Source: an uncultured Flavobacteriaceae bacterium
GTDB lineage: Bacteria > Bacteroidota > Bacteroidia > Flavobacteriales > Flavobacteriaceae
Assembly: GCA_947493535.1 (NCBI GenBank)
Contig: CANLRK010000003.1
Coordinates: 186,001 to 250,000, forward strand
Direction of reading: 5' to 3'
DNA: 64,000 nucleotides
Both the position numbers and the translations under genes were made by a program. The notes beneath the pieces were generated by a model, which made no database searches, was not told the origin of the DNA, and was given only the letters and a program-made list of their open reading frames with translations. The stretch's first letter is position 1. Each line of letters opens with the position of its first letter. This document shows, piece after piece, positions 1 to 64,000 of this stretch.

Positions 1-440
1 TAGCTTGGGAAGAGTTGTTTGTTTTAATATTGTTATTTGGTTTGGGGGTATTAGCTACTATTATATCTATTAAACCATTAAATGCCTTATTGTTGGGGGA
101 CAACTATGCTAGTAGTTTGGGGGTAAACTTAAAAAAATCTCGATTTATAATTATACTAGCTACAAGTTTTTTTGCTGGAAGTATAACAGCATTTGCTGGG
201 CCAATTGCTTTTATTGGTTTAGCTGTGCCGCACTTAACAAAATTATTATTTAACACCTCTAACCATAAAATTCTATTGCCCGCAGTAGCACTTTCTGGAG
301 CAATATTGATGTTGTTTTGTGATAGTGTTTCTCAATTACCCATGAGTGAATATACCTTGCCAATTAATGCAGTAACGTCTTTAGTAGGAGCACCAGTGGT
401 AATATGGTTGTTGGTACGTAAAAAGAAACTGTTTGTGTAA
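1..440 (+). CDS. FecCD-family iron(III)-siderophore/haem ABC transporter permease (5' partial)
   Basis: Inner-membrane permease half of an ABC importer for chelated iron (siderophore, haem or cobalamin class). The frame is open to the left edge (reading Ala-Trp-Glu-Glu before the first possible TTG at 15), so only the last 140 or so residues are present. Visible are hydrophobic segments and the family-typical stretch GPIAFIGLAVPHLTKLLF, where the cytoplasmic coupling helix meets the ATPase, then a C-terminal helix and a basic tail. The ATPase gene follows after 3 nt, so the two are co-transcribed. The substrate cannot be told from this fragment. Confidence 0.9.
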   Translation, partial: AWEELFVLILLFGLGVLATIISIKPLNALLLGDNYASSLGVNLKKSRFIIILATSFFAGSITAFAGPIAFIGLAVPHLTKLLFNTSNHKILLPAVALSGAILMLFCDSVSQLPMSEYTLPINAVTSLVGAPVVIWLLVRKKKLFV

Positions 441-443
441 CTT

Positions 444-1235
444 ATGAAGAAAAAAAATATCAATACAGTTTTAGAAGTAAAAAACTTAGCAATTGGTTAT
501 CAAACTAAAAAGAAAGAAATACGCGTTGCTGAAAAAATCAATTTTGCACTAAAACAAGGTGAGTTGGTAGGGTTAATTGGTGCTAATGGTATAGGGAAAT
601 CAACATTATTAAAAACAATAACTAATGCAGAGAAGTGTTTGGAAGGAGATGTGTATATTAATAATGAATCACTAAATTCTATAACAAGTATTAATCTAGC
701 GAAAGAAATTAGTGTCGTGTTGACCGATAATATTTCACATACAAATTTATCGGTACAAGAACTTATTGCTTTAGGGAGACAGCCATATACCAATTGGATA
801 GGCACACTTACTGAAGCCGATAAATTAAAAACCAAAGAAGCAATAGCGGCAATTCAAATTACTGATTTAGTAGATAAAAAATGCTATGAGTTAAGTGATG
901 GGCAATTACAAAAAGTAATGCTAGCTAGGGCATTGGCACAGGATACAGCTATAATTGTATTAGATGAACCTACTACGCATTTAGATTTGTACCATAAAGT
1001 ATCGGTACTTAAATTATTGCAAAAGTTAGCTAAGGAAACTCAAAAAACAATTTTATTTTCAACACACGAAATAAATGTAACCCTATCACTTTGCGATAAA
1101 ATTATTTTAATGAAAGAAAACCAAACTTATTTTGGTACACCAAAAGAGTTAATAGCTCAGCAGGCATTTGATAAACTATTCCCTGATGATTTGGTCTTTT
1201 TTGATGAGTTGAGCGGTGCTTTTAAAATAAAATAG
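444..1235 (+). CDS. ABC transporter ATP-binding protein, FecE/siderophore importer type
   Basis: Cytoplasmic ATPase that powers the permease encoded just upstream. All nucleotide-binding elements are present: Walker A GANGIGKST at residues 46-54, signature LSDGQ (Asp in place of the usual second Gly) followed by LQKVMLARAL, Walker B IIVLDEPTTHLD, and the switch His in STHEI. At 263 residues it has the usual length of FecE-like ATPases. A 3-nt gap to the permease gene indicates one operon whose binding-protein and receptor genes, if linked, lie left of the window. The exact ligand (ferric siderophore, haem, cobalamin) is not determinable. Confidence 0.92.
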   Translation: MKKKNINTVLEVKNLAIGYQTKKKEIRVAEKINFALKQGELVGLIGANGIGKSTLLKTITNAEKCLEGDVYINNESLNSITSINLAKEISVVLTDNISHTNLSVQELIALGRQPYTNWIGTLTEADKLKTKEAIAAIQITDLVDKKCYELSDGQLQKVMLARALAQDTAIIVLDEPTTHLDLYHKVSVLKLLQKLAKETQKTILFSTHEINVTLSLCDKIILMKENQTYFGTPKELIAQQAFDKLFPDDLVFFDELSGAFKIK

Positions 1236-1299
1236 CCTACACACTTTAGTATCTTCGGTAAAATCAAATTATCTTTACCCTAAATAGTTAATAGTACAA

Positions 1300-2685
1300 A
1301 TGACAGAAGCGATTATTATAATTTTCTCCGGTGTAGTATTTGGAGTAATTGGATTTTTAATAGGAAAGCGAATTACAAAGTTGCAACAAGAAGCTACGTT
1401 TAATGGGGTTCAACAGCGTACAGTGGCACTAGAGCAACAGTTAAACGAAGTCAAGAATTCATCGGTACATGAGCGTAAAAAACAAGAAGAGGTTTCTCAA
1501 CAGCAACAAACTGAATTAAAAGAGCAAATACAACAATTAATTGCCGAAAAGGAGGTTGTAAGAAAGCAAAAAGACGATGTTACTATTGCGCTTACCAAAC
1601 TTCAAGTTGACTTTAAAAACTTGCAATTAAAAAGTGATGAGCAAAAAGAAGAGGTAAGTAAGTTACAAGAAAAGTTTAGTAAAGAGTTTGAAAATTTAGC
1701 AAACAAAATTCTTGATGAAAAAGCCAATAAGTTTACTGAGCTAAATAGAGAAAACATAAAAGGAATTTTAAATCCGTTACAAGAAAAAATATTACACTTT
1801 GAAAAGAAAATAGAAGACACACATAAAGAAAGCATAGGACAACATGCTAGCTTGAAAGAACAAATACTTGGGTTAAAAGATTTGAACTTGCAAATGAGTA
1901 AAGAAGCATTAAACTTAACTAAAGCATTAAAAGGCGATAGTAAAATGCAAGGAAATTGGGGCGAGTTAGTTTTAGAGCGCGTATTGGAAAAATCTGGTTT
2001 AGAGAAAGATCGTGAATATTTTGTACAACAAAGCTTTGTTACAGAAGATGGTGCTCGAGTATTACCTGATGTGGTTATTAACTTGCCAGGTAATAAAAAG
2101 ATGATTATTGACTCAAAAGTATCCTTAACACATTATGAGCGTTACGCAAATGTAGATGATGAAAAAGAAAAAGATCAGTTTTTAAAAGAACATGTACTTT
2201 CTATAAAACGTCATGTAGAGCAATTAGGTGCAAAAAATTACCATGATTTGTATAAAATTGATAGCCCAGATTTCGTGTTGTTATTTATACCAGTAGAGCC
2301 AGCATTTGCAGTTGCTTTAAATGACGATGCATCACTGTATAATAAGGCTTTTGAGAAAAATATTGTGATTGTTACACCAACCACATTGTTAGCTACACTA
2401 CGTACTATTGATACTATGTGGAATAATGAAAAACAGCAACAAAACGCTTTAGAAATAGCTACTCAAGCGGGGCGTTTGTACGATCAGTTTGTTAATTTAA
2501 CCAATGACTTTATAAAAGTAGGTAATCAGTTAAAAACAGTGCAAGGTACTTATGATGGTACCATGAAAAAATTAACTGGTAAAGGGAACTTAATTAAAAA
2601 AGTAGAAAATTTAAAAAGCTTAGGAATTAAGCAACAAAAGCATTTAAATGATAAGTTGTTAGAACGTGCGAATGATGCTGATTAA
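1300..2685 (+). CDS. rmuC: DNA recombination protein RmuC
   Basis: RmuC-family protein, thought to limit recombination at inverted repeats and to contain a PD-(D/E)xK-like nuclease fold. The 461-residue product has an N-terminal membrane anchor (about residues 4-22), a long Gln/Lys/Glu-rich coiled coil (about 30-210), then the conserved RmuC core with GNWGELVLERVLEKSGL, LPDVVINLPGNKKMIIDSKVSL (candidate acidic and lysine active-site residues) and IPVEPAFAVAL. It ends in a basic helix with KGNLIKKVENLKSLG, also typical. It stands between the ABC importer and a small membrane protein; no functional link is evident. Family assignment is firm; the biochemical role is poorly known. Confidence 0.93.
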   Translation: MTEAIIIIFSGVVFGVIGFLIGKRITKLQQEATFNGVQQRTVALEQQLNEVKNSSVHERKKQEEVSQQQQTELKEQIQQLIAEKEVVRKQKDDVTIALTKLQVDFKNLQLKSDEQKEEVSKLQEKFSKEFENLANKILDEKANKFTELNRENIKGILNPLQEKILHFEKKIEDTHKESIGQHASLKEQILGLKDLNLQMSKEALNLTKALKGDSKMQGNWGELVLERVLEKSGLEKDREYFVQQSFVTEDGARVLPDVVINLPGNKKMIIDSKVSLTHYERYANVDDEKEKDQFLKEHVLSIKRHVEQLGAKNYHDLYKIDSPDFVLLFIPVEPAFAVALNDDASLYNKAFEKNIVIVTPTTLLATLRTIDTMWNNEKQQQNALEIATQAGRLYDQFVNLTNDFIKVGNQLKTVQGTYDGTMKKLTGKGNLIKKVENLKSLGIKQQKHLNDKLLERANDAD

Positions 2686-2708
2686 TAACTATAACGCAAT
2701 TTAATATT

Positions 2709-3077
2709 ATGAGAAAAGTTTTAATCATTTTAGTACTTATTTTTATTTCAATAGTAGTTGGATACTTTTCATTTATTTATTACGTGCCTTATAGTGAAGG
2801 AGTACGCTCAGGTGAGTTGATTAAAATAAGTAAAAAAGGAGTTGTAATTAAAACTTGGGAAGGCGAAATAAGCCAAGGAATTTCTGGTGCTCAAATTTTT
2901 CAATTTTCAGTAGAAGACAAGCAGAAAAAAGAGGTGTTAGATTTGCAAAAATACCAAGGTAAATATGTGAAAGTATATTATAAAGAACGGTATAAAAACT
3001 TATTCTGGTTAGGAGATACAAAGTATTTTATAACAAAGGTTGTAAAAGAAAAATCCCCCCATTTTAGAGGGGATTAA
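2709..3077 (+). CDS. conserved small membrane-anchored protein (homologues often labelled 6-phosphogluconate dehydrogenase)
   Basis: A 122-residue protein with one N-terminal membrane helix (about residues 4-24) and a small soluble part rich in beta strands, containing EGVRSGELIKISKKG, TWEGEISQG and KYVKVYYKERY. This pattern belongs to a Bacteroidota family frequently labelled 6-phosphogluconate dehydrogenase in databases (from memory). That label is unsupported here: there is no Rossmann GxGxxG motif and the protein is about a quarter of the enzyme's length. It may ride on the rmuC transcript (23-nt gap). Its last codons overlap a hairpin that serves as terminator for the opposite strand. 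Function unknown. Confidence 0.8.
   Translation: MRKVLIILVLIFISIVVGYFSFIYYVPYSEGVRSGELIKISKKGVVIKTWEGEISQGISGAQIFQFSVEDKQKKEVLDLQKYQGKYVKVYYKERYKNLFWLGDTKYFITKVVKEKSPHFRGD
3052..3075 (-). terminator. intrinsic terminator of the fad operon, inside the 3' end of the opposing gene
   Basis: Read on the minus strand, a 7-bp stem (AATCCCC / GGGGATT) with a 10-nt loop is followed directly by TTTTTCTTTT (3042-3051). It lies 44 nt past the stop of the acyl-CoA dehydrogenase gene. On the plus strand the same hairpin has no T-tract, so it works mainly for the minus strand although it sits within the last codons of the plus-strand gene. Confidence 0.8.
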
Positions 3078-3118
3078 CAACTAAATTAAAAACAAGGATT
3101 TGTCAGAATTTCCTTATT

Positions 3119-4921
3119 TTAAAAACAATACTTGTTCTCTGCACTTACTTTTTCAGCAATTTGATTGCGTAAAGCAACTACGTTAGGTTGGTTTGCATAC
3201 TTTGTAAAACGCTTTAATCCCATTAACATCATACGCTGCTCATCACCTTCGGCAAAAGAAACAATTCCTTCTTTTGCATTTTTTGTAATAATGTCAACAG
3301 CATTGTATAGGTATAATTTTGTCATAGCAATTTGATTTTTCTGTGAATCTTCACCAGACCTTTTTGCATTTTTCTCTGTACGTAGTAATGCTGATTCTGC
3401 CATGTATATTTCAATTAAAATATTAGATGCAGCATTTAATAATTGTTGGTGTTTTTCTAATTCAGGGCCATATTTTTGAATTGCAGCACCAGCAACCATT
3501 AAAAATACTTTTTTCAATTTACCAATCAATTCTTTTTCTTCAGCAAATAACTCAGAGTAATCAGGCGTATCAAAAGAAGGAATACCAGTTAATTCATCTG
3601 CAACAGCCATGGCTGGTGTTAACAAATCAACATGTCCTTTCATAGCTTTCTTGATTAACATACCTACAGAAAGCATACGGTTAATTTCATTTGTACCTTC
3701 GTATATACGTGCAATACGTGCGTCACGCCAAGCAGCTTCCATTGGGGTTTCTTCAGAGAATCCCATTCCTCCAAAAATCTGAATTCCTTCATCGGCACAG
3801 TTTTGAACATCTTCTGAAACAGCTACTTTTAAAATAGAACATTCAATAGCATACTCTTCTACACCTTTTAATTCTGCTTCTTGGTGCGAATTTCCGGCAG
3901 CTTCACGAATAGCGATTCTATCTTCAATATTTTTTGCAGCTCTATAACTAGCTGATTCACCTACGTATGCATTGGTTGCCATTTCGGCAATTTTTGCTTT
4001 AATAGCTCCAAACTCAGCAATAGGAGTTTTAAATTGTTTACGTTCATTAGCGTAGTTTACTGCAGTAGTTGTAATTCTACGTTGAGAATCTAAACAAGCA
4101 GCAGCCAATTTAATACGTCCAACATTTAAAGCATTCATGGCAATTTTGAACCCATTACCTCTTTCTGACAGCATGTTTTCTACAGGTACAATAGTATCGT
4201 TAAAAAATACTTGACGTGTAGATGATGCACGAATACCTAATTTATGCTCCTCTTCACCTAAGGTAATTCCATTAGGGTTGTTTTTATCATATTCAACAAT
4301 AAAACCAGTAATATTTTTATCATCTTCAATACGTGCAAAAACAATCATTAAATTGCAAAATCCTGCGTTTGATATCCACATTTTTTGCCCGTTAATCTTA
4401 TAGTTTTTCCCATCTTCGGTTAAAGCGGCTGTGGTTTTTCCGGAGTTAGCATCAGATCCTGCTCCAGGCTCGGTTAAACAGTAAGAACCAAACCATTCTC
4501 CTGAGGCTAATTTAGGTACGTATTTTTGCTTTTGTTCTTCTGTACCGTATAATGTAATAGGCATAGTACCAATACCAGTATGTGCACCAAAAGCTGTACT
4601 AAAAGACCCTGTTCCACTAGAAATATAGTCGCAAGTTAGCATGGTAGAAACAAAGCCCATACCTAAACCTCCGTATGTTTCAGGTACAGCAACACCTAAA
4701 AAACCTAATTCTCCAGCTTTTCGCATCACCTCTTCAGTTAATGCGTAATCCTTTTTTTCAAAACGTTCTCTATATGCTATAATTTCGCGGTCGTTAAATT
4801 CCATAACCGCTTCCTTCATCATCTGTTGTTCTTCGGTGAAGTCTTCCGGTGTAAATACATCTTCACACTTGGTTTCTTTTACTAAAAACTGACCTCCTCT
4901 TAATAAGTTTTTATCTTCCAT
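3119..4921 (-). CDS. fadE: acyl-CoA dehydrogenase, FadE type (long Bacteroidota/Bacillus form)
   Basis: FAD enzyme making the first oxidation of beta-oxidation, acyl-CoA to trans-2-enoyl-CoA. The order is N-terminal alpha domain, flavin-binding middle domain with CLTEPGAGSDANS (148-160) and WISNAG, C-terminal helical domain with GGMGFSEE, and the catalytic glutamate in IYEGTNEINR (Glu408, by alignment with Glu376 of medium-chain dehydrogenase). At 600 residues it has about 200 extra C-terminal residues over the 380-residue family core, as in FadE of Bacillus subtilis and very-long-chain enzymes. It is the last gene of marR-fadN-fadA-fadE, 20 nt after fadA. Chain-length preference is not readable. 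Confidence 0.95.
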   Translation of the reverse strand: MEDKNLLRGGQFLVKETKCEDVFTPEDFTEEQQMMKEAVMEFNDREIIAYRERFEKKDYALTEEVMRKAGELGFLGVAVPETYGGLGMGFVSTMLTCDYISSGTGSFSTAFGAHTGIGTMPITLYGTEEQKQKYVPKLASGEWFGSYCLTEPGAGSDANSGKTTAALTEDGKNYKINGQKMWISNAGFCNLMIVFARIEDDKNITGFIVEYDKNNPNGITLGEEEHKLGIRASSTRQVFFNDTIVPVENMLSERGNGFKIAMNALNVGRIKLAAACLDSQRRITTTAVNYANERKQFKTPIAEFGAIKAKIAEMATNAYVGESASYRAAKNIEDRIAIREAAGNSHQEAELKGVEEYAIECSILKVAVSEDVQNCADEGIQIFGGMGFSEETPMEAAWRDARIARIYEGTNEINRMLSVGMLIKKAMKGHVDLLTPAMAVADELTGIPSFDTPDYSELFAEEKELIGKLKKVFLMVAGAAIQKYGPELEKHQQLLNAASNILIEIYMAESALLRTEKNAKRSGEDSQKNQIAMTKLYLYNAVDIITKNAKEGIVSFAEGDEQRMMLMGLKRFTKYANQPNVVALRNQIAEKVSAENKYCF

Positions 4922-4941
4922 GGTTGGTTTATTATGATTGA

Positions 4942-6132
4942 TTATTTTAAAAATTCAAAAACTCCTGCTGCTCCTTGTCCAGTACCTACGCACATGGTTA
5001 CCATACCGTATTTGCCTTGCATGTTTCGTTTGCGCATTTCGTCAAAGAGTTGTACAGATAGTTTTGCTCCAGTACACCCTAATGGGTGTCCTAAGGCTAT
5101 GGCACCCCCGTTTACATTTACAATGTCTGGATTTAAGTTTAATTCTCTCATTACAGCTAATGATTGTGATGCGAATGCTTCGTTTAATTCAATTAGCTCA
5201 ATATCATTTTGCTGTAATCTTGCTTGTTTTAACACTTTTGGTATTGCTGCTACAGGGCCAATACCCATTATTCGTGGTTCTACACCAGCAGCGGCATAGT
5301 TTACTAAACGTGCTATTGGTTCTATATTTAGCTCTTTTACCATTTCTTCACTCATAATAAGCACAAAGGCAGCACCGTCACTCATTTGAGAAGAGTTTCC
5401 TGCGGTAACGCTTCCTCCTTGTGCAAATACAGGACGTAATTTTGCTAAGGCTTCTTTATTTGTGCCTTTACGTGGGCCTTCATCTTTTGTTACGGTGTAG
5501 CTTTTTGTAGCTTTTTTGCCATTCTCATCAACAAATACCTGTTCTACTTTTATAGGAACTATTTGATCTTGAAAACGGTTTTCAGCTTGTGCCTTTAAAG
5601 CTTTCATGTGTGAATTATAAGCAAACTCATCTTGATCTTCACGAGAAACATTAAATTGATTGGCTACAGCCTCGGCAGTATTACCCATACCCCAGTAATA
5701 ATCCTCATGTCCAGATTTAATTACATCGTAATTTAGTTCGGTTTTAAACCCTGTCATAGGTACAGAGCTCATACTCTCCGCTCCACCTGCAATAATACAA
5801 TCGGCCATACCCGCTTGAATTTTAGCAGTGGCCATTCCGATGGTTTCTATTCCTGAAGAACAAAAACGGTTTACGGTTACCCCTGGAACATCAACAATGT
5901 CTAATCCCATTAATGAAATTAAACGCCCCATATTTAAACCTTGAGAACCTTCTGGCATTGCGTTACCCACAATAACATCATCAATTCTTTTCTTATCAAA
6001 ATCAGGAAGCTCATTCATCATGTACTCGATGGTTTCGGCAGCTAATTCGTCGGTTCTTTTAAATCGAAAAACTCCTTTAGGGGCTTTACCTACTGCAGTT
6101 CTGTATGCTTTTACTATATATGCTGTTTTCAT
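4942..6132 (-). CDS. fadA: acetyl-CoA C-acyltransferase (3-ketoacyl-CoA thiolase)
   Basis: Thiolase that cleaves 3-ketoacyl-CoA with CoA to acetyl-CoA and a shortened acyl-CoA. The active site is complete: nucleophilic Cys91 in NRFCSSG, His349 in ALGHPLGCTGAK, and the second catalytic Cys381 in MCVGTGQG near the C-terminus. The length of 396 residues is standard for FadA. The gene lies between fadN (43-nt gap) and fadE (20-nt gap), the order seen in the Bacillus subtilis fadN-fadA-fadE operon, which supports a catabolic rather than biosynthetic (PhaA) role. Confidence 0.95.
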   Translation of the reverse strand: MKTAYIVKAYRTAVGKAPKGVFRFKRTDELAAETIEYMMNELPDFDKKRIDDVIVGNAMPEGSQGLNMGRLISLMGLDIVDVPGVTVNRFCSSGIETIGMATAKIQAGMADCIIAGGAESMSSVPMTGFKTELNYDVIKSGHEDYYWGMGNTAEAVANQFNVSREDQDEFAYNSHMKALKAQAENRFQDQIVPIKVEQVFVDENGKKATKSYTVTKDEGPRKGTNKEALAKLRPVFAQGGSVTAGNSSQMSDGAAFVLIMSEEMVKELNIEPIARLVNYAAAGVEPRIMGIGPVAAIPKVLKQARLQQNDIELIELNEAFASQSLAVMRELNLNPDIVNVNGGAIALGHPLGCTGAKLSVQLFDEMRKRNMQGKYGMVTMCVGTGQGAAGVFEFLK

Positions 6133-6175
6133 GTTTTATACTTTATTGTTTAAGATTAAATACTTACGTTACGAA

Positions 6176-8578
6176 TTAGTTACGTAGTGGTCTACCTTTT
6201 TTTAACATGTGTTCTAAGCGTTCTAATGTTTTTCGCTCTGTAGTTAATGACATAAAGGCTTCACGCTCTAAATCTAATAGGTATTGTTCTGAAACATTTG
6301 TTGGCTCAGACAAATCTCCTCCAGCCATTACATAAGCTAGTTTATTGGCAATTTTTTTGTCGTGTTCAGAAATATAATTACTTGCCTCCATTGAATCTGT
6401 TCCTACTAAAAACATTCCTAAAGCTTGTTTACCTAGTACTTTTACGTCTTTGCGCTTTGGAGGTTGAGTATAGCCAGCTTCAGCCATTAGTTTGGCATGC
6501 GCTTTTGCAGTTGCTATTTGACGGTCTTTATTAACGACAACGATATCTTTTCCTTTTTGTAATAAGCCTAGATCATACCCTTCATATGCAGATGTAGCAA
6601 CTTTAGCCATACCTACAGTTAAGAAATATTCTTGGAGTACGTTTAGCTCAACATCTCCTTTTTTGAATAGGTCAGATGCTCTTAAAGCCATCTCTTTAGA
6701 ACCTCCACCTCCTGGAATAACACCTACACCAAATTCAACTAATCCAATATATGTTTCGGCAGCAGCTACAACTTTATCGGCATGTAGTGCTAACTCACAG
6801 CCTCCACCTAGAGTCATTCCGTGTGGTGCAACAACCGTAGGGATACCTGAATAGCGTAAACGCATAGTTGTATCTTGGAAATATTTGATAGCCATATTCA
6901 TTTCGTCATATTCTTGCTCAACGGCTAACATGAAAATCATACCAATATTGGCGCCAACAGAGAAATTAGCACCTTGGTTACCAATTACTAAACCTTGGTA
7001 GTTTTTCTCAGCTAAATCGATAGCTTTGTTAATTCCTGAAAGTACATCTCCTCCTATAGAGTTCATTTTTGATTGGAATTCAACATTAAGGATACCATCG
7101 CCAATATCTTCAATAATTACGCCTGAATTTTTAAATACCTCTGATGTTTTTCTAATATTATCTAAAATGATGAATGCATCTTGACCAGGTACTTTCTCCT
7201 GGGTTTTGGCTGTAATATTATAGTAATTTGTAGCGCCTTCTTTTACGGTATAAAAGCTGTTGTTGCCAGCTTGAAGCATTTCTGTTACCCATGATGCAGG
7301 CTCCATCCCTTCAGCTTTCATGATTTCAATTCCTTTTTCAACACCAATAGCATCCCATATTTGGAAAGGTCCGTGTTCCCAACCGAAACCAGCCTTCATA
7401 GCATCGTCAATTTTATATAAATCATCAGCTATTTCAGGAATTCTGTTAGATACATAAGCAAATAGTGCAGCGAAACTTTTTCGGTAAAATTCTCCAGCTT
7501 TGTCTTTTCCACCAACCAATACTTTAAAACGATCAATTACATTATCAATATTTTTAGTAAGTTCTAAGGTGGCAAATTTAGCACGTTGCTTTGTTCTGTA
7601 TTCTAAAGTGTTTAGATCTAATGATAAAATATCTTTTTTACCATCAGTAACTACTTTTTTGTAAAAACCTTGTTTTGTTTTGCTTCCTAACCATTTATTT
7701 TCCATCATGGTATTGATGAACTCTGGAAGTTTAAATAAATCGTGTTTTTCATCGTTAGGGCAGTTTTCATAAATACCATTAGCAACATGTACTAAGGTGT
7801 CGAGTCCTACTACATCAACGGTACGGAAGGTAGCCGATTTTGGACGACCAATCACTGGACCACTTAATTTATCAACCTCTTCAATAGTTAAATCCATATC
7901 TTTTACCATATGGAATAAGCTCATAATACTGAAAATACCAATACGGTTACCAATAAAAGCAGGAGTGTCTTTAGCTACTACGGATGTTTTTCCTAAGAAT
8001 TTTTCTCCATAAGCGTTTAAGAAATCTAATACTTCGTTTGAGGTTTGTGGACCTGGAATTATTTCGAATAATTTTAAATATCTAGCAGGGTTAAAGAAGT
8101 GTGTGCCACAGAAATGTTTTTGAAAGTCATCACTGCGTCCTTCACTCATAAATTTAATAGGGATACCAGAAGTGTTAGAGGTAATTAGTGTACCAGGTTT
8201 GCGGTGTTTTTCTAGGTTTTCAAAAACCATTTTTTTAATATCCAAACGCTCAACAACTACTTCAATAATCCAATCTACATCTCCTACTTTTGCAATATCA
8301 TCTTCAAGATTACCTGTAGTAATCCTATTAGCAAACTTTTGATGGTAAATAGGTGAGGGTTTAGATTTTAAAGCAGCTTTTAATGAGTCGTTCACCAAAC
8401 GGTTACGAACTACCTTATCTTCAAGAGTTAAACCTTTGGCTTTTTCAGCATCATTTAGTTCTCTAGGAACAATGTCAAGCAATAAAACTTCAACACCAAT
8501 ATTAGCAAAATGACAAGCAATTCCGCTTCCCATGATTCCTGAACCTATTACGGCAACTTTCTTTATGAGTCTTTGCAT
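6176..8578 (-). CDS. fadN: 3-hydroxyacyl-CoA dehydrogenase / enoyl-CoA hydratase bifunctional protein, FadN type
   Basis: Performs hydration of enoyl-CoA and NAD-dependent oxidation of 3-hydroxyacyl-CoA. The N-terminus holds the NAD-binding fold (VAVIGSGIMGSGI, glycines 12, 14 and 17), then the C-terminal dehydrogenase domains (HFFNPARYLKLFEIIPG, GRPKSATFRTVDVVGLD), and only then, around residues 490-680, a crotonase domain (NFSVGANIGM, GMTLGGGCELALHADKV, GVIPGGGGSKEM). Dehydrogenase before hydratase is the reverse of E. coli FadB and matches Bacillus FadN. At 800 residues the length also fits. The gene starts 10 nt after marR and leads the catabolic part of the operon. Confidence 0.95.
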   Translation of the reverse strand: MQRLIKKVAVIGSGIMGSGIACHFANIGVEVLLLDIVPRELNDAEKAKGLTLEDKVVRNRLVNDSLKAALKSKPSPIYHQKFANRITTGNLEDDIAKVGDVDWIIEVVVERLDIKKMVFENLEKHRKPGTLITSNTSGIPIKFMSEGRSDDFQKHFCGTHFFNPARYLKLFEIIPGPQTSNEVLDFLNAYGEKFLGKTSVVAKDTPAFIGNRIGIFSIMSLFHMVKDMDLTIEEVDKLSGPVIGRPKSATFRTVDVVGLDTLVHVANGIYENCPNDEKHDLFKLPEFINTMMENKWLGSKTKQGFYKKVVTDGKKDILSLDLNTLEYRTKQRAKFATLELTKNIDNVIDRFKVLVGGKDKAGEFYRKSFAALFAYVSNRIPEIADDLYKIDDAMKAGFGWEHGPFQIWDAIGVEKGIEIMKAEGMEPASWVTEMLQAGNNSFYTVKEGATNYYNITAKTQEKVPGQDAFIILDNIRKTSEVFKNSGVIIEDIGDGILNVEFQSKMNSIGGDVLSGINKAIDLAEKNYQGLVIGNQGANFSVGANIGMIFMLAVEQEYDEMNMAIKYFQDTTMRLRYSGIPTVVAPHGMTLGGGCELALHADKVVAAAETYIGLVEFGVGVIPGGGGSKEMALRASDLFKKGDVELNVLQEYFLTVGMAKVATSAYEGYDLGLLQKGKDIVVVNKDRQIATAKAHAKLMAEAGYTQPPKRKDVKVLGKQALGMFLVGTDSMEASNYISEHDKKIANKLAYVMAGGDLSEPTNVSEQYLLDLEREAFMSLTTERKTLERLEHMLKKGRPLRN

Positions 8579-8588
8579 TTTGATTCCT

Positions 8589-9026
8589 TTATGATTTAGT
8601 AAATATATTTCGTTGTTGTATTAATTCTAATATTTTATCGGTAACCTGATGAAAGCTAGCTATTTTCTCAGGGCTGATATTTTCGTATATAGCTTGATTG
8701 AAAATAAGAACTTTCTCTTTTGAAATATCTCTCATTTCTTTGCCATATTCTGTTAGAAAAATGAGGACACTCCTGCCGTCTTTTGGGTTTTTTTGACGGA
8801 TAATTAAACCTTTATCTTCCATGCTCTTTAAAGTGCGTGACAGACTTGTTGGTTCTATCCCCATACGCGGACCTAAGGCGGTTGATGGGGTTCCTTCTTT
8901 GTCGATATTTAATAATGCAAATGCCACTGCCATCGTAGCGCCATATTTTGCAGCTTCTTCATTATATAACTTAGCTACTCCTTGCCATGTTGCTCGTAAA
9001 GCGTGGTCTATTGTTTTTTCAGTCAT
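8589..9026 (-). CDS. MarR-family transcriptional regulator, first gene of the fad operon
   Basis: A 145-residue winged-helix DNA-binding protein. The MarR core is clear: recognition region TALGPRMGIEPTSLSRTLKSMEDKGLI, wing IRQKNPKDGRSVLIFLTEYGKEM, and flanking dimerisation helices. Being the promoter-proximal gene of fadN-fadA-fadE, with an 18-bp perfect palindrome 51 nt upstream of its start, it probably represses its own operon and is released by a long-chain acyl-CoA or fatty acid; ligand and mode are inference. Oddly, the N-terminal part contains LNIDKEGTPSTALGPRMG, as in MarR proteins linked to beta-oxidation in other Bacteroidota (from memory). Confidence 0.92.
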   Translation of the reverse strand: MTEKTIDHALRATWQGVAKLYNEEAAKYGATMAVAFALLNIDKEGTPSTALGPRMGIEPTSLSRTLKSMEDKGLIIRQKNPKDGRSVLIFLTEYGKEMRDISKEKVLIFNQAIYENISPEKIASFHQVTDKILELIQQRNIFTKS

Positions 9027-9061
9027 TATATTGTATATTTATAGGAGTGTATTAAGTTTCC

Positions 9062-9069
9062 CAAATATA
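9062..9069 (-). promoter_or_regulatory. -7 element of the marR-fad promoter
   Basis: On the minus strand TATATTTG matches the Bacteroidota -7 consensus TAnnTTTG and stands 35 nt before the marR start codon. No good -33 TTG is found at the usual distance; that place is occupied by the palindrome, consistent with a promoter controlled by the bound regulator. Confidence 0.6.
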
Positions 9070-9077
9070 CTAAAAAA

Positions 9078-9095
9078 TATTATGCGCGCATAATA
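9078..9095. promoter_or_regulatory. candidate MarR operator: 18-bp perfect palindrome
   Basis: TATTATGCGCGCATAATA is identical to its reverse complement. It lies just upstream of the -7 element, across the spacer and -33 region, where a bound dimer would block RNA polymerase. Size and symmetry suit a MarR dimer. Its GC core stands out in a very AT-rich intergenic region. I did not find a second copy by eye before the acyl-CoA synthetase gene. Confidence 0.65.
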
Positions 9096-9110
9096 AAAAA
9101 TAAATAAAAT

Positions 9111-9140
9111 AAAAAAGATCCGGGTTAAGGGATCTTTTTT
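9111..9140 (-). terminator. intrinsic terminator of the acyl-CoA synthetase gene
   Basis: Stem AAAAAAGATCC / GGATCTTTTTT with an 8-nt loop, 22 nt past the stop codon; the A-rich and T-rich flanks make it symmetric enough to act on either strand, but only the minus strand has a gene running into it. Confidence 0.8.
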
Positions 9141-9161
9141 ATTTTATGATTAATACTAGAC

Positions 9162-10940
9162 TTAGTTTTTGTCGTAAATTTTATTATATAATTCTATATA
9201 TTTTTCTTTAATTATTTTACGCTTCATTTTCATAGTAGGAGTAAGGTGTCCTGCTTCTATGCTCCATATATCTGGAGTAAGTTCAAAACGTTTTACTTGT
9301 TCCCATTTTCCGAATTTCGCGTTATGATGATTGATTTCTTTTTCTATTCTGTCAATTAGTTTTTGATTGGTAATCTGTTCCTGAGGGGTGTTTCCAATAG
9401 TGATATTGTGTTTTTTAGCCCAATCAGAAATAAATTCAAAGTTTGGTTGTACTAATGCGGCAGGCATTTTTTCACCATCTCCAATAACCATTATTTGCTC
9501 AATAAATCGAGATTGTTTGAATTGATTTTCTAGTACTTGAGGAGCTACATATTTTCCTCCTGAGGTTTTAAACATTTCTTTTTTACGGTCGGTTATTTTT
9601 AAGAAACCTTCAGTGTCAATTTCTCCAATATCACCTGTATGGAAATAACCATTTTTTAATACCTCAGCAGTTTTTTCAGGATCTTTGTAGTAACCTTGCA
9701 TAACTTGCGGTCCTTTAACAAGTATTTCACCATCATTAGCAATTTTAACTTCGGTATCGGCTAATAGTTTACCTACAGTACCTATTTTAAAACCATTTTT
9801 TCTCATATCGTTAACAGATACAACAGGCGATGTTTCTGTTAGCCCATAACCTTCCATTACTGGAATTCCAGCCGCATTAAATACCCTTGCTAAACGTGGT
9901 TGGAGTGCAGCACTTCCTGAAGCTATAGCTTTTAAATTACCACCTAGTGCTTCTTGCCATTTGCTAAAAATAAGTTTGCGAGCAATTTTTAATTTAAATT
10001 CATACCAAGCACCATTTTGCCCGTATGGTTCATACTCTAGCCCCGTTTCTACAGCCCAAAAGAAAAGTTTCTTTTTAATACCTGTTAGTTCTGCACCTTT
10101 TGCGTAAATTTTATCGTATACTTTTTCAAGTAAACGTGGTACTGCGCTCATTACGTCAGGTTTTATTTCTTTTAAGTTATCGCTGATGGTTTCTAATGAT
10201 TCTGCAAAATAAATACTTGTGCCACTGTATTGGTACATATATAATAGCATGCGCTCATAAATATGGCATACAGGTAAAAAACTTAAAGATTTTGAGTGTC
10301 CTAAATCAATAGGTAGTCTTGCAGCACTGTTTAGTGCATTGCTGACAATGTTTTTATGGCTAAGCATTACTCCTTTTGGTCTTCCTGTAGTACCAGAAGT
10401 ATATATTAAAGTAGCTAGGTCATCTGTTTTTACATCACTTTTTCGTTGTTCAACTTCATTCTGGTTACTTTCGTCTTTTCCTAATTCTAACACTTCTGTC
10501 CAGTTTTTACAAGAAGCAATTTCGTCAAAACAAAAAACCTCTTTTAAAGAAGGGACATTTTGTTTTATGGCGTTTACTTTTGTTAAAACTTCTTCACAAG
10601 AAACAAAGCAGTATTTGGCTTCAGAGTGGTTTAGTACATACTCGTAATCTTCTTCGCTTATGGTAGGGTAAATAGGTACATCTTGAGCTCCTGTTTGTAA
10701 AATACCAATATCGCATATGTTCCATTCAGTTCGGTTGGTCATAGATATTATGGCAACCTTATCATTGGCTTGTACTCCTAAACGTAGTAAACCACGACTA
10801 ATGGCATTGGCTTGATTAATATATTCTTGTGTAGAAGTGGCATTCCAAGTACCATTCTTTTTTGTAACTAAAGCTTCTTTTAGGTTGTATTTTTCCAATT
10901 GGTAATATGGAAAGTCGAATAAACGCGTAATGTTTGTCAT
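9162..10940 (-). CDS. long-chain acyl-CoA synthetase (AMP-forming)
   Basis: Activates free fatty acids to acyl-CoA using ATP, feeding the neighbouring beta-oxidation enzymes. The 592-residue protein shows the adenylate-forming family motifs: P-loop YTSGTTGRPKG at 180-190, the A5 motif EGYGLTETSP, the A7 region YFHTGDIGEIDTEGFLKITDRKKEMFKTSGGKYVAP, and a C-terminal lid. The length and the FadD15/eukaryotic ACSL-like start fit long-chain enzymes rather than acetyl-CoA synthetase. It has its own terminator and lies just upstream of the fad operon in the same direction, though the operon has its own promoter. No copy of the fad palindrome precedes it. Confidence 0.92.
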   Translation of the reverse strand: MTNITRLFDFPYYQLEKYNLKEALVTKKNGTWNATSTQEYINQANAISRGLLRLGVQANDKVAIISMTNRTEWNICDIGILQTGAQDVPIYPTISEEDYEYVLNHSEAKYCFVSCEEVLTKVNAIKQNVPSLKEVFCFDEIASCKNWTEVLELGKDESNQNEVEQRKSDVKTDDLATLIYTSGTTGRPKGVMLSHKNIVSNALNSAARLPIDLGHSKSLSFLPVCHIYERMLLYMYQYSGTSIYFAESLETISDNLKEIKPDVMSAVPRLLEKVYDKIYAKGAELTGIKKKLFFWAVETGLEYEPYGQNGAWYEFKLKIARKLIFSKWQEALGGNLKAIASGSAALQPRLARVFNAAGIPVMEGYGLTETSPVVSVNDMRKNGFKIGTVGKLLADTEVKIANDGEILVKGPQVMQGYYKDPEKTAEVLKNGYFHTGDIGEIDTEGFLKITDRKKEMFKTSGGKYVAPQVLENQFKQSRFIEQIMVIGDGEKMPAALVQPNFEFISDWAKKHNITIGNTPQEQITNQKLIDRIEKEINHHNAKFGKWEQVKRFELTPDIWSIEAGHLTPTMKMKRKIIKEKYIELYNKIYDKN

Positions 10941-11010
10941 AAATTTAATATCTGGTTGGTAGTACTTCGCAAAATAGAAAAAAGCAACGGATATTTCAAA
11001 TTAATGCAAG

Positions 11011-11047
11011 AAAAAGCCTCTTGACAGGTATAAGTAGTTAAGAGGCT
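11011..11047 (-). terminator. intrinsic terminator downstream of the GNAT gene
   Basis: Inverted repeat AGCCTCTT (11015-11022) / AAGAGGCT (11040-11047), 17-nt loop, followed on the minus strand by TTTTTCTT. It is the first hairpin with a T-tract after the acetyltransferase stop, about 107 nt away. Confidence 0.65.
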
Positions 11048-11154
11048 AATATAAACTAGTGTTTTGTGAGATTCTTGTTTTTTGTTAAGCTATTTAAATA
11101 AAGTAAATTTTATTAACTCAGTATTTCTGGTTTGTTGTTATTTTCTTCATGTCT

Positions 11155-11649
11155 TTACGTAAAATTATATTCAAAAACATAATCATCCATTACAAAACCA
11201 TTGCCGATGTCAAAATCTTCTTCAGCTATTATTTTGAAACCATAATTTTGATAAGCTCTTATTCCTTTTTTGTTCCCTCTATTTACCGTAAGATAAACTG
11301 ATTTACAATTATTCGTTTTTGCGTAATTTACAACACGGTTCAATGAAGCTTTTCCCAGCCCCAATCCTTGGGCTGAGTTTTTTAAATAAATTTTACTTAA
11401 AAAAACACGTTTATCTTCTTTTATGTGGTAAGATAAATAGCCAACAATTTGGTTATTATACTCAATAAACTCCCAAATATAATCTTCTTCTAAATCTTCC
11501 TGAATTCGTTTTGGACTATACATTAGCTTGAGCATATAATCTATTTGGTCTTGAGAAATCATATCATGGTAGTTATCGTTCCAGATTTCTGAAGCAAGTT
11601 GGTGTACAAAACTTAAATCATGTAGTGTTATAGTGCGAAAATTAATCAT
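11155..11649 (-). CDS. GNAT-family N-acetyltransferase
   Basis: Single-domain acetyltransferase of 164 residues that would transfer an acetyl group from acetyl-CoA to an amine. The acetyl-CoA binding region is visible in LSKIYLKNSAQGLGLGKASLNRVVNYAK (the Q-G-L-G-L-G-K loop), followed by the strand SVYLTVNRGNKKGIRAYQNYGFKII and an acidic C-terminal strand. The overall pattern resembles the spermidine/protein acetyltransferase branch, but the substrate cannot be inferred. The next gene upstream on the same strand (11704-13827) encodes a surface protein and is probably not functionally related. Confidence 0.88.
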   Translation of the reverse strand: MINFRTITLHDLSFVHQLASEIWNDNYHDMISQDQIDYMLKLMYSPKRIQEDLEEDYIWEFIEYNNQIVGYLSYHIKEDKRVFLSKIYLKNSAQGLGLGKASLNRVVNYAKTNNCKSVYLTVNRGNKKGIRAYQNYGFKIIAEEDFDIGNGFVMDDYVFEYNFT

Positions 11650-11703
11650 TTCTGAAATTGGGGAAAATGTGGTTTATAAGTTTATAAAAATACCACTGCT
11701 AAA

Positions 11704-13827
11704 CTAGTTGTTAAGTGTGCTTATTTTAGTTTCTAAAGCTTTAATTTTTTCGTTTTGTAATTGTATTAATTCTTGCTGTTCTTGCGTAGCTTTTATAAGT
11801 ACAGGTATGAGTTGTAAATATTTCATTCCCATACGCTCCATTTCTATTTTAGTAAATTGAGTAGGGTTATTTTCATCTAAAGCTTTGTGGTCGTGTGTTT
11901 TTACGGCTTCAGGCACTAATTTTAGTACATCTTGTGCTATTAATCCTAATTTTGTTTCATGAAAAGGATCCTTTTTTAAGGTATAGGAAACGGTGCGCAT
12001 TTGTAAAATTTCGTCTAAACCATAATTTAAGTTTTTAATATTGTTTTTCTCTCTTTCATCAGAAACATTTACAAAATTATCAGCAAAAACATCATCCCAA
12101 GCGTTTGCAGTAGTACTAACTCCTAAATCGTTTAAAATATGGGCGGTTGGTGAAAAATTGTTATTAATCATTGTGCTAGTTGGTGCATCTAATAAGTATT
12201 CTATGGAACCAATACCTACAGCAGAACCATCTGTCGCTCCATTATCAAAATCAGCTAAATAGTTTACTGTTGTTCCGGCAATTGCGTTTCCATTTTGAAA
12301 ATCACTACCAATATTATTTGTTCCAAAGCGAACAATATTTTCATTGGAATCTAGTAAAAACATGTTAGCATTGGTATTAGATTCTATTCTGAAATCATGG
12401 TCAGCTGTTCCAGTTTCATTAAATATTAAATTACCATCCCAATACCCATTACCAACAAAATAACCTGCCCAGCCAGTAGTGTGTGTATTGCTACCATAAA
12501 CAGCTCTGTTGTTATCACCATAGGCACTAAAGTATCCTCCATAATGCGTTCCTGTACCAGCACTACCAACGTAGCCATAAACTCCATATAAAGTACTAGT
12601 ATTAGAAGCGGAAGAATTAATATAATTATAGCTACCTCTTAAAGTTCCTTCATTACTGGTAATACGGTTGTAGGTTCCGTATTTAGTACTGTTAGAGTTA
12701 TTTAAAATATGAGTGTAATTACCATAAATTGCTCCTATGTTTGTTCCGGTAAAATAGTTGTAAGTACCATATTTTGTTCCTGGAATATCTGAAAACTCAT
12801 TACGTACACCATATTTTACACCAGTTCCTGTGTTTTCGAAATGATTATATACTGCATAGGAAGCTCCATTACCTGTACCGTACATTCGGTTGTAATCACC
12901 GTACATTGCACTGCTATAGGTGGCACTAGAATTCATGTTCTTATATTCACCATAACTAGTTCCAGAGCTATAATCAACTTGCGTGTATTCTCCGTAAATT
13001 GTTGAAGCATTCATAGAATTTGATACATTCATGAGATTATATGAAGCATAGTTATTTGTGCTTACTCCAGTACCTGCTAGATTTAAGTAATTGTAACTTG
13101 CTCTGTGGTTTCCGGTCCCATACGCACTTAAGTAATTGTAGGCTCCGTATGCTGTGGCATTTGATGCAGAATTCATGTAGGTTAAGTTGTAAATACCGTA
13201 ATGCGCACCAGTTCCTTCACTATTTATGTTACTATATATTCCGTATTTGTTAGAATTTGTTGAGGTGTTATTTCTATTATAGATGCCGTAGGTAGTACCA
13301 GCGTCTGTACCATCATGATGATTGTATATTCCGTAATTGGTAGTGCTATCGGTATTAGGTATGCTAGTGTAAAGTCTTGCAATATTACTTGTTGTGCCTA
13401 TGCCTACATTACCATTGGTGTTAATGCGCATGTTTTCAGTATTGTTGGTTCTGAAAACTAAGTCTTGTGTATCGGTAGTACCCAGAAAGTTTGTTGTAGG
13501 GTTGGTTCCTGAGTTCCCTGTAATAGACCATGCGTTTCCTGAAACAATTAATTGTGTCCATTGTACACCATTCCAATAATAAAATCCCTCGCCGTTTCCT
13601 CCAGCTATTGTAGGGTTGGTATTGTATACTAACAATCCCGTAGCGGGTGAGGTAATTGGTGTGGCTAGGTTAATATCATTTAATGCTATTCTTGGAGTTA
13701 GTATCCCTTTGTCAGTTGAGGTAATATCTAAAACAGATGATGGGTGAGGTATTGTGGTTCCGATACCTACTTGAGCGTTTGTAAATGTACTTATTAAAAG
13801 AAATGCTAATAGTTTGAAATGCCTCAT
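11704..13827 (-). CDS. secreted repeat protein with C-terminal S74-type intramolecular chaperone domain
   Basis: Exported protein of 707 residues. A signal peptide (MRHFKLLAFLLISTFTNA) precedes QVGIGTTIP and a stretch of the form SSVLDITSTDKGILTPRI, common on Flavobacteriaceae surface proteins. Residues about 160-480 hold some 15 degenerate repeats of about 18-24 residues with core YGxYN (YGIYN, YGAYN, YGEY, YGDYN, YGTYN), rich in Asn, Gly, Ser, Thr and Tyr. The C-terminal 120 residues carry VSDEREKNNIKNLNYGLDEIL and LGLIAQDVLKLVPEAV, the S74 chaperone/auto-cleavage domain known from phage tailspikes, and end in a coiled coil. No T9SS sorting domain is present. The repeats probably form an elongated beta-rich trimer; this is inference. 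The ligand is unknown. Confidence 0.85.
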   Translation of the reverse strand: MRHFKLLAFLLISTFTNAQVGIGTTIPHPSSVLDITSTDKGILTPRIALNDINLATPITSPATGLLVYNTNPTIAGGNGEGFYYWNGVQWTQLIVSGNAWSITGNSGTNPTTNFLGTTDTQDLVFRTNNTENMRINTNGNVGIGTTSNIARLYTSIPNTDSTTNYGIYNHHDGTDAGTTYGIYNRNNTSTNSNKYGIYSNINSEGTGAHYGIYNLTYMNSASNATAYGAYNYLSAYGTGNHRASYNYLNLAGTGVSTNNYASYNLMNVSNSMNASTIYGEYTQVDYSSGTSYGEYKNMNSSATYSSAMYGDYNRMYGTGNGASYAVYNHFENTGTGVKYGVRNEFSDIPGTKYGTYNYFTGTNIGAIYGNYTHILNNSNSTKYGTYNRITSNEGTLRGSYNYINSSASNTSTLYGVYGYVGSAGTGTHYGGYFSAYGDNNRAVYGSNTHTTGWAGYFVGNGYWDGNLIFNETGTADHDFRIESNTNANMFLLDSNENIVRFGTNNIGSDFQNGNAIAGTTVNYLADFDNGATDGSAVGIGSIEYLLDAPTSTMINNNFSPTAHILNDLGVSTTANAWDDVFADNFVNVSDEREKNNIKNLNYGLDEILQMRTVSYTLKKDPFHETKLGLIAQDVLKLVPEAVKTHDHKALDENNPTQFTKIEMERMGMKYLQLIPVLIKATQEQQELIQLQNEKIKALETKISTLNN

Positions 13828-13916
13828 GATAATATGATTGGTTTTTATAGTACAAAAATAAAGGTAGTAGTTATAAAAATAAAATTAGTTATTTCTTATG
13901 TTATGTAACTATAAAT

Positions 13917-13945
13917 AAAGCGCTTATAGAACATATAAGCGCTTT
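13917..13945 (-). terminator. hairpin terminator between the two S74-domain genes
   Basis: Perfect 12-bp stem (13917-13928 with 13934-13945) with loop GAACA, 27 nt after the stop of the upstream minus-strand gene. The following T-tract is poor (ATTTATAG), so termination may be partial and the two paralogues could still share some transcription. Confidence 0.6.
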
Positions 13946-13971
13946 AAATAATTGTTAAAAAGAAACGATTA

Positions 13972-15249
13972 TTAGTTTAAATTTTTAACTTCTTTTTTTA
14001 AGGTTTCTATTTGTAATTGTTGTTCTTGTATGGCTTTTACGAGTACAGGTATTAATGACTGATAGTTTACTGCATACCTGTCTAACTCTACTTTGGTATA
14101 TACTCCTGGTTTAGATTCGTCTAACTGCTTGTAATCGTGTGTTTTTACAGATTCAGGAATTAGTTCTAAAATTTGCTGTGCTTTCAACCCTAATTTTTGA
14201 TCTTTAAAAGGGTCGTCTTTTAAGGTGTATGTTATGGCGTCAAGATTCAGAATTTCATTTAGACCATAATCAATTGTTTTAATATTATCTTTTAATCTTA
14301 CATCAGAAGGTATCCAATAATCATCTGCATATACATCATCCCAATAGTTTTCCCAACCTAAATCGTTAAGTAAATTAGCATCTGGTGATAAGTCGTCACT
14401 AATAAAAAGCTCGTTAGATCCATCTACCAAATATTCTATAGAACCTAAACCAAGTGTTGATCCGTCTACAGTTCCATGGTCAAAATCGGCTACATAATCT
14501 ACTGTGATTGTAGTTCCGGTTCTCCATAGGTTAATTGTAGTTCCATTAGCCATTAAGCTACCTGTAGCACTACCACAACGTACTACATCAATATCAGCAT
14601 CTACAATTAATGTTGGATTGTCAACAATTAAGTCTCCATTATTATCATTTTGTAGGTAAAGAGGAGTGCTTGTGTTGGTAATAATTTCATTACCATCTAT
14701 GCGTAATGAATTTCCTATTTCTAAAACACCAGTATTTGTAGTTCCACTGGCATCATTGGTCCAAGGCATTTCTACACGACCATCATCATAAACTTTAAAT
14801 CGGTCAACACCATTATCTTGAATAGCAAAATCCCCTGTGCTATTAAGGTTAAAGTCAATATTGTATGAGTCTTGTGTTACTGTGGTGTTTTCAATAAGAA
14901 CACCACCTAGTCTTACTGCATCATTTGTAGCTAAGTAAAGTCCGTTTTCTGCAGTAATATTTTTACTGTTTAGTTTTACCCATTGGGTGCTATCCCAGTA
15001 ATAGAATCCAGTTCCATCACCATCAACTACTGTTGCATTGGTGTTGTACACGAGTAAACCTGTAGCTGGAGTAGTAACAGGTGTAGCTAATGAGGTGTTA
15101 CTCAACGAAATTCTAGGAGTTAAAATACCTTTGTTTGTTGAAGTTACATCTAAAATAGACGATAAATCGGGTGTTGTTGTGCCAATACCTACTTGACCAT
15201 AGGTATACACACAGCATAGCAATAATGCTAGTGTTTTTAAGATTTTCAT
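13972..15249 (-). CDS. secreted protein with C-terminal S74-type intramolecular chaperone domain (paralogue of its downstream neighbour)
   Basis: Start placed at the Met opening MKILKTLALLLCCVYTYG, a good signal peptide; nine further in-frame codons upstream are poorly hydrophobic. The mature protein begins QVGIGTTTPDLSSILDVTSTNKG, nearly the same as the neighbour at 11704-13827. The middle (about residues 110-300) lacks YGxYN repeats and instead has beta-rich sequence (YVADFDHGTVDGSTLGLGSIEYLVDG) also found in the paralogue. The S74 region reads PSDVRLKDNIKTIDYGLNEIL then LGLKAQQILELIPESV, with the conserved Ser-Asp at the expected self-cleavage site, then a coiled coil. Surface protein of unknown ligand; 425 residues. 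Confidence 0.83.
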   Translation of the reverse strand: MKILKTLALLLCCVYTYGQVGIGTTTPDLSSILDVTSTNKGILTPRISLSNTSLATPVTTPATGLLVYNTNATVVDGDGTGFYYWDSTQWVKLNSKNITAENGLYLATNDAVRLGGVLIENTTVTQDSYNIDFNLNSTGDFAIQDNGVDRFKVYDDGRVEMPWTNDASGTTNTGVLEIGNSLRIDGNEIITNTSTPLYLQNDNNGDLIVDNPTLIVDADIDVVRCGSATGSLMANGTTINLWRTGTTITVDYVADFDHGTVDGSTLGLGSIEYLVDGSNELFISDDLSPDANLLNDLGWENYWDDVYADDYWIPSDVRLKDNIKTIDYGLNEILNLDAITYTLKDDPFKDQKLGLKAQQILELIPESVKTHDYKQLDESKPGVYTKVELDRYAVNYQSLIPVLVKAIQEQQLQIETLKKEVKNLN

Positions 15250-15355
15250 TTTATTTCGGGTTAGTTTAATTGCCACAAAAATAGAATGTTATCTTTTATA
15301 ACAAAAAAAAATAATAAAAAATTATTAACAGATGTTAATATGGTAATTTTGGTGT

Positions 15356-15398
15356 AAAAAAAACTCCTTGTTGTAAAAAGAAAAACAAGGAGTTTTTT
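15356..15398 (-). terminator. intrinsic terminator of purL
   Basis: Strong stem around ACTCCTTGTT / AACAAGGAGT with A- and T-rich flanks, about 20 nt past the purL stop; on the minus strand it is followed by TTTTTTTTACACC. Confidence 0.85.
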
Positions 15399-15416
15399 AT
15401 GTAGAAAATCTACTAG

Positions 15417-18400
15417 TTAGTTTTTCTCAATCCATTTTCTAGCGTTGACAAAAGCTTCTAACCAAGGAGAAACTTCGTCTTGTCTTCCATCTATATAATG
15501 AGCCCAATTCCATTGAAAAATAGAACGTTCAATGTGAGGCATTGTTACTAAATGACGACCATCTTTAGAACTCATCATGGCTACATTATAGTCTGAACCG
15601 TTAGGGTTGGCTGGGTAACCTTCATAACCATATTTAGCAGCTATTTCATAGTTGGCTTCATCTTCTGGTAAGTTAAATTTACCTTCTCCGTGAGAAATCC
15701 AAACTCCTAATTTTGTTCCAGCTAAAGAGTTTAACATCACCGAGTTGTTTTCTTGAATGGTCACTGAGGTAAAGTTGCTCTCGTGTTTTTGAGAGTCGTT
15801 ATGGATTAATTTTCCATGTACTTCATGATCTGGGTTAATTAAATCTAACTCCATCCATAATTGTGCTCCGTTACAAATACCTACCGATAGCGTGTCTTTT
15901 CTTGCAAAGAAATTTTTTAGTGCTGTATTTGCTTTTTCGTTGTATTTAAATGCTCCAGCCCATCCTTTAGCAGAACCTAAAACATCTGAGTTAGAGAATC
16001 CTCCAACTGCACCAATAAACTGAATGTCTTCTAAAGTTTCACGACCAGATATTAAATCAGTCATATGAACATCCTTTACATCAAAACCAGCTAAATACAT
16101 AGCGTTAGCCATTTCTCTTTCTGAGTTTGATCCTTTTTCACGAATAATAGCAGCCTTTGGTCTATCTCCTTTAGGAGTACCAATAGCATCAGCTAATTTA
16201 CCAGTGAAATGAGTAGGGAAGGTGTAATCTAAAGCTTGATATTTATAGTTTATAAAACGTTCTTCAGCTTTATTATTAGCACATTGTTTCGCATCTAATA
16301 AAGCTGATGTTCTAAACCAAGTGTCACGTAATTCAGAAATATTAAAATTGAAAGCTTCTGTATGGTTAATAATAGTTACTTCGTTTGTATTGGTTACTTC
16401 ACCAATATTGAAGAATTCTACACTGTTATGAGTCAATACTTCTTCTATACTAGAATCAGCTTGTAAAACAATACCGTTATTTTCAGCAAATAATACTTTG
16501 ATTGAATCTGTTTCTCCTAATTTAGTTAAGTCTAGATTAGCTCCTATATTGTTTGATGCAAAACATAACTCTAATAATGTAGTAATTAAACCACCTGAAG
16601 CAACATCATGTCCCGCAACAATTTTATTATCTCTTATTAAGTTTTGTATAGTGTTAAATGCTGTTTTAAATTTAGCAGCATCTTTAATCGTAGATGTTTC
16701 ATTTCCTATTTTGTTGACTACTTGAGCAAATGAAGATCCACCTAACTTAAAATTATCTTGAGATAAGTTAATATAATAAACGCTTCCTTTACCTGCTTTA
16801 AAAACAGGCTCAACTACTTTGTTAATATCGTTACAGTTAGCAGCAGCAGAAATAACAACAGTACCAGGGGAAATTACTTCTTCGTTAGGGTACTTTTGTT
16901 TCATTGATAAAGAATCTTTACCGGTAGGAACATTAATACCTAATTCTATAGCAAAATCTGAAATACCTTTTACTGCTTTATATAAACGAGCATCTTCACC
17001 TTCATTTTTACATGGCCACATCCAGTTAGCTGAAAGTGAAACTGATTGTAATCCGTTTTTTAAAGGAGCCCATATAATGTTAGATAATGATTCGGCAATG
17101 GCATTTCTACTACCCGCTACAGGATCAATTAATGCACTAATAGGAGCGTGACCTATAGAAGTTGCGATTCCTTCAGTAGATTTATAATCTAAAGCCATTA
17201 CACCAACGTTGTTTAATGGTAATTGTAATGGTCCGGTACATTGTTGTTTAGCAACTCTACCACCTACACATCTATCTACTTTGTTAGTTAACCAATCTTT
17301 ACAAGCAACAGCTTCTAATTGTAGCACTTGCTCTAAATATTCGTTGATGTTTTTTACATCGTAGTTTAATTCATCATAGTTTCTAGTAACAGATGAATCG
17401 GTCATGATGGTTTTAGGAGAACTACCAAACATATCTGATAATTCTAAATCCATTGGCTTTTCACCGTTTGTAGCCGATTCAAAAGTAAAGCGGTCATCGT
17501 TAGTAACATCACCAACTTCGTACATAGGGGAACGCTCTCTTTCTGCTATACGTTGTAAAGTATCTATATTATCTTTACTAATAACTAACCCCATACGTTC
17601 TTGAGACTCGTTACCTATGATTTCTTTAGCTGATAAAGTAGGGTCACCAACAGGTAATTTATCCAAATCTATTTTACCTCCAGTTTCTTCTACTAATTCT
17701 GAAAGACAGTTCAAGTGTCCACCAGCACCGTGATCGTGAATAGAAACAATAGTGTTTATATCACTTTCTACCATTCCTCTTACAGCATTGGCAGCACGTT
17801 TTTGCATTTCTGGGTTAGAACGTTGAATAGCATTTAACTCAATTCCTGAGTTAAATTCTCCAGTATCTGCAGAAGATACTGCAGCACCACCCATTCCAAT
17901 TCGGTAGTTTTCACCACCTAAGATTACTATTTTGTCTCCATTTTCTGGAGTATCTTTTAATGCTTGTTCTGCCTTGCCATAACCAATACCTCCGGCTTGC
18001 ATAATCACTTTATCAAAACCTAATTTTCGGGCATCTTCTTCGTGTTCAAAAGTTAATACAGAACCAGTAATTAATGGTTGCCCAAATTTATTTCCAAAAT
18101 CAGAGGCCCCATTGGACGCTTTAATTAAGATATCCATTGGAGTTTGGTATAACCATTTACGCTCGTCCATTGCTTGTTCCCAAGGTCTGTTTTCTTCTAA
18201 ACGAGAGTAAGATGTCATATAAACAGCTGTTCCAGCTAAAGGTAAAGATCCTTTTCCTCCAGCTAAACGATCTCTAATTTCTCCTCCAGATCCTGTAGCA
18301 GCACCATTAAATGGCTCTACAGTAGTAGGGAAGTTATGTGTTTCTGCTTTTAATGAGATTACCGATTCGAATTCTTTTTCTTCGTAATAATCTGGTTTAT

Positions 18401-19082
18401 CGGCACTTTTTGGAGCAAACTGAGTTGCTTTAGGTCCTTTAATAAAAGCGACATTATCTTTATAAGCAGAAACAATATCGTTAGGGTTTTCTGCTGATGT
18501 TTTCTTTATTAACTTGAATAAAGAAGAAGGCATTTCTTTTCCATCTATAACAAATGTGCCGTTGAATATTTTGTGACGACAGTGCTCTGAGTTTACTTGA
18601 GAGAATCCGAATACTTCAGAGTCGGTTAGTTTTCTCCCAATTTTTGTAGCTAAGTTTTCTAGGTATTCTACTTCATCATCACTCAAAGCTAACCCTTCTT
18701 GCTGATTATAAGCAGCAATATCAGTTATTTCAATAATTTTTTCAGGTTCAATGGCTATGGTATAAATGTCTTGATTTAGTCCATTAAACTTTTGTGAAAG
18801 CATCGGGTCAAAGTCTATAAAATCTTCAGTAGAACTCAAGTATTCTTCAATACGAATGATTCCTTCTATCCCCATGTTTTGAGTTATTTCAACAGCGTTG
18901 GTACTCCAAGGAGAGATCATGGCAGCTCTAGGGCCAATAAAAAAAGCATCAATTGATGCCGTATTTATTTTAGATTGATTACCGAATAACCAAGTCAATT
19001 TTTCAATTGCTTCGTTAGAAAGTTCTTTTGTCGTTTGTACAGCAAAAACTTTGCTGTTTGTGTTTCCAAAGAAGTGAATCAT
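15417..19082 (-). CDS. purL: phosphoribosylformylglycinamidine synthase, single-chain type
   Basis: Fourth step of purine synthesis: FGAR + glutamine + ATP to FGAM. The 1221-residue chain carries the whole large PurL: N-terminal PurS-like part, linker, two ATP-grasp-unrelated synthase halves ([59 protein letters not shown]) and a C-terminal class I glutaminase with nucleophile Cys1070 in [10 protein letters not shown] and His1183/Glu1185 in MPHIER. It is slightly shorter than the 1295-residue E. coli enzyme. A -7-like TATTTTTG lies about 40 nt upstream on the minus strand (19120-19127). No purine riboswitch is visible in the 113-nt gap before it. Confidence 0.96.
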   Translation of the reverse strand: [1221 protein letters not shown]

Positions 19083-19153
19083 TTTTTACAGTGTTTGTTG
19101 TGTTGTTGTTTTAAAGATGCAAAAATACATTTTTTGTTGTTGATATGGTATAA

Positions 19154-19178
19154 AAAAAGCGACTAAAAGTCGCTTTTT
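19154..19178 (-). terminator. intrinsic terminator of the endonuclease I gene
   Basis: Stem AAAAAGCGACT / AGTCGCTTTTT with loop AAA, 18 nt past the stop codon; compact and symmetric. Confidence 0.82.
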
Positions 19179-19195
19179 AAATTAGTAAGATATTG

Positions 19196-20380
19196 TTAGT
19201 TAATTACTAGTTTTTTAACCACACTATTTTTATCGGTATGTATTTTTAATAAGTACATTCCTGAGGCAATTGTATTTAGGTTATCAAGGGTAATAATTGA
19301 GTGGGTAGTTTTTATGTTTTTTGACATAATTAATTTACCGCTAATTGAATACAATTCTAATTGTTTAATAGTATTATTTCCTTTATTGATGTATACTGTG
19401 CTTGAGTGTGTAGGGTTTGGATAAATGCTAAAGTCATCGGAAATATAATCTTTAGTACCCAAAGTATTTGTCCAAATTTCATTAACCCATTCAGGGTGAT
19501 CTATGAAAGGGTTTCTATTGTTTTGGTGTACAAAACCATTGTCGTTTCTGTCGAATTCTTTTTGAGAAGGAGGGTCTTGATAATGCCATGTCATTAGTAA
19601 ATTAATGTACCATTGTTCATAAAACCTGTCAGAAGAACCATCCATAGGGTTATCATTAGAAGCATCGTGTAAATCCCAATTTCCACCGGCATTAGCTTCT
19701 ATTGCTTTGTCTTCATAACGAACGGCAAAATAAAGTAAACATCTAGCAAAGTCACCCTTAAATTCATCAATTGGTTCAAATACATTTCCAGAAAAACCAG
19801 GAGTGGCACTTGATCCTAATCTTGAACCATTAGCTGATGTCCAGCTTGCAGTAGCAACATTTCCATAAGGGCTATTACCTCTACGACCATTAGTGTATCC
19901 ATCTACAGGAACAACAAAATGGTAATCGTTTTTCATTGGGCTAAGACTATTAAAAAAACCTTGAGGGAAAGTATGTTCTCTATTGTAGCAATCTCCTTCG
20001 CCAGAGTATGAACCACATTGATTTGTTCCCATAGTAAAATTATATGGGTCAGTACCTGTTGGAGATTCTGAATACATATCTAGAAGAGTACCATCATCCT
20101 CATACTCAAAATTATATAATGGAGAGAAAGGATACTCATCTTTATCACCACTATTAACGTTTTGATAAGCTGTCCATAATGCTGCATATCCTTCGTCAGT
20201 AGCTATGTATTCGTTTACTGTAATAGAAGCGTCATCAACATCATCGATGATTTCTTTTAATTGTGTTTTTAAAGCGTAACCAGTTCCTGTGGCATGATCA
20301 TAATAACCAGTCGGTATAGTTTGCGCATAAGTAGTGCTAATGGCAATAGTAAGTAGTAATAGAGTAATTTTTTTAATCAT
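19196..20380 (-). CDS. secreted endonuclease I family nuclease with T9SS C-terminal sorting domain
   Basis: Extracellular DNA/RNA-degrading enzyme of the EndA/endonuclease_1 family. Signal peptide MIKKITLLLLTIAISTTYAQ, then the nuclease core with NREHTFPQGFF (His136 the catalytic candidate in the His-Me finger), DYHFVVPVDGYTNGRRGNSPYGNV and KGDFARCLLYFAVRY, and the Asp/Asn-rich stretch NDNPMDGSSDRFYEQW. The last 80 residues (FSIYPNPTHSSTVYI ... SGKLIMSKN ... IASGMYLLKIHTDKNSVVKKLVIN) form a type A sorting domain for T9SS export and surface attachment. Probable role is scavenging nucleic acid for phosphate and bases. Single gene with its own terminator. Confidence 0.92.
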   Translation of the reverse strand: MIKKITLLLLTIAISTTYAQTIPTGYYDHATGTGYALKTQLKEIIDDVDDASITVNEYIATDEGYAALWTAYQNVNSGDKDEYPFSPLYNFEYEDDGTLLDMYSESPTGTDPYNFTMGTNQCGSYSGEGDCYNREHTFPQGFFNSLSPMKNDYHFVVPVDGYTNGRRGNSPYGNVATASWTSANGSRLGSSATPGFSGNVFEPIDEFKGDFARCLLYFAVRYEDKAIEANAGGNWDLHDASNDNPMDGSSDRFYEQWYINLLMTWHYQDPPSQKEFDRNDNGFVHQNNRNPFIDHPEWVNEIWTNTLGTKDYISDDFSIYPNPTHSSTVYINKGNNTIKQLELYSISGKLIMSKNIKTTHSIITLDNLNTIASGMYLLKIHTDKNSVVKKLVIN

Positions 20381-20428
20381 AATTAAGTGTTTTGAAAAGA
20401 GATAAAAACCACTAAATCTCTTAAAGAG

Positions 20429-21637
20429 TTATTTTTTGCGCTCTAATAGGGCCATGTAAAAACCATCATAGCCACTTAACGAAGATAATACTTTTTTATC
20501 AGAAATAAACTTGAATTCTTTATTAGTAGCTAAAAAAGTATTCACTTGGTCTTGATTTTCAGAAGGTAATACCGAACAAGTTGCATATACTAGTTTTCCC
20601 CCTGGTTTAACCATTTTAGAATAATCACATAAAATTTCTTGTTGAGTTTTACGAATGTTATCCAAAAATTCGGGTTGTAATTTCCATTTAGAGTCTGGGT
20701 TTCTTCTAAGTACACCTAATCCACTACATGGAGCATCTATTAGTACTCTATCTGCTTTATCATGCAATTTCTTGACTGGCTTGGTAGAGTCGATAGTTTT
20801 TAGGGTAATATTGTGCACTCCATTTCTTTTGGCTCTAACTTTTAGTTTACGTAATTTACTCTCGTAAATATCCATAGCAAAAATTTGCCCTTTGTTTTCC
20901 ATCAAAGAAGCTAAGTGTAATGTTTTTCCACCAGCCCCAGCACAAGTATCTACTACCTTCATTCCGGGTTGCACATCTAAATAAGCTGCTACTAATTGTG
21001 AGGACGCGTCTTGAACTTCAAACCATCCGTCTTTAAATGCTTCAGTTTTAAAAACATTAGCGCGTTCAACTAACTTAATAGCGTCAGGGTGTTTTGGTAA
21101 TGTTGTTGTTTCAATACCTTCTTCGGCTAGTTTTTCTTGAAGCTTAGTTTTCGTTGTTTTTAAAGTGTTAACTCTTAAAATAACTTCAGCTTGTTGGTTT
21201 AAGGAAGCAATTTCTTTAGTCCACACCTTTTCACCAAGTTCTTCAACTCCAAGTTCATCAATCCAATCTGGGATAGATTCTCTAAATTTTCTGATTTTAG
21301 ATAATTGATCAAATCTTCCTTTGATTCTTCTGGTAGGGGTAGGTTCAATTTGATTCCAGTCTGGTAAAGGGATACCTCTTAAAACACACCATACAGAAAA
21401 TAAACGCCATAAGTTAGGGCGTGAAAAAGGTTCGCTTACTTCTGCTATTTCTGCGTATAATCGTTTCCAACGAATAATATCATAAATAGTTTCAGCAACA
21501 AATTTTCTGTCACGAGCTCCCCAACGTTTATCTCTTTTTAGTGCTTTTTCTACGGCTTTCCCTGCATAGGCCCCTTCATTAAAAACATCTCTAATGCTAT
21601 CTATTACCGCGTATGTTAAATTTCTGTGTAATCTCAT
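20429..21637 (-). CDS. RsmB/NOL1-type rRNA (cytosine-C5)-methyltransferase
   Basis: SAM-dependent RNA methyltransferase forming 5-methylcytosine, most likely in 16S rRNA. Of 402 residues, the N-terminal 110 or so resemble the NusB-like part of RsmB (RDRKFVAETIYDIIRWKRL), followed by a Rossmann methyltransferase: SAM motif VVDTCAGAGGKTLHLASLM, AMDIYESKLRKLKVRAKRNG, and the two catalytic cysteines Cys304 in DAPCSGLGVLRRNP and Cys354 in YATCSVLPSEN. The symbol is withheld because RsmB and RsmF relatives are hard to separate by eye. A -7-like TACTTTTG lies on the minus strand at 21666-21673, back to back with the next gene. Confidence 0.9.
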   Translation of the reverse strand: MRLHRNLTYAVIDSIRDVFNEGAYAGKAVEKALKRDKRWGARDRKFVAETIYDIIRWKRLYAEIAEVSEPFSRPNLWRLFSVWCVLRGIPLPDWNQIEPTPTRRIKGRFDQLSKIRKFRESIPDWIDELGVEELGEKVWTKEIASLNQQAEVILRVNTLKTTKTKLQEKLAEEGIETTTLPKHPDAIKLVERANVFKTEAFKDGWFEVQDASSQLVAAYLDVQPGMKVVDTCAGAGGKTLHLASLMENKGQIFAMDIYESKLRKLKVRAKRNGVHNITLKTIDSTKPVKKLHDKADRVLIDAPCSGLGVLRRNPDSKWKLQPEFLDNIRKTQQEILCDYSKMVKPGGKLVYATCSVLPSENQDQVNTFLATNKEFKFISDKKVLSSLSGYDGFYMALLERKK

Positions 21638-21690
21638 CTTGTACGTGATTGTATAAATCAGCCTACAAAAGTATTGTATATTTACCGAAA

Positions 21691-22725
21691 ATGAATGTTA
21701 TGAGTCGATTATTATTAATAAGTGTTGTTTTCTGCTTGCTTTTTAGTTGCAAAAAGCAGGTTAAAGAAAGCCAAATTAAAGATATAGAGCTTGAGATAGA
21801 ATATATATTGAAAGATTCGACAATTAATGTTAGGGCTTTAGCATTGAGAAATGAGGAAGTGATTATTGCTACAGCAAAAGGAGAAACGCTAATTAAAAAG
21901 CCTCGTGATAGTGTTTTTACTGAATTATTTAAAAAAGACACTATTTATGAACCAAATTTTAGAGCTTTGACATGCACTAATTCAGCAGTTTTTACATTAT
22001 GTGTAGAAAATCCGGCATTACTTTATAAAAATGGAACATTAGTGTATAAAGAAGTTGGAGACAAAGTGTTTTATGACTCAATGAAATTTTGGAATGATGA
22101 AGAAGGTATAGCAATTGGAGATAGTACCGATGATTGTTTAAGTGTTTTGATTACTAGAGATTCTGGAGATACATGGCAAAAAATACCTTGCGAAAGTTTG
22201 CCAAAAGGCAGTTATGGTGCTTTTGCAGCAAGCGATACTAATATTACTATTGTAGGTAATTATGCGTGGGTGGCTACTGGAGGTAAAAATGGAGCTATAA
22301 TATATTCTGCAGATAAGGGAGTTACCTGGACGCGAATAGCAATCCCTATAATTAATGATTTAGAAACTTCTGGTTTGTATTCGATAGATTTTTATGATGA
22401 AAAAATAGGTTTTGCTATTGGAGGAGACTACAGTAAACCAGAAGAGAATGTTAAAAATAAAATACGAACTTTTGACGGTGGTAAAACATGGAGTTTAGTA
22501 GCTGATGGCAAAGCACCAGGCTATAGGAGTTGCGTACAGTTTTTTCCAAGTAGTGAGGGTAAAAAGTTAATAGCTGTAGGTTTTAAGGGCATTGATTATT
22601 CCTCTGATTTTGGCGAAACATGGCAACACTTAAGCGATACAGGTTTTTATACCATACGCTTTTTAAATGATAGCATTGCATACGCGGCAGGGGATGGTTT
22701 AGTGGCAAAACTAAAATTTAAATAA
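21691..22725 (+). CDS. BNR/Ycf48-like beta-propeller lipoprotein (annotated as oxidoreductase in relatives)
   Basis: Start placed at MNVMSRLLLISVVFCLLFSCKKQ: the lipobox LLFSC gives a lipoprotein, and the 14 longer in-frame codons upstream are not signal-like. The 344-residue product has repeated propeller blades of the BNR/photosystem-assembly (Ycf48) class: RDSGDTWQKI, SADKGVTWTRI, FDGGKTWSLV, SDFGETWQHL, alternating with strands such as IGFAIGGDYS and IAYAAGDG. Homologues are commonly called oxidoreductase, for which nothing here gives support. Likely a periplasmic or outer-membrane-bound beta-propeller; ligand unknown. A -7-like TATATTTA lies only about 10 nt upstream of the chosen ATG, so the 5' leader is very short. 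Confidence 0.75.
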   Translation: MNVMSRLLLISVVFCLLFSCKKQVKESQIKDIELEIEYILKDSTINVRALALRNEEVIIATAKGETLIKKPRDSVFTELFKKDTIYEPNFRALTCTNSAVFTLCVENPALLYKNGTLVYKEVGDKVFYDSMKFWNDEEGIAIGDSTDDCLSVLITRDSGDTWQKIPCESLPKGSYGAFAASDTNITIVGNYAWVATGGKNGAIIYSADKGVTWTRIAIPIINDLETSGLYSIDFYDEKIGFAIGGDYSKPEENVKNKIRTFDGGKTWSLVADGKAPGYRSCVQFFPSSEGKKLIAVGFKGIDYSSDFGETWQHLSDTGFYTIRFLNDSIAYAAGDGLVAKLKFK

Positions 22726-22731
22726 ATGTTG

Positions 22732-23196
22732 TTACCTTCTGTGTGGTGGTTTTCCGTCAGTAGGTGGTCTTCTGTCTCGAAATTTCATAAGTAATTTACG
22801 ATTAAAGTCATCTTCAGCTTTTTTTAACTTAATAATTTTTTTAGCTGGAATAGCTGTTTTTAACGTTTTTATTAATGCATTTTTTTCTTGATGCATTTGA
22901 TTTTGTAAATCGGTTAGTTTAGTTAAAATGTTATGAGCTTCTTGTTCGGAAATTTCATCAAAGTTACTCTCTAACTGTTGATGTGTTTTGCGTAGTTGTT
23001 TTCTTAAATCATGACGTTTTTCTTCTGAAGCATTATATATAGGCCAAAATTTCTCGGCTTCTTGGCTGGTCAAATCAAGTTCATTTGTTATGTGAGCCGT
23101 TTTTAAGGCTTTTATTTTTTCTTTTTTCTCGTTTTGTGCTACTAGTATATTTAAACTAAATAGTAGCAATAGTGTAATGAGTATTTTGTTTTTCAT
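22732..23196 (-). CDS. Spy/CpxP-like periplasmic protein of the ECF sigma cassette
   Basis: Start placed at MKNKILITLLLLFSLNILVAQ (signal peptide, cleavage after Ala), 10 nt after the upstream gene; the longer frame overlaps that gene and is not signal-like. The mature part is an all-helical, charged protein of about 135 residues: TNELDLTSQEAEKFWPIYNASEEKRHDLRKQLRK resembles the LTxxQ region of Spy/CpxP chaperones, and the tail is basic and Pro-rich (RDRRPPTDGKPPHRR). Relatives are named sensor of ECF-type sigma factor in Flavobacteria (from memory). Position as third gene after a sigma factor and a membrane protein suggests an envelope-stress reporter; inference. Confidence 0.72.
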   Translation of the reverse strand: MKNKILITLLLLFSLNILVAQNEKKEKIKALKTAHITNELDLTSQEAEKFWPIYNASEEKRHDLRKQLRKTHQQLESNFDEISEQEAHNILTKLTDLQNQMHQEKNALIKTLKTAIPAKKIIKLKKAEDDFNRKLLMKFRDRRPPTDGKPPHRR

Positions 23197-23206
23197 AATA
23201 GGTTGC

Positions 23207-23701
23207 TTATAATTCATAATCAGTAAAGTCGTCAATAGTAGTTTCAGATGATAAATATTCAAATAAGTTGGTATCATTTAAATTGTCAAAATTAATACTA
23301 TCAAGTTCTTCGGCATTAATATTGTATAGTTCGGTAATTTCTAATGGTGATATATCAATAGGTTCGGATTCAATATAGGCTTCTAATGAAGCATACTCTA
23401 CATCGTCAAAGCTCAATTTGTTATTATTGGGTAAGAATAAGGTGATGCATAGTATGATTGTTGCTGCAACACTTATTGGGTATAGCCATTTTCTTGGTTT
23501 TGTAAGTGTAACTATTTTAGGTGATTTATCGACCGTTTTTTTAAATATAACATCCTCTATAGTATCAAAATACTTTTCTGGTGTTTTATATCCGGTTTCG
23601 TGTGGTACCTGTAAGTGCTCATATAAATTATCTTCAAAACTCTTGAAGTAATTTTTAGGAGTTGTAAACCCAGTTTTACTATGTTTATGATGCTCTTTCA
23701 T
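23207..23701 (-). CDS. putative anti-sigma factor, single-pass membrane protein
   Basis: A 164-residue protein with a soluble N-terminal part containing two tandem related units (GFTTPKNYFKSFEDNLYEHL and GYKTPEKYFDTIEDVIFKK), a membrane helix (about residues 72-89, WLYPISVAATIILCITLFL), and an acidic C-terminal domain. No zinc anti-sigma motif (HxxxCxxC) is present. Encoded 32 nt downstream of the ECF sigma gene and 10 nt before the Spy-like gene, in the place normally held by an anti-sigma factor; the two short GF/YKTPExYF units could be the sigma-binding part. The assignment rests on context and topology only. Confidence 0.6.
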   Translation of the reverse strand: MKEHHKHSKTGFTTPKNYFKSFEDNLYEHLQVPHETGYKTPEKYFDTIEDVIFKKTVDKSPKIVTLTKPRKWLYPISVAATIILCITLFLPNNNKLSFDDVEYASLEAYIESEPIDISPLEITELYNINAEELDSINFDNLNDTNLFEYLSSETTIDDFTDYEL

Positions 23702-23733
23702 TTGTTAGTTAGACTTTAATAACAGGAAAAGGT

Positions 23734-24276
23734 TTAATGATGTGTTTTAATATAAAGTTCAATTTTTTTTACAGCAATATGATATGAGGTTTTAAGTGCC
23801 CCTACAGAAGTATCTAAAATTTCGGATATTTCGTCATATTTTAACGAGTCGAAATATTTCATGTTAAAAACCAATTGCTGTTTTTGAGGTAAAGTAGCAA
23901 TTGCTTTTTGTAATTGTAGTTGTGCATTATCACCATCAAAATAATCATCGGTAGCTAAATTACTTATAATTTTCTGTTGTATTTCTTCTGTTGTAGTTTG
24001 ATGTTTTTTTGCGCGCTGATTTATAAAAGTTATTGCCTCGTTTGTTGCAATACGGTACATCCATGAGAATAGTTTACTTTCTTCTTTAAACCGATCAATA
24101 TTTTTAAAAACTTTAACAAAGGTATTTTGTAATACATCATCGGCATCATCGTGATTTATGACAATTTTTCTAATATGCCAGTATAAGCGTTCCTTGTAAA
24201 TGCTCACCAGCTCTTTAAAAGCGCTATTTAGTGTTTTAGGGTTTTTAAGTTTTTTTATGAGTACTTGCTCTGTCAT
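23734..24276 (-). CDS. RNA polymerase sigma factor, ECF (sigma-70 group 4)
   Basis: A 180-residue sigma factor with region 2 (LVSIYKERLYWHIRKIVINHDDADDVLQNTFVKVFKNIDRFKEESKLFSWMYRIATNEAITFINQ in outline, ending in the -10 binding helix) and region 4 (LPQKQQLVFNMKYFDSLKYDEISEILDTSVGALKTSYHIAVKKI in outline, a helix-turn-helix for the -35/-33 element); the linker is short. Regions 1 and 3 are missing, as in ECF factors. It heads a three-gene cassette with a membrane protein and a Spy/CpxP-like protein. Target promoters unknown; autoregulation is likely but no site is evident. Confidence 0.9.
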   Translation of the reverse strand: MTEQVLIKKLKNPKTLNSAFKELVSIYKERLYWHIRKIVINHDDADDVLQNTFVKVFKNIDRFKEESKLFSWMYRIATNEAITFINQRAKKHQTTTEEIQQKIISNLATDDYFDGDNAQLQLQKAIATLPQKQQLVFNMKYFDSLKYDEISEILDTSVGALKTSYHIAVKKIELYIKTHH

Positions 24277-24364
24277 ACACGAGATTAAACCAATAGGACT
24301 TTAAAAATACAGAAAGGTTTAAAAAGGAGTTAAGTCTAAATCTAAAACAATCGATTAAATACGT

Positions 24365-24380
24365 TTTTTATCGATAAAAA
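24365..24380. promoter_or_regulatory. 16-bp AT-rich palindrome upstream of the small RNA promoter
   Basis: TTTTTATCGATAAAAA is a perfect palindrome centred about 20 nt upstream of the -33 TTG at 24393 and between the divergent sigma factor gene and the small RNA promoter. It could bind a regulator of either, or be chance in AT-rich DNA. Confidence 0.3.
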
Positions 24381-24392
24381 GCGATAAATATT

Positions 24393-24421
24393 TTGTGTGT
24401 ACTAATAATACTATATATTTG
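24393..24421 (+). promoter_or_regulatory. orphan promoter driving a candidate small RNA
   Basis: TTG (24393-24395), 18-nt spacer, TATATTTG (24414-24421): a close match to the Bacteroidota TTG-N19-TAnnTTTG consensus, as good as those of rpmH and rpsF in this window. No open reading frame of useful size follows on the plus strand before the convergent exporter gene; a strong terminator ends at 24524. Confidence 0.7.
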
Positions 24422-24427
24422 TACTAT

Positions 24428-24525
24428 TATTTTAAAGGATTAGTGTTGGTTTAGCCTGATATTTTTTAAAAGTATTTAGGTAAACACTTACAGATTAAGG
24501 CGAAACAATTGTTTCGCCTTTTTTA
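24428..24525 (+). ncRNA. candidate small RNA of about 100 nt
   Basis: Bounded by the promoter just upstream and a terminator at 24497-24524, and not overlapping any gene. The predicted RNA has a 5' stem-loop pairing AGTG-TTTA-CCT (24442-24445, 24450-24453, 24455-24457) with AGG-TAAA-CACT (24478-24488), a short linker, and the terminator hairpin. No start codon opens a frame longer than a few codons. I do not recognise it as 6S, tmRNA, RNase P or SRP RNA (the last three are longer and more GC-rich). Start and function are inference. Confidence 0.55.
24497..24524 (+). terminator. intrinsic terminator of the candidate small RNA
   Basis: A 24-bp perfect palindrome (24497-24520, arms AAGGCGAAACAA / TTGTTTCGCCTT) runs into six T (24519-24524) on the plus strand. 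On the minus strand, where the exporter gene ends 4 nt away, no T-tract follows, so the polarity points to a plus-strand transcript. It may also weakly end the exporter transcript. Confidence 0.75.
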
Positions 24526-24527
24526 TG

Positions 24528-26372
24528 TTATGCAATGGATTGCATTTGTACCAGTTTTTTGTACATGCCATTTTTATTAAGTAATTCTTGGTGTGTACCT
24601 TGTTCTACTATTTCACCTTTTTTCATTACAACAATAAGATCAGCATTTTTTATGGTAGATAATCTATGAGCGATAACAATTGAGGTCCGGTTACGCATCA
24701 TGTTTTCTAGGGCAACTTGTACGGCACGTTCACTTTCGGTATCAAGTGCTGAGGTAGCTTCATCCAGAATCATAATAGGAGGGTTTTTAAGTACGGCGCG
24801 AGCAATAGATAAGCGTTGTTTTTGTCCTCCAGAAAGTTTTCCACCACCATCCCCTATATTGGTGTCAAAACCTTGTGGTAAATCCATAATAAACTCGTAA
24901 GCATTAGCAATTTTAGCGGCTTCAATAATTTCTTGTTCACTTACATTTTCAATACCTAACTTGATATTGTTTTTAATGGTGTCGTTAAATAAAATTGAGT
25001 CCTGTGTTACTAATCCCATTAGTCCTCTTATCGATGCTTTTTTGATATTTCGAATATCTACACCATCAATTTTGATGCTACCATCATTAATATCATAAAA
25101 ACGTGTAAGTAGGTTGGCAATAGTTGATTTTCCACTACCAGATTGCCCAACCAAAGCAACTGTTTTTCCTTTAGGTACTGTTATTGAAAAGTTTTTTAAT
25201 ACGTAATCATCTTGGTATTTAAAAGAAATATTTTCGATACTGATAGTGTTGTCAAAGCTGTTTTTTTCAATAGCATCGGGTTTATCTTCCAAGGGAGATT
25301 CAGTGTTTAAAACTGCTAAAACTCTGTCGGCAGCAGCATTACCTGCTTTGACCATATAACTTGCTTTTGAAATTGCTTTTGCTGGGGTAAGTATAGTGTA
25401 GGCTAAGGCCATGTAGCCTATAAAAGCTCCTCCAGATAATGTTTTATCAACTAAAACCATACTACCTCCATACCATAAGAGAATAGATATTGTTGCAATT
25501 CCTAAAAATTCACTAGTTGGTGAGGCTAAGTTTTGACGGTGCCCAAGTGTGTTTGAAAATTTAAAAAATCGAGAGGTTGACTCTTGAAACTTTTTATTAA
25601 ATAAGGGCTCAGCATTAAAACCTTTTATAACTTTTAATCCGCTTAAAGTTTCTTCTAAGGTAGATAAAAACACACCTTGTTCAGATTGTACTTTTTCTGA
25701 ATGCTTTTTTAAACGTTTTCCTATTTTAGATATAATAAACCCAGAAACAGGAATAAAAATAAATACAAACAATGTAAGTTTTGCACTTATAATAAACATA
25801 GCTATTATTGAAAAAAGAATGGTTAAAGGTTCTTTTACAATAAGTTCTAATACGGAAAGTAATGAAATTTGTACCTGGGTAACATCTCCTGAAATTCGTG
25901 CAATAACATCACCTTTTCTTTTTTCTGAATAGTAAGCTATAGGAAGGTTAACTACTTTTTGATAGATATTATTTCTCAAATCTTTTAACACACCATTTCT
26001 TAAGTAGGTAATGTAAAAAAGTGCTAAATAGTTAAATAAGTTTTTGAACAAAAAAATACCTACAATTAATACAATCATGTATAGTAGTGCGTGTTGTGGG
26101 CCTTGTTGCTCAGAGGTAGTGGTAATAAAATAATTTAACGAATCCTCTAAATAAGGTTTGATGTTACTAAAATCATCAAGATTATTAATGCCTTTCCAAA
26201 CAGGTTTTTTAGTAAGTCGCTCTGTTTCATCAAATAGTACATTAATCATGGGCATTAATGATACCATACCTAAAGTACTAAATAAAGCGTAAAGTACATT
26301 AAAGAAAATGTTTAAGTACGCATACTTTTTATAAGGTAAAATAAACTTAGAAAGTTTTTTTATATAATCCAT
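24528..26372 (-). CDS. ABC exporter, MsbA/lipid-flippase type (fused membrane and ATPase domains)
   Basis: Half-transporter of 614 residues working as a homodimer. The N-terminal 330 or so residues form six membrane helices with coupling-loop sequence typical of type IV exporters; the C-terminal ATPase has Walker A LVGQSGSGKST, Q-loop GLVTQDSILFNDTI, signature LSGGQKQRLSIARAV, Walker B IMILDEATSALD and switch AHRLSTI. The family moves lipids, lipid A or drugs across the inner membrane; substrate not readable. Its ATG begins immediately after the stop of the phosphohexomutase gene, so the pair is translationally coupled, suggesting a role in envelope glycolipid export. Confidence 0.9.
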   Translation of the reverse strand: MDYIKKLSKFILPYKKYAYLNIFFNVLYALFSTLGMVSLMPMINVLFDETERLTKKPVWKGINNLDDFSNIKPYLEDSLNYFITTTSEQQGPQHALLYMIVLIVGIFLFKNLFNYLALFYITYLRNGVLKDLRNNIYQKVVNLPIAYYSEKRKGDVIARISGDVTQVQISLLSVLELIVKEPLTILFSIIAMFIISAKLTLFVFIFIPVSGFIISKIGKRLKKHSEKVQSEQGVFLSTLEETLSGLKVIKGFNAEPLFNKKFQESTSRFFKFSNTLGHRQNLASPTSEFLGIATISILLWYGGSMVLVDKTLSGGAFIGYMALAYTILTPAKAISKASYMVKAGNAAADRVLAVLNTESPLEDKPDAIEKNSFDNTISIENISFKYQDDYVLKNFSITVPKGKTVALVGQSGSGKSTIANLLTRFYDINDGSIKIDGVDIRNIKKASIRGLMGLVTQDSILFNDTIKNNIKLGIENVSEQEIIEAAKIANAYEFIMDLPQGFDTNIGDGGGKLSGGQKQRLSIARAVLKNPPIMILDEATSALDTESERAVQVALENMMRNRTSIVIAHRLSTIKNADLIVVMKKGEIVEQGTHQELLNKNGMYKKLVQMQSIA

Positions 26373-28097
26373 TTAGTTGACGTTCAAATCGTTTATAATA
26401 GCGGCGATTTTTGTGTCTAATCTTTGGTTGATTTTTACAAAATCGTCAACATGTTTTAGAGTTTCTTTTACACTAATGTAAAATTTTATTTTAGGTTCTG
26501 TACCACTTGGTCGGCAAGCAATTTTACTACCATCTTCAGTATAATAAATTAGTACGTTAGATTTAGGTACTTCTAAGGGGTACTCTTTGTCGGTAATTAG
26601 GTTTTTCATAGTAGAAGTTTGGTAGTCTTCTAACATAATTACTTTCGATCCGTTTATCTTCTTTAAAGGTTTTTCTCTAAAGCTAATCATCATTTGTTTT
26701 ATTTCTTCCGCTCCAGAGATTCCTTTTTTAACTAATGAAACTAAATGCTCTTTATAAAAACCATGAGTAGCATAAAGCTTTATGAGCTCGTTATACATTG
26801 AGCTTCCGTTTGATTTTGCCTGACTAGCAATTTCGCAAGCTAATAAAGAAGCAGTTACAGCATCTTTATCGCGTACAAAATCGCCTACCATAAAGCCAAA
26901 ACTTTCTTCGCCACCACCTATGAATGGTTGGTTTGGGTGGTCTTTAATCATTTTAGCAATCCATTTAAATCCGGTTAAGCCAACCTTGCATTCCACACCA
27001 TAATAATCGGCTAGTTCCTGCATCATTGGTGTAGAAACAATAGTAGAGCCAACAAAATCATTTTCACCTAATTTACCTTGCTTTAACCATTGACCAATTA
27101 AAAAATCAGTCATAATCACCATAGTTTGGTTTCCGTTTAATAAAATAAGTTTGTTGTTGTTATCACGAACAGCAATACCTAATCTGTCAGAATCAGGGTC
27201 CGTACCAATAACAATATCAGCATTTACATCTTCAGCAAGCTCCATAGCCATAGTTAAGGCTTCTGGCTCTTCTGGGTTTGGTGATTTTACTGTTGGGAAA
27301 TTACCATCAGGAGTGGCTTGTTCTTCAACTATATGAATGTTTTTATAACCAGCTCTTTTTAAGGTTTCAGGCAATATAGTAATTGATGTTCCGTGTAGTG
27401 AGGTAAAAACTATTGATAAGTTATTGCGCTCTGTTCCTTCAAAACTTCCATTTGCTACCGAAGTATTTATAAAAGCATCATCAATAGCTGTATCTATTAA
27501 CTCTATATAATCAGTATTAGCTTCAAAATTAATGTCAGCATAATCTACAGCTTCAATAGCTTTAATTATGGCATTGTCTTGTGGGGGTACAATTTGCCCT
27601 CCATCATTCCAGTATACTTTGTATCCATTGTATTCTGGTGGATTATGAGATGCTGTTAAAACAATACCACAATCACACCCTAAGTGTTTTACTGCAAATG
27701 ATAATTCTGGTGTTGGGCGTAATTCAGAAAATAAAAAAACTTTAATTCCATTTGCAGAAAATACATTAGCTACTAGCTTAGCTAAGCTATCTGAGTTGTG
27801 CCTACAATCATATGCAATGGCAACTTTCAAGTTTTTTTTAGGAAACTCTTGTTTTAAATAGTTTGCTAAACCTTGTGTGTTTTTTCCGAGGGTGTATTTG
27901 TTAATTCGGTTAGTTCCTACGCCCATAATGCCACGCATTCCTCCAGTACCAAAAGCTAGGTTTTTGTAAAAACTTTCTTTAAGCTCATCAGGATTGTTGG
28001 CAATTAGTTCTTTAATTTGATGTTGTGTTTCTTCATCAAAAGTTGGAGTTAACCATGTGTTTGCAACTTCAAGAATTTCAGGTGCTATATAAATCAT
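26373..28097 (-). CDS. phosphoglucomutase/phosphomannomutase (alpha-D-phosphohexomutase)
   Basis: Interconverts hexose 1- and 6-phosphates for sugar nucleotide and envelope polysaccharide synthesis. The four-domain family motifs are all present: phosphoserine loop [14 protein letters not shown] (Ser150), metal-binding DPDSDR (300-305), sugar-binding GGEESFGF, and phosphate-binding [13 protein letters not shown] near the C-terminus. At 574 residues it is the long form related to Bacillus PgcA and PGM2 rather than the 450-residue ManB/AlgC form. Directly upstream of, and abutting, the exporter gene. Glucose versus mannose specificity is not decided. Confidence 0.93.
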
Positions 28098-28158
28098 TGT
28101 ATGTGTTTGCTATAATAATATGCAAATGTAATGATTTTGAATTATGATTGTAAATTGC

Positions 28159-29109
28159 TTAAGAAATGTTTAGTTTTTCCTCAACTTTATAACGTTCATG
28201 ATTTTTGTTATTACGCAATACAAGTTCGCCTAAAAAACCTGCAATAAATAACTGCGAGCCAATAATCATGCTTACTAATGAAATGTAAAACTGAGGACGC
28301 TGTGTGATGAGTCTGCCGCTTGGATTAAAAAATAGTTTGTCAACCCCTAAGTAGAAAGCAAATGCAAAACCAATAAAAAAAAGGAGAGTTCCTAAGGCTC
28401 CAAACAAATGCATTGGTTGTTTGCCGAATTTTGATAGAAAGGAAATGGTTAATAAATCAAGAAAACCATTAATGAATCGATCCATTCCAAATTTGGTTTT
28501 TCCGTATTTACGCGCTTGATGTTGCACTACTTTTTCATCTATTTTTTTATAACCAGCATTTTTAGCTAAAACAGGAATGTATCGGTGCATTTCGCCATAT
28601 ACATCAATGTTTTTTACAACTTCCTTTTTATAAGCCTTTAACCCACAATTGAAATCATGTAGTTTTAATCCAGATGTTTTTCGGGCGCACCAATTAAAAA
28701 GTTTGGAAGGTAAGTTTTTAGCAAAAACAGCATCATAACGTTTCTTTTTCCAACCTGAAATTAAATCGAAATTCTGCTGGGTAATTAGCTGATATAGTTC
28801 AGGTATTTCTTCAGGATTGTCTTGTAAGTCAGCATCCATAGTTATTACCACATCGCCTTTGGCTTTTTTAAAACCTAAATGCAAGGCCTGAGATTTTCCG
28901 TAGTTACGTAAAAACTTAAGGCCTTTTACATTTGGATTTTTTTCAGCTAGTTGGTTTATAACTTGCCAAGACTTATCTGTAGAACCATCATCAATAAATA
29001 ATATCTCATAACTAAATTGTTTGGTTTGCATCACTTGTACAATCCATTGGTGCAATTCAGTAAGTGATTCTTCTTCATTAAGAAGTGGTATGACGATGGA
29101 AAGATTCAT
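28159..29109 (-). CDS. GT2 glycosyltransferase, DPM1/undecaprenyl-phosphate transferase-like
   Basis: Membrane-associated family 2 glycosyltransferase of 316 residues. The catalytic GT-A domain shows LSIVIPLLNEEESL, FIDDGSTDKSWQVI, VVITMDADLQDNPEEIPEL (DAD metal/sugar-binding) and KLHDFNCGLKAYKKEV; the C-terminal third carries two membrane helices (about 235-255 and 270-292). This is the architecture of enzymes that load a sugar on dolichyl/undecaprenyl phosphate (GtrB/ArnC/DPM1). The gene is 61 nt upstream of the phosphohexomutase gene on the same strand, so sugar activation and lipid loading may be coordinated. Confidence 0.9.
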   Translation of the reverse strand: MNLSIVIPLLNEEESLTELHQWIVQVMQTKQFSYEILFIDDGSTDKSWQVINQLAEKNPNVKGLKFLRNYGKSQALHLGFKKAKGDVVITMDADLQDNPEEIPELYQLITQQNFDLISGWKKKRYDAVFAKNLPSKLFNWCARKTSGLKLHDFNCGLKAYKKEVVKNIDVYGEMHRYIPVLAKNAGYKKIDEKVVQHQARKYGKTKFGMDRFINGFLDLLTISFLSKFGKQPMHLFGALGTLLFFIGFAFAFYLGVDKLFFNPSGRLITQRPQFYISLVSMIIGSQLFIAGFLGELVLRNNKNHERYKVEEKLNIS

Positions 29110-29133
29110 AGGTTAGGATTAAGCTATGTGATT

Positions 29134-29658
29134 TTATAAATTTTCTCTGGTTTTCTTTAAAATAAGCCCACCTATTAAAGAGAAAATAAAACCAAATAAT
29201 AAGTTACCAATTAAAGCTCCTGCAAAAGAAATCCATGGCGAAGAGAATTTTGAACCCATATCTTTCATCATCTGTATTTGTTCGTCAGACATTTCAGGAT
29301 TGTTTTCTACTGCTTGTTCTAGTTGTAGTTCTTGTACTCGGCTAATATATTCTGGGTCTATGTATGATAAGAATACTAATTGGTATAAAGAAGCGATAAT
29401 ACCACCTATTAAAGCAATTCCAATACCTACTTTTAAGGCTTCAGATAAACTTAAAAAACCATCATTAGTTTCTTTAAATTTCTTTATACCTAAAAAGGTA
29501 AGCGCAATCATAACAATGATGCCTAATAAACCACTTATCCAGCCGGTTTTTAAAGGCATATCTATTATGTATGTAATAACAGAAATAATTATAGTGGTAA
29601 ACCCTAAGATTAATCCGTAGTTTAAAGCAATGCTTTTTGAAGTTGTTTTGTTTTCCAT
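29134..29658 (-). CDS. DUF4199 domain membrane protein
   Basis: A 174-residue integral membrane protein with four hydrophobic helices (about 10-30, 36-57, 70-95, 145-168) and a helical insert of charged sequence (EQAVENNPEMSDEQIQMMKDMGSKFSSPWIS in outline) between helices 3 and 4. This matches the Bacteroidota DUF4199 family, frequently found just upstream of a GT2 glycosyltransferase, as here (24-nt gap). Function unknown; a partner role for the glycosyltransferase is suggested only by this recurring neighbourhood. Confidence 0.85.
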   Translation of the reverse strand: MENKTTSKSIALNYGLILGFTTIIISVITYIIDMPLKTGWISGLLGIIVMIALTFLGIKKFKETNDGFLSLSEALKVGIGIALIGGIIASLYQLVFLSYIDPEYISRVQELQLEQAVENNPEMSDEQIQMMKDMGSKFSSPWISFAGALIGNLLFGFIFSLIGGLILKKTRENL

Positions 29659-29742
29659 AAAATAATTAGTTTTACTTTATCAGTTAACAAATGTACTAAA
29701 TCGTTACAGAAAAAAGTTTAAAATATTTTACTAATAAGTTTT

Positions 29743-29770
29743 TTGAAACAAATTTTTAATAGTATATTTG
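29743..29770 (+). promoter_or_regulatory. promoter of rpmE2
   Basis: TTG (29743-29745), 17-nt spacer, TATATTTG (29763-29770). It predicts a leader of about 90 nt before rpmE2 that contains the small hairpin ATTACA-GTT-TGTAAT (29791-29805). Confidence 0.7.
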
Positions 29771-29866
29771 CCCCTCGAAATTGTTAAGTGATTACAGTTT
29801 GTAATGTTACCACATTTAATAGTTTTAATTTTAATAAGATAAAAAACGTTTAAAATACTATAAACC

Positions 29867-30118
29867 ATGAAACAAGGTTTACATCCAGAAAATTACAGAT
29901 TAGTTGCATTTAAAGACATGTCAAATGACGATGTTTTTATTACTAAATCTACTGTAGATACTAAAGAAACTCTTGAGGTAGACGGAGTTGAGTATCCATT
30001 ATTTAAATTAGAAATTTCAAGAACTTCTCACCCTTTCTATACAGGTAAGTCTAAGTTAGTTGATACTGCTGGACGTATTGATAAGTTCAAAACAAAATAC
30101 GCAAAATTCAAAAAGTAA
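29867..30118 (+). CDS. rpmE2: 50S ribosomal protein L31, type B
   Basis: Ribosomal protein bL31 of 83 residues. The zinc-free type B form is shown by the absence of the CxxC motif and by [42 protein letters not shown]. It has a promoter and terminator of its own, so it is a single-gene unit with a leader of about 90 nt. In many bacteria the zinc-free L31 replaces a zinc-binding one under zinc shortage; here no second copy is visible in the window and no Zur site is evident. Confidence 0.96.
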
Positions 30119-30140
30119 TTTTAGTTTTTTTAAGCATATT

Positions 30141-30172
30141 AAAAGCCTTCGATTTTTTCGAAGGCTTTTTTT
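30141..30172 (+). terminator. intrinsic terminator of rpmE2
   Basis: Stem AAAAGCCTTCGA / TCGAAGGCTTTT with a 5-nt T loop and a run of T. The T-run touches the TTG of the next promoter at 30171. Confidence 0.88.
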
Positions 30173-30200
30173 GTGGCTAGCTTTTTTAAACTTAACTTTG
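30171..30200 (+). promoter_or_regulatory. promoter of the GlmU-like gene
   Basis: TTG (30171-30173), 19-nt spacer, TAACTTTG (30193-30200), exact to consensus. It starts transcription near 30207 and thereby decides the translational start: only the ATG at 30224 lies on the message. Confidence 0.7.
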
Positions 30201-30223
30201 GTATTTATACATACGCAAAAACT

Positions 30224-31399
30224 ATGAACTATATTCTTTTTGATGGTACTGTACGTAATCAGTTGTTGCCATTTACATATACTAGACCTGTTGCTGATAT
30301 CAGAGTGGGGATTTTAACAATTCGAGAAAAGTGGGAAAAACACTTGGGGTATACTACCACTACAATTACTGAGGAGTATTTGTCGGAAAAGTTTCCTATG
30401 GTTGAATTAGAACAGAATATACTAATAAACGCTTCTTTTTTACCTACAAAAGAATTGGTGGCTATGATTAAAAATTTATCAGAAAACCAGGCGATTTTAT
30501 CAAATGAAGAAATAGTGGCGTTTTATACGACTGATACTCAAGAAGAAGTAGATTTTGATACGTATGAAATAATTTCACTCGATTTTGATTGTATTCGAAT
30601 TGAAAATACTTGGGATATTTTCTCAAAAAATGCAGCAGCCATTCAGGCAGATTTTGGCTTGCTAACTGAAAATAGAGTTTCTCAACCTATACCTGAGGGA
30701 GTGCAATGTATTAACAAAGAGCAAATATTTATTGAAGAAGGGGCAGAAGTATTGTTTTCATCATTAAATGCATCAAACGGACCTATTTATATTGGTAAAA
30801 ATGCAGAAATAATGGAAGGGTGTACTGTGCGAGGACCTTTTGCTTTATGTGATAATGCGACGTTAAAAATGAGTGCTAAAATATACGGAGGTACAACTAT
30901 TGGACCGTATAGTAAAATTGGTGGAGAGGTAAATAACTCGGTGGTATTTGGTTATTCAAATAAAGGGCATGATGGTTTTTTAGGGAACTCAGTGTTAGGG
31001 GAGTGGTGTAATTTAGGTGCAGATACAAATAATTCAAACTTAAAAAATAATTATGCTGAAGTGCGTTTGTGGAGTTATGAAACTGAGCGCTTTGCTAAAA
31101 CTGGTTTGCAGTTTTGTGGTTTAATGATGGGAGATCACTCTAAATGTGGTATAAACACAATGTTTAATACGGGTACAGTTGTTGGGGTGTCAGCTAATAT
31201 TTTTGGGTCAGGATTTCCTCGAAACTTTATACCTAGTTATAGTTGGGGAGGGCACTCAGGTTTTACAAGTTATTTAACTAAAAAAGCTTTTGAAGTAGCA
31301 AAAGTGGTTATGGATAGAAGAGGAGTTTCCTTTACAGTACAAGATGAAGCTATTTTAACACATGTTTTTGAAGTAACTAAAAAATACCGAAAGGATTAG
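30224..31399 (+). CDS. GlmU-like sugar nucleotidyltransferase
   Basis: Protein of 391 residues resembling bifunctional nucleotidyltransferase/acyltransferases. N-terminal Rossmann-like part begins NYILFDGTVRNQLLPFTYTRPVADIRVGI; the C-terminal part is a left-handed beta-helix of hexapeptide repeats (IYIGKNAEIMEGCTVRGPFAL, AKIYGGTTIGPYSKIGGEV, LGEWCNLGADTNNSNLKNNY). The usual GxGxRM pyrophosphorylase loop is replaced by DGTVRNQLLPFTYTRP, as in the Bacteroidota-specific GlmU-family proteins, so the true reaction is uncertain. Start moved to ATG 30224 because the promoter overlaps the longer frame. Terminator follows at 31421. Confidence 0.85.
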   Translation: MNYILFDGTVRNQLLPFTYTRPVADIRVGILTIREKWEKHLGYTTTTITEEYLSEKFPMVELEQNILINASFLPTKELVAMIKNLSENQAILSNEEIVAFYTTDTQEEVDFDTYEIISLDFDCIRIENTWDIFSKNAAAIQADFGLLTENRVSQPIPEGVQCINKEQIFIEEGAEVLFSSLNASNGPIYIGKNAEIMEGCTVRGPFALCDNATLKMSAKIYGGTTIGPYSKIGGEVNNSVVFGYSNKGHDGFLGNSVLGEWCNLGADTNNSNLKNNYAEVRLWSYETERFAKTGLQFCGLMMGDHSKCGINTMFNTGTVVGVSANIFGSGFPRNFIPSYSWGGHSGFTSYLTKKAFEVAKVVMDRRGVSFTVQDEAILTHVFEVTKKYRKD

Positions 31400-31420
31400 T
31401 AAAACAATAAAAAAACTATT

Positions 31421-31455
31421 AAAACCATAAACTTATTCTAGCTTGTGGTTTTTTT
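31421..31455 (+). terminator. intrinsic terminator of the GlmU-like gene
   Basis: Imperfect stem AAAACCATAA...CT / AG...TTGTGGTTTT followed by a run of T, 22 nt past the stop; it faces the convergent acyltransferase gene. Confidence 0.65.
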
Positions 31456-31472
31456 GCATAAATCTTTTTGCT

Positions 31473-33131
31473 TTAAAATTGAAAATAAATAAAAGGTTGA
31501 AAATCGGCAGCGTATGTTTGATAGCATAAAACTGCTACAATAACCGAAATAATCAGTTTAATAAAGTAATGACTGCTAATGAAAAGATTTAATGATTTTT
31601 CTTTAAAAGAATAAGGAAGCCAATGTGCAATGTACCCTATAAGCATAACAGTAAATACACTTTTATATTCTAATAATAACTGTAGTGCATTGTCAAGGTT
31701 CATATTATAGTAAATCTGATAGTATTGTTTGCTAATATGTTCCATACTGTTACCTCTAAAGTAAACACGGGTAAATGTGATGAATAAAAAAGTTACGCCT
31801 ATTTTCCATGCTAAACTAATTGCGTTTTTACTTTTTTCATACGGACTAATTCGCCGCCAATATTTATAGGTTAAAATTCCTAAGCCATTTAATCCACCCC
31901 AGATAACAAATTTCCAAGAAGCTCCGTGCCATAATCCACCAATAAGCATAGTGAGTAAAATATTAATATTGGTATTAAAATGTTTGATTATTTTAGGAAA
32001 AATTAAACACAATACCATTGCACTTATAATAATGCCAACAATGATAAATGTATAAGTGTAGCTTTGTAGTGCAATAAGTAATAAGGCTAAAAAACTTAAG
32101 CAAATAATGTAAGAGGCAACCGTTCCGTTTCTATTTCCTCCTAATGGAATGTATAAATAATCTTTAAGCCATGTAGATAATGATATGTGCCATCGTTTCC
32201 AAAAATCTCCACAATTTCGTGCTTTGTATGGCGAGTTGAAATTTTTAGGTAATTGGAATCCCATTAGTAAAGCTACACCAATAGCAATATCTGTATACCC
32301 AGAAAAATCGCCATAAATTTGTAATGAATACCCCAATAAAGCCATAATGTTCGTAAATCCAGAAAACATTTCTGGAGCATCAAAAACTCGATCTAAAAAA
32401 TTAGCTGCAATATAATCGGCAAAGATCATTTTTTTAATTAAACCTACTAGAATTAGATATACAGCCTTGCCAAAATCGTTTTTTGAAATAGTAATTTTAG
32501 TGTTAATTTGAGGGATGAAATCTGCCGCCCTAACGATAGGCCCTGCTACTAACTGAGGGAAAAAACTTACAAAAAAACCAAAATCAATAATATTATTTAA
32601 AGGTTGTAATTGCTTACGGTAAATATCTACACTATAGCTAATGGTTTGGAAGGTATAGAATGAAATTCCTACAGGAAGTATAATGCTATCAACAGTAAAA
32701 TAATCGTATTGGCTAATAGTATTAGTCCATAAAGCTAAATGATTTACAACTTCGTAATCAGTTTTAAAAAGGCTGTTGAATGAATTGGTGAAAAAATAGG
32801 CGTATTTAAAATAGCATAAGGTAGCAAGGTTGATGAAAACACTAATACCTACCAATATTTTTTTAGTGATTACTTTTTTTGCGTTATAAATTCCCTTGCC
32901 TAAAAAAAAATCATTTATAGTGCTGAATAAGAGTATACCTACAAATAAACCGCTGGTTTTGTAATAAAATAACAAACTTACAATAAACAAATAGCTTATG
33001 CGTAACCATTTCTTTTTGTATACTACTGCGTATATAAGATATACTAAGGCAAAGAAAATCCAAAAACTAATTTGTGTAAATAGTAGTGGGGTTTCTTCAG
33101 AAAAGCTAAATATGTCAATAATTCTATTCAA
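31473..33131 (-). CDS. MBOAT-family O-acyltransferase (AlgI/DltB type)
   Basis: Polytopic inner-membrane acyltransferase of 552 residues with about 12 hydrophobic segments. The MBOAT signature is clear: GYTDIAIGVALLMGFQLPKNFNSPY, RWHISLSTWLKDYLYIPLGGNRNG, and the catalytic His402 in GGLWHGASWKFVIWGGLNG. AlgI relatives pass acetyl groups across the membrane to a periplasmic SGNH partner that O-acetylates a polysaccharide. Here two SGNH genes are directly upstream with overlaps of 8 and 1 nt, which strongly suggests a coupled cassette. The acceptor polymer is unknown; it is not evidently alginate or peptidoglycan. Confidence 0.92.
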   Translation of the reverse strand: MNRIIDIFSFSEETPLLFTQISFWIFFALVYLIYAVVYKKKWLRISYLFIVSLLFYYKTSGLFVGILLFSTINDFFLGKGIYNAKKVITKKILVGISVFINLATLCYFKYAYFFTNSFNSLFKTDYEVVNHLALWTNTISQYDYFTVDSIILPVGISFYTFQTISYSVDIYRKQLQPLNNIIDFGFFVSFFPQLVAGPIVRAADFIPQINTKITISKNDFGKAVYLILVGLIKKMIFADYIAANFLDRVFDAPEMFSGFTNIMALLGYSLQIYGDFSGYTDIAIGVALLMGFQLPKNFNSPYKARNCGDFWKRWHISLSTWLKDYLYIPLGGNRNGTVASYIICLSFLALLLIALQSYTYTFIIVGIIISAMVLCLIFPKIIKHFNTNINILLTMLIGGLWHGASWKFVIWGGLNGLGILTYKYWRRISPYEKSKNAISLAWKIGVTFLFITFTRVYFRGNSMEHISKQYYQIYYNMNLDNALQLLLEYKSVFTVMLIGYIAHWLPYSFKEKSLNLFISSHYFIKLIISVIVAVLCYQTYAADFQPFIYFQF

Positions 33132-34413
33132 TAGCTTTTTCTTTTTTTACAATTGCATTTAGTATACTGTTTTTGGAATAATTCATTTCTTTTTCCCAAG
33201 CATTAACAATTGCTTGTAAAAGCAAGTCTGCCTTAATATCATAACCTTTTCTTGTAAAGTGAATACGGTCTTTAGGCATTAATTTATGGTCGTACCATTT
33301 TTGAGAAGACACATATCCTCCCATAATTTCATAAAAATCCCAAACAGCCATGTGGTGTTTTTTGGCTAATTGATATATAACTTTTGCGGCTACTTTGGTA
33401 TTCGGGTTAGCAAATTGTTTTTTGTAATATGAATCGTTTGGGACGGTTAGTAAAATAGCACATTCAGGATTTGCTTTTTGAATAGATTGAATTAATTGTT
33501 CGTAGTAACGCTCATACTGTTCGGCATCAAAGTGTAATGTATAAGTATCATTTGTGCCTACAGATATTATAAATAAATCTGGTTTGTAAAGCGTTAATTG
33601 TTTTTCAAAATAAGCACAGCGGTTATAAAAGGCAAAACTTGCACCATTAACACCTATGGTAGTATATTCGATACCTGGGTTGTCATTTATAAGTTCAATA
33701 CCCATCATTAAAAATTCTGCTGTTGGATTGGAGTTGTTCTTTTTGATACAAAAATTAAGTTTCTCAACTGTTTTGTTTAACTCAAATTCAATATAGTGCA
33801 TGTCGTTATTGATACTTGTATTATTAAGTATACTTTCATCTTCTAAAATAAAGCTGTAATTATTGTCCCAATCATTATAAAAAACTCTAAATTTATTAAA
33901 GAGGTATGTGTTGTCAGAATAGTTTTTGTGGTTTGCTTGTACAGTTATGTTGGTTATAGAGTCTTTAAATTTAGCGGTGACTCCTGAAAGTCCCCAAGCA
34001 ACAGAATCGTTGCGCGAACATCGGTATCCTTTCCAATTACCGTCAGCAGTAATCTTATAGTTTAACGGGTTGTTGGTTTTTGCTAATTTATAAGGAAAAA
34101 TAAAACCACGTTGTCCTTTTGCAGTAGGACTTATATGTTGTAAATAATGTCGTAATCTGTTGGAGTAAAAATCGGCCTGTATGTGTGAACCACCAATGTG
34201 AAAAACATGTAGCTTTTCTTTTTTGTTACGATAGATGTTATCTAGTTTACGGTATAGCTTTTTAAAAGTTGTTGCAGAATCTGAGTGTTTAATAATATTC
34301 GCTTTCCAATTTATAAATGGATATACTTTTTGTAAGCTATCAGAAATTTGATAGTCTTGTCCAAACACAGCGAAACAGTTAATAATAAGTAAGTATGTAA
34401 TATATTTTTTCAT
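33124..34413 (-). CDS. SGNH/GDSL-type hydrolase or acyltransferase, periplasmic (first partner of MBOAT)
   Basis: Exported 429-residue protein with signal peptide (MKKYITYLLIINCFAVFGQ). SGNH blocks are visible: VFHIGGSHIQADFYSNRL (block I, nucleophile Ser76; the usual GDS Asp is a Gly), FIISVGTNDTY (block III) and DRIHFTRKGYDIKADLL (block V, Asp382 and His385). The N-terminal 20 to 260 region includes a beta-rich insert of unknown role, resembling the carbohydrate-binding part of PatB/AlgJ-like enzymes. The gene overlaps the MBOAT gene by 8 nt and the next SGNH gene by 1 nt. Likely role: transfer of the acyl group to or removal from an exported glycan. Confidence 0.8.
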   Translation of the reverse strand: MKKYITYLLIINCFAVFGQDYQISDSLQKVYPFINWKANIIKHSDSATTFKKLYRKLDNIYRNKKEKLHVFHIGGSHIQADFYSNRLRHYLQHISPTAKGQRGFIFPYKLAKTNNPLNYKITADGNWKGYRCSRNDSVAWGLSGVTAKFKDSITNITVQANHKNYSDNTYLFNKFRVFYNDWDNNYSFILEDESILNNTSINNDMHYIEFELNKTVEKLNFCIKKNNSNPTAEFLMMGIELINDNPGIEYTTIGVNGASFAFYNRCAYFEKQLTLYKPDLFIISVGTNDTYTLHFDAEQYERYYEQLIQSIQKANPECAILLTVPNDSYYKKQFANPNTKVAAKVIYQLAKKHHMAVWDFYEIMGGYVSSQKWYDHKLMPKDRIHFTRKGYDIKADLLLQAIVNAWEKEMNYSKNSILNAIVKKEKAIE

Positions 34414-35906
34414 TAGGGATTATCGGATTTTAAATCTAAATATAATGAAGTGAAAAATAATTCTGATATATACTTGGTTCCTTTAGGGGTGAAGTGTATG
34501 TAATCACCACCTACTAATTTATTTGTAACCCAGTGCGAAATTGAATTTTTACCTCCCATTGCGTGAAACATATCCCAATAAGCTACATTATTATTTAAAC
34601 ACATATTTTTTAAACTATTATTTAAATGTGGTAAAATTGGATAAGTAGTCATTTTTCCGTTAGTAGAACTAGCTAAGTCGGTAGGGCCAATAAATAGAAA
34701 ACTCATGTTTTTTTTACGACGTCGCAACCAATTAATTTGCGCAGCTAAACTATTAGTATAATTTTTTACTTCTGTAGAGTCTTTTAAATACGGAACAGCA
34801 TTACCTCCAAATTGTAAAATTACGATTTCAGTGTTTAACTCATTTAGCATTTTACCAAAGTTAACGGCATTACTTTTTGTAAAAATCGTACCTGAGGCTC
34901 CTCGCATAGCAACATTGTCTAGCTGTACTCCAGACATTCCATCTAGAGTAATGCCGTAAAAATCAGGGCTTATGCTTCCTGTGAGTTCAATTTTTAAATC
35001 AGGATGTGTTTTAGTAGTGTTTATAACATACTTATGGTAGTTCCCATCAGGAATTAATGAATCTTGTTGAATTAAGTTGTCTTTTTCATATACTGAAATT
35101 AATACAGGAGACTTGCAGTTACCGTAATGTAAACCAATGTTTGAAAATGAACGAAACTTTTTATAGGCAATAGTTGATTGTTTAATAGTAATGTGAGCTG
35201 TTTTTATAGGTAAGCTATCCTTGTTAATACTGTCATTAAACACAGGGGTAAATCTTGATAACGATAGAAAAGCACCATATTTTTTATGTGATAAGCGCTT
35301 TTGAGTTGGGTCAAAAATAGCATGGCGTTCCCAGTTGTCACTATGTTTAATAACCGCACTAATTTGATGATATGCTTGTTTAATGGGGATAAAGCCAGGG
35401 CCATTACCTCCGTACATTTTTTGTAAACGGTTACGTATATATCCTGAGATTCGGTCTCCTTCTAATTGAGAGTCACCATAATGAACTATTCTACAGTTGT
35501 TCCTTTGTAGTTTTTCTTTTAAAGTACTTAAAAATAAAGGGTTGTTTGTTGGGTATTGTATACGTTCAATAGCTGTTGTATCAATCTTTGAAATATCTAA
35601 AGAAAAGTTTTTTTCTTTTTCTTCAGGTTTAGGTTTATGGGTTAGCAAGGAATCAACACCTAAGTTTATTTGTTCAACTTCTAAAGGTTTTAATTCAGTA
35701 GTAATTTTTTCAATAGTACTGACTATTGGAACAGTATCTTTTTGGAGTTGAAAAAACGAGGTGTTTGTAGGGTATTTGATGTGATATTGATTAAAAAAGA
35801 AACCCTCATGAGCGTTATTCTTTTTACTTAAATGCAAAAGTCCACCTAAAACTGCTAATGTGAGCAATAAAAATAGGGCAATTGAAATAGGTTTTATGCT
35901 TTTCAA
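34413..35906 (-). CDS. SGNH/GDSL-family protein, membrane-anchored (second partner of MBOAT)
   Basis: A 497-residue protein with one N-terminal membrane helix (about residues 7-26), a linker of about 90 low-complexity polar residues, and an SGNH domain: RIVHYGDSQLEGDRISG (Ser146), VILQFGGNAVPYL and DYIHFTPKGTKYISELF (Asp468, His471). It is related to but clearly distinct from the neighbouring SGNH protein, and both are needed in many such cassettes as periplasmic acyl carriers and transferases. First gene of the three-gene unit: its stop shares a base with the next ATG. No partner membrane anchor for the polymer itself is encoded here. Confidence 0.78.
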   Translation of the reverse strand: MKSIKPISIALFLLLTLAVLGGLLHLSKKNNAHEGFFFNQYHIKYPTNTSFFQLQKDTVPIVSTIEKITTELKPLEVEQINLGVDSLLTHKPKPEEKEKNFSLDISKIDTTAIERIQYPTNNPLFLSTLKEKLQRNNCRIVHYGDSQLEGDRISGYIRNRLQKMYGGNGPGFIPIKQAYHQISAVIKHSDNWERHAIFDPTQKRLSHKKYGAFLSLSRFTPVFNDSINKDSLPIKTAHITIKQSTIAYKKFRSFSNIGLHYGNCKSPVLISVYEKDNLIQQDSLIPDGNYHKYVINTTKTHPDLKIELTGSISPDFYGITLDGMSGVQLDNVAMRGASGTIFTKSNAVNFGKMLNELNTEIVILQFGGNAVPYLKDSTEVKNYTNSLAAQINWLRRRKKNMSFLFIGPTDLASSTNGKMTTYPILPHLNNSLKNMCLNNNVAYWDMFHAMGGKNSISHWVTNKLVGGDYIHFTPKGTKYISELFFTSLYLDLKSDNP

Positions 35907-35915
35907 AACTTGTGC

Positions 35916-37529
35916 TTAAGGTGTTTTATATACACGTTTTAAGTGTAATAGGTTAATAGGATTGATACCTAGCCCACGGATATTTTTTCTAGAAAAACGA
36001 ATAACATTATCATAGTATAAAGGTATAACAGGTGAATTTTGGATGATTATACTATCCATTTTCTGATAAAGTTTATGCCTTTTCTCAGTGTTGACTTCTT
36101 GTAAAGATTGTTCGTAAATACTATCATAAATTACGCTTTTAAAATGAGTGTAATTTGGGCCGTTAGGAGTGAAGTTTTTACTGTAAAAAAGAGATAAGTA
36201 GTTTTCGGCATCTGGGTAGTCGGCTACCCAACTAGCTCTAAAAATAGAGAGTTTTCCTGTAGCTTTTTCTTCCCTAAGTGTTGAGGAAGTTAATAAATCT
36301 ATAGTTACTGTAATTCCAATTTTTTCTAATTCTCGCTGAATATATTCGCATAAATCTACATATAGACTATTGGTGGATATTGTTATTTTTGGTTGTTTAA
36401 TACCTGTTATACTTTTAAACTGAGCGATTAATTTTTTTGCTTTTTCTGGTTGATAACTATACCCTTTTAAATTATTAAAGCTAGGTAGTCCTTTAGGAAT
36501 AAAACCGTTTTCTGCAGGTGTTCCAATACTATTTCGTAAATAACGAATCATTAAATTTCTGTCAAATCCATAATTTACCGCTTTTCGTATTAAATCAGAT
36601 TGAATTTCGGCATGTTCAGCTTCTAAGTAAAACCCTAAATACTCAGTGTTTAAATAATCGCCAGAAACCATATTAACACTTTGTTGGTATTTATCGCGTA
36701 GCTTACCATTAGGGGTGAGTAGCTCGTCTTTATACGATGGTGCAAGCCCAGAAATGAAATCTACATTTCCTTGAGAAAATTGTAAAAATTCACTCTGTTT
36801 GTCTGTTAAGAAACTTATAGCTACAGCTTCCATATAAGGCAACGATTTACCTAAGCTGTCTTTTTCATGGTAGTTATTGTTTTTACGTAGTACTAGTTTA
36901 GTGTTTTCTTCCCATCGTTTAAACTTAAATGGTCCAGTTCCAATAGGGTGGGCTCTAAAATTGTTGCCGTAATGTGCAATAATTTCTTTAGGGACAACAG
37001 AGCAATATTTAGTAGTAAGTACTCCTAAAAAGGCAGGGAAAGGTTGTTGTAAAGTAATGCTGAAAATAGAATCGTTTTTAGCGCCAAAACTAGCAACTTG
37101 TTGTAAGGTGTTACTTCCTGGTGAAGCTGTTTTTTCATCAATCAATCTATTAAAAGAATACTCAAAATCATGAGCCGTTACTTTTCTTGTCCCTTTCCTA
37201 AAAATAGGGTCTTTATGAAAAAACACATCATCTCTCAATACAAAAGTGTATGTTTTTCCATCTTCGCTAATTGTCCAATATTTAGCGATATCGGGTTGTA
37301 TGTTTAATTGATCATCTAATTGAACCAATCCGTTGAACAGTTGGTTGCAAGCCCAAATATTAGCATTGTCTTTAGCAAAAGCAGGATCTAAGGAATTGAT
37401 GTTTTTATATTCGTTATATCTAAACACCAAGTTGTCGTTAATTTTTGTTTTAGAGTTTGAACAACTCATTAAAACCAAAACCAATAGAATACAAAATGCT
37501 TTTATATAAGGAGAAAGAGTAGTTTTCAA
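35916..37529 (-). CDS. peptide/nickel-type ABC transporter substrate-binding lipoprotein (SBP_bac_5)
   Basis: Solute-binding protein of 537 residues. Signal peptide with lipobox VLVLMSCSNS makes it a lipoprotein. The family core is easily seen: SLDPAFAKDNANIWACNQLFNGLVQLDDQLNIQPDIAKYW in outline, WTISEDGKTYTFVLRDDVFFH, KVTAHDFEYSFNRLID, HPIGTGPFKFKRWE and SRPEN-like NYGFDRNLMIRYL, ending NSPVIPLYYDNVIRFSRK. Such proteins bind oligopeptides or metal chelates. No permease or ATPase genes lie nearby. It is 9 nt upstream of the SGNH pair and probably heads their transcript, though a functional link is not obvious. Confidence 0.88.
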   Translation of the reverse strand: MKTTLSPYIKAFCILLVLVLMSCSNSKTKINDNLVFRYNEYKNINSLDPAFAKDNANIWACNQLFNGLVQLDDQLNIQPDIAKYWTISEDGKTYTFVLRDDVFFHKDPIFRKGTRKVTAHDFEYSFNRLIDEKTASPGSNTLQQVASFGAKNDSIFSITLQQPFPAFLGVLTTKYCSVVPKEIIAHYGNNFRAHPIGTGPFKFKRWEENTKLVLRKNNNYHEKDSLGKSLPYMEAVAISFLTDKQSEFLQFSQGNVDFISGLAPSYKDELLTPNGKLRDKYQQSVNMVSGDYLNTEYLGFYLEAEHAEIQSDLIRKAVNYGFDRNLMIRYLRNSIGTPAENGFIPKGLPSFNNLKGYSYQPEKAKKLIAQFKSITGIKQPKITISTNSLYVDLCEYIQRELEKIGITVTIDLLTSSTLREEKATGKLSIFRASWVADYPDAENYLSLFYSKNFTPNGPNYTHFKSVIYDSIYEQSLQEVNTEKRHKLYQKMDSIIIQNSPVIPLYYDNVIRFSRKNIRGLGINPINLLHLKRVYKTP

Positions 37530-37545
37530 ATTAGCTAATTAATTG

Positions 37546-37553
37546 TATTTTTG
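37546..37553 (+). promoter_or_regulatory. -7 element of the mtaB promoter
   Basis: TATTTTTG matches TAnnTTTG, 53 nt before the mtaB ATG; no TTG is found at the -33 position, so confidence is moderate. Confidence 0.45.
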
Positions 37554-37606
37554 CATGCGCTAAACCAATGGTGGCTAAGCTGTTCAAATATAAGTAAGAT
37601 AATTAA

Positions 37607-38923
37607 ATGCAAGAAAGAAAAAAAGTAGCTTTTTACACTTTAGGTTGTAAATTAAATTTTTCTGAAACGTCAACTATTGCTCGTGATTTCACAAAAGAAG
37701 GGTTTGATAGGGTTGATTTTTCTGAAGTGGCGGATATATATGTAATTAATACATGTTCAGTTACTGAAAATGCCGACAAGCGCTTTAAAAACATAGTTAA
37801 ACAAGCTCAAAAGTTAAATAAAGATGCTTTTGTTGCAGCTGTAGGTTGTTACGCGCAGTTAAAACCGGAAGAATTAGCTGATGTTGATGGGGTTGATTTG
37901 GTTTTGGGTGCTACTGAAAAATTTAAAATTACCAGTTATATAAATGACCTGTCAAAGAATGACTTAGGAGAAGTACATTCTTGTGAAATTGAAGACGCCG
38001 ATTTTTATGTAGGAAGTTATTCTATTGGAGATAGAACTCGTGCTTTTTTAAAAGTGCAAGATGGGTGTGATTATAAATGTACCTATTGTACCATTCCTTT
38101 AGCTAGAGGTATCTCGCGAAGTGATACTTTAGAGAATGTGTTGAAAAATGCCGCTGAAATTTCCGCAAAAGGAATTAAAGAAATTGTACTAACTGGTGTT
38201 AATATTGGAGATTACGGAAAAGGAGAGTTTGGTAATAAAAAACACGAGCACACCTTTTATGAATTAGTAGAAAAGTTAGATGCAGTTGAAGGTATACATC
38301 GTGTGCGTATTTCTTCTATTGAGCCTAATTTATTAAAAGATGAAACTATTGATTTTGTTGCAAAATCAAATAGTTTTGTGCCACATTTTCATATTCCTTT
38401 ACAAAGTGGTAGTGATGAATTATTAAAAAAAATGAAACGCAGGTACCTACGTAAAACTTATACAGATAGGGTGGCGGCTATACGAAAAGTAATGCCAGAT
38501 GCTTGTATAGGGGTAGATGTTATTGTAGGTTTTCCTGGAGAAACAGAGGAACTTTTTTTAGAAACTTATAACTACCTAGCTAACTTAGATGTTTCTTACT
38601 TGCATGTATTTACCTATTCAGAAAGAGATAATACAGAGGCAGCTAAAATGGACGGGGTAGTACCTATAAATGTACGTAAAAAGCGAAGTAAAATGTTAAG
38701 AGGATTATCAGCTAAAATGCGTGGGGTTTTTTATGATACTCAATTAGGTACTCAACGCACGGTTTTATTTGAAGATGAAAATAAAGAAGGGTATATTCAT
38801 GGGTTTACTGAAAACTATGTTAAAGTAAAAACACCGTGGAACCCAAAACTAGCCAACACACTTCATAAAGTAATACTTACTGAGGTAGATGAAGACGGAT
38901 TGGTTCGTTTTGATTTTATCTAA
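37607..38923 (+). CDS. mtaB: tRNA (N6-threonylcarbamoyladenosine(37)-C2)-methylthiotransferase MtaB
   Basis: Radical-SAM enzyme with two 4Fe-4S clusters that adds a methylthio group to t6A37 of ANN-decoding tRNAs. N-terminal UPF0004 domain holds Cys14, Cys50 and Cys81 for the auxiliary cluster; the radical-SAM motif is CDYKCTYC (Cys154, Cys158, Cys161), followed by GVNIGDYG, RISSIEP, PHFHIPLQSGSDELLKKMKRRY and VDVIVGFPGETEE; a C-terminal TRAM-like domain ends the chain. The length of 438 residues and the opening VAFYTLGCKLNFSE identify MtaB rather than MiaB or RimO. Single-gene unit, convergent with a small GNAT-like gene 8 nt away. Confidence 0.94.
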   Translation: MQERKKVAFYTLGCKLNFSETSTIARDFTKEGFDRVDFSEVADIYVINTCSVTENADKRFKNIVKQAQKLNKDAFVAAVGCYAQLKPEELADVDGVDLVLGATEKFKITSYINDLSKNDLGEVHSCEIEDADFYVGSYSIGDRTRAFLKVQDGCDYKCTYCTIPLARGISRSDTLENVLKNAAEISAKGIKEIVLTGVNIGDYGKGEFGNKKHEHTFYELVEKLDAVEGIHRVRISSIEPNLLKDETIDFVAKSNSFVPHFHIPLQSGSDELLKKMKRRYLRKTYTDRVAAIRKVMPDACIGVDVIVGFPGETEELFLETYNYLANLDVSYLHVFTYSERDNTEAAKMDGVVPINVRKKRSKMLRGLSAKMRGVFYDTQLGTQRTVLFEDENKEGYIHGFTENYVKVKTPWNPKLANTLHKVILTEVDEDGLVRFDFI

Positions 38924-38931
38924 ATCTAAAA

Positions 38932-39228
38932 TTATATTTTAATTCCTACAGGTAGTAAAGATTTGTATTGCTTGTTTTTTCTAATAAAAATAGCAATAGC
39001 AGGACAAGTAGGAACAACACTTAAATTACGCTCTTCAATATTTTCAAAAACAGCCTTTATAAAGTTGCCTTGAAAATCAGCATCTTTAATTTCATCAGGA
39101 ATGTTAATTTTGGTAAGAAATATTTTACGTTCTTGTAATGAGTATTCAATTGTGGCTAAATGGTCATCTACGGCAATTTCAAATTGTCTAAGAAAATCAT
39201 TATCTTTTAATATTAGCTCCATAACCAT
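38932..39228 (-). CDS. small GNAT-like N-acetyltransferase-fold protein (PF14542 type)
   Basis: A 98-residue protein matching the mini-GNAT family (YjdJ-like): FEIAVDDHLATIEYSLQERKIFLTKINIPDEIKDADFQGNFIKAVFENIEERNL in outline, then SVVPTCPAIAIFIRKNKQY, the family's most conserved stretch. The usual Gly-rich acetyl-CoA loop (GxGxG/A) is not apparent between the third strand and the helix (DADFQGNFIKA), so activity is doubtful or the cofactor loop is degenerate. The alternative start at the third codon would change little. Unknown substrate. Confidence 0.72.
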   Translation of the reverse strand: MVMELILKDNDFLRQFEIAVDDHLATIEYSLQERKIFLTKINIPDEIKDADFQGNFIKAVFENIEERNLSVVPTCPAIAIFIRKNKQYKSLLPVGIKI

Positions 39229-39423
39229 AAGAATAAGTTTTTAAGGTTGTAAATTTGGTGGCACTCGTATTTGTCTGGGTGGTACAAAACAAACACAGCA
39301 TTTGGTAAATATACAAAAAATATAAATCTTAAACAATGTTAATAGCTTTTAAACAGTTGAGATTGATTATCTTGTAAAGCAATAAAATGTAAAAGTAAGC
39401 TGTGATTTAGAGAACGAGAATTA

Positions 39424-40092
39424 ATGAAAATGCAAAAAACACATATTTATTTTATGCCAGGAATGGCGGCGAACTCTAAAATATTTGAGTATATAAAATT
39501 ACCAGAAAATTTGTTTGAAACGCATTTTTTGGAATGGGATTTGCCTATAAATAATGAGTCGTTGGAAGCATATGCATTAAGAATGACTAAAAAAATTAAG
39601 CATAAAAACCCGATATTATTTGGGGTATCGTTCGGAGGAATTCTGGTGCAAGAAATGAGTAAATTTATTGCAACCAAAAAAGTTGTAGTTGTATCTAGTG
39701 TGCTGCACGAATGCGAATTTCCAACACGAATGAAGTTTGCTAAAAAAACTAAAGCATATAAATTAGTTCCAACATCTTTTTTCTCAAATGTAGAGAATAT
39801 AGCAAAGTACGCTTTGGGTGAAACAGCTACGAATAGAGTAGGACTATATAAAAAATATATGTATGTTAATGATAAAAGGTATCTAGACTGGGCTATAAAA
39901 GAAATTATTAATTGGAAACAAAAGGAAATACCATCTAATGTATTACATATACACGGAGCTAAAGATAAAGTGTTTCCTATAAAAAATATAAAAGGGAAAA
40001 ATGTGATTATTATTAAAAATGGTACTCACGTTATGATTATAAATAAATATAAGTGGTTTAACGAAAATTTACCACAATTACTAACCGCATAA
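39424..40092 (+). CDS. alpha/beta hydrolase
   Basis: Compact alpha/beta-hydrolase fold of 222 residues without a signal peptide, so cytoplasmic. The catalytic triad is visible: nucleophile Ser69 in the elbow ILFGVSFGGIL, Asp181 in HGAKDKVFPI and His202 in NGTHVMI. No lid domain and no family marker for a specific esterase or lipase. It is followed by the transglycosylase gene after 9 nt, so the two are probably co-transcribed; a relation in function is not evident. Substrate unknown. Confidence 0.82.
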   Translation: MKMQKTHIYFMPGMAANSKIFEYIKLPENLFETHFLEWDLPINNESLEAYALRMTKKIKHKNPILFGVSFGGILVQEMSKFIATKKVVVVSSVLHECEFPTRMKFAKKTKAYKLVPTSFFSNVENIAKYALGETATNRVGLYKKYMYVNDKRYLDWAIKEIINWKQKEIPSNVLHIHGAKDKVFPIKNIKGKNVIIIKNGTHVMIINKYKWFNENLPQLLTA

Positions 40093-40101
40093 AAAAATAA
40101 A

Positions 40102-41046
40102 ATGAAAGTAATTAAAAATATAGCTTGTGCTTTAGGTGTTGTTTTTGTAGCAGGTGTTTTTATCAATTCAACGTCTAAAAACAGCGGTAAAAATCCGGAA
40201 GAGTTGAAAGAAAAATTAGTAGATACTAGTTATGTAAATAACTACAAGGTGTATGCTTTAACTTTGCCTGAAAACTTAATGTTTGCAGGAGAAAAAGTTC
40301 CTATGAACTTACCCGATGTAAAAGAACGTGTAGATAGAGAGTTTTTAGTTAATACATATTGGCAATCTAATGGTTTTTTAATGTTTAAACGTGCCAATAA
40401 ATACTTTCCTATTATTGAAAAGATTTTGAAAGAAGAAAAAGTTCCTGATGATTTTAAGTATTTGGCAGTAATTGAAAGCGGGTTGACTAATGCAGTTTCT
40501 CCAGCAGGAGCAAGAGGTTTTTGGCAAATTATGAAAACCACAGGAAGGGAGTTTGGTTTAGAGGTTAATAATAATGTAGATGAACGATATCATTTAGAAA
40601 AAGCAACTCGAGTTGCTTGTAAATATCTAAAAGATGCTAAAGAGAAACTGGGTAGCTGGACTTTAGCAGCTGCAGCTTATAATGCAGGTATGAGTGGGGT
40701 TTCCCGTAAATTAGAAAAGCAACAGGTAGCAGATTATTACGATTTATTATTAACAAGTGAGACTTCTCGATATGTACCTCGTATTATAGCAATAAAATAT
40801 ATTTTAATGCAGCCTCATAACTTTGGGTTTCATTTTGAAGACGAACATTTATATCAAGCAATTCCTACATCAACTGTAGTTGTAGATACGGCAATAACAG
40901 ATATAGCCAGGTTTTCTAAAACAATGGGGGTTAATTACAAAATATTAAAATTGCACAATCCGTGGTTGCGTGAAGCACATTTAAATAATAAAACAAGAAG
41001 GACTTATGAAATTAAAATCCCAAACAAAAAATTCTATACCCACTAA
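40102..41046 (+). CDS. lytic transglycosylase, SLT-domain (MltD-like)
   Basis: Cleaves peptidoglycan glycan strands with formation of 1,6-anhydro-muramic ends. The 314-residue protein starts with a hydrophobic anchor (about residues 7-22) followed by an SLT domain: YLAVIESGLTNAVSPAGARGFWQIMKTTGREFGL (catalytic Glu125), NNVDERYHLEKATRVACKYL, AAAAYNAGMSGVSRKL and TSRYVPRIIAIKYI. A C-terminal LysM domain as in full MltD is missing; the tail from about residue 255 ends in a basic stretch. Two nt separate its stop from the next gene. Confidence 0.9.
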   Translation: MKVIKNIACALGVVFVAGVFINSTSKNSGKNPEELKEKLVDTSYVNNYKVYALTLPENLMFAGEKVPMNLPDVKERVDREFLVNTYWQSNGFLMFKRANKYFPIIEKILKEEKVPDDFKYLAVIESGLTNAVSPAGARGFWQIMKTTGREFGLEVNNNVDERYHLEKATRVACKYLKDAKEKLGSWTLAAAAYNAGMSGVSRKLEKQQVADYYDLLLTSETSRYVPRIIAIKYILMQPHNFGFHFEDEHLYQAIPTSTVVVDTAITDIARFSKTMGVNYKILKLHNPWLREAHLNNKTRRTYEIKIPNKKFYTH

Positions 41047-41047
41047 T

Positions 41048-41407
41048 ATGAGCACACTTTTTTTTCTAGTTTGTGTAGGATTATTAGCTGGTGTTTTGAG
41101 TGGTATTTTAGGAATAGGCGGTGGAGTAGTAATGGTACCTTTATTGTTGTTAATAGGTTTCACTCAACATCAAGCTCAAGGAACTAGTTTAGCAGCTATG
41201 TTACCACCTGTAACATTATTAGCGGTAATACAATATGCTAAAGAGGGATATGTAGATTGGAAAATGGCCTTGGTTATTTCTGCAGCTTTTATTGTGGGTG
41301 GGCTTTTTGGGTCAAAAATAGCTACGGCAATAGATGAAAAGTTATTAAGACGAATTTTTGGCGTGCTAATGCTATGTATTTCGTTTAAAATGATTTTTGG
41401 AAAATAA
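41048..41407 (+). CDS. half-length TauE/SafE (TSUP)-family membrane transporter
   Basis: Start placed at ATG 41048 (MSTLFFLVCVGLLAGVLSGILGIGGGVVMVPLLLLIG); the longer frame overlaps the upstream gene's end and adds only basic residues. The 119-residue protein has four membrane helices and the TSUP signature GGGVVMVPLLL, corresponding to one half of the usual eight-helix (about 250-residue) transporters of sulfite, sulfoacetate or related anions. It must dimerise to work. It follows the transglycosylase gene by 1 nt and ends at a terminator. Confidence 0.85.
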   Translation: MSTLFFLVCVGLLAGVLSGILGIGGGVVMVPLLLLIGFTQHQAQGTSLAAMLPPVTLLAVIQYAKEGYVDWKMALVISAAFIVGGLFGSKIATAIDEKLLRRIFGVLMLCISFKMIFGK

Positions 41408-41424
41408 AATAGAACTATAGTAAA

Positions 41425-41451
41425 AAAGCAAGATGGTTTAGGTCTTGCTTT
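41425..41451 (+). terminator. terminator of the hydrolase-transglycosylase-TSUP unit
   Basis: Stem AAAGCAAGA / TCTTGCTTT with a 9-nt loop; the T-tract after it (TGATTT) is weak. Confidence 0.55.
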
Positions 41452-41549
41452 GATTTACTATATTATAAATTATAACTTAACATAAAGATATGTTGTAATG
41501 ATGCTTGCAATATATTGATATTAAATAGGATAAGCAAATTTATACAGGA

Positions 41550-42251
41550 TTAATCTTTAGCATTAGCAACGTTATTAGTCATAACTTCTGTTTTAACAAG
41601 AAATAAATCAATTTCTTTTGATAAGTAATGATGCGTTATTAGTTGTTCTTTTTTATACGTATTACGTGTATAGTGTGGATTCTTTGTAATATTTATAATT
41701 AAATCTTTAGGATCAATATAGTACACTAGCGATTGGCCCAGTGTGTATTTTAAATGATATATTTCATTAGGAAAAATATTTTCGCGTTCATCAATATAAA
41801 GTACGGTTACGTATTTGTTAAATAGTCTAGCCTTTTTACGTACCTTGGTTAAAGGATCCCAGAATAAAACAACAAAATCGATTTTTTCATGATGTTTTTT
41901 TGCTTGGTTATTAATTTCTGAGATGTTACCATCTTCAATAATATGCCAAGAAGCAAAAGTGTTAAGTATTGTAGGTTTTTTAAAATATTTATTAATGGTT
42001 ATGAGCGCTCCGTTTAGGTTTTTAGCTTTAAAATTATCAAAATAACTGTTAGTTAAATTATTACGTGTAAAATTATTAAAGATGTGAGTTCCGTTTTCTG
42101 GTTCTTGTTTAATTTGATTTGTAATTTGACTGAGGTCTTTTGCTTTCAGTTGTATAACTTCCGAAAATAAGAGTTTCTTTTTAGAGCTTTGCGTGTGTCC
42201 TAAAGCAGTAAATAAATAGAAGAATACTAATATGTAAATTTTGACTTTCAT
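41550..42251 (-). CDS. secreted thioredoxin-like protein lacking the CxxC active site
   Basis: Exported 233-residue protein with signal peptide (MKVKIYILVFFYLFTALGHTQ). Its middle, FKAKNLNGALITINKYFKKPTILNTFASWHIIEDGNISEI, follows the TlpA/peroxiredoxin-like thioredoxin pattern (strand, then aromatic-Ala-x-Trp), but where CxxC is expected it reads HIIE (His103-Glu106), so it cannot act as a disulphide oxidoreductase. Later strands (KIDFVVLFWDP, VTVLYID, SLVYYIDPKDLIINI) also fit the fold. No close functional match is recognised; it may bind a partner or a small molecule. Confidence 0.6.
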   Translation of the reverse strand: MKVKIYILVFFYLFTALGHTQSSKKKLLFSEVIQLKAKDLSQITNQIKQEPENGTHIFNNFTRNNLTNSYFDNFKAKNLNGALITINKYFKKPTILNTFASWHIIEDGNISEINNQAKKHHEKIDFVVLFWDPLTKVRKKARLFNKYVTVLYIDERENIFPNEIYHLKYTLGQSLVYYIDPKDLIINITKNPHYTRNTYKKEQLITHHYLSKEIDLFLVKTEVMTNNVANAKD

Positions 42252-42346
42252 AGAGCATTAGTTCTTGTAGGTCAAAATTAAATTACAAAAAAAGAAGTAG
42301 TAATAAAATTATAAACGACTAAAAGTCAGTATATTGGATTAAAAAC

Positions 42347-42377
42347 AAAAAATCCTACTTATTTAGTAGGATTTTTT
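42347..42377 (-). terminator. intrinsic terminator of the DUF/TPR membrane protein gene
   Basis: Stem AAAAAATCCTACT / AGTAGGATTTTTT with loop TATTT, 15 nt past the stop of the gene at 42392-42949. On the minus strand the stem is followed by TGTTTTT. It is nearly symmetric. Confidence 0.83.
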
Positions 42378-42391
42378 GTTTTTTATAGAAA

Positions 42392-42949
42392 TTAACGTCT
42401 TCGTTGGTTACGCGTATAATGTTGTTTTGGGGCACCAGCACGTTTCATTTGTTGTTGTAACATTTTTATTTGATCACCTAACATACCGTGCTTGTCCAAT
42501 TGTTTTGCCTCGGCAAGAAGTTTGTTAGCTTCAACTTTACGGTTCTTACTAGCAACAATTCCTGCTAAAAACATTTTAGCAGCCGCTAAATCATGATCAA
42601 AATTTAATCCTAATTCAATAGCTTTACGTAAGTATTTTTCTGATTTTAAAGGAGCTTCTTGGTATCCAAATTGTCCTTTTAAAAAGTTCCAGTATCCTAA
42701 TTGTTTTTTTGTTAACGCTGCTTCAGGGTTTTTAATTTTTGCTAACATAGCTTGAGCTCCATCCATGTCTTGCTTTTTTAATTTAAACATGGTAGCTAAA
42801 ATAACTTCGTTTTTAAAGTATAGTAATACAAACATACCAGCCAATAAGGTAAACATAATACCATTACCAATATTACCTTCTGTAAACTGCCATATAGCTA
42901 CTGCAATAACAACAATAGCTAATACTACTTTTATATTTTTATTGTACAT
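42392..42949 (-). CDS. two-helix membrane protein with C-terminal TPR-like region
   Basis: A 185-residue protein. Residues 6-25 and 31-52 are two membrane helices (VVLAIVVIAVAIWQFTEGNIGNGIMFTLLAGMFVLLYFK), and the remainder is helical and TPR-like: AQAMLAKIKNPEAALTKKQLGYWNFLKGQFGY, LKSEKYLRKAIELGLNFDHDLAAAKMFLAGI, EANKLLAEAKQLDKHGMLGDQIKML. The C-terminus is very basic (RRR tail). It is conserved in Flavobacteria next to rpmH (from memory). Function unknown. The promoter-like TAGCTTTG is at 42979-42986 on the minus strand. Confidence 0.75.
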   Translation of the reverse strand: MYNKNIKVVLAIVVIAVAIWQFTEGNIGNGIMFTLLAGMFVLLYFKNEVILATMFKLKKQDMDGAQAMLAKIKNPEAALTKKQLGYWNFLKGQFGYQEAPLKSEKYLRKAIELGLNFDHDLAAAKMFLAGIVASKNRKVEANKLLAEAKQLDKHGMLGDQIKMLQQQMKRAGAPKQHYTRNQRRR

Positions 42950-42978
42950 AATTGATTCTTGTTGTAAATTTTAGTTTG

Positions 42979-42986
42979 CAAAGCTA
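42979..42986 (-). promoter_or_regulatory. -7-like element upstream of the membrane/TPR gene
   Basis: TAGCTTTG matches TAnnTTTG on the minus strand, 29 nt before the start codon at 42949; no convincing -33 TTG is present. Confidence 0.4.
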
Positions 42987-43101
42987 CGTATTTTATTAGA
43001 AAAAATGGCTTGTTTATGGCGTTTCAGTGTACTTTATGAATAAAAAATAAGGTCTTGATTGCTGTGTGAAAAGAAAGATTTAATTTTTTTTATTTTTTGC
43101 C

Positions 43102-43131
43102 TTGCCAGAGTAAAAACTCTTTGTATATTTG
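43102..43131 (+). promoter_or_regulatory. promoter of rpmH
   Basis: TTG (43102-43104), 19-nt spacer, TATATTTG (43124-43131): a textbook Bacteroidota promoter. It implies a leader of about 68 nt before rpmH with a weak stem near 43139-43166. Confidence 0.75.
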
Positions 43132-43205
43132 CCGTCACATTTTAGCAGAGAGATATACGCTGAAAAAATTTAAATAAGTAAGAAAGTTTTTAAAGATACG
43201 ATAAA

Positions 43206-43364
43206 ATGAAAAGAACGTTTCAACCATCAAAAAGAAAAAGAAGAAATAAACACGGTTTTAGAGATAGAATGGCTTCTGTAAATGGAAGAAAAGTTCTTGC
43301 TAGAAGAAGAGCTAAAGGAAGAAAGAAGTTAACTGTTTCTTGCGAACCTCGTCACAAAAAATAA
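43206..43364 (+). CDS. rpmH: 50S ribosomal protein L34
   Basis: Ribosomal protein bL34 of 52 residues, found by reading the gap between 42949 and 43468. The protein begins [18 protein letters not shown] and continues with the bL34 signature [19 protein letters not shown], followed by a C-terminal extension ([13 protein letters not shown]) longer than the E. coli protein, as usual in Bacteroidota. It has a good promoter upstream and a terminator behind. In many bacteria rpmH precedes rnpA; here rnpA is not adjacent, and carB follows. Confidence 0.97.
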
Positions 43365-43388
43365 TGATTAACAAAGTGTTAATAAAGA

Positions 43389-43419
43389 AAAGGTGTTCCT
43401 ATTGGTAACGCCTTTTTTT
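43389..43419 (+). terminator. intrinsic terminator of rpmH
   Basis: Stem AAGGTGTT / AACGCCTT with one G-T pair and an approximately 9-nt loop, then a run of T, 25 nt past the rpmH stop. Confidence 0.8.
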
Positions 43420-43467
43420 ATACCCATTAAACACCTATTTTAGCACAACAATAAACAACAACACAAC

Positions 43468-46320
43468 ATGCCTAAAAGAAAAGATTTAAAATCGATTTTA
43501 TTAATAGGTTCTGGTCCTATAGTTATTGGTCAAGCCTGCGAGTTTGATTATTCAGGGTCACAAGCCTTACGCTCTTTACGTGAAGACGGAATAGAAACTA
43601 TTTTAATTAATTCTAATCCCGCAACTATTATGACAGACCCTTCAATGGCAGATCATGTATATCTAAAGCCATTGAACACAAAGTCTATTATTGAAATTTT
43701 AAAAGCACATCCGCAAATTGATGCTGTTTTACCAACAATGGGAGGACAAACAGCGTTAAATTTATGTATTGAAGCTGATGAAAAAGGAATATGGAAAGAT
43801 TTTGATGTAGAAATTATTGGGGTTGATATTGATGCAATTAACATTACGGAAGATAGAGATAAATTCCGTTTGTTGATGGAAGAAATTGGAGTTCCAATGG
43901 CTCCGCAAGCTACAGCAACGTCTTTTTTAAAAGGAAAAGAAGTAGCGCAAGAGTTTGGCTTTCCGCTATGTATTAGAGCCTCATTTACCTTAGGAGGTGC
44001 AGGAGCAGCCATTGTTTATAATGAAGATGACTTTGAAGAATTATTATCAAGAGGATTGGAAATATCTCCTATTCATGAGGTAATGATTGATAAAGCCATG
44101 ATGGGGTGGAAAGAATATGAGTTAGAATTATTACGTGATGATAATGATAACGTTGTAATTATCTGTTCTATTGAAAATATGGATCCAATGGGGATTCATA
44201 CAGGTGATTCTATTACCGTAGCCCCTGCTATGACACTCTCTGATACTACTTATCAGAAAATGCGTGATATGGCTATTAAAATGATGCGAAGTATTGGTGA
44301 GTTTGCCGGAGGGTGTAACGTGCAATTTGCAGTAAGTCCTGATGATAAAGAAGATATTATTGCTATTGAAATCAATCCACGTGTATCGCGATCTTCAGCG
44401 TTAGCATCTAAAGCAACTGGATATCCTATTGCAAAAATAGCAGCAAAATTAGCTATAGGCTATACTTTAGATGAGCTAGATAACCAAATTACAAAATCTA
44501 CTTCAGCTTTATTTGAGCCTACATTAGACTATGTAATTGTAAAAATACCGCGTTGGAATTTTGATAAGTTTGAAGGGTCGGATAGAACCTTAGGCTTACA
44601 AATGAAAGCAGTAGGCGAGGTAATGGGTATTGGACGTTCATTTCAAGAAGCTCTGCATAAAGCCACACAATCATTAGAAATTAAGCGTAACGGATTAGGA
44701 GCTGATGGAAAAGGGTATACAGATTATAATACGATTATTGATAAGTTAACCCATGCAAGTTGGGATAGAGTATTTGTTATTTATGACGCTATCGCTGCTG
44801 GAATTCCATTAAGTAGAATACATGAAATAACTAGAATTGACATGTGGTTCTTGCGCCAGTATGAAGAACTGTACCATTTAGAAAAAGAAATTTCAACCTA
44901 TACTATTGATACTATTAATAGAGATTTACTTTTAGAAGCAAAACAAAAAGGGTATGGTGATAGGCAAATAGCGCACATGTTACGTTGTTTAGAATCTCAG
45001 GTATATAATAAACGTGATGAGTTAAACATTAGCCGTGTGTACAAGTTAGTTGATACTTGTGCGGCTGAGTTTACAGCTAAGACACCTTACTATTATTCCA
45101 CTTTTGAAAGTGAAGTGGAAACAGCAGATGGGGAACGTTATGTGCATAACGAAAGTGTAGTATCTGATAAGAAAAAAATCATTGTGTTAGGTTCTGGACC
45201 AAACCGTATTGGGCAGGGTATTGAGTTTGATTACTGCTGCGTACATGGGGTGTTAGCATCTGCTGAAGCAGGCTATGAAACCATTATGATTAATTGTAAT
45301 CCTGAAACTGTTTCTACCGATTTTGATACAGCCGATAAATTATACTTTGAACCAGTTTTTTGGGAACATATTTACGATATTATTCGTCATGAAAAACCAG
45401 AAGGAGTTATTGTTCAGCTAGGAGGACAAACAGCGTTAAAATTGGCAGAAAAGTTAGATCGTTACGGAGTTAATATTATTGGTACGCCATATAAAGCATT
45501 AGATTTAGCAGAAGACAGAGGTAGTTTTTCCACAATATTAAAAGATAATGGAATTCCTTATCCTGAGTTTGGAGTTGCTGAAACTGTAGATGAAGCTCTT
45601 CATTTAGCAGATGAGTTAGATTTTCCAATCTTAGTACGCCCATCTTATGTATTAGGAGGGCAAGGAATGAAAATTGTAATTAACAAGAAAGAGCTAGAAG
45701 AGCATGTTTTTGACTTGTTGCGTAAAATACCAGGAAACAAGTTATTGTTAGATCATTATTTAGATGGAGCCATAGAAGCAGAAGCTGATGCAATTTGCGA
45801 TGGTGAAAATGTATACATTATAGGTATAATGGAGCATATAGAACCATGTGGTGTACATTCAGGTGATTCTAATGCAACTTTACCGCCATTTAATTTAGGT
45901 GAGTTTGTAATGCAGCAAATTAAAGATCATACTAAAAAGATTGCTTTAGCATTAGAAACTAAAGGGTTGATTAATATTCAGTTCGCTATTAAAGATGATA
46001 AGGTCTATATCATTGAAGCAAACCCAAGAGCATCAAGAACGGTACCTTTTATTGCAAAAGCTTACGGAGAACCTTATGTAAACTACGCTACTAAGGTAAT
46101 GTTGGGTGATAAAAAAGTTACTGATTTTGATTTTAATCCACAATTGGAAGGATATGCAATAAAACAACCTGTGTTCTCATTTAATAAGTTTCCGAATGTA
46201 AATAAGAAGCTAGGGCCAGAAATGAAGAGTACCGGTGAAAGTATATTGTTTATAGACGATTTAAAAGATGATCAGTTTTATGAACTGTATTCAAGACGTA
46301 AAATGTACTTGACTAAATAA
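43468..46320 (+). CDS. carB: carbamoyl-phosphate synthase large subunit, lacking the allosteric domain
   Basis: Makes carbamoyl phosphate for arginine and pyrimidine synthesis, with ammonia from the small subunit CarA (not in this window). The two homologous ATP-grasp halves are evident: N-half IGSGPIVIGQACEFDYSGSQA, TMGGQTALNL and EINPRVSRSSALASKATGYP; C-half LGSGPNRIGQGIEFDYCCVH, LGGQTALKLAEKL and EANPRASRTVPFIAKAYG. The chain stops after 950 residues (E. coli: 1073), right at the end of the second ATP-grasp domain (VFSFNKFPNVNKKLGPEMKSTGES), so the C-terminal MGS-like domain that binds UMP and ornithine in E. coli is missing. A terminator follows. Confidence 0.95.
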   Translation: MPKRKDLKSILLIGSGPIVIGQACEFDYSGSQALRSLREDGIETILINSNPATIMTDPSMADHVYLKPLNTKSIIEILKAHPQIDAVLPTMGGQTALNLCIEADEKGIWKDFDVEIIGVDIDAINITEDRDKFRLLMEEIGVPMAPQATATSFLKGKEVAQEFGFPLCIRASFTLGGAGAAIVYNEDDFEELLSRGLEISPIHEVMIDKAMMGWKEYELELLRDDNDNVVIICSIENMDPMGIHTGDSITVAPAMTLSDTTYQKMRDMAIKMMRSIGEFAGGCNVQFAVSPDDKEDIIAIEINPRVSRSSALASKATGYPIAKIAAKLAIGYTLDELDNQITKSTSALFEPTLDYVIVKIPRWNFDKFEGSDRTLGLQMKAVGEVMGIGRSFQEALHKATQSLEIKRNGLGADGKGYTDYNTIIDKLTHASWDRVFVIYDAIAAGIPLSRIHEITRIDMWFLRQYEELYHLEKEISTYTIDTINRDLLLEAKQKGYGDRQIAHMLRCLESQVYNKRDELNISRVYKLVDTCAAEFTAKTPYYYSTFESEVETADGERYVHNESVVSDKKKIIVLGSGPNRIGQGIEFDYCCVHGVLASAEAGYETIMINCNPETVSTDFDTADKLYFEPVFWEHIYDIIRHEKPEGVIVQLGGQTALKLAEKLDRYGVNIIGTPYKALDLAEDRGSFSTILKDNGIPYPEFGVAETVDEALHLADELDFPILVRPSYVLGGQGMKIVINKKELEEHVFDLLRKIPGNKLLLDHYLDGAIEAEADAICDGENVYIIGIMEHIEPCGVHSGDSNATLPPFNLGEFVMQQIKDHTKKIALALETKGLINIQFAIKDDKVYIIEANPRASRTVPFIAKAYGEPYVNYATKVMLGDKKVTDFDFNPQLEGYAIKQPVFSFNKFPNVNKKLGPEMKSTGESILFIDDLKDDQFYELYSRRKMYLTK

Positions 46321-46346
46321 TACTAATTGTAGTTTTAAAAACTAGT

Positions 46347-46380
46347 AAAAAAACTCCTTAATTTTTTAAGGAGTTTTTTG
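46347..46380 (+). terminator. bidirectional terminator between carB and the thioesterase gene
   Basis: Stem AAAAAACTCCTTAA / TTAAGGAGTTTTTT with a 4-nt loop; A- and T-tracts on both sides make it functional for carB (+) and for the minus-strand gene ending at 46408. Confidence 0.85.
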
Positions 46381-46407
46381 TATTATAGATTTAAGTTTCA
46401 TAAAAAA

Positions 46408-46947
46408 CTACAATTCCACCTTTACTTTATAGGGTTTTAAATCCTCTAAATAATCATGAGGTATAAAAGCATCGCTATCAAATTCTAGTTGGCGTTTCTT
46501 TTTCATTTCTAAGCGTTTTATAGCTTTTAAAAAACGTTGTACTTCTATAGTGTCATCTAAAATTAAACCAGGTACCACTACATTATTATTACTTTTATCT
46601 TTAGCTACCATGGTAAAATAAGATGAATTACAGTGTTTTATAACGCCAGACTGTATGTTTTCGGCTTCAACACGAACGCCAACTACCATAGATGATTTAC
46701 CTACATAATTAATTGAAGCTTTCATGGTAACTAACTCACCAACTTCAATTGGGTTTAAAAAGTCTACTGTATCAACAGAAGCTGTTACGCAATAAGTGCC
46801 AGAAAATTTAGAGGCACAAGCAAATGCAATCTGATCGAGTAGTGAAAGGATATAACCACCATGAATTTTACCGCTAAAATTGGAGTGTGATGGCAGCATA
46901 AGTTCAGAAATGGTCACTTGAGTATCTTCTACGTGTATGTATTTCAT
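46408..46947 (-). CDS. acyl-CoA thioesterase, hotdog fold (YciA/BFIT type)
   Basis: Hydrolyses acyl-CoA to free acid and CoA. The 179-residue protein shows the hotdog core: MLPSHSNFSGKIHGGYILSLLDQIAFACASKFSG (the HGG-x-LL-D region, with Asp as the catalytic-type residue), VTASVDTVDFLNPIEVGELVTMKASINYVGKSSMVVGVRVEAEN in outline, and a C-terminal charged tail (KRLEMKKKRQLEFDSDAF). The family is usually a hexamer. It overlaps the upstream TPR-like gene by 4 nt (ATGA junction), so the two are translationally coupled. Acyl-chain preference unknown. Confidence 0.88.
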   Translation of the reverse strand: MKYIHVEDTQVTISELMLPSHSNFSGKIHGGYILSLLDQIAFACASKFSGTYCVTASVDTVDFLNPIEVGELVTMKASINYVGKSSMVVGVRVEAENIQSGVIKHCNSSYFTMVAKDKSNNNVVVPGLILDDTIEVQRFLKAIKRLEMKKKRQLEFDSDAFIPHDYLEDLKPYKVKVEL

Positions 46948-48110
46948 GATGATGTTTTTTTCCAGTTTTTAAAAGCTTTGCTGTTGGTAATGTGCGGTAA
47001 TTGATTCTTAACTTTTTTTATTAGTGTTGCTTTCTTATAGGAAGAAGTATTCAGTATAATATCTAATAATTGAATAGCATTGTCTGTTTTGTTTTCTTGT
47101 TCATATATTGCTAGTAGACTAAATTTTGGTAAGTGAAAACTTGGGTAGTTTTCAATCATTTTTTTATAAAAAACAGTAGCGCTTTCATAGTTTTTTGTAG
47201 CAAAGGATAAGTTACCTTTCTCGAAATCTAAGAAAGAGTCGTTGGTGTGGTTTTGAATATTGTTTAAGCACTTAAAAACGGTTTCATAATCTTTGTTTAA
47301 ATAATGATATCGAATTGCGGATAAATCAGTGCTTGGGTCAGATTTAAAATTATGTAACACTTCTTCCATCGATTCAAAATAAGCTTCTTCATCAATATTT
47401 CTTGAGGCCTCTAGTTTTAACATTGCAACAAACCTGTCTTTGTATTGCAAAGATTTATTGAGTAAAGAAATATGTCTGTAGGCTTTTTGGTGATTGTTGG
47501 AAACATTGGCATCTACAAAGTTTTTGAGCATTAAAATGTATTTATAATCAGGGTTATTGCTAAAAGCTAAAATGTATGTTTTAGGTATTTCACTTAAATA
47601 AAATAACTTTATAGCTTCAGATAATTTTTGACCCGTTGAGTATATAAAAACATCATCAATAACTAAGTTTTCCTTATGGTGTAAAATTCGGTAATCATGA
47701 TAGTCTATACCTGTTTTTTCAGAGTAATACCTAAATACAATATGATATGTTTTGTCTATAGGATCAAAATGATAGCTAACAAAATTGTAAAAATTACCAT
47801 CTTTTAAATGCTGAATTATTTCTTTAGAGAAAGAGTGTAGTTTTGTTGTATACTCTTTTTTAAATTTTGTATTAAAGGTAGATAGTTTTTGATTGTTGTT
47901 ATCATGTAGAATTACTTTTTGATAAAAAGTATCAGGAAGTATGCTATTTAAAAACATAGTGTTTTTACCAGAAGCATAGCTTTTAGATAAACGTAGTCCA
48001 AAGTCTTTTATTTTATAATCGTTTTCTAAACTATTATTAATTTTTAAAAAATTGTGCTGACCATGGCAGAGGTTAATGCATAAGAAAAAAAAGACTAAAT
48101 ATAATTTCAT
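46944..48110 (-). CDS. secreted TPR-like protein of unknown function
   Basis: A 388-residue exported protein (signal peptide MKLYLVFFFLCINLCHGQ). The first 170 or so residues form an N-terminal domain of unknown family with many charged and aromatic residues; the rest is a solenoid of helices resembling TPR units (for example YHYLNKDYETVFKCLNNIQN, FLDFEKGNLSFATKNYESATVFYKKMIENYPSFHLPKFSLLAIYEQ). No sorting domain, lipobox or enzymatic motif. The stop overlaps the start of the thioesterase gene. Function not recognised. Confidence 0.6.
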   Translation of the reverse strand: MKLYLVFFFLCINLCHGQHNFLKINNSLENDYKIKDFGLRLSKSYASGKNTMFLNSILPDTFYQKVILHDNNNQKLSTFNTKFKKEYTTKLHSFSKEIIQHLKDGNFYNFVSYHFDPIDKTYHIVFRYYSEKTGIDYHDYRILHHKENLVIDDVFIYSTGQKLSEAIKLFYLSEIPKTYILAFSNNPDYKYILMLKNFVDANVSNNHQKAYRHISLLNKSLQYKDRFVAMLKLEASRNIDEEAYFESMEEVLHNFKSDPSTDLSAIRYHYLNKDYETVFKCLNNIQNHTNDSFLDFEKGNLSFATKNYESATVFYKKMIENYPSFHLPKFSLLAIYEQENKTDNAIQLLDIILNTSSYKKATLIKKVKNQLPHITNSKAFKNWKKTSS

Positions 48111-48223
48111 AAGTATTATATGATAGATTTTAGATTGTGTGACTTTATGTGCATTAATCTATATTAATTTTGATGATGCACATTGTTTTAAGTACATTGT
48201 ACCGTTAAAGATACTTAATTTTT

Positions 48224-48886
48224 ATGGTTGATAAAGCATTGTTTTCATACTTAGAAGGGTTTGTAACTCAAGAACGCCGTAATAAGTTTGTTGATATACT
48301 CAATAATCGCACCAAACATTTTACTGTTGTTTTAGAAGATGTATATCAAATGCATAATACCAGTGCAGTAATACGAAGCTGTGATGTTTTTGGAGTACAA
48401 CAAGCACATGCTATAGAAGTGCAGCATAAGAATACTTTAGATAAAGAAATTGCAATGGGTGCCCAGAAATGGGTGGATTTGAAGTTTCATGCATCACCAG
48501 AATCATGTATCCAACACTTAAGATCAGATGGCTATCAAATAATAGCTACTAGTCCGCACAATAACTCTTGTTATCTAGAAGATTTTGATATAACTAAAAA
48601 AAGTGCCTTATTTTTTGGGTCAGAACGTGACGGGATTAGTGAAGGTGTACTGCAACAAGCAGACGGGTTTATTAAGGTGCCAATGGTTGGTTTTACTGAA
48701 AGTTTAAACATATCAGTTTCGGCGGCAATTGTTTTACAGTCATTAACAGCTCGTTTAAGAAAATCGACCGTTTCTTGGCAATTAACTGAGGAAGAAAAAG
48801 AGTTTCAGCGTTTTATTTGGATGCAAAAATCAATTAGGAGTATTGATAAGATTTTAGAACGCTATAATCAAGAGTACTTAAAATAA
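48224..48886 (+). CDS. trmH: tRNA (guanosine(18)-2'-O)-methyltransferase
   Basis: SpoU-class methyltransferase (trefoil-knot SAM fold) that 2'-O-methylates G18 of tRNA. Residues VVLEDVYQMHNTSAVIRSCDVFGVQ (motif 1, with the catalytic Arg in VIRS), SALFFGSERDGISEGVLQQADGFIKVPMVGFTESLNISVSAAIVLQSL (motifs 2 and 3) and the C-terminal helix FQRFIWMQKSIRSIDKILERY match TrmH rather than TrmL or RlmB; the length of 220 residues also fits. Divergent from the TPR-like gene, with a 113-nt gap. No operon partner. Confidence 0.9.
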   Translation: MVDKALFSYLEGFVTQERRNKFVDILNNRTKHFTVVLEDVYQMHNTSAVIRSCDVFGVQQAHAIEVQHKNTLDKEIAMGAQKWVDLKFHASPESCIQHLRSDGYQIIATSPHNNSCYLEDFDITKKSALFFGSERDGISEGVLQQADGFIKVPMVGFTESLNISVSAAIVLQSLTARLRKSTVSWQLTEEEKEFQRFIWMQKSIRSIDKILERYNQEYLK

Positions 48887-48968
48887 GTATTGCTATAGTT
48901 TGATTTTGTGTGGAAAATCACAGTGCTAAATGTAGGTAACTTTAAAAAGTTATGATGTTTTGGTTAAC

Positions 48969-49724
48969 TTATTTTTTAAGCACCTTGTACTCTTCATAAC
49001 ACCCACTAATTGCATCAAGTATTTGTAAATCGTTAGCAGTTTTGATAAAGTTTTTTGAATAGCTACATTGACTTAAAACATCTTCAAGTTCTTGTTTGTC
49101 TACTTGTAAAAAGGATGTGAGTAAATCTCTGTCAAATTTTTGAGAAAGGAGTTTTCGTATTTCATCATCTTCTTTCATTTTTCTAAGCTTTCTCATTTGC
49201 TTAGCTTTTTTGCTGAATGTATTATAGAGCAGGTCTGCGGGATTAAAAATAGCACCAAGTACTTTGTTTATTGCTCCTGGTCCTTTCTTTCCAGCTTCAT
49301 AGCCTTTTGGTAAGCCTGAAATGCTATAACGTTGAGAATTGTTTACGGGTATGTATTTAGTGTCGATTTCTAAATACCCTGTAAGTTTATGTGGGTAAAT
49401 TAATACTTCTTCAAGCGCATAAGCACTTTCTGTAAGTTCAATGTTAGAGTTTCCGAATTTTACCCAATCGTTAGTAACTTTTATTTTTATTGATTTGAAC
49501 CCTAGTATGGAAAGGTGTAAAGTATCATTTACTACAGCTTTTATTTTAAATTCTCCTTTTTTATCGGTAATGCTACCTGTAACTAAGTTTAGGTTAATTA
49601 CGTGCACATTTTCTAGTCCTACGCCAGAAGTGTTGACTACCTTACCAGAAATGGTGTGTATCTTTTGTGCGTAAGAAATTGAACAAAAAACAAAAAAAAC
49701 AAAAGTGTAAAATAATTTTTTCAA
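48969..49724 (-). CDS. secreted protein with carboxypeptidase-regulatory-like (CarbopepD_reg-2) domain
   Basis: A 251-residue exported protein. Signal peptide MKKLFYTFVFFVFCSISYAQ, then a CarboxypepD_reg-like beta-sandwich: KIHTISGKVVNTSGVGLENVHVINLNLVTGSITDKKGEFKIKA in outline, LHLSILGFKSIKIK. This is the domain that precedes TonB-dependent receptors, but here there is no plug or barrel; the remaining 150 residues (PKGYEAGKKGPGAINKVLG, KAKQMRKLRKMKEDDEIRKLL, DLQILDAISGCYEEYKVLKK) are helical and of unknown role. It belongs to a group of small Flavobacterial secreted proteins of no known function. Confidence 0.72.
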   Translation of the reverse strand: MKKLFYTFVFFVFCSISYAQKIHTISGKVVNTSGVGLENVHVINLNLVTGSITDKKGEFKIKAVVNDTLHLSILGFKSIKIKVTNDWVKFGNSNIELTESAYALEEVLIYPHKLTGYLEIDTKYIPVNNSQRYSISGLPKGYEAGKKGPGAINKVLGAIFNPADLLYNTFSKKAKQMRKLRKMKEDDEIRKLLSQKFDRDLLTSFLQVDKQELEDVLSQCSYSKNFIKTANDLQILDAISGCYEEYKVLKK

Positions 49725-49757
49725 AAATGTGATAATTAAATTTGAGGGACTAATTTA

Positions 49758-49791
49758 AACTAAAAAAAGTGCCTAGGCACTTTTTTTAGTT
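49758..49791 (-). terminator. intrinsic terminator of the DEAD-box helicase gene
   Basis: A 34-bp perfect palindrome (centre CCTAGG, arms with AAAAAAAGTG / CACTTTTTTT) starting 21 nt after the helicase stop. The T-rich arms make it symmetric. Confidence 0.85.
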
Positions 49792-49811
49792 AAATATTAA
49801 CAAGAATAAAA

Positions 49812-51677
49812 TTAGTCTTTTTTTGAGCGTCTGCCTTGAAAACTTACTCTAGGGCGGTCACTTCTTCTTTCTCGGCTTCTAAAGTTTCCTCCGTCACCAT
49901 CCTTTCTTCTGTCATTAGAATTGCTTCTACGCTCACTTCTGAAAGTTCCACCATCATCGTTATTACTTCTTCTAGATGATCGTCTTTTGTCTCCTCCAGA
50001 TTCTCTTCTACGTCCTTTAAATCCACCACCGTCGTTTCTTCTTCCTCTTCTTCGTCCACGATCTTTACCACCGCCTCCACCACGAGAGTTGTTAGAAACT
50101 TCAACATTTACAAAACGGCCGTCAACTTTATAATCTGTAAAGAATTCTAAAATGCGTTCTTTGTGTTTTTCGTCGGTATTAAAGAAAGAGAAGTTTTCTT
50201 TACAGTCTACTTTAAAAACATCATCTCTACCAAGTTCTAGTCGTTCTTTTAAGAAATCCTTTAAACGCATCCAATCGTATCCGTCTTTTTCACCTACATT
50301 AATGAAATAACGTGTTGATCCGTCAGGAGCAGTTTCTCTAGCTGATCTATCGTCTGGTGATTTTATATCACGGGATTTTTTGTAATAATTAGCAAAACGA
50401 GTAAACTCTACCGAGAAGAATTTTTTAATTAAATCTTCTTTTGTTAAGTTTTCTAAAGCGTCATTTAAGCTAGGTAAATACACTTCAATTTCTGGGTTTA
50501 CTTCAGTGTTTTTTACGCTATTTACTAAGTGAAATAATTGAATTTCGCATATTTCTTTTCCACTAGGAATATCTTTCTTTTCAAATGAAGTTTTTAAAAT
50601 ACGTTCTAACGATTTTATTTTACGCATTTCACTTTTAGTAACAATTACCATAGAAACTCCAGATTTACCAGCTCTACCAGTTCTACCGCTACGGTGGGTG
50701 TAGGTTTCAATTTCATCTGGTAATTGGTAGTTTATAACGTGGGTAATATCATTAACGTCAATACCACGTGCAGCAACATCAGTTGCCACAAGCATTTGAA
50801 TTTGTTTGTTACGGAATGATTTCATTACCAAATCACGTTGGTTTTGGCTTAAATCTCCATGAATAGCAGCGGCGCTATATCCGTCTTCAATTAGTTTTTC
50901 AGCAACTGATTGTGTATCTCTTTTAGTTCTACAGAAAATTACAGAGAAAATACCTGGGTTAGCATCTGCTAAACGCTTTAACGCAGGATAACGATCTCTT
51001 CCCGAAACTGCATAATATTCATGTGATACATTTTTGTTTCCTGAGTTTTTTGTTCCAACAGTAATTTCCATTGGATCGTACATAAATTTCTTAGCAATTG
51101 TAGCAACCTCTTTTGGCATGGTAGCTGAAAATAACCAAGTGTTTTTATCCTCTGGGGTGTCAGAAAGTATTTCGGTAATATCCTCATAAAATCCCATGTT
51201 AAGCATTTCATCAGCTTCATCTAAAACACAAATATCAATTTTTGTGATATCTACCATTCCGCGTCTAATCATATCACCCATTCTACCAGGGGTAGCTACA
51301 ATAATTTGAGCTCCTCTTTTTATAGAACGTGCTTGGTCTTGTATACTAGCACCTCCATATACGGCTACTACATTAAGTCCTTTTACATATTTAGAATAGC
51401 TTTTTAATTCGTTAGTGATTTGTAAACACAATTCACGAGTAGGTGATAAAATTAAACCTTGTGTGGTTTTATTAGAAGCGTCTACTTTTTCAATTAACGG
51501 ATAACCAAAAGCCGCTGTTTTACCAGTTCCAGTTTGGGCAAGAGATACGATATCAGTATCGTTTTCTAATAATAAAGGAATTGCTTTTTCTTGTACTTCT
51601 GATGGGGTTTCAAAGCCCATGTCTTTAATGGCCAATAAGCTGTTTTCGCCTAGGCCTAAATCTTGAAATGTTGCCAT
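49812..51677 (-). CDS. DEAD-box RNA helicase with DbpA-type RNA-binding domain and Arg/Gly-rich tail
   Basis: ATP-dependent RNA helicase of 621 residues, likely active in ribosome assembly, RNA decay or cold adaptation. Motifs in order: Q motif region (GLGENSLLAIKDMGFETPSEVQEKAIP), Walker A AQTGTGKT (47-54), PTRELCLQ, DEAD (153-156, VLDEADEM), SAT, VATDVAARGID, HRSGRTGRAG. A DbpA-like RNA-recognition domain follows (about 455-525, RYFINVGEKDGYDWMRLKDFLKERL), and residues 528-621 are a disordered tail rich in Arg, Gly, Asp and Ser, with more than 30 Arg. It resembles CsdA/DeaD and CshA-type enzymes; the precise orthology is not assigned. Confidence 0.93.
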   Translation of the reverse strand: MATFQDLGLGENSLLAIKDMGFETPSEVQEKAIPLLLENDTDIVSLAQTGTGKTAAFGYPLIEKVDASNKTTQGLILSPTRELCLQITNELKSYSKYVKGLNVVAVYGGASIQDQARSIKRGAQIIVATPGRMGDMIRRGMVDITKIDICVLDEADEMLNMGFYEDITEILSDTPEDKNTWLFSATMPKEVATIAKKFMYDPMEITVGTKNSGNKNVSHEYYAVSGRDRYPALKRLADANPGIFSVIFCRTKRDTQSVAEKLIEDGYSAAAIHGDLSQNQRDLVMKSFRNKQIQMLVATDVAARGIDVNDITHVINYQLPDEIETYTHRSGRTGRAGKSGVSMVIVTKSEMRKIKSLERILKTSFEKKDIPSGKEICEIQLFHLVNSVKNTEVNPEIEVYLPSLNDALENLTKEDLIKKFFSVEFTRFANYYKKSRDIKSPDDRSARETAPDGSTRYFINVGEKDGYDWMRLKDFLKERLELGRDDVFKVDCKENFSFFNTDEKHKERILEFFTDYKVDGRFVNVEVSNNSRGGGGGKDRGRRRGRRNDGGGFKGRRRESGGDKRRSSRRSNNDDGGTFRSERRSNSNDRRKDGDGGNFRSRERRSDRPRVSFQGRRSKKD

Positions 51678-51704
51678 TTACTTTTATTTTACTGTTCGCA
51701 AATA

Positions 51705-51753
51705 TGTTACATAGAGCAACCCATTCGTGTAAAATAAAGCTCTTTTAGTAACA
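51705..51753 (-). promoter_or_regulatory. stem-loop in the leader of the helicase gene
   Basis: Read on the minus strand, TGTTAC pairs with GTAACA (51748-51753 with 51705-51710) and GAGC with GCTC inside it, closing a 49-nt structure located about 28 nt before the start codon. Together with the -7 element at 51787-51794 it gives a structured leader of about 100 nt. Confidence 0.5.
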
Positions 51754-51786
51754 TCAGCCGCCACTCTGACGGCGTTAAATTTTGCG

Positions 51787-51794
51787 CAAATGTA
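51787..51794 (-). promoter_or_regulatory. -7 element of the helicase promoter
   Basis: TACATTTG on the minus strand matches TAnnTTTG; it overlaps the palindrome TTTGCGCAAA (51781-51790). No clear TTG at -33. Predicts a leader of roughly 100 nt. Confidence 0.5.
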
Positions 51795-51870
51795 CGCTTT
51801 TATTATTAATACTGATGTATTTAAGGGGGTTATTATTTTTTTGAGTACTTTTTTGGGCTTTCTAATGGGG

Positions 51871-52446
51871 TTAATCTAGTTGGTTTAAAAAGCATATTAG
51901 TTTTCTTACAGCTTTTCCTCTATGGCTAATTTGAGCTTTTTCTTCAAGCGTCATTTCAGCAAATGTTTTATCAAATCCATTAGGAATAAATATGGGGTCG
52001 TAACCAAAGCCTTTATTGCCTCTTTGCTGGTGAATAATTTTCCCTTCACATATTCCTTCAAATACGTGTTGCTCTCCGTTTAAATTTAAAGCAATAACTG
52101 TTATGAACCTGGCTTTTTTATTGTTGTGTACACTTAATTTTTCTAATAATAGATTCATGTTTGCAATGGTTGATTTATCTTCGCCTGCATACCGTGCGGA
52201 ATACACGCCAGGCTCACCGTTTAAAGCTTCTACCTCTAATCCGGTATCATCTGCAAAACCATCAACTTTATAATTGGTAGTTAAATAGTTTATTTTCTGA
52301 ATAGCATTGCCTGCAATAGTAGTTGAGGTTTCAGGAATATCTTCGGTACAGTTAATATCGGTAAGCTTTAAAAGTTGTATATCGGAAAGCATAGCCTGAA
52401 CTTCTTTAAGTTTGTTACTGTTGTTTGTTGCAAATACAAGTTTCAT
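51871..52446 (-). CDS. rdgB: non-canonical purine NTP pyrophosphatase (dITP/XTP)
   Basis: Removes ITP, dITP and XTP from the nucleotide pool by cleavage to monophosphate. At 191 residues it is of usual length. Motifs: N-terminal LVFATNNSNKLKEVQAML (Ham1 signature), DDTGLEVEALNGEPGVYSARYAG (active-site Asp and substrate loop), CEGKIIHQQRGNKGFGYDPIFIP and the end RKLICFLNQLD. A single gene between the divergent hpf gene and the DEAD-box gene's promoter region; the 129-nt gap towards hpf probably carries both promoters, but I see no clear element. Confidence 0.94.
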   Translation of the reverse strand: MKLVFATNNSNKLKEVQAMLSDIQLLKLTDINCTEDIPETSTTIAGNAIQKINYLTTNYKVDGFADDTGLEVEALNGEPGVYSARYAGEDKSTIANMNLLLEKLSVHNNKKARFITVIALNLNGEQHVFEGICEGKIIHQQRGNKGFGYDPIFIPNGFDKTFAEMTLEEKAQISHRGKAVRKLICFLNQLD

Positions 52447-52575
52447 TATTAGGTTGTTTTAGTGGTTAATAGTGTGCATATATAACGAAATAAAAATAAG
52501 TATTCAAATGATATATATTAGTTGTTCCTATTTAAAAAATGAGTAAATTTATAGTGAATGTAAACCAATATTGTT

Positions 52576-52875
52576 ATGACGATTAATGTTAGATTTAAAG
52601 ATATGGCTACCAGTGACGCCATGACAGAATATATAACTGGAAAATTAAACAAGTTAGCAGATAAATACGATTGGGTAATTAGTGCGCAAGTAAATATTGA
52701 AAAAAGGAATGATCCTAAAGGAAAAGGTAAAGTGTGTAAAATGGAGTTGAGTTTGCCAGGGCCTAGAATTTATGCTGAATCTGATGAGAAAAACTATGAG
52801 ATGGCTGTAAAAGAAACCATAAAAGATTTAGAAACTCAACTGAAAAAACGCAAAGAAGTTTTTAAAGCACACTAG
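52576..52875 (+). CDS. hpf: ribosome hibernation promoting factor, short form
   Basis: Binds the decoding centre of stationary-phase ribosomes and promotes their dimerisation or inactivation. The 99-residue protein follows the HPF/RaiA alpha-beta fold: INVRFKDMATSDAMTEYITGKLNKLADKYDWVISAQVNIEKRNDPKGKGKVCKMELSLPGPRIYAESDEKNYEMAVKETIKDLETQLKK in outline. The long C-terminal dimerisation domain of the Gram-positive form is missing. It is convergent with rlmH, 6 nt apart, in contrast to the usual rpoN neighbourhood in proteobacteria. Confidence 0.9.
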   Translation: MTINVRFKDMATSDAMTEYITGKLNKLADKYDWVISAQVNIEKRNDPKGKGKVCKMELSLPGPRIYAESDEKNYEMAVKETIKDLETQLKKRKEVFKAH

Positions 52876-52881
52876 GAGTTA

Positions 52882-53355
52882 CTACCTGTGGTGGTATGGT
52901 TCATTTTTTAAAATAGTAAAACCTCTGTATAGTTGTTCTACCATAAAAAGCCGAATCATTTGATGGGAAAAGGTCATTTTTGATAATGATACTTTTCCTT
53001 GTGCTTTTTGATAAACTTGTTCGGAAAATCCATACGGGCCACCAATAACAAAAACAAGTTGCTTAACCCCAGCATTCATATGTTTTTGTAAATAGTTAGA
53101 AAAATCTACAGAGTTAAATTGCTTTCCGTTTTCATCTAATAAAATTAATTTATCGGTAGGAGTTATTTTTTTTAAAATAAGTTCGCCTTCCTTTTCTTTT
53201 TGTTGTTTCTCGGAAAGATTTTTAACATTTTTAATGTCAGGAATAATTTCTAAAGAAAACTTTACGTAGTGCTTTAATCGTTTTTGATATTGCTCAATAA
53301 GCTGTAGTAATTGCTTGTCGTCTGTTTTTCCTATGGCAATAAGTTTGATTTGCAT
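52882..53355 (-). CDS. rlmH: 23S rRNA (pseudouridine(1915)-N(3))-methyltransferase
   Basis: SPOUT-class SAM methyltransferase of 157 residues that modifies helix 69 of 23S rRNA. Start chosen at MQIKLIAIGKTDDKQL because the longer frame adds 23 residues unrelated to the family. Conserved are IPDIKNVKNLSEKQQKEKEGELILKKI in outline, KLILLDENGKQFNSVDFSNYL, FVIGGPYGFSEQVYQKAQGKVSLSKMTFSHQMIRLFMVEQLYRGFTILKNEPYHH in outline, the knotted SAM-binding part and C-terminal YHH signature. Divergent from nadC with both -7 elements in the 74-nt gap. Confidence 0.93.
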   Translation of the reverse strand: MQIKLIAIGKTDDKQLLQLIEQYQKRLKHYVKFSLEIIPDIKNVKNLSEKQQKEKEGELILKKITPTDKLILLDENGKQFNSVDFSNYLQKHMNAGVKQLVFVIGGPYGFSEQVYQKAQGKVSLSKMTFSHQMIRLFMVEQLYRGFTILKNEPYHHR

Positions 53356-53380
53356 TGATGTTATTTGCTGTATATTGTAG

Positions 53381-53407
53381 CAAAAATAAACCTTTTTTCT
53401 ATTTTTG
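53381..53407. promoter_or_regulatory. divergent -7 elements of rlmH and nadC
   Basis: Minus strand TATTTTTG (53381-53388) lies 25 nt before the rlmH start; plus strand TATTTTTG (53400-53407) lies 22 nt before the nadC ATG. Both match TAnnTTTG. A TTG at 53375-53377 sits 22 nt upstream of the second, slightly long spacing. Confidence 0.5.
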
Positions 53408-53429
53408 TTAGTGATAAAAACCAATATAA

Positions 53430-54287
53430 ATGATTTCAGAAGTTCAGTTTAAAAACGAAATTAAGTTAATAATAGCGAATGCTATCCGTGAGGATATAGG
53501 AGATGGAGACCATACCTCGTTATCATGCATACCAAATTCAGCTATAGGAAAGGCGAAGTTATTGGTGAAAGATAATGGAATTATAGCAGGGGTTGAGTTT
53601 GCTAAAGAAGTGTTTAAATATGTGGATGCTGATTTGCAGGTAGAAACCTTAATTGAAGATGGTAGTGCAGTAAAGCATGGTGATATTGTGTTTTATGTAC
53701 AAGGAAAATCACAAAGTATTTTAATGGCAGAACGCTTAGTACTTAACGCTATGCAACGTATGAGTGCTATAGCTACTAAAACCAAATTGTTTGTAGATTT
53801 ATTAGAAGGAACAAAAACACAAATTTTAGATACTCGTAAAACTACTCCAGGAATTAGAGCTTTAGAAAAATGGGCGGTAAAAATTGGTGGAGGAGTAAAT
53901 CATCGTTTTGCACTATATGATATGATTATGATAAAAGATAATCACATTGATTTTGCAGGAGGAATTACTAAGGCGATTGAAAAAACACAAGCATACTTAA
54001 AAGAGCAAGGAAAAGATTTAAAAATTATTGTAGAAGCCAGAAACTTGGAAGAAATTTCCGAAATTCTTCAGAGTAAAGGGGTGTACAGAATTTTAATAGA
54101 TAATTTTAATTACGAAGATACCAAAAAGGCAGTGGCTTTAATAGGCGATAAATGCTTGACAGAATCATCCGGTGGAATTAATGAAAAAACAGCACGCGAA
54201 TATGCAAATTGCGGAGTTGATTATATATCTTCAGGAGCATTAACACATTCAGTATATAACTTAGACTTAAGTTTAAAAGCAGTATAG
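53430..54287 (+). CDS. nadC: nicotinate-nucleotide diphosphorylase (quinolinate phosphoribosyltransferase)
   Basis: Converts quinolinate and PRPP to nicotinate mononucleotide in de novo NAD synthesis. The 285-residue chain shows AIREDIGDGDHTSLSCIP, then ILDTRKTTPGIRALEKWAVKIGGGVNHRFALYDMIMIKDNHID in outline (quinolinate and PRPP site), IIVEARNLEEISEIL, ILIDNFNYEDTKKAV and SSGGINEKTAREYANCGVDYISSGALTHS. The gene leads a transcript with the YihY-family gene, which begins 3 nt after its stop, and probably continues into the next gene at 55260. Confidence 0.95.
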   Translation: MISEVQFKNEIKLIIANAIREDIGDGDHTSLSCIPNSAIGKAKLLVKDNGIIAGVEFAKEVFKYVDADLQVETLIEDGSAVKHGDIVFYVQGKSQSILMAERLVLNAMQRMSAIATKTKLFVDLLEGTKTQILDTRKTTPGIRALEKWAVKIGGGVNHRFALYDMIMIKDNHIDFAGGITKAIEKTQAYLKEQGKDLKIIVEARNLEEISEILQSKGVYRILIDNFNYEDTKKAVALIGDKCLTESSGGINEKTAREYANCGVDYISSGALTHSVYNLDLSLKAV

Positions 54288-54290
54288 TTT

Positions 54291-55238
54291 TTGGAACAAC
54301 AGGAGGAAGATTTATCAAAAATAAAACAGTTTTCACGTAAAGTTTTACGTAGAATATTTGGATTGCTTAGGAAGATAAAAATTCCCGCTTTGCAAGGTTT
54401 ATCCTTATATGATGTTTTAGAAATGTATGTTGTTGGTATAGTAAAAGGGGCATTAACCACTAGAGCGGGGTCTATTTCCTATAGTTTTTTTATGTCGTTA
54501 TTTCCTTTTTTATTATTTGTGTTAAACTTACTTCCTCTAGTGTCATTTATCGATTATGAAGTAGATGTACTACCCTTTTTAGAAGACATGTTGCCTTCAA
54601 ATACCATAGCCGTTTTTGAGGGAACAATCGCTAATATTTTTGAAAAAGAAAGAGTGGGCTTGCTATCAACTTCTTTTATTATTTCCATGTTTTTAATGGC
54701 AAATGGAGTAAATGCTTTATTTAGCGGATTTCAAAACTCATATCACACAAAAATAACGGTAGGGTTTGTGCGTCAGTATGTTACGGCTTTTTGTGTTGCT
54801 TTACTTTTGGCATTGTTTTTGTTTTTAGCAGTTATAGCATTGCCTTTGGTTGAGGTGTATATAGTACAAAATTTAGAGGACTACGGATTAATACCTGATG
54901 AATTAATAGGCATGCAAGTAGCTAAATATATAATTTATACATTAATGTTTTATACAATAATTGCCATGTTTTATTACTTTGGTGCACCTGAAAAAAACTC
55001 AAGAAAGTATTTTACGCCAGGAGCTGTATTATCTACAATATTATTCTTAATAACAACTTATTTATTTGGTATATATGTAGAAAATTTTGCGCAGTATAAT
55101 GAGCTATATGGGTCTATTGGAGCTATATTAATTCTGATGTTGTATATTTGGTTGAATTCAAATATTCTATTGTTAGGATATGAACTTAACGCAGTGTTAG
55201 TAGCGTTAAAAAGAAAAGAAGTACATTTAAAAAAATAA
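54291..55238 (+). CDS. YihY/BrkB-family inner-membrane protein
   Basis: Integral membrane protein of 315 residues with six or so helices. Starts with TTG, 3 nt past the nadC stop; the first ATG (about residue 55) would remove the conserved LSLYDVLEMYVVGIVKGALTTRAGSISYSFFMSLFPF. The family signature also includes NALFSGFQNSYHTK, YYFGAPEKNSRKYFTPGAVLSTILFL and YGSIGAILILMLYIWLNSNILLLGYELNAVL. Relatives are called ribonuclease BN in old annotation without support; role unknown, possibly transport. Probably expressed from the nadC promoter. Confidence 0.88.
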   Translation: MEQQEEDLSKIKQFSRKVLRRIFGLLRKIKIPALQGLSLYDVLEMYVVGIVKGALTTRAGSISYSFFMSLFPFLLFVLNLLPLVSFIDYEVDVLPFLEDMLPSNTIAVFEGTIANIFEKERVGLLSTSFIISMFLMANGVNALFSGFQNSYHTKITVGFVRQYVTAFCVALLLALFLFLAVIALPLVEVYIVQNLEDYGLIPDELIGMQVAKYIIYTLMFYTIIAMFYYFGAPEKNSRKYFTPGAVLSTILFLITTYLFGIYVENFAQYNELYGSIGAILILMLYIWLNSNILLLGYELNAVLVALKRKEVHLKK

Positions 55239-55259
55239 TTAACCTTTAAAATAAATAAA

Positions 55260-55811
55260 ATGAAGAAATTAATTTTATTAGTAGCGTTTGTAATTACCGC
55301 TAATTTTTCAACAGCTCAAACAAAAGTAGGAGATGTAACTTTACCTAATACTGTTACACTTTCGGGTCAAGAAATGGACTTGAATGGGGCTGGAATGCGT
55401 GAAAAAATGTGGTTTGATTTATATGTAGGAGGTTTGTATGTACAAACAAAATCTAAAAATGCTGAAACAATAATCAATGCCGATGCACCAATGGCTATGA
55501 AATTGCATATCGTTAGTGGTATGGTTTCTCAAGAAAAAATGATTGGAGCTGTAAATGATGGTTTTGAAAATTCAACTTCAGGTAAAGTAACTGCGAATCA
55601 GCAGGCAGATTTTATCAAGTGTTTTAATGATGAAATTAAAAAAGAGGATGTTTTTGATATTGTATATGCTAACGGAACAACTACCGTATACAAAAACGGA
55701 AAAGAAAAAGGGCAAGTTGCTGGTTTAGAGTTTAAAAAGGCATTGTTTGGAATTTGGTTAGGAAAAAAACCTGCGGATAAAGATTTGAAAAAAGGAATGT
55801 TAGGAAGTTAA
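55260..55811 (+). CDS. secreted chalcone isomerase-like protein
   Basis: Exported 183-residue protein: signal peptide MKKLILLVAFVITANFSTAQ, then the chalcone isomerase-like fold seen in KVGDVTLPNTVTLSGQEMDLNGAGMREKMWFDLYVGGLYVQTK in outline, MKLHIVSGMVSQEKMIGAVNDGF, FDIVYANGTTTVYKNGK and FKKALFGIWLGKKPADKDLKKGMLG. It belongs to the bacterial periplasmic branch that lacks the plant active site; probably a lipid- or fatty-acid-binding protein. It follows the YihY-family gene by 21 nt and ends at a strong terminator. Confidence 0.85.
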   Translation: MKKLILLVAFVITANFSTAQTKVGDVTLPNTVTLSGQEMDLNGAGMREKMWFDLYVGGLYVQTKSKNAETIINADAPMAMKLHIVSGMVSQEKMIGAVNDGFENSTSGKVTANQQADFIKCFNDEIKKEDVFDIVYANGTTTVYKNGKEKGQVAGLEFKKALFGIWLGKKPADKDLKKGMLGS

Positions 55812-55828
55812 CCTGATTAATAAATAAC

Positions 55829-55860
55829 AAAAAAGCCAGCGGTAACTGCTGGCTTTTTTT
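55829..55860 (+). terminator. intrinsic terminator of the chalcone isomerase-like gene
   Basis: Stem AAAAAAGCCAGC / GCTGGCTTTTTTT with a 7-nt loop, 17 nt past the stop. It overlaps the stop codon of the convergent lipoprotein gene (55859) by 2 nt, and may serve both strands. Confidence 0.88.
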
Positions 55861-56209
55861 ATTCATGAATTTTAATCCATTCAATGCTATCATTTTTAGA
55901 AAACTTAATAACCATATTAGTATTATGCAAGGTCCATATACTAAGTTTTTTCTTGTCAATTAAATAGTAAAAGTGATTGTTGGAAATTTTATCTGGTTTT
56001 CCCAAGAGGTTTGTTATTTCATTCATACTCAAGTTGCGTATGGTATCGTTATAGACAATATCATGAAGCATACTTCTTCTGTTTACATATTCACTCTTAT
56101 ATTTTTGTTGCCATTGTACTTTGTTAAAAACTATATTTTCTTCTTTTTTAATAGTCTGGCACGATACAATAATAACAGGAAGAATTATTATAAATTTTAA
56201 GTAAGTCAT
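55859..56209 (-). CDS. small lipoprotein, BamE/SmpA-like in outline
   Basis: A 116-residue protein with lipobox IIVSC (MTYLKFIIILPVIIVSCQT), so membrane-attached by lipid. The mature part contains RNLSMNEITNLLGKPDKISNNHFYYLIDKKK, similar in order to the SmpA/OmlA pattern (helix, GxP turn, strands) of BamE-type proteins. At this length and similarity the assignment is weak; it may be an unrelated lipoprotein of the same fold. The gene is single and convergent with the chalcone isomerase-like gene. Confidence 0.6.
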   Translation of the reverse strand: MTYLKFIIILPVIIVSCQTIKKEENIVFNKVQWQQKYKSEYVNRRSMLHDIVYNDTIRNLSMNEITNLLGKPDKISNNHFYYLIDKKKLSIWTLHNTNMVIKFSKNDSIEWIKIHE

Positions 56210-56305
56210 TATAATTAAATGTAAATAGAACTTTAAAGGTACAAAACTGTTAATAACTCTATTTAAAAAGTTATAGGAGGCATTCTGAATTATTAATTGA
56301 ATTTC

Positions 56306-56313
56306 TACATTTG
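56306..56313 (+). promoter_or_regulatory. -7 element of the priA promoter
   Basis: TACATTTG matches TAnnTTTG and starts transcription near 56320, practically at the GTG start of priA (56318). It shows that the in-frame TTG at 56297 is not used. Confidence 0.5.
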
Positions 56314-56317
56314 TTTA

Positions 56318-58768
56318 GTGCAGTATTTTATTGATGTCATATTACCCATTCCGTTAGTAAAGCTATTTACATATAGTATAAATACTAATGAAGCAAAGTT
56401 TTTAAAACCTGGTATGCGTGTTGCGGTGCCGTTTGGTAAAAGTAAATTGTATACCGCTATTGTTTTTTCAGTGCATCAGCAAGCTCCAGAAGCATATGAA
56501 GCTAAAGAAATTCATCAGATTTTAGATGAACATACAGTTGTTAATAGCTATCAATTGCAATTTTGGCAATGGATTTCAAGTTACTATATGTGTAGTTTGG
56601 GTAATGTGTTAAGGGCTGCTATGCCGAGTTACTTTTTATTAGAGAGTGAAACATTAATTTCTAGAACAACGCAAGAGGTGGCTAATGAGCAAGAATTAAC
56701 TGATGATGAGTTTTTAGTGCTTGAAGCATTGGAAAACCAATCGTCGTTAAAAGTAGCTGAAGTAAGTGCCCTTATTAATAAGAGGAATGCATTAAAGCCA
56801 ATTAAAAATTTATTAGTAAAGGGATTTATTAGGCTTCAAGAGGAACTGTATGAACAGTATAAACCTAAGTTGGTAAAATATATTAGGCTAACTGAAGCAT
56901 ATAAAGAAGAAGTTCGGTTACAAGATTTGTTAAATCAGCTGAGTAGAGCTAAAAAGCAAAAAGATGCTGTTATGACGTATTTTATGCTAACGTCAAGTAG
57001 CTCAAAACCTATTAAAACTAAATTATTACAAGAGCGCGCTTCTGTATCTTCAGCGGTTCTAAAAGTGTTAGTTGATAAAAATGTTTTTGAATATTATTAT
57101 GTGCAAACAGACAGGAATCAATTTTCTAATGCAGTAAGTAAAACAAAAAATATGAATACATATCAGTTACAAGCGCTTTCAGAAATAAAAACGGTTTTTA
57201 ATAATAAAAAGGTGTGTTTGCTAAATGGGGTAACTGCTTCAGGAAAAACAGAACTATATGTAAAATTAATAGAAGAGGTTTTTCAGCAAAATAAACAAGT
57301 GTTGTATCTGTTGCCTGAAATAGCACTGACAACACAACTTATAGTTCGTTTAAAGGCGTATTTCGGAAATAAAATAGTAGTATACCATTCCAAATATTCA
57401 GTAAATGAAAGGGTGGAGGCGTGGAATAAAGTATTGTTTGCTACAAATGAAGCGCAGTTAGTAATTGGTGCTCGATCTTCTGTGTTGTTACCTTTTTCTA
57501 ATTTAGGTTTAGTCGTGGTTGATGAGGAGCATGAGCAATCGTTTAAGCAATTTGACCCTGCACCACGTTATCATGCGCGGGATGCAGCTATTGTATTAGC
57601 CCATCAGCATAATGCAAATGTGGTTTTAGGAAGTGCAACACCTAGTTTAGAAAGCTATTTTAATGCTGGGATAGGGAAATATGAATTGGTAGAGCTGTTA
57701 CATAGATATACTGATGTACAGTTGCCTGAGGTTGAGTTAGTAGACATTAAGGATAAATACAAACGTAAAAAAATGAAGGGGCATTTTTCCGATAGAATGT
57801 TAGCGGAAATTGATTTGGCTATTGAAAATGAAGAGCAAGTTATTTTATTTCAAAATAGAAGAGGTTTTTCTCCAATTGTAGAATGTGGTACTTGTGGTGA
57901 AGCTACCCAATGCCCTAATTGTGATGTGAGTTTAACTTATCATCAGTATAAAAAGCAATTACGTTGCCATTACTGTGGTTATGCAATGGCTATGCAATAT
58001 GCCTGCTTGGCTTGTGGGAGTAATGAATTGGATACTAAAGGTTTTGGTACAGAGCAGTTAGAAAAAGAACTAAATCAATTGTATCCTAACTTAAAAGTTG
58101 GCAGAATGGATTTGGATACTACACGTGGTAAATATGGTTATCAGAAAATAATAACTGCCTTTGAGCAACAAGAAATAGATATTTTAGTAGGTACGCAAAT
58201 GCTTACAAAGGGCTTAGATTTTAAAAATGTTAGTTTAGTAGGTATAATGAGTGCGGATTCCATGCTTAATTTTCCTGATTTTAGAGCGCATGAGCGTAGT
58301 TTTCAATTAATGTCACAGGTAGCAGGTAGGGCAGGTAGGTTTCAAAAGAAAGGGAAAGTTATCATACAAACATATAATCCGTTTCATACAATTTTACAAC
58401 AAGTTTCTACTCATAATTATAAAGCAATGTATAAGGAGCAATTGGAGCAACGTCGTATTTATAAGTATCCTCCGGTAAATAAATTGATTAAGATTAGCTT
58501 TAAACATCGTGATTATAATAAGGTAGAACAAGGAGCTGCATGGTTTGCAAAGTCTTTGCGTTTATCGTTTAATAATAATGTTCTAGGGCCAGAGTTTCCT
58601 GCAGTTTCAAGAGTTAGAAATGAGTATATAAAAAATGTACTATTAAAAATGCCTCCGTCACAATCGGTAGTACAAACAAAAAAAGCTATTCTTAAAATAA
58701 AAAATAGCTTTATGTCGGTAAAAGAGTTTAGACCGATTAAGGTGGTTATTAATGTTGATGCGTATTAG
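56318..58768 (+). CDS. priA: primosomal replication restart helicase PriA (N')
   Basis: Reloads the replisome at stalled forks. Start chosen at GTG 56318 (VQYFIDVILPIPL, with Val read as initiator Met) since family members begin just there and a -7 element overlaps the longer frame. The 816-residue chain has the DNA-binding N-terminal domain (VRVAVPFGKSKLYTAIVF-like, written RVAVPFGKSKLYTAIVF), Walker A LNGVTASGKTELYVKLI, VVVDEEHEQSFKQ (DEEH), GSATPSLESYF, the two zinc sites in CGTCGEATQCPNCDVS and CHYCG...CLACG, and helicase motifs V/VI (GTQMLTKGLDF, QVAGRAGRF). The stop overlaps the convergent LytTR gene's stop. Confidence 0.95.
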   Translation: MQYFIDVILPIPLVKLFTYSINTNEAKFLKPGMRVAVPFGKSKLYTAIVFSVHQQAPEAYEAKEIHQILDEHTVVNSYQLQFWQWISSYYMCSLGNVLRAAMPSYFLLESETLISRTTQEVANEQELTDDEFLVLEALENQSSLKVAEVSALINKRNALKPIKNLLVKGFIRLQEELYEQYKPKLVKYIRLTEAYKEEVRLQDLLNQLSRAKKQKDAVMTYFMLTSSSSKPIKTKLLQERASVSSAVLKVLVDKNVFEYYYVQTDRNQFSNAVSKTKNMNTYQLQALSEIKTVFNNKKVCLLNGVTASGKTELYVKLIEEVFQQNKQVLYLLPEIALTTQLIVRLKAYFGNKIVVYHSKYSVNERVEAWNKVLFATNEAQLVIGARSSVLLPFSNLGLVVVDEEHEQSFKQFDPAPRYHARDAAIVLAHQHNANVVLGSATPSLESYFNAGIGKYELVELLHRYTDVQLPEVELVDIKDKYKRKKMKGHFSDRMLAEIDLAIENEEQVILFQNRRGFSPIVECGTCGEATQCPNCDVSLTYHQYKKQLRCHYCGYAMAMQYACLACGSNELDTKGFGTEQLEKELNQLYPNLKVGRMDLDTTRGKYGYQKIITAFEQQEIDILVGTQMLTKGLDFKNVSLVGIMSADSMLNFPDFRAHERSFQLMSQVAGRAGRFQKKGKVIIQTYNPFHTILQQVSTHNYKAMYKEQLEQRRIYKYPPVNKLIKISFKHRDYNKVEQGAAWFAKSLRLSFNNNVLGPEFPAVSRVRNEYIKNVLLKMPPSQSVVQTKKAILKIKNSFMSVKEFRPIKVVINVDAY

Positions 58769-59460
58769 ATGTTTTCTAAGGCTTCCATAAGTTGTTTTTT
58801 CTTATTTCTACTTAATGGAAGGTTTTCATTGTTAATTTCTACAAACTTACTGTTGAATTTGGTGATTTTTTTAAGGTTAGCAATGTATGATTTGTGAATT
58901 CTCATAAAAGAGTACTGCTCTACTTCTTTTTCAAAAGCCTTCATAGTAGATAGTATTACATGGCTTTCTTCGGTTGTAACCAATTTTATATAATCACCTA
59001 AAGCTTCAATCCAAAGTATAGTGTTAACATATACCTTTCTTTTTTTAAGGTTACTTTTTATAAAAATATAATCACTTTCGGCAACACTACTTTCAAATTT
59101 CAATGTGTGGTACTCAATAGCTTTTTCAACAGCTGTGTTAAATCGCTCTTGAGTTATAGGTTTATGCAGGTAATCGGTGGCATCATAATCAAATGCTTTA
59201 AAAGCATACTCAGTTTTACCAGTAACAAATATTATTTGAGGTTTGTTTTTTAAAACATCTAACAATTCAAACCCATTAATAATTGGCATTTCAATATCTA
59301 AGAATATCAAATCAACCTCAGTTTCATTCAATCCTTTTTTAGTGTCAACAGCATTACTGTATTCTGCAATAAGATTAAGTGAAGGATGGTTTTTAACAAG
59401 TTTTACGATTGACATCCTTTGTATTGTTGAGTCGTCTACAACTACACAGCGTAAATTCAT
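58765..59460 (-). CDS. LytTR-type response regulator
   Basis: Two-component regulator of 231 residues: receiver domain (1-120) with Asp9/Asp10 in VVVDDSTIQRM, phosphoacceptor Asp55 in DLIFLDIEMPIINGFE, Thr in FVTGKTEYA and Lys in YLHKPITQERF, and a LytTR DNA-binding domain (130-231) with VYVNTILWIEALGDYIKLVTTEESHVILSTMKAFEKEVE in outline and FMRIHKSYIANLKKITKF. Paired histidine kinase genes of the LytS type are not adjacent, so it is an orphan here. It overlaps priA's stop by 4 bp, tail to tail. Confidence 0.92.
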   Translation of the reverse strand: MNLRCVVVDDSTIQRMSIVKLVKNHPSLNLIAEYSNAVDTKKGLNETEVDLIFLDIEMPIINGFELLDVLKNKPQIIFVTGKTEYAFKAFDYDATDYLHKPITQERFNTAVEKAIEYHTLKFESSVAESDYIFIKSNLKKRKVYVNTILWIEALGDYIKLVTTEESHVILSTMKAFEKEVEQYSFMRIHKSYIANLKKITKFNSKFVEINNENLPLSRNKKKQLMEALENI

Positions 59461-59609
59461 GTATTGGTTTTAGTTTATAGTTTTTTTAATAATAGGTTCT
59501 TAATATTCTTGAGGTATTTTTTTTGGGTAATACAATTTTAATCAAAAAAAACTAGGAAACCAAAATTAAAGTTAACAAACGTTAGTGTTGAAAAATTAGT
59601 GGTTTTGTT

Positions 59610-59639
59610 TTGGAGGTTCGTTTAAAAAAAGTATTTTTG
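59610..59639 (+). promoter_or_regulatory. promoter of rpsF-rpsR-rplI
   Basis: TTG (59610-59612), 19-nt spacer, TATTTTTG (59632-59639). The predicted leader is only about 28 nt, too short for the S6:S18 binding leader known in other bacteria. Confidence 0.7.
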
Positions 59640-59673
59640 CACCCAATTTAATATAAATCAAAAGATTTCAATT

Positions 59674-60012
59674 ATGAATCAATACGAAACTGTTTTCATC
59701 TTAAATCCCGTTTTATCTGAGACTCAGGTAAAGGAGACAGTAAAGAAATTTGAAGATTATCTTATTTCTAAAGGAGCAAAGATGGTATCAAAAGAGGATT
59801 GGGGACTAAAAAAATTAGCTTACCCAATTCAACACAAGAAAAGTGGTTTTTACCATTTATTTGAATTCCAAGTAGCAGGAGAAGCTATAGAAGGATATGA
59901 GTTAGAGTTCAGAAGAGATGAGCGTGTAATGCGTTATTTAACTGTAAAGTTAGATAAGCATGCAATTGCTTGGGCTGAAAAGAGAAGAAAAAGAAATAAC
60001 GCAAAAGCTTAA
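59674..60012 (+). CDS. rpsF: 30S ribosomal protein S6
   Basis: Ribosomal protein bS6 of 112 residues. It has the ferredoxin-like fold signature [64 protein letters not shown] in outline and the C-terminal [30 protein letters not shown]. First gene of rpsF-rpsR-rplI, 2 nt before rpsR. The E. coli glutamylated tail is absent. Confidence 0.97.
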
Positions 60013-60014
60013 TT

Positions 60015-60311
60015 ATGTCAGGTATAGATCAACAAGCGAAAGGGAAAAAAGAGGGGGAAATTAGATATTTAACTCCACTTAATATTGATACTAGCAAGAA
60101 AGCTAAATACTGCCGTTTCAAAAAAATGGGTATTAAATATATCGATTATAAAGATGCAGATTTCTTATTAATGTTAGTAAATGAGCAAGGGAAATTATTA
60201 CCAAGACGTTTAACAGGGACTTCTTTAAAATACCAAAGAAAAGTAGCTGTGGCTGTAAAAAGAGCGCGTCACTTGGCATTAATGCCTTATGTAACTGATA
60301 TGTTAAAATAA
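60015..60311 (+). CDS. rpsR: 30S ribosomal protein S18
   Basis: Ribosomal protein bS18 of 98 residues, the partner of S6 on the platform of the small subunit. The conserved part reads [63 protein letters not shown] in outline, with the usual C-terminal RNA-binding helix-turn-helix. Only one Cys is present in the core (CRF), so this is a zinc-free form. It lies 2 nt after rpsF and 13 nt before rplI. Confidence 0.97.
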
Positions 60312-60324
60312 AAACGTAACAACT

Positions 60325-60774
60325 ATGGAACTTATATTAAAACAAGATGTAGAAAACTTAGGGTTTGCAGATGACGTTGTTACTGTAAAAAATGGTTACG
60401 GAAGAAACTATTTAATCCCTCAAGGATTAGGAGTTTTAGCTACACCTTCTGCAAAGAAAGTATTAGCTGAAAACTTAAAGCAAAGAGCACACAGAGAGCA
60501 AAAAATGGTTGATGATGCTAATAAATTAGCTGAGCAATTAAAAGCTTTAGAAATCAAAATAACTTCTAAAATGGGTGAAGCCGGTAAGTTATTTGGATCT
60601 GTAAACAATGCTAATGTTGCAGAAGCTGTAGAAAAAGCAGGTCACGCAATTGATAAAAAATACATTACAGTAGCTGGAGGAAATGTAAAAAGAGCTGGAA
60701 AATATACAGCTAAAGTACGTTTACATCGTTCTGTTGTAATTGATTTACCTTTTGATGTGGTAGCAGAAAAATAA
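60325..60774 (+). CDS. rplI: 50S ribosomal protein L9
   Basis: Ribosomal protein bL9 of 149 residues. N-terminal RNA-binding domain MELILKQDVENLGFADDVVTVKNGYGRNYLIPQGLGVLATPSAKKV in outline, then the connecting alpha helix and a C-terminal domain (SKMGEAGKLFGSVNNANVAEAVEKAG, YTAKVRLHRSVVIDLPFDVVAE). Last gene of the rpsF operon, followed by a strong terminator. The order S6-S18-L9 without priB or ssb in between is the common Bacteroidota arrangement. Confidence 0.97.
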   Translation: MELILKQDVENLGFADDVVTVKNGYGRNYLIPQGLGVLATPSAKKVLAENLKQRAHREQKMVDDANKLAEQLKALEIKITSKMGEAGKLFGSVNNANVAEAVEKAGHAIDKKYITVAGGNVKRAGKYTAKVRLHRSVVIDLPFDVVAEK

Positions 60775-60796
60775 AATGATTTTATCATTATAACGT

Positions 60797-60830
60797 AAAG
60801 CCACGATATTTTTCGTGGCTTTTCTTTTTT
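60797..60830 (+). terminator. intrinsic terminator of rpsF-rpsR-rplI
   Basis: Stem AAAGCCACGA / TCGTGGCTTT with a 6-nt loop, then TTTTCTTTTTT, 22 nt after the rplI stop. Confidence 0.88.
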
Positions 60831-60849
60831 AACATAAATTTTATTGTTG

Positions 60850-61317
60850 ATGAAATACCAACGACTTAGTAAAGAGCAGTTAGATGAAATGCATAAAGAG
60901 TTTATAAACTTTTTAGCATCACAAACTATAACAGCCCAAGAGTGGGAGGAAATTAAAAAAGAAACTCCAGAAGTTGCCGAACAAGAATTAGATGTCTTTT
61001 CTGATTTGGTGTGGGAAGGTGTACTGAATAAAGTACAGTACTTAGAGCATATTTCGCCACAACAAATGCATTTGTTTCATTTAAAAGAATCAGAAATGCA
61101 CGTAATAGCAGTACAGTTGAAAAATGAAATAGATTTAACTTCAAATGAAGGCTTTGATTGGCTCAGAAATAATTTATTGAATGATGAAGTTGAATTTCTA
61201 CAAGCTAAAAAGAACTATTCAGAAGATAAAAATGCTGATAAATTTGCCTTAATACAGCAAGGGTCAATAATTTCATCAGGCGATTTATTTTTGTATTTTG
61301 ATAAAATAATTAATTAG
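60850..61317 (+). CDS. DUF6495 family protein
   Basis: Start at ATG 60850 (MKYQRLSKEQLDEMHKEF); two in-frame TTG codons before it (60844, 60847) would add only Met-Leu. The 155-residue cytoplasmic protein is acidic and helical: EEIKKETPEVAEQELDVFSDLVWEGVLNKVQYLEHISPQQMHLFHLKESEMHVIAVQLK in outline, WLRNNLLNDEVEFLQAKKNY, IIQQGSIISSGDLFLYFD (written QQGSIISSGDLFLYF in the sequence). It belongs to a Bacteroidota family often found right after rplI. Function unknown; the persistent neighbourhood hints at a ribosome-related role, which is inference. Confidence 0.82.
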   Translation: MKYQRLSKEQLDEMHKEFINFLASQTITAQEWEEIKKETPEVAEQELDVFSDLVWEGVLNKVQYLEHISPQQMHLFHLKESEMHVIAVQLKNEIDLTSNEGFDWLRNNLLNDEVEFLQAKKNYSEDKNADKFALIQQGSIISSGDLFLYFDKIIN

Positions 61318-61350
61318 TAAACAACCAATAGTATTTTAAGCACATACGTC

Positions 61351-62718
61351 ATGGCACAAAAACCAAGTATACCAAAAGGAACAAGAGATTTTACACCAGC
61401 GCAAGTAGCTAAAAGAGCTTATATTTTCGATACTATAAAAAAAGCGTTTAAGACCTACGGATTTGAACCTATCGAGACTCCTAGTTTTGAAAACTCTTCA
61501 ACTTTAATGGGGAAATACGGGGAAGAAGGAGATCGATTAATTTTTAAAATACTAAACTCTGGTGATTACTTGAAGAAAGTTGATTCAGGTTTATTGTCAG
61601 ATAAAAACAGTCAGAAAATTACAGCTACTATCTCTGAAAAAGCATTGCGTTATGATTTAACTGTTCCGTTTGCTCGTTATGTAGTGCAACATCAAAATGA
61701 AATAGAATTCCCGTTTAAACGTTACCAAATACAACCAGTATGGCGTGCCGACAGACCTCAAAAAGGGCGCTTTAGAGAATTTTACCAGTGCGATGCAGAT
61801 GTGGTCGGGTCAGATTCACTATGGCAGGAAGTGGAGTTTGTACAGTTATACGATGCTGTTTTTACGGCATTAGGCTTACAAGGTGTAACTATAAAAATAA
61901 ATAATCGTAAAATATTAAGTGGTATTGCTGAGGTAATTGGTGCTTCAGATAAGTTAATTGATTTTACGGTAGCGCTTGATAAGTTGGATAAAATAGGAGA
62001 GGACGGCGTGAAAAAAGAAATGCTAGAAAAAGGAATTTCTGAAAATGCTATTCAAAAAATACAACCTCTGTTTAGTTTTTCTGGAAACTTTGTGCAAAAA
62101 ATAGCGCAATTAAAAGCTTTGTTGGCAAGTTCTGAAATAGGAATGAAAGGAGTGGAGGAGTTGTTGTTTATTGGCAATGCTATAGAGAGTTTAGGTTTAA
62201 CAACAGCTGTACTAGATTTAGACGTAACTTTAGCTAGAGGATTGAATTATTATACCGGGGCTATATTTGAGGTAGCTGCTCCTAAAGGAGTGAAGATGGG
62301 TTCTATTGGCGGTGGTGGTCGCTATGATGATTTAACAGGGATTTTTGGCTTAAAAAATGTTAGTGGAGTAGGTATCTCTTTTGGTTTAGATAGAATTTAC
62401 TTGGTTTTAGAAGAGCTAGGATTATTTCCTGATACTGTTAAAGAAACAACTCAGGTGTTGTTTATTAATTTTGGGGATACTGAAGCGTTATATTGTATGC
62501 AGGCCATTAAACAATTACGTGCTAAAGGTGTTGTTGCAGAAATGTATCCGTCAGCGGCTAAAATGAAAAAACAGATGAATTATGCTAATAAACGGGAAAT
62601 TCCGTTTGTTGTTTTAGTAGGGTCTGAAGAGTTGGTAGAAAATACATTTACGTTAAAGGATATGGTAAGGGGTACACAAGAAAAGGTTACTTTACCTGCA
62701 TTATTGAACCTTTTTTAA
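61351..62718 (+). CDS. hisS: histidine--tRNA ligase
   Basis: Class II aminoacyl-tRNA synthetase charging tRNA-His, homodimer. Of 455 residues, motif 2 is in [28 protein letters not shown], the histidine-A region in [15 protein letters not shown], motif 3 in [17 protein letters not shown] ... [12 protein letters not shown], and a C-terminal anticodon-binding domain starts near residue 365 ([58 protein letters not shown] in outline). The length is normal. Single gene 33 nt after the DUF6495 gene, ending at a strong terminator. Confidence 0.96.
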
Positions 62719-62736
62719 GTGATAAATAAACAGAAT

Positions 62737-62776
62737 AAAAAAACCTTTCATCAAAAATGAAAGGTTTTTTTGTTTT
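62737..62776 (+). terminator. intrinsic terminator of hisS
   Basis: Stem AAAAAAACCTTTCAT / ATGAAAGGTTTTTTT with a 5-nt loop, then TGTTTT, 18 nt past the stop; likely also ends the minus-strand gene (62794) thanks to its A-tract. Confidence 0.88.
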
Positions 62777-62793
62777 ATGGCGACACTACAGTG

Positions 62794-64000
62794 TTATTTT
62801 TTTACAATTATTTTTTGTGTTACTTTATTGTTTGCTGTTTTTAGTGTTATTAAATAGGTGCTTCCGTTACTCAGATTTGAAACTTCTTTTTCGAAGTTAT
62901 TTTCTCCAATTTTTAGGTTAGAAAGTTTAGCTTCATCAATTAGAGCGCCTTTAATATCGTAAATAGATAACACTACATCTTCTATTTTAGTTAGGTTGAA
63001 TGATATTTTTAAATAGCCTTTGTTTGGGTTTGGGTATATGTTTAGGTTAAGATCGCTTATGCTTGCTGGATTAATGTCATCAACGGCTAAAGGGGTAGCT
63101 TTTTTTATTAAAACTTTAAACATTTGATTATTAGCGGAACTTTGAGTTCCGTCATTAGTAAAGAATATATTGGCAGCAGAACTACTAATTCCTCCATAGA
63201 TATATCCAATTAACGTGTAGTTGTCGGTAATGGAATCTAATTTAAATACTTCATTATTAAAATGAGGGAAACTTAAGTTAGGAATAAATTCTGCTCCAGC
63301 TCCTAAAAGAGCAGGCATTTCTACAGGTAGTTTATGTTCGGTCATGGTGCCGGTATTATCTCTAGTTACTCTTGCAATAGTATTTACAAAGGGTACATTA
63401 TCATCTTGTACTAATGTTCCTGCATTGTCATAAAACTGAGCAATACCTCCAAAGAAAACAGTGTGCATTTCATTATTTATTTCTGAATAAATCGGTAATA
63501 CGGGGCAATGATAATGATTGTAATATTGTTGGAATGAATTGTTTACGGTATAACTACTTGAGTTTATTGTAACAGCGTTTAGGAAAGGCAAATCTACATT
63601 ATGTTGAAAAACCCCAGAAAACATAGTTATACCTTCGCTTCCATCGGGTAATATTTGTTGTTCGGCATTATAATCTCTTCTGTGTAAATTTACAGAGTCG
63701 GTATATGACGGAAGGTGAGTAATGTTTATTGTAGTACCATTGTCTGATAAATTAAATATTCTTATAGCGTCAGTATACTCTTGTATGAACCCTGGGCCAT
63801 TGTTAGGTCCCATAGGGTTGTACCTACCAATAAATTTTTGTCCTCCTAGCAGGTAAAATGTGTTGTCGATTTTTTTTAATCGTCCACCGGTTACTTGAAA
63901 TAGTGGATCTGTAATTTGTCTAAAAAAAGCATTAAAACTAGTTCCGTTTATTACTGCGTTAATAACACCTGAAACTTTTACAGCGGTTAACTTGCTGTAT
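62794..64000 (-). CDS. C-terminal part of a T9SS-secreted protein with Kelch-like segments (5' end beyond the window)
   Basis: The frame stays open up to the right edge, adding about 62 residues upstream of the first Met (reading ...RLKKIDNTFYLLGGQKFIGRYNP), so the protein begins outside the window. Strands such as FYLLGGQKFIGRY, MHTVFFGGIAQFYDN and SNNQMFKVLIKK look like Kelch/beta-propeller repeats. The last 80 residues (DLNLNIYPNPNKGYLKISFNL, VLSIYDIKGALIDEAKL, GSTYLITLKTANNKVTQKIIVKK) are a type A T9SS sorting domain, so the protein is exported across the outer membrane and surface-bound or released. Binding partner unknown. Confidence 0.78.
   Translation of the reverse strand, partial: YSKLTAVKVSGVINAVINGTSFNAFFRQITDPLFQVTGGRLKKIDNTFYLLGGQKFIGRYNPMGPNNGPGFIQEYTDAIRIFNLSDNGTTINITHLPSYTDSVNLHRRDYNAEQQILPDGSEGITMFSGVFQHNVDLPFLNAVTINSSSYTVNNSFQQYYNHYHCPVLPIYSEINNEMHTVFFGGIAQFYDNAGTLVQDDNVPFVNTIARVTRDNTGTMTEHKLPVEMPALLGAGAEFIPNLSFPHFNNEVFKLDSITDNYTLIGYIYGGISSSAANIFFTNDGTQSSANNQMFKVLIKKATPLAVDDINPASISDLNLNIYPNPNKGYLKISFNLTKIEDVVLSIYDIKGALIDEAKLSNLKIGENNFEKEVSNLSNGSTYLITLKTANNKVTQKIIVKK

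Follow-up and report, generated by a model that had tools for sequence, protein, structure and literature searches.

A divergent copy of a Flavobacteriaceae small-RNA family, probably acting in trans under a putative activator, between an ECF-sigma gene and an exporter gene

The gap between an ECF-type sigma factor gene and an ABC exporter gene in the window (the whole stretch of 64,000 nucleotides analysed here) probably carries a small RNA gene that is a divergent copy of a family of Flavobacteriaceae RNAs, is activated through an operator, and acts in trans by base pairing. Comparison among relatives shows that the operator, the geometry of the promoter, two hairpins that covary, the terminator and synteny are conserved in the family, and a trans-acting sRNA under a putative activator is the most likely reading of the locus. 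An RNA that is conserved, covaries and has a defined operator would provide an sRNA regulon ready for testing; operator sites that co-occur with the RNA would give a handle on the transcription factor, and the loss of a loop motif in the lineage of the window would constitute a natural experiment. The elements of the locus are the following:

23734 to 24276, minus strand: ECF-type sigma factor gene (Pfam Sigma70_r2 and r4_2), with its 5′ end toward the RNA promoter
24277 to 24527: gap between the ECF-sigma and ABC-exporter genes, read from the sequence, holding the plus-strand sRNA locus
24352 to 24383, plus strand: putative tandem operator, with direct half-sites CGATTAAATACG (24352-24363) and CGATAAAAAGCG (24372-24383), 20 bp apart
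24392 to 24421, plus strand: promoter of the primary-sigma type, TTTG (24392-24395), 18 nt, TATATTTG (24414-24421)
24425 to 24446, plus strand: 5′ segment TATTATTTTAAAGGATTAGTGT, 22 nt identical by alignment in the copy of a same-genus genome (G001)
24426 to 24524, plus strand: predicted small RNA of about 99 nt, from a putative start near 24426 to the end of the T-run
24443 to 24491, plus strand: central stem-loop (predicted fold), with a loop lacking the CCCCAA of the family
24497 to 24524, plus strand: intrinsic terminator AAGGCGAAACAATTGTTTCGCCTT followed by TTTT, with a 24-bp perfect palindrome at 24497-24520
24528 to 26372, minus strand: ABC exporter gene (Pfam ABC_membrane and ABC_tran), with its 3′ end toward the 3′ end of the RNA

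The initial annotation had placed an RNA between the ECF sigma gene and the exporter gene, in a gap without genes on the plus strand. Gene coordinates and Pfam matches confirm this placement, and an ORF scan of the gap found no plus-strand ORF of at least 40 aa. The gap had been called downstream of the sigma gene; both genes lie on the minus strand, and it actually adjoins the 5′ end of the sigma gene, on the upstream side, and the 3′ end of the exporter gene. The RNA is thus read in the direction opposite to both genes, between the 3′ end of the exporter gene and the 5′ end of the sigma gene, which is the position of the family.

The near-consensus promoter that had been proposed to end at 24421 is readable there, with both boxes and an 18-nt spacer, and is kept in the alignment with the G001 copy. 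Excerpts of a study of Flavobacterium psychrophilum give TAnnTTTG at −12 to −5 as the flavobacterial promoter consensus (PMC9723704). The pattern TTTG-N16-19-TANNTTTG occurs nine times in the window against a shuffle mean of 4.3 (3 of 100 shuffles reach nine), which is only twice the chance number, so that the promoter pattern by itself is weak evidence. Further downstream, the 24-bp perfect palindrome previously described as running into six T is present: four T follow it, and six are obtained when the last two of the palindrome are counted. The T-run occurs on the plus strand only, and among terminator-like sites, which number five in 4 kb against a shuffle mean of 1.7, the one at 24497-24520 is the richest in G-C pairs. 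Folding of the whole RNA (24428-24525), terminator included, gives z = −4.88. The imperfect stem-loop that had been noticed between promoter and palindrome does appear as a predicted fold, but taken alone (24436-24492) it is no more stable than shuffles (z = −1.47; 13 of 200 shuffles fold equally well, not significant). With a promoter and a terminator of its own and no conserved ORF, the locus has, judged from sequence alone, the features by which a trans-acting sRNA is recognized; no common reading frame was seen among the family members inspected by eye.

Upstream of the promoter, the two direct half-sites at 24352-24383 are interpreted as the putative binding site of a regulator, and a 16-bp palindrome reported earlier at 24364-24379 is indeed there, although it is better read as a piece of this direct repeat. 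The strict operator pattern, CGATDAARWRY-N8-11-CGATDAARWRY, has one match in the window against none in 100 window shuffles, and this match is the only one in the whole 2.3-Mb genome. In the layout of the family, the half-sites are 19-21 bp apart, the distance from the second to the end of the −7 box is 50-51 bp, and the RNA is 82-125 nt long; the window operator, with 0 mismatches and its second half-site at distance 50, has this geometry. Across 42 family loci, whose derivation is given below, the best operator has at most two mismatches in 36 (0 of 840 shuffles), and in 39, among them the window, 50-51 bp separate the start of the best second half-site from the first base that follows the −7 box. 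The exceptions to this geometry are G001, L103 and L107; in G001, where the strict pattern has no match, the script took another, equally scoring site, and a site found by eye at distance 51 has four mismatches. Strict operators numbered 50 in 15 of 16 genomes, and the same pattern read backwards gave 0. Such a site is absent from seven of eight genomes without a credible RNA match, and four genomes with the RNA, which were picked for having it, contain two to seven each. Operator sites and RNA therefore tend to be gained and lost together, with G001 (RNA, no strict site) as the exception.

The operator also adjoins LacI-type and TPR-kinase genes in the loci L179-L208, both names being backed by Pfam, and further neighbours in these loci were read from the sequence as a VanX-like dipeptidase, CoA-transferase subunits, an alpha/beta hydrolase and a SixA-like phosphatase. 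The genes adjoining these operators may represent a small regulon.

The RNA is probably switched on by one putative regulator. The spacing of the half-sites and the end of the operator just before the −33 element suggest a dimeric activator, in analogy to LytTR-type regulators; half-sites 20-21 bp apart, or about two helical turns, would lie on the same face of the DNA. An operon of a TPR histidine kinase and a response regulator adjoins operator sites in four genomes (Pfam was run on one). This two-component system was rejected as the general regulator, because three genomes that carry the RNA locus (the window's own genome G000, G001 and G276) have no response-regulator match at E 1e-10.

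The conservation in Flavobacteriaceae relatives on which the initial annotation had staked its proposal was examined in 110 loci (L036-L145) retrieved on the basis of sigma-protein similarity in sets of 30 and 80, and the arrangement is syntenic in many of them. In 67 of these, no more than 700 bp separate the exporter from sigma. The exporter-sigma gap is only 58-171 bp in 14 of the 67 (12 distinct), mostly too short for an operator plus an RNA, which indicates that the RNA comes and goes among exporter-sigma loci. Exclusion of these 14 gaps below 200 bp, of nine loci without motifs (among them L085, masked at the place of the motif) and of one duplicate left 43 loci, and L040 was later dropped to give the 42. 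The A2 alignment contains 37 RNAs from loci picked for CCCCAA, CCCAAA or the 5′ motif of the window; it was made without structure information, and the longer RNAs of L103, L105, L107, L129 and L144 were left out. In an unselected set of 19 gaps that measure 200 bp or more (L036-L065, taken by sigma similarity only), CCCAA is found on the RNA strand in 15 and on the other strand in four.

In the 37 syntenic RNAs, two hairpins covary, the terminator hairpin among them, and the loop of the family hairpin is CCCCAA(A/G). Paired cells amount to 91.7% against 75.1% in shuffled alignments (reached in 0 of 500) and 48-69% in slid versions, and the covariation score is 0.697 against 0.356 (0 of 500 shuffles). 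Changes on both sides are found in 13 of 15 pairs, where the shuffled mean is 10.5 and 22 of 500 shuffles reach 13. Because G-U cells outnumber A-C cells (74 versus 13), the RNA is assigned to the plus strand of the window. What had been proposed as an independent RNA of about 98 nt is accordingly supported as one of about 99 nt, whose operator, promoter spacing, hairpins and terminator are kept at the same place in relatives.

Model R1, at E 0.01, matched 156 of 396 family genomes, covering 106 of the 237 genera sampled. That these genomes belong to Flavobacteriaceae is deduced from Flaviramulus multivorans and Algibacter marinivivus, whose genomes yield match coordinates identical to those of G072 and G267 in the set. 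Among the matches listed, 130 of 150 score at least 45 bits, 84 of the 86 that could be checked because a sigma place is also listed for the genome lie within 1.6 kb of a sigma relative, and 65 of 150 genomes with a listed sigma place lack a listed RNA match. Candidate second copies elsewhere were discarded: eight weak matches (30-39 bits, one with E 2e-4) resemble plain terminators and have no paired operator. The count of 156 therefore probably includes false matches and misses divergent copies such as that of the window. BLAST over the family likewise returned mostly terminator look-alikes. An order-wide draw of 246 genomes, 24 of which are listed, gave four matches at E 1e-4, all within the family; in searches that reached outside the family to a limited extent, the RNA has so far been seen in Flavobacteriaceae only. 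As judged from these genomes, the RNA is mostly single-copy beside an ECF-sigma gene, usually between the sigma gene and an ABC-exporter gene.

The copy in the window appears to be an unusually altered, divergent member of this family. Among four genomes of the genus, its own included, matches were found in its own genome and in G001; completeness is 80 and 82% for the remaining two. Gene order is shared with G001, whose RNA region is 74% identical over 24412-24530. The two RNAs differ in the middle, and both terminate in a GGCGAAAC stem; the hairpin of the G001 copy is another one, and its loop is CCCCAA. The window RNA is the sole one of the 42 without CCCAA, in a set partly picked for the motif. 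When membership is judged by two hairpins with a CCCCAA(A/G) loop in the first, the held-out G001 copy has the expected structure and the window copy does not. Model R1 gives the window copy 23 bits (E 0.37), although its sequence sat in the alignment of that model. Model R2, built without the genus of the window as a held-out test, locates the G001 copy precisely and on the correct strand, with 29.8 bits (E 4.9e-5 in 7 kb), and scores the window copy at 13.2 bits, which is background. Because the window copy is unseen by the models, its membership is traced in two steps, from the family to G001 by the model and from G001 to the window by sequence and synteny; the operator, the promoter spacing and the position provide the direct tie.

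No Rfam 15 family matches the window or 19 family loci (its own and that of G001 included) at the gathering score, so that the earlier statement that no family matches holds for Rfam 15 at this score, and permissive thresholds gave only matches far below the gathering score of each family. 6S-Flavo RNA (RF01685) resembles the window RNA in its length of about 100 nt and its bacterial group; it has no match in the window, and the genome carries its 6S-Flavo gene elsewhere (G000:C6:82569-82676, 101.6 bits), so that the window RNA is not 6S. The FopS sRNAs of Bacteroides (RF04319), like the new family, are small sRNAs of Bacteroidota. FopS is multi-copy, as its Rfam name (paralogous) implies, whereas most copies of the new family stand alone in their genome, next to the sigma gene; no FopS match reached the gathering score, and the match in L104 has 15 bits of the 56 needed and is on the other strand. 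The number of sRNAs studied in Flavobacteriia is, to our knowledge, small. One of them, Rfp18 of F. psychrophilum, is an independent structured sRNA of a Flavobacteriaceae species, as the new family is proposed to be, and its deletion lowers two metalloprotease mRNAs, according to excerpts of PMC9723704. The same excerpts place the pairing site of Rfp18 in a third stem-loop, whereas most members of the new family seen have two hairpins, and describe Rfp18 as widely conserved in the genus Flavobacterium (PMC9723704). The new RNA has no credible match in F. reichenbachii or F. sasangense (best 30 bits), and a metagenome bin labelled Flavobacterium sp. (L120) carries it with 47.9 bits. Rfp18 seems by description to differ from the new family, on indirect and mixed evidence, and the family may yet coincide with Rfp18 or with another of the 85 new RNAs of that study (PMC9723704). 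Among the literature matches listed, titles and abstract openings contain no description of the RNA, and a term search of PMC8632094 found neither Flavobacter nor Bacteroidetes. As far as the searches reach, the family is undescribed, its comparison with Rfp18 being by description only (PMC9723704).

In the mechanism that we propose, a regulator dimer would bind both half-sites, immediately ahead of the −33 element, and activate transcription of the RNA, which would then pair in trans via its single-stranded 5′ segment (TTAACCTACTTATG in the family, TTTTAAAGGATTAGTG in the window). Base pairing in trans is the usual role of such sRNAs. In most relatives, the CCCCAA loops may also pair with targets. 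The window copy has kept operator, promoter and terminator and lost the loop motif, and we propose that its targets have therefore narrowed or moved to the 5′ segment. A search with the first 55 nt over the start regions of the neighbouring genes in 22 loci found no consistent pairing partner.

Several other explanations share part of this evidence. The RNA could be a decoy that sequesters a protein, CsrB-like or 6S-like, with the repeated CCCCAA loops as the protein site; 20 of the 42 RNAs contain the CCCAA motif twice, on freely changing stems, which would suit a protein-binding loop too. We consider this unlikely, since the motif is wholly absent from the window copy, and the separate 6S-Flavo gene speaks against the 6S-like version. 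Alternatively, the locus might act in cis, divergent transcription or operator occupancy tuning sigma, or the RNA pairing with the 3′ end of the exporter mRNA, and the RNA would be a by-product. The tight linkage to sigma noted above fits such an action, as does the complementarity of the RNA to any exporter read-through transcript. A by-product, however, has no need of covarying hairpins, operators are found also at genes remote from sigma, and sigma and exporter are retained where the gaps shrink to 58-171 bp, all of which make action in cis improbable.

The window copy might also be a decaying remnant in a small genome of 2.3 Mb, which is compatible with the other readings of the family. 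The missing loop motif, the background score and the unremarkable central hairpin fit decay; the perfect strict operator (though it is the only strict site remaining in the genome), the 22 nt of the 5′ part identical to G001 and the perfect terminator palindrome speak against it, and we regard decay as unlikely. That there is no RNA gene at all, and that a chance promoter stands beside a terminator serving the exporter gene, is very improbable. The modest excess of the promoter pattern over chance would allow it, and some relatives have an A-run on one side of the terminator stem and a T-run on the other, so that it could function in both directions; the window has its T-run on the plus strand only, and conservation of operator, spacing, 5′ segment and hairpins argues against coincidence. 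A divergent, putatively activator-dependent sRNA acting in trans is the reading that we favour for the window.

A second tandem RNA (A) is found near sigma, in the first 300 bp upstream of it, in 11 of the 110 loci (L041, L050, L054, L072, L080, L081, L082, L085, L101, L110 and L120), ten of which are distinct, as L072 repeats L050; in L085, masking covers the position of RNA B. RNA A has the same kind of operator, and CCCCAA in 9 of the 11; five members scanned gave no Rfam match at the gathering score. L056 and L130 have a similar RNA with a different terminator. The terminator loop of RNA A, GCGGGGGC, is able to pair with AGCCCC. Because this loop can pair with the AGCCCC/GCCCC loops of both A and B, RNA A could serve as a sponge of B or as its timer. 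We tentatively suggest a scheme in which one putative activator drives, through similar operators, either a single sRNA or, at ten or more distinct loci, two sRNAs in tandem, A pairs with the loops of A and B, and the lineage of the window has kept one RNA with its pairing part rewired.

The sigma side of the gap has features of its own. The promoter consensus of ECF sigma factors consists of AAACCTTT and GTC boxes. On the minus strand at 24297-24325, upstream of sigma, the sequence TTAAACCTTT...AAAGTC is kept, by eye, even in the gaps of 58-171 bp, and looks like an autoregulated ECF promoter of the sigma gene. The two genes that follow sigma on the minus strand (23207-23701 and 22732-23277) have no Pfam match. 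Relatives of both also follow sigma at other loci, as seen by eye, and the product of the first (23207-23701) may be an anti-sigma factor.
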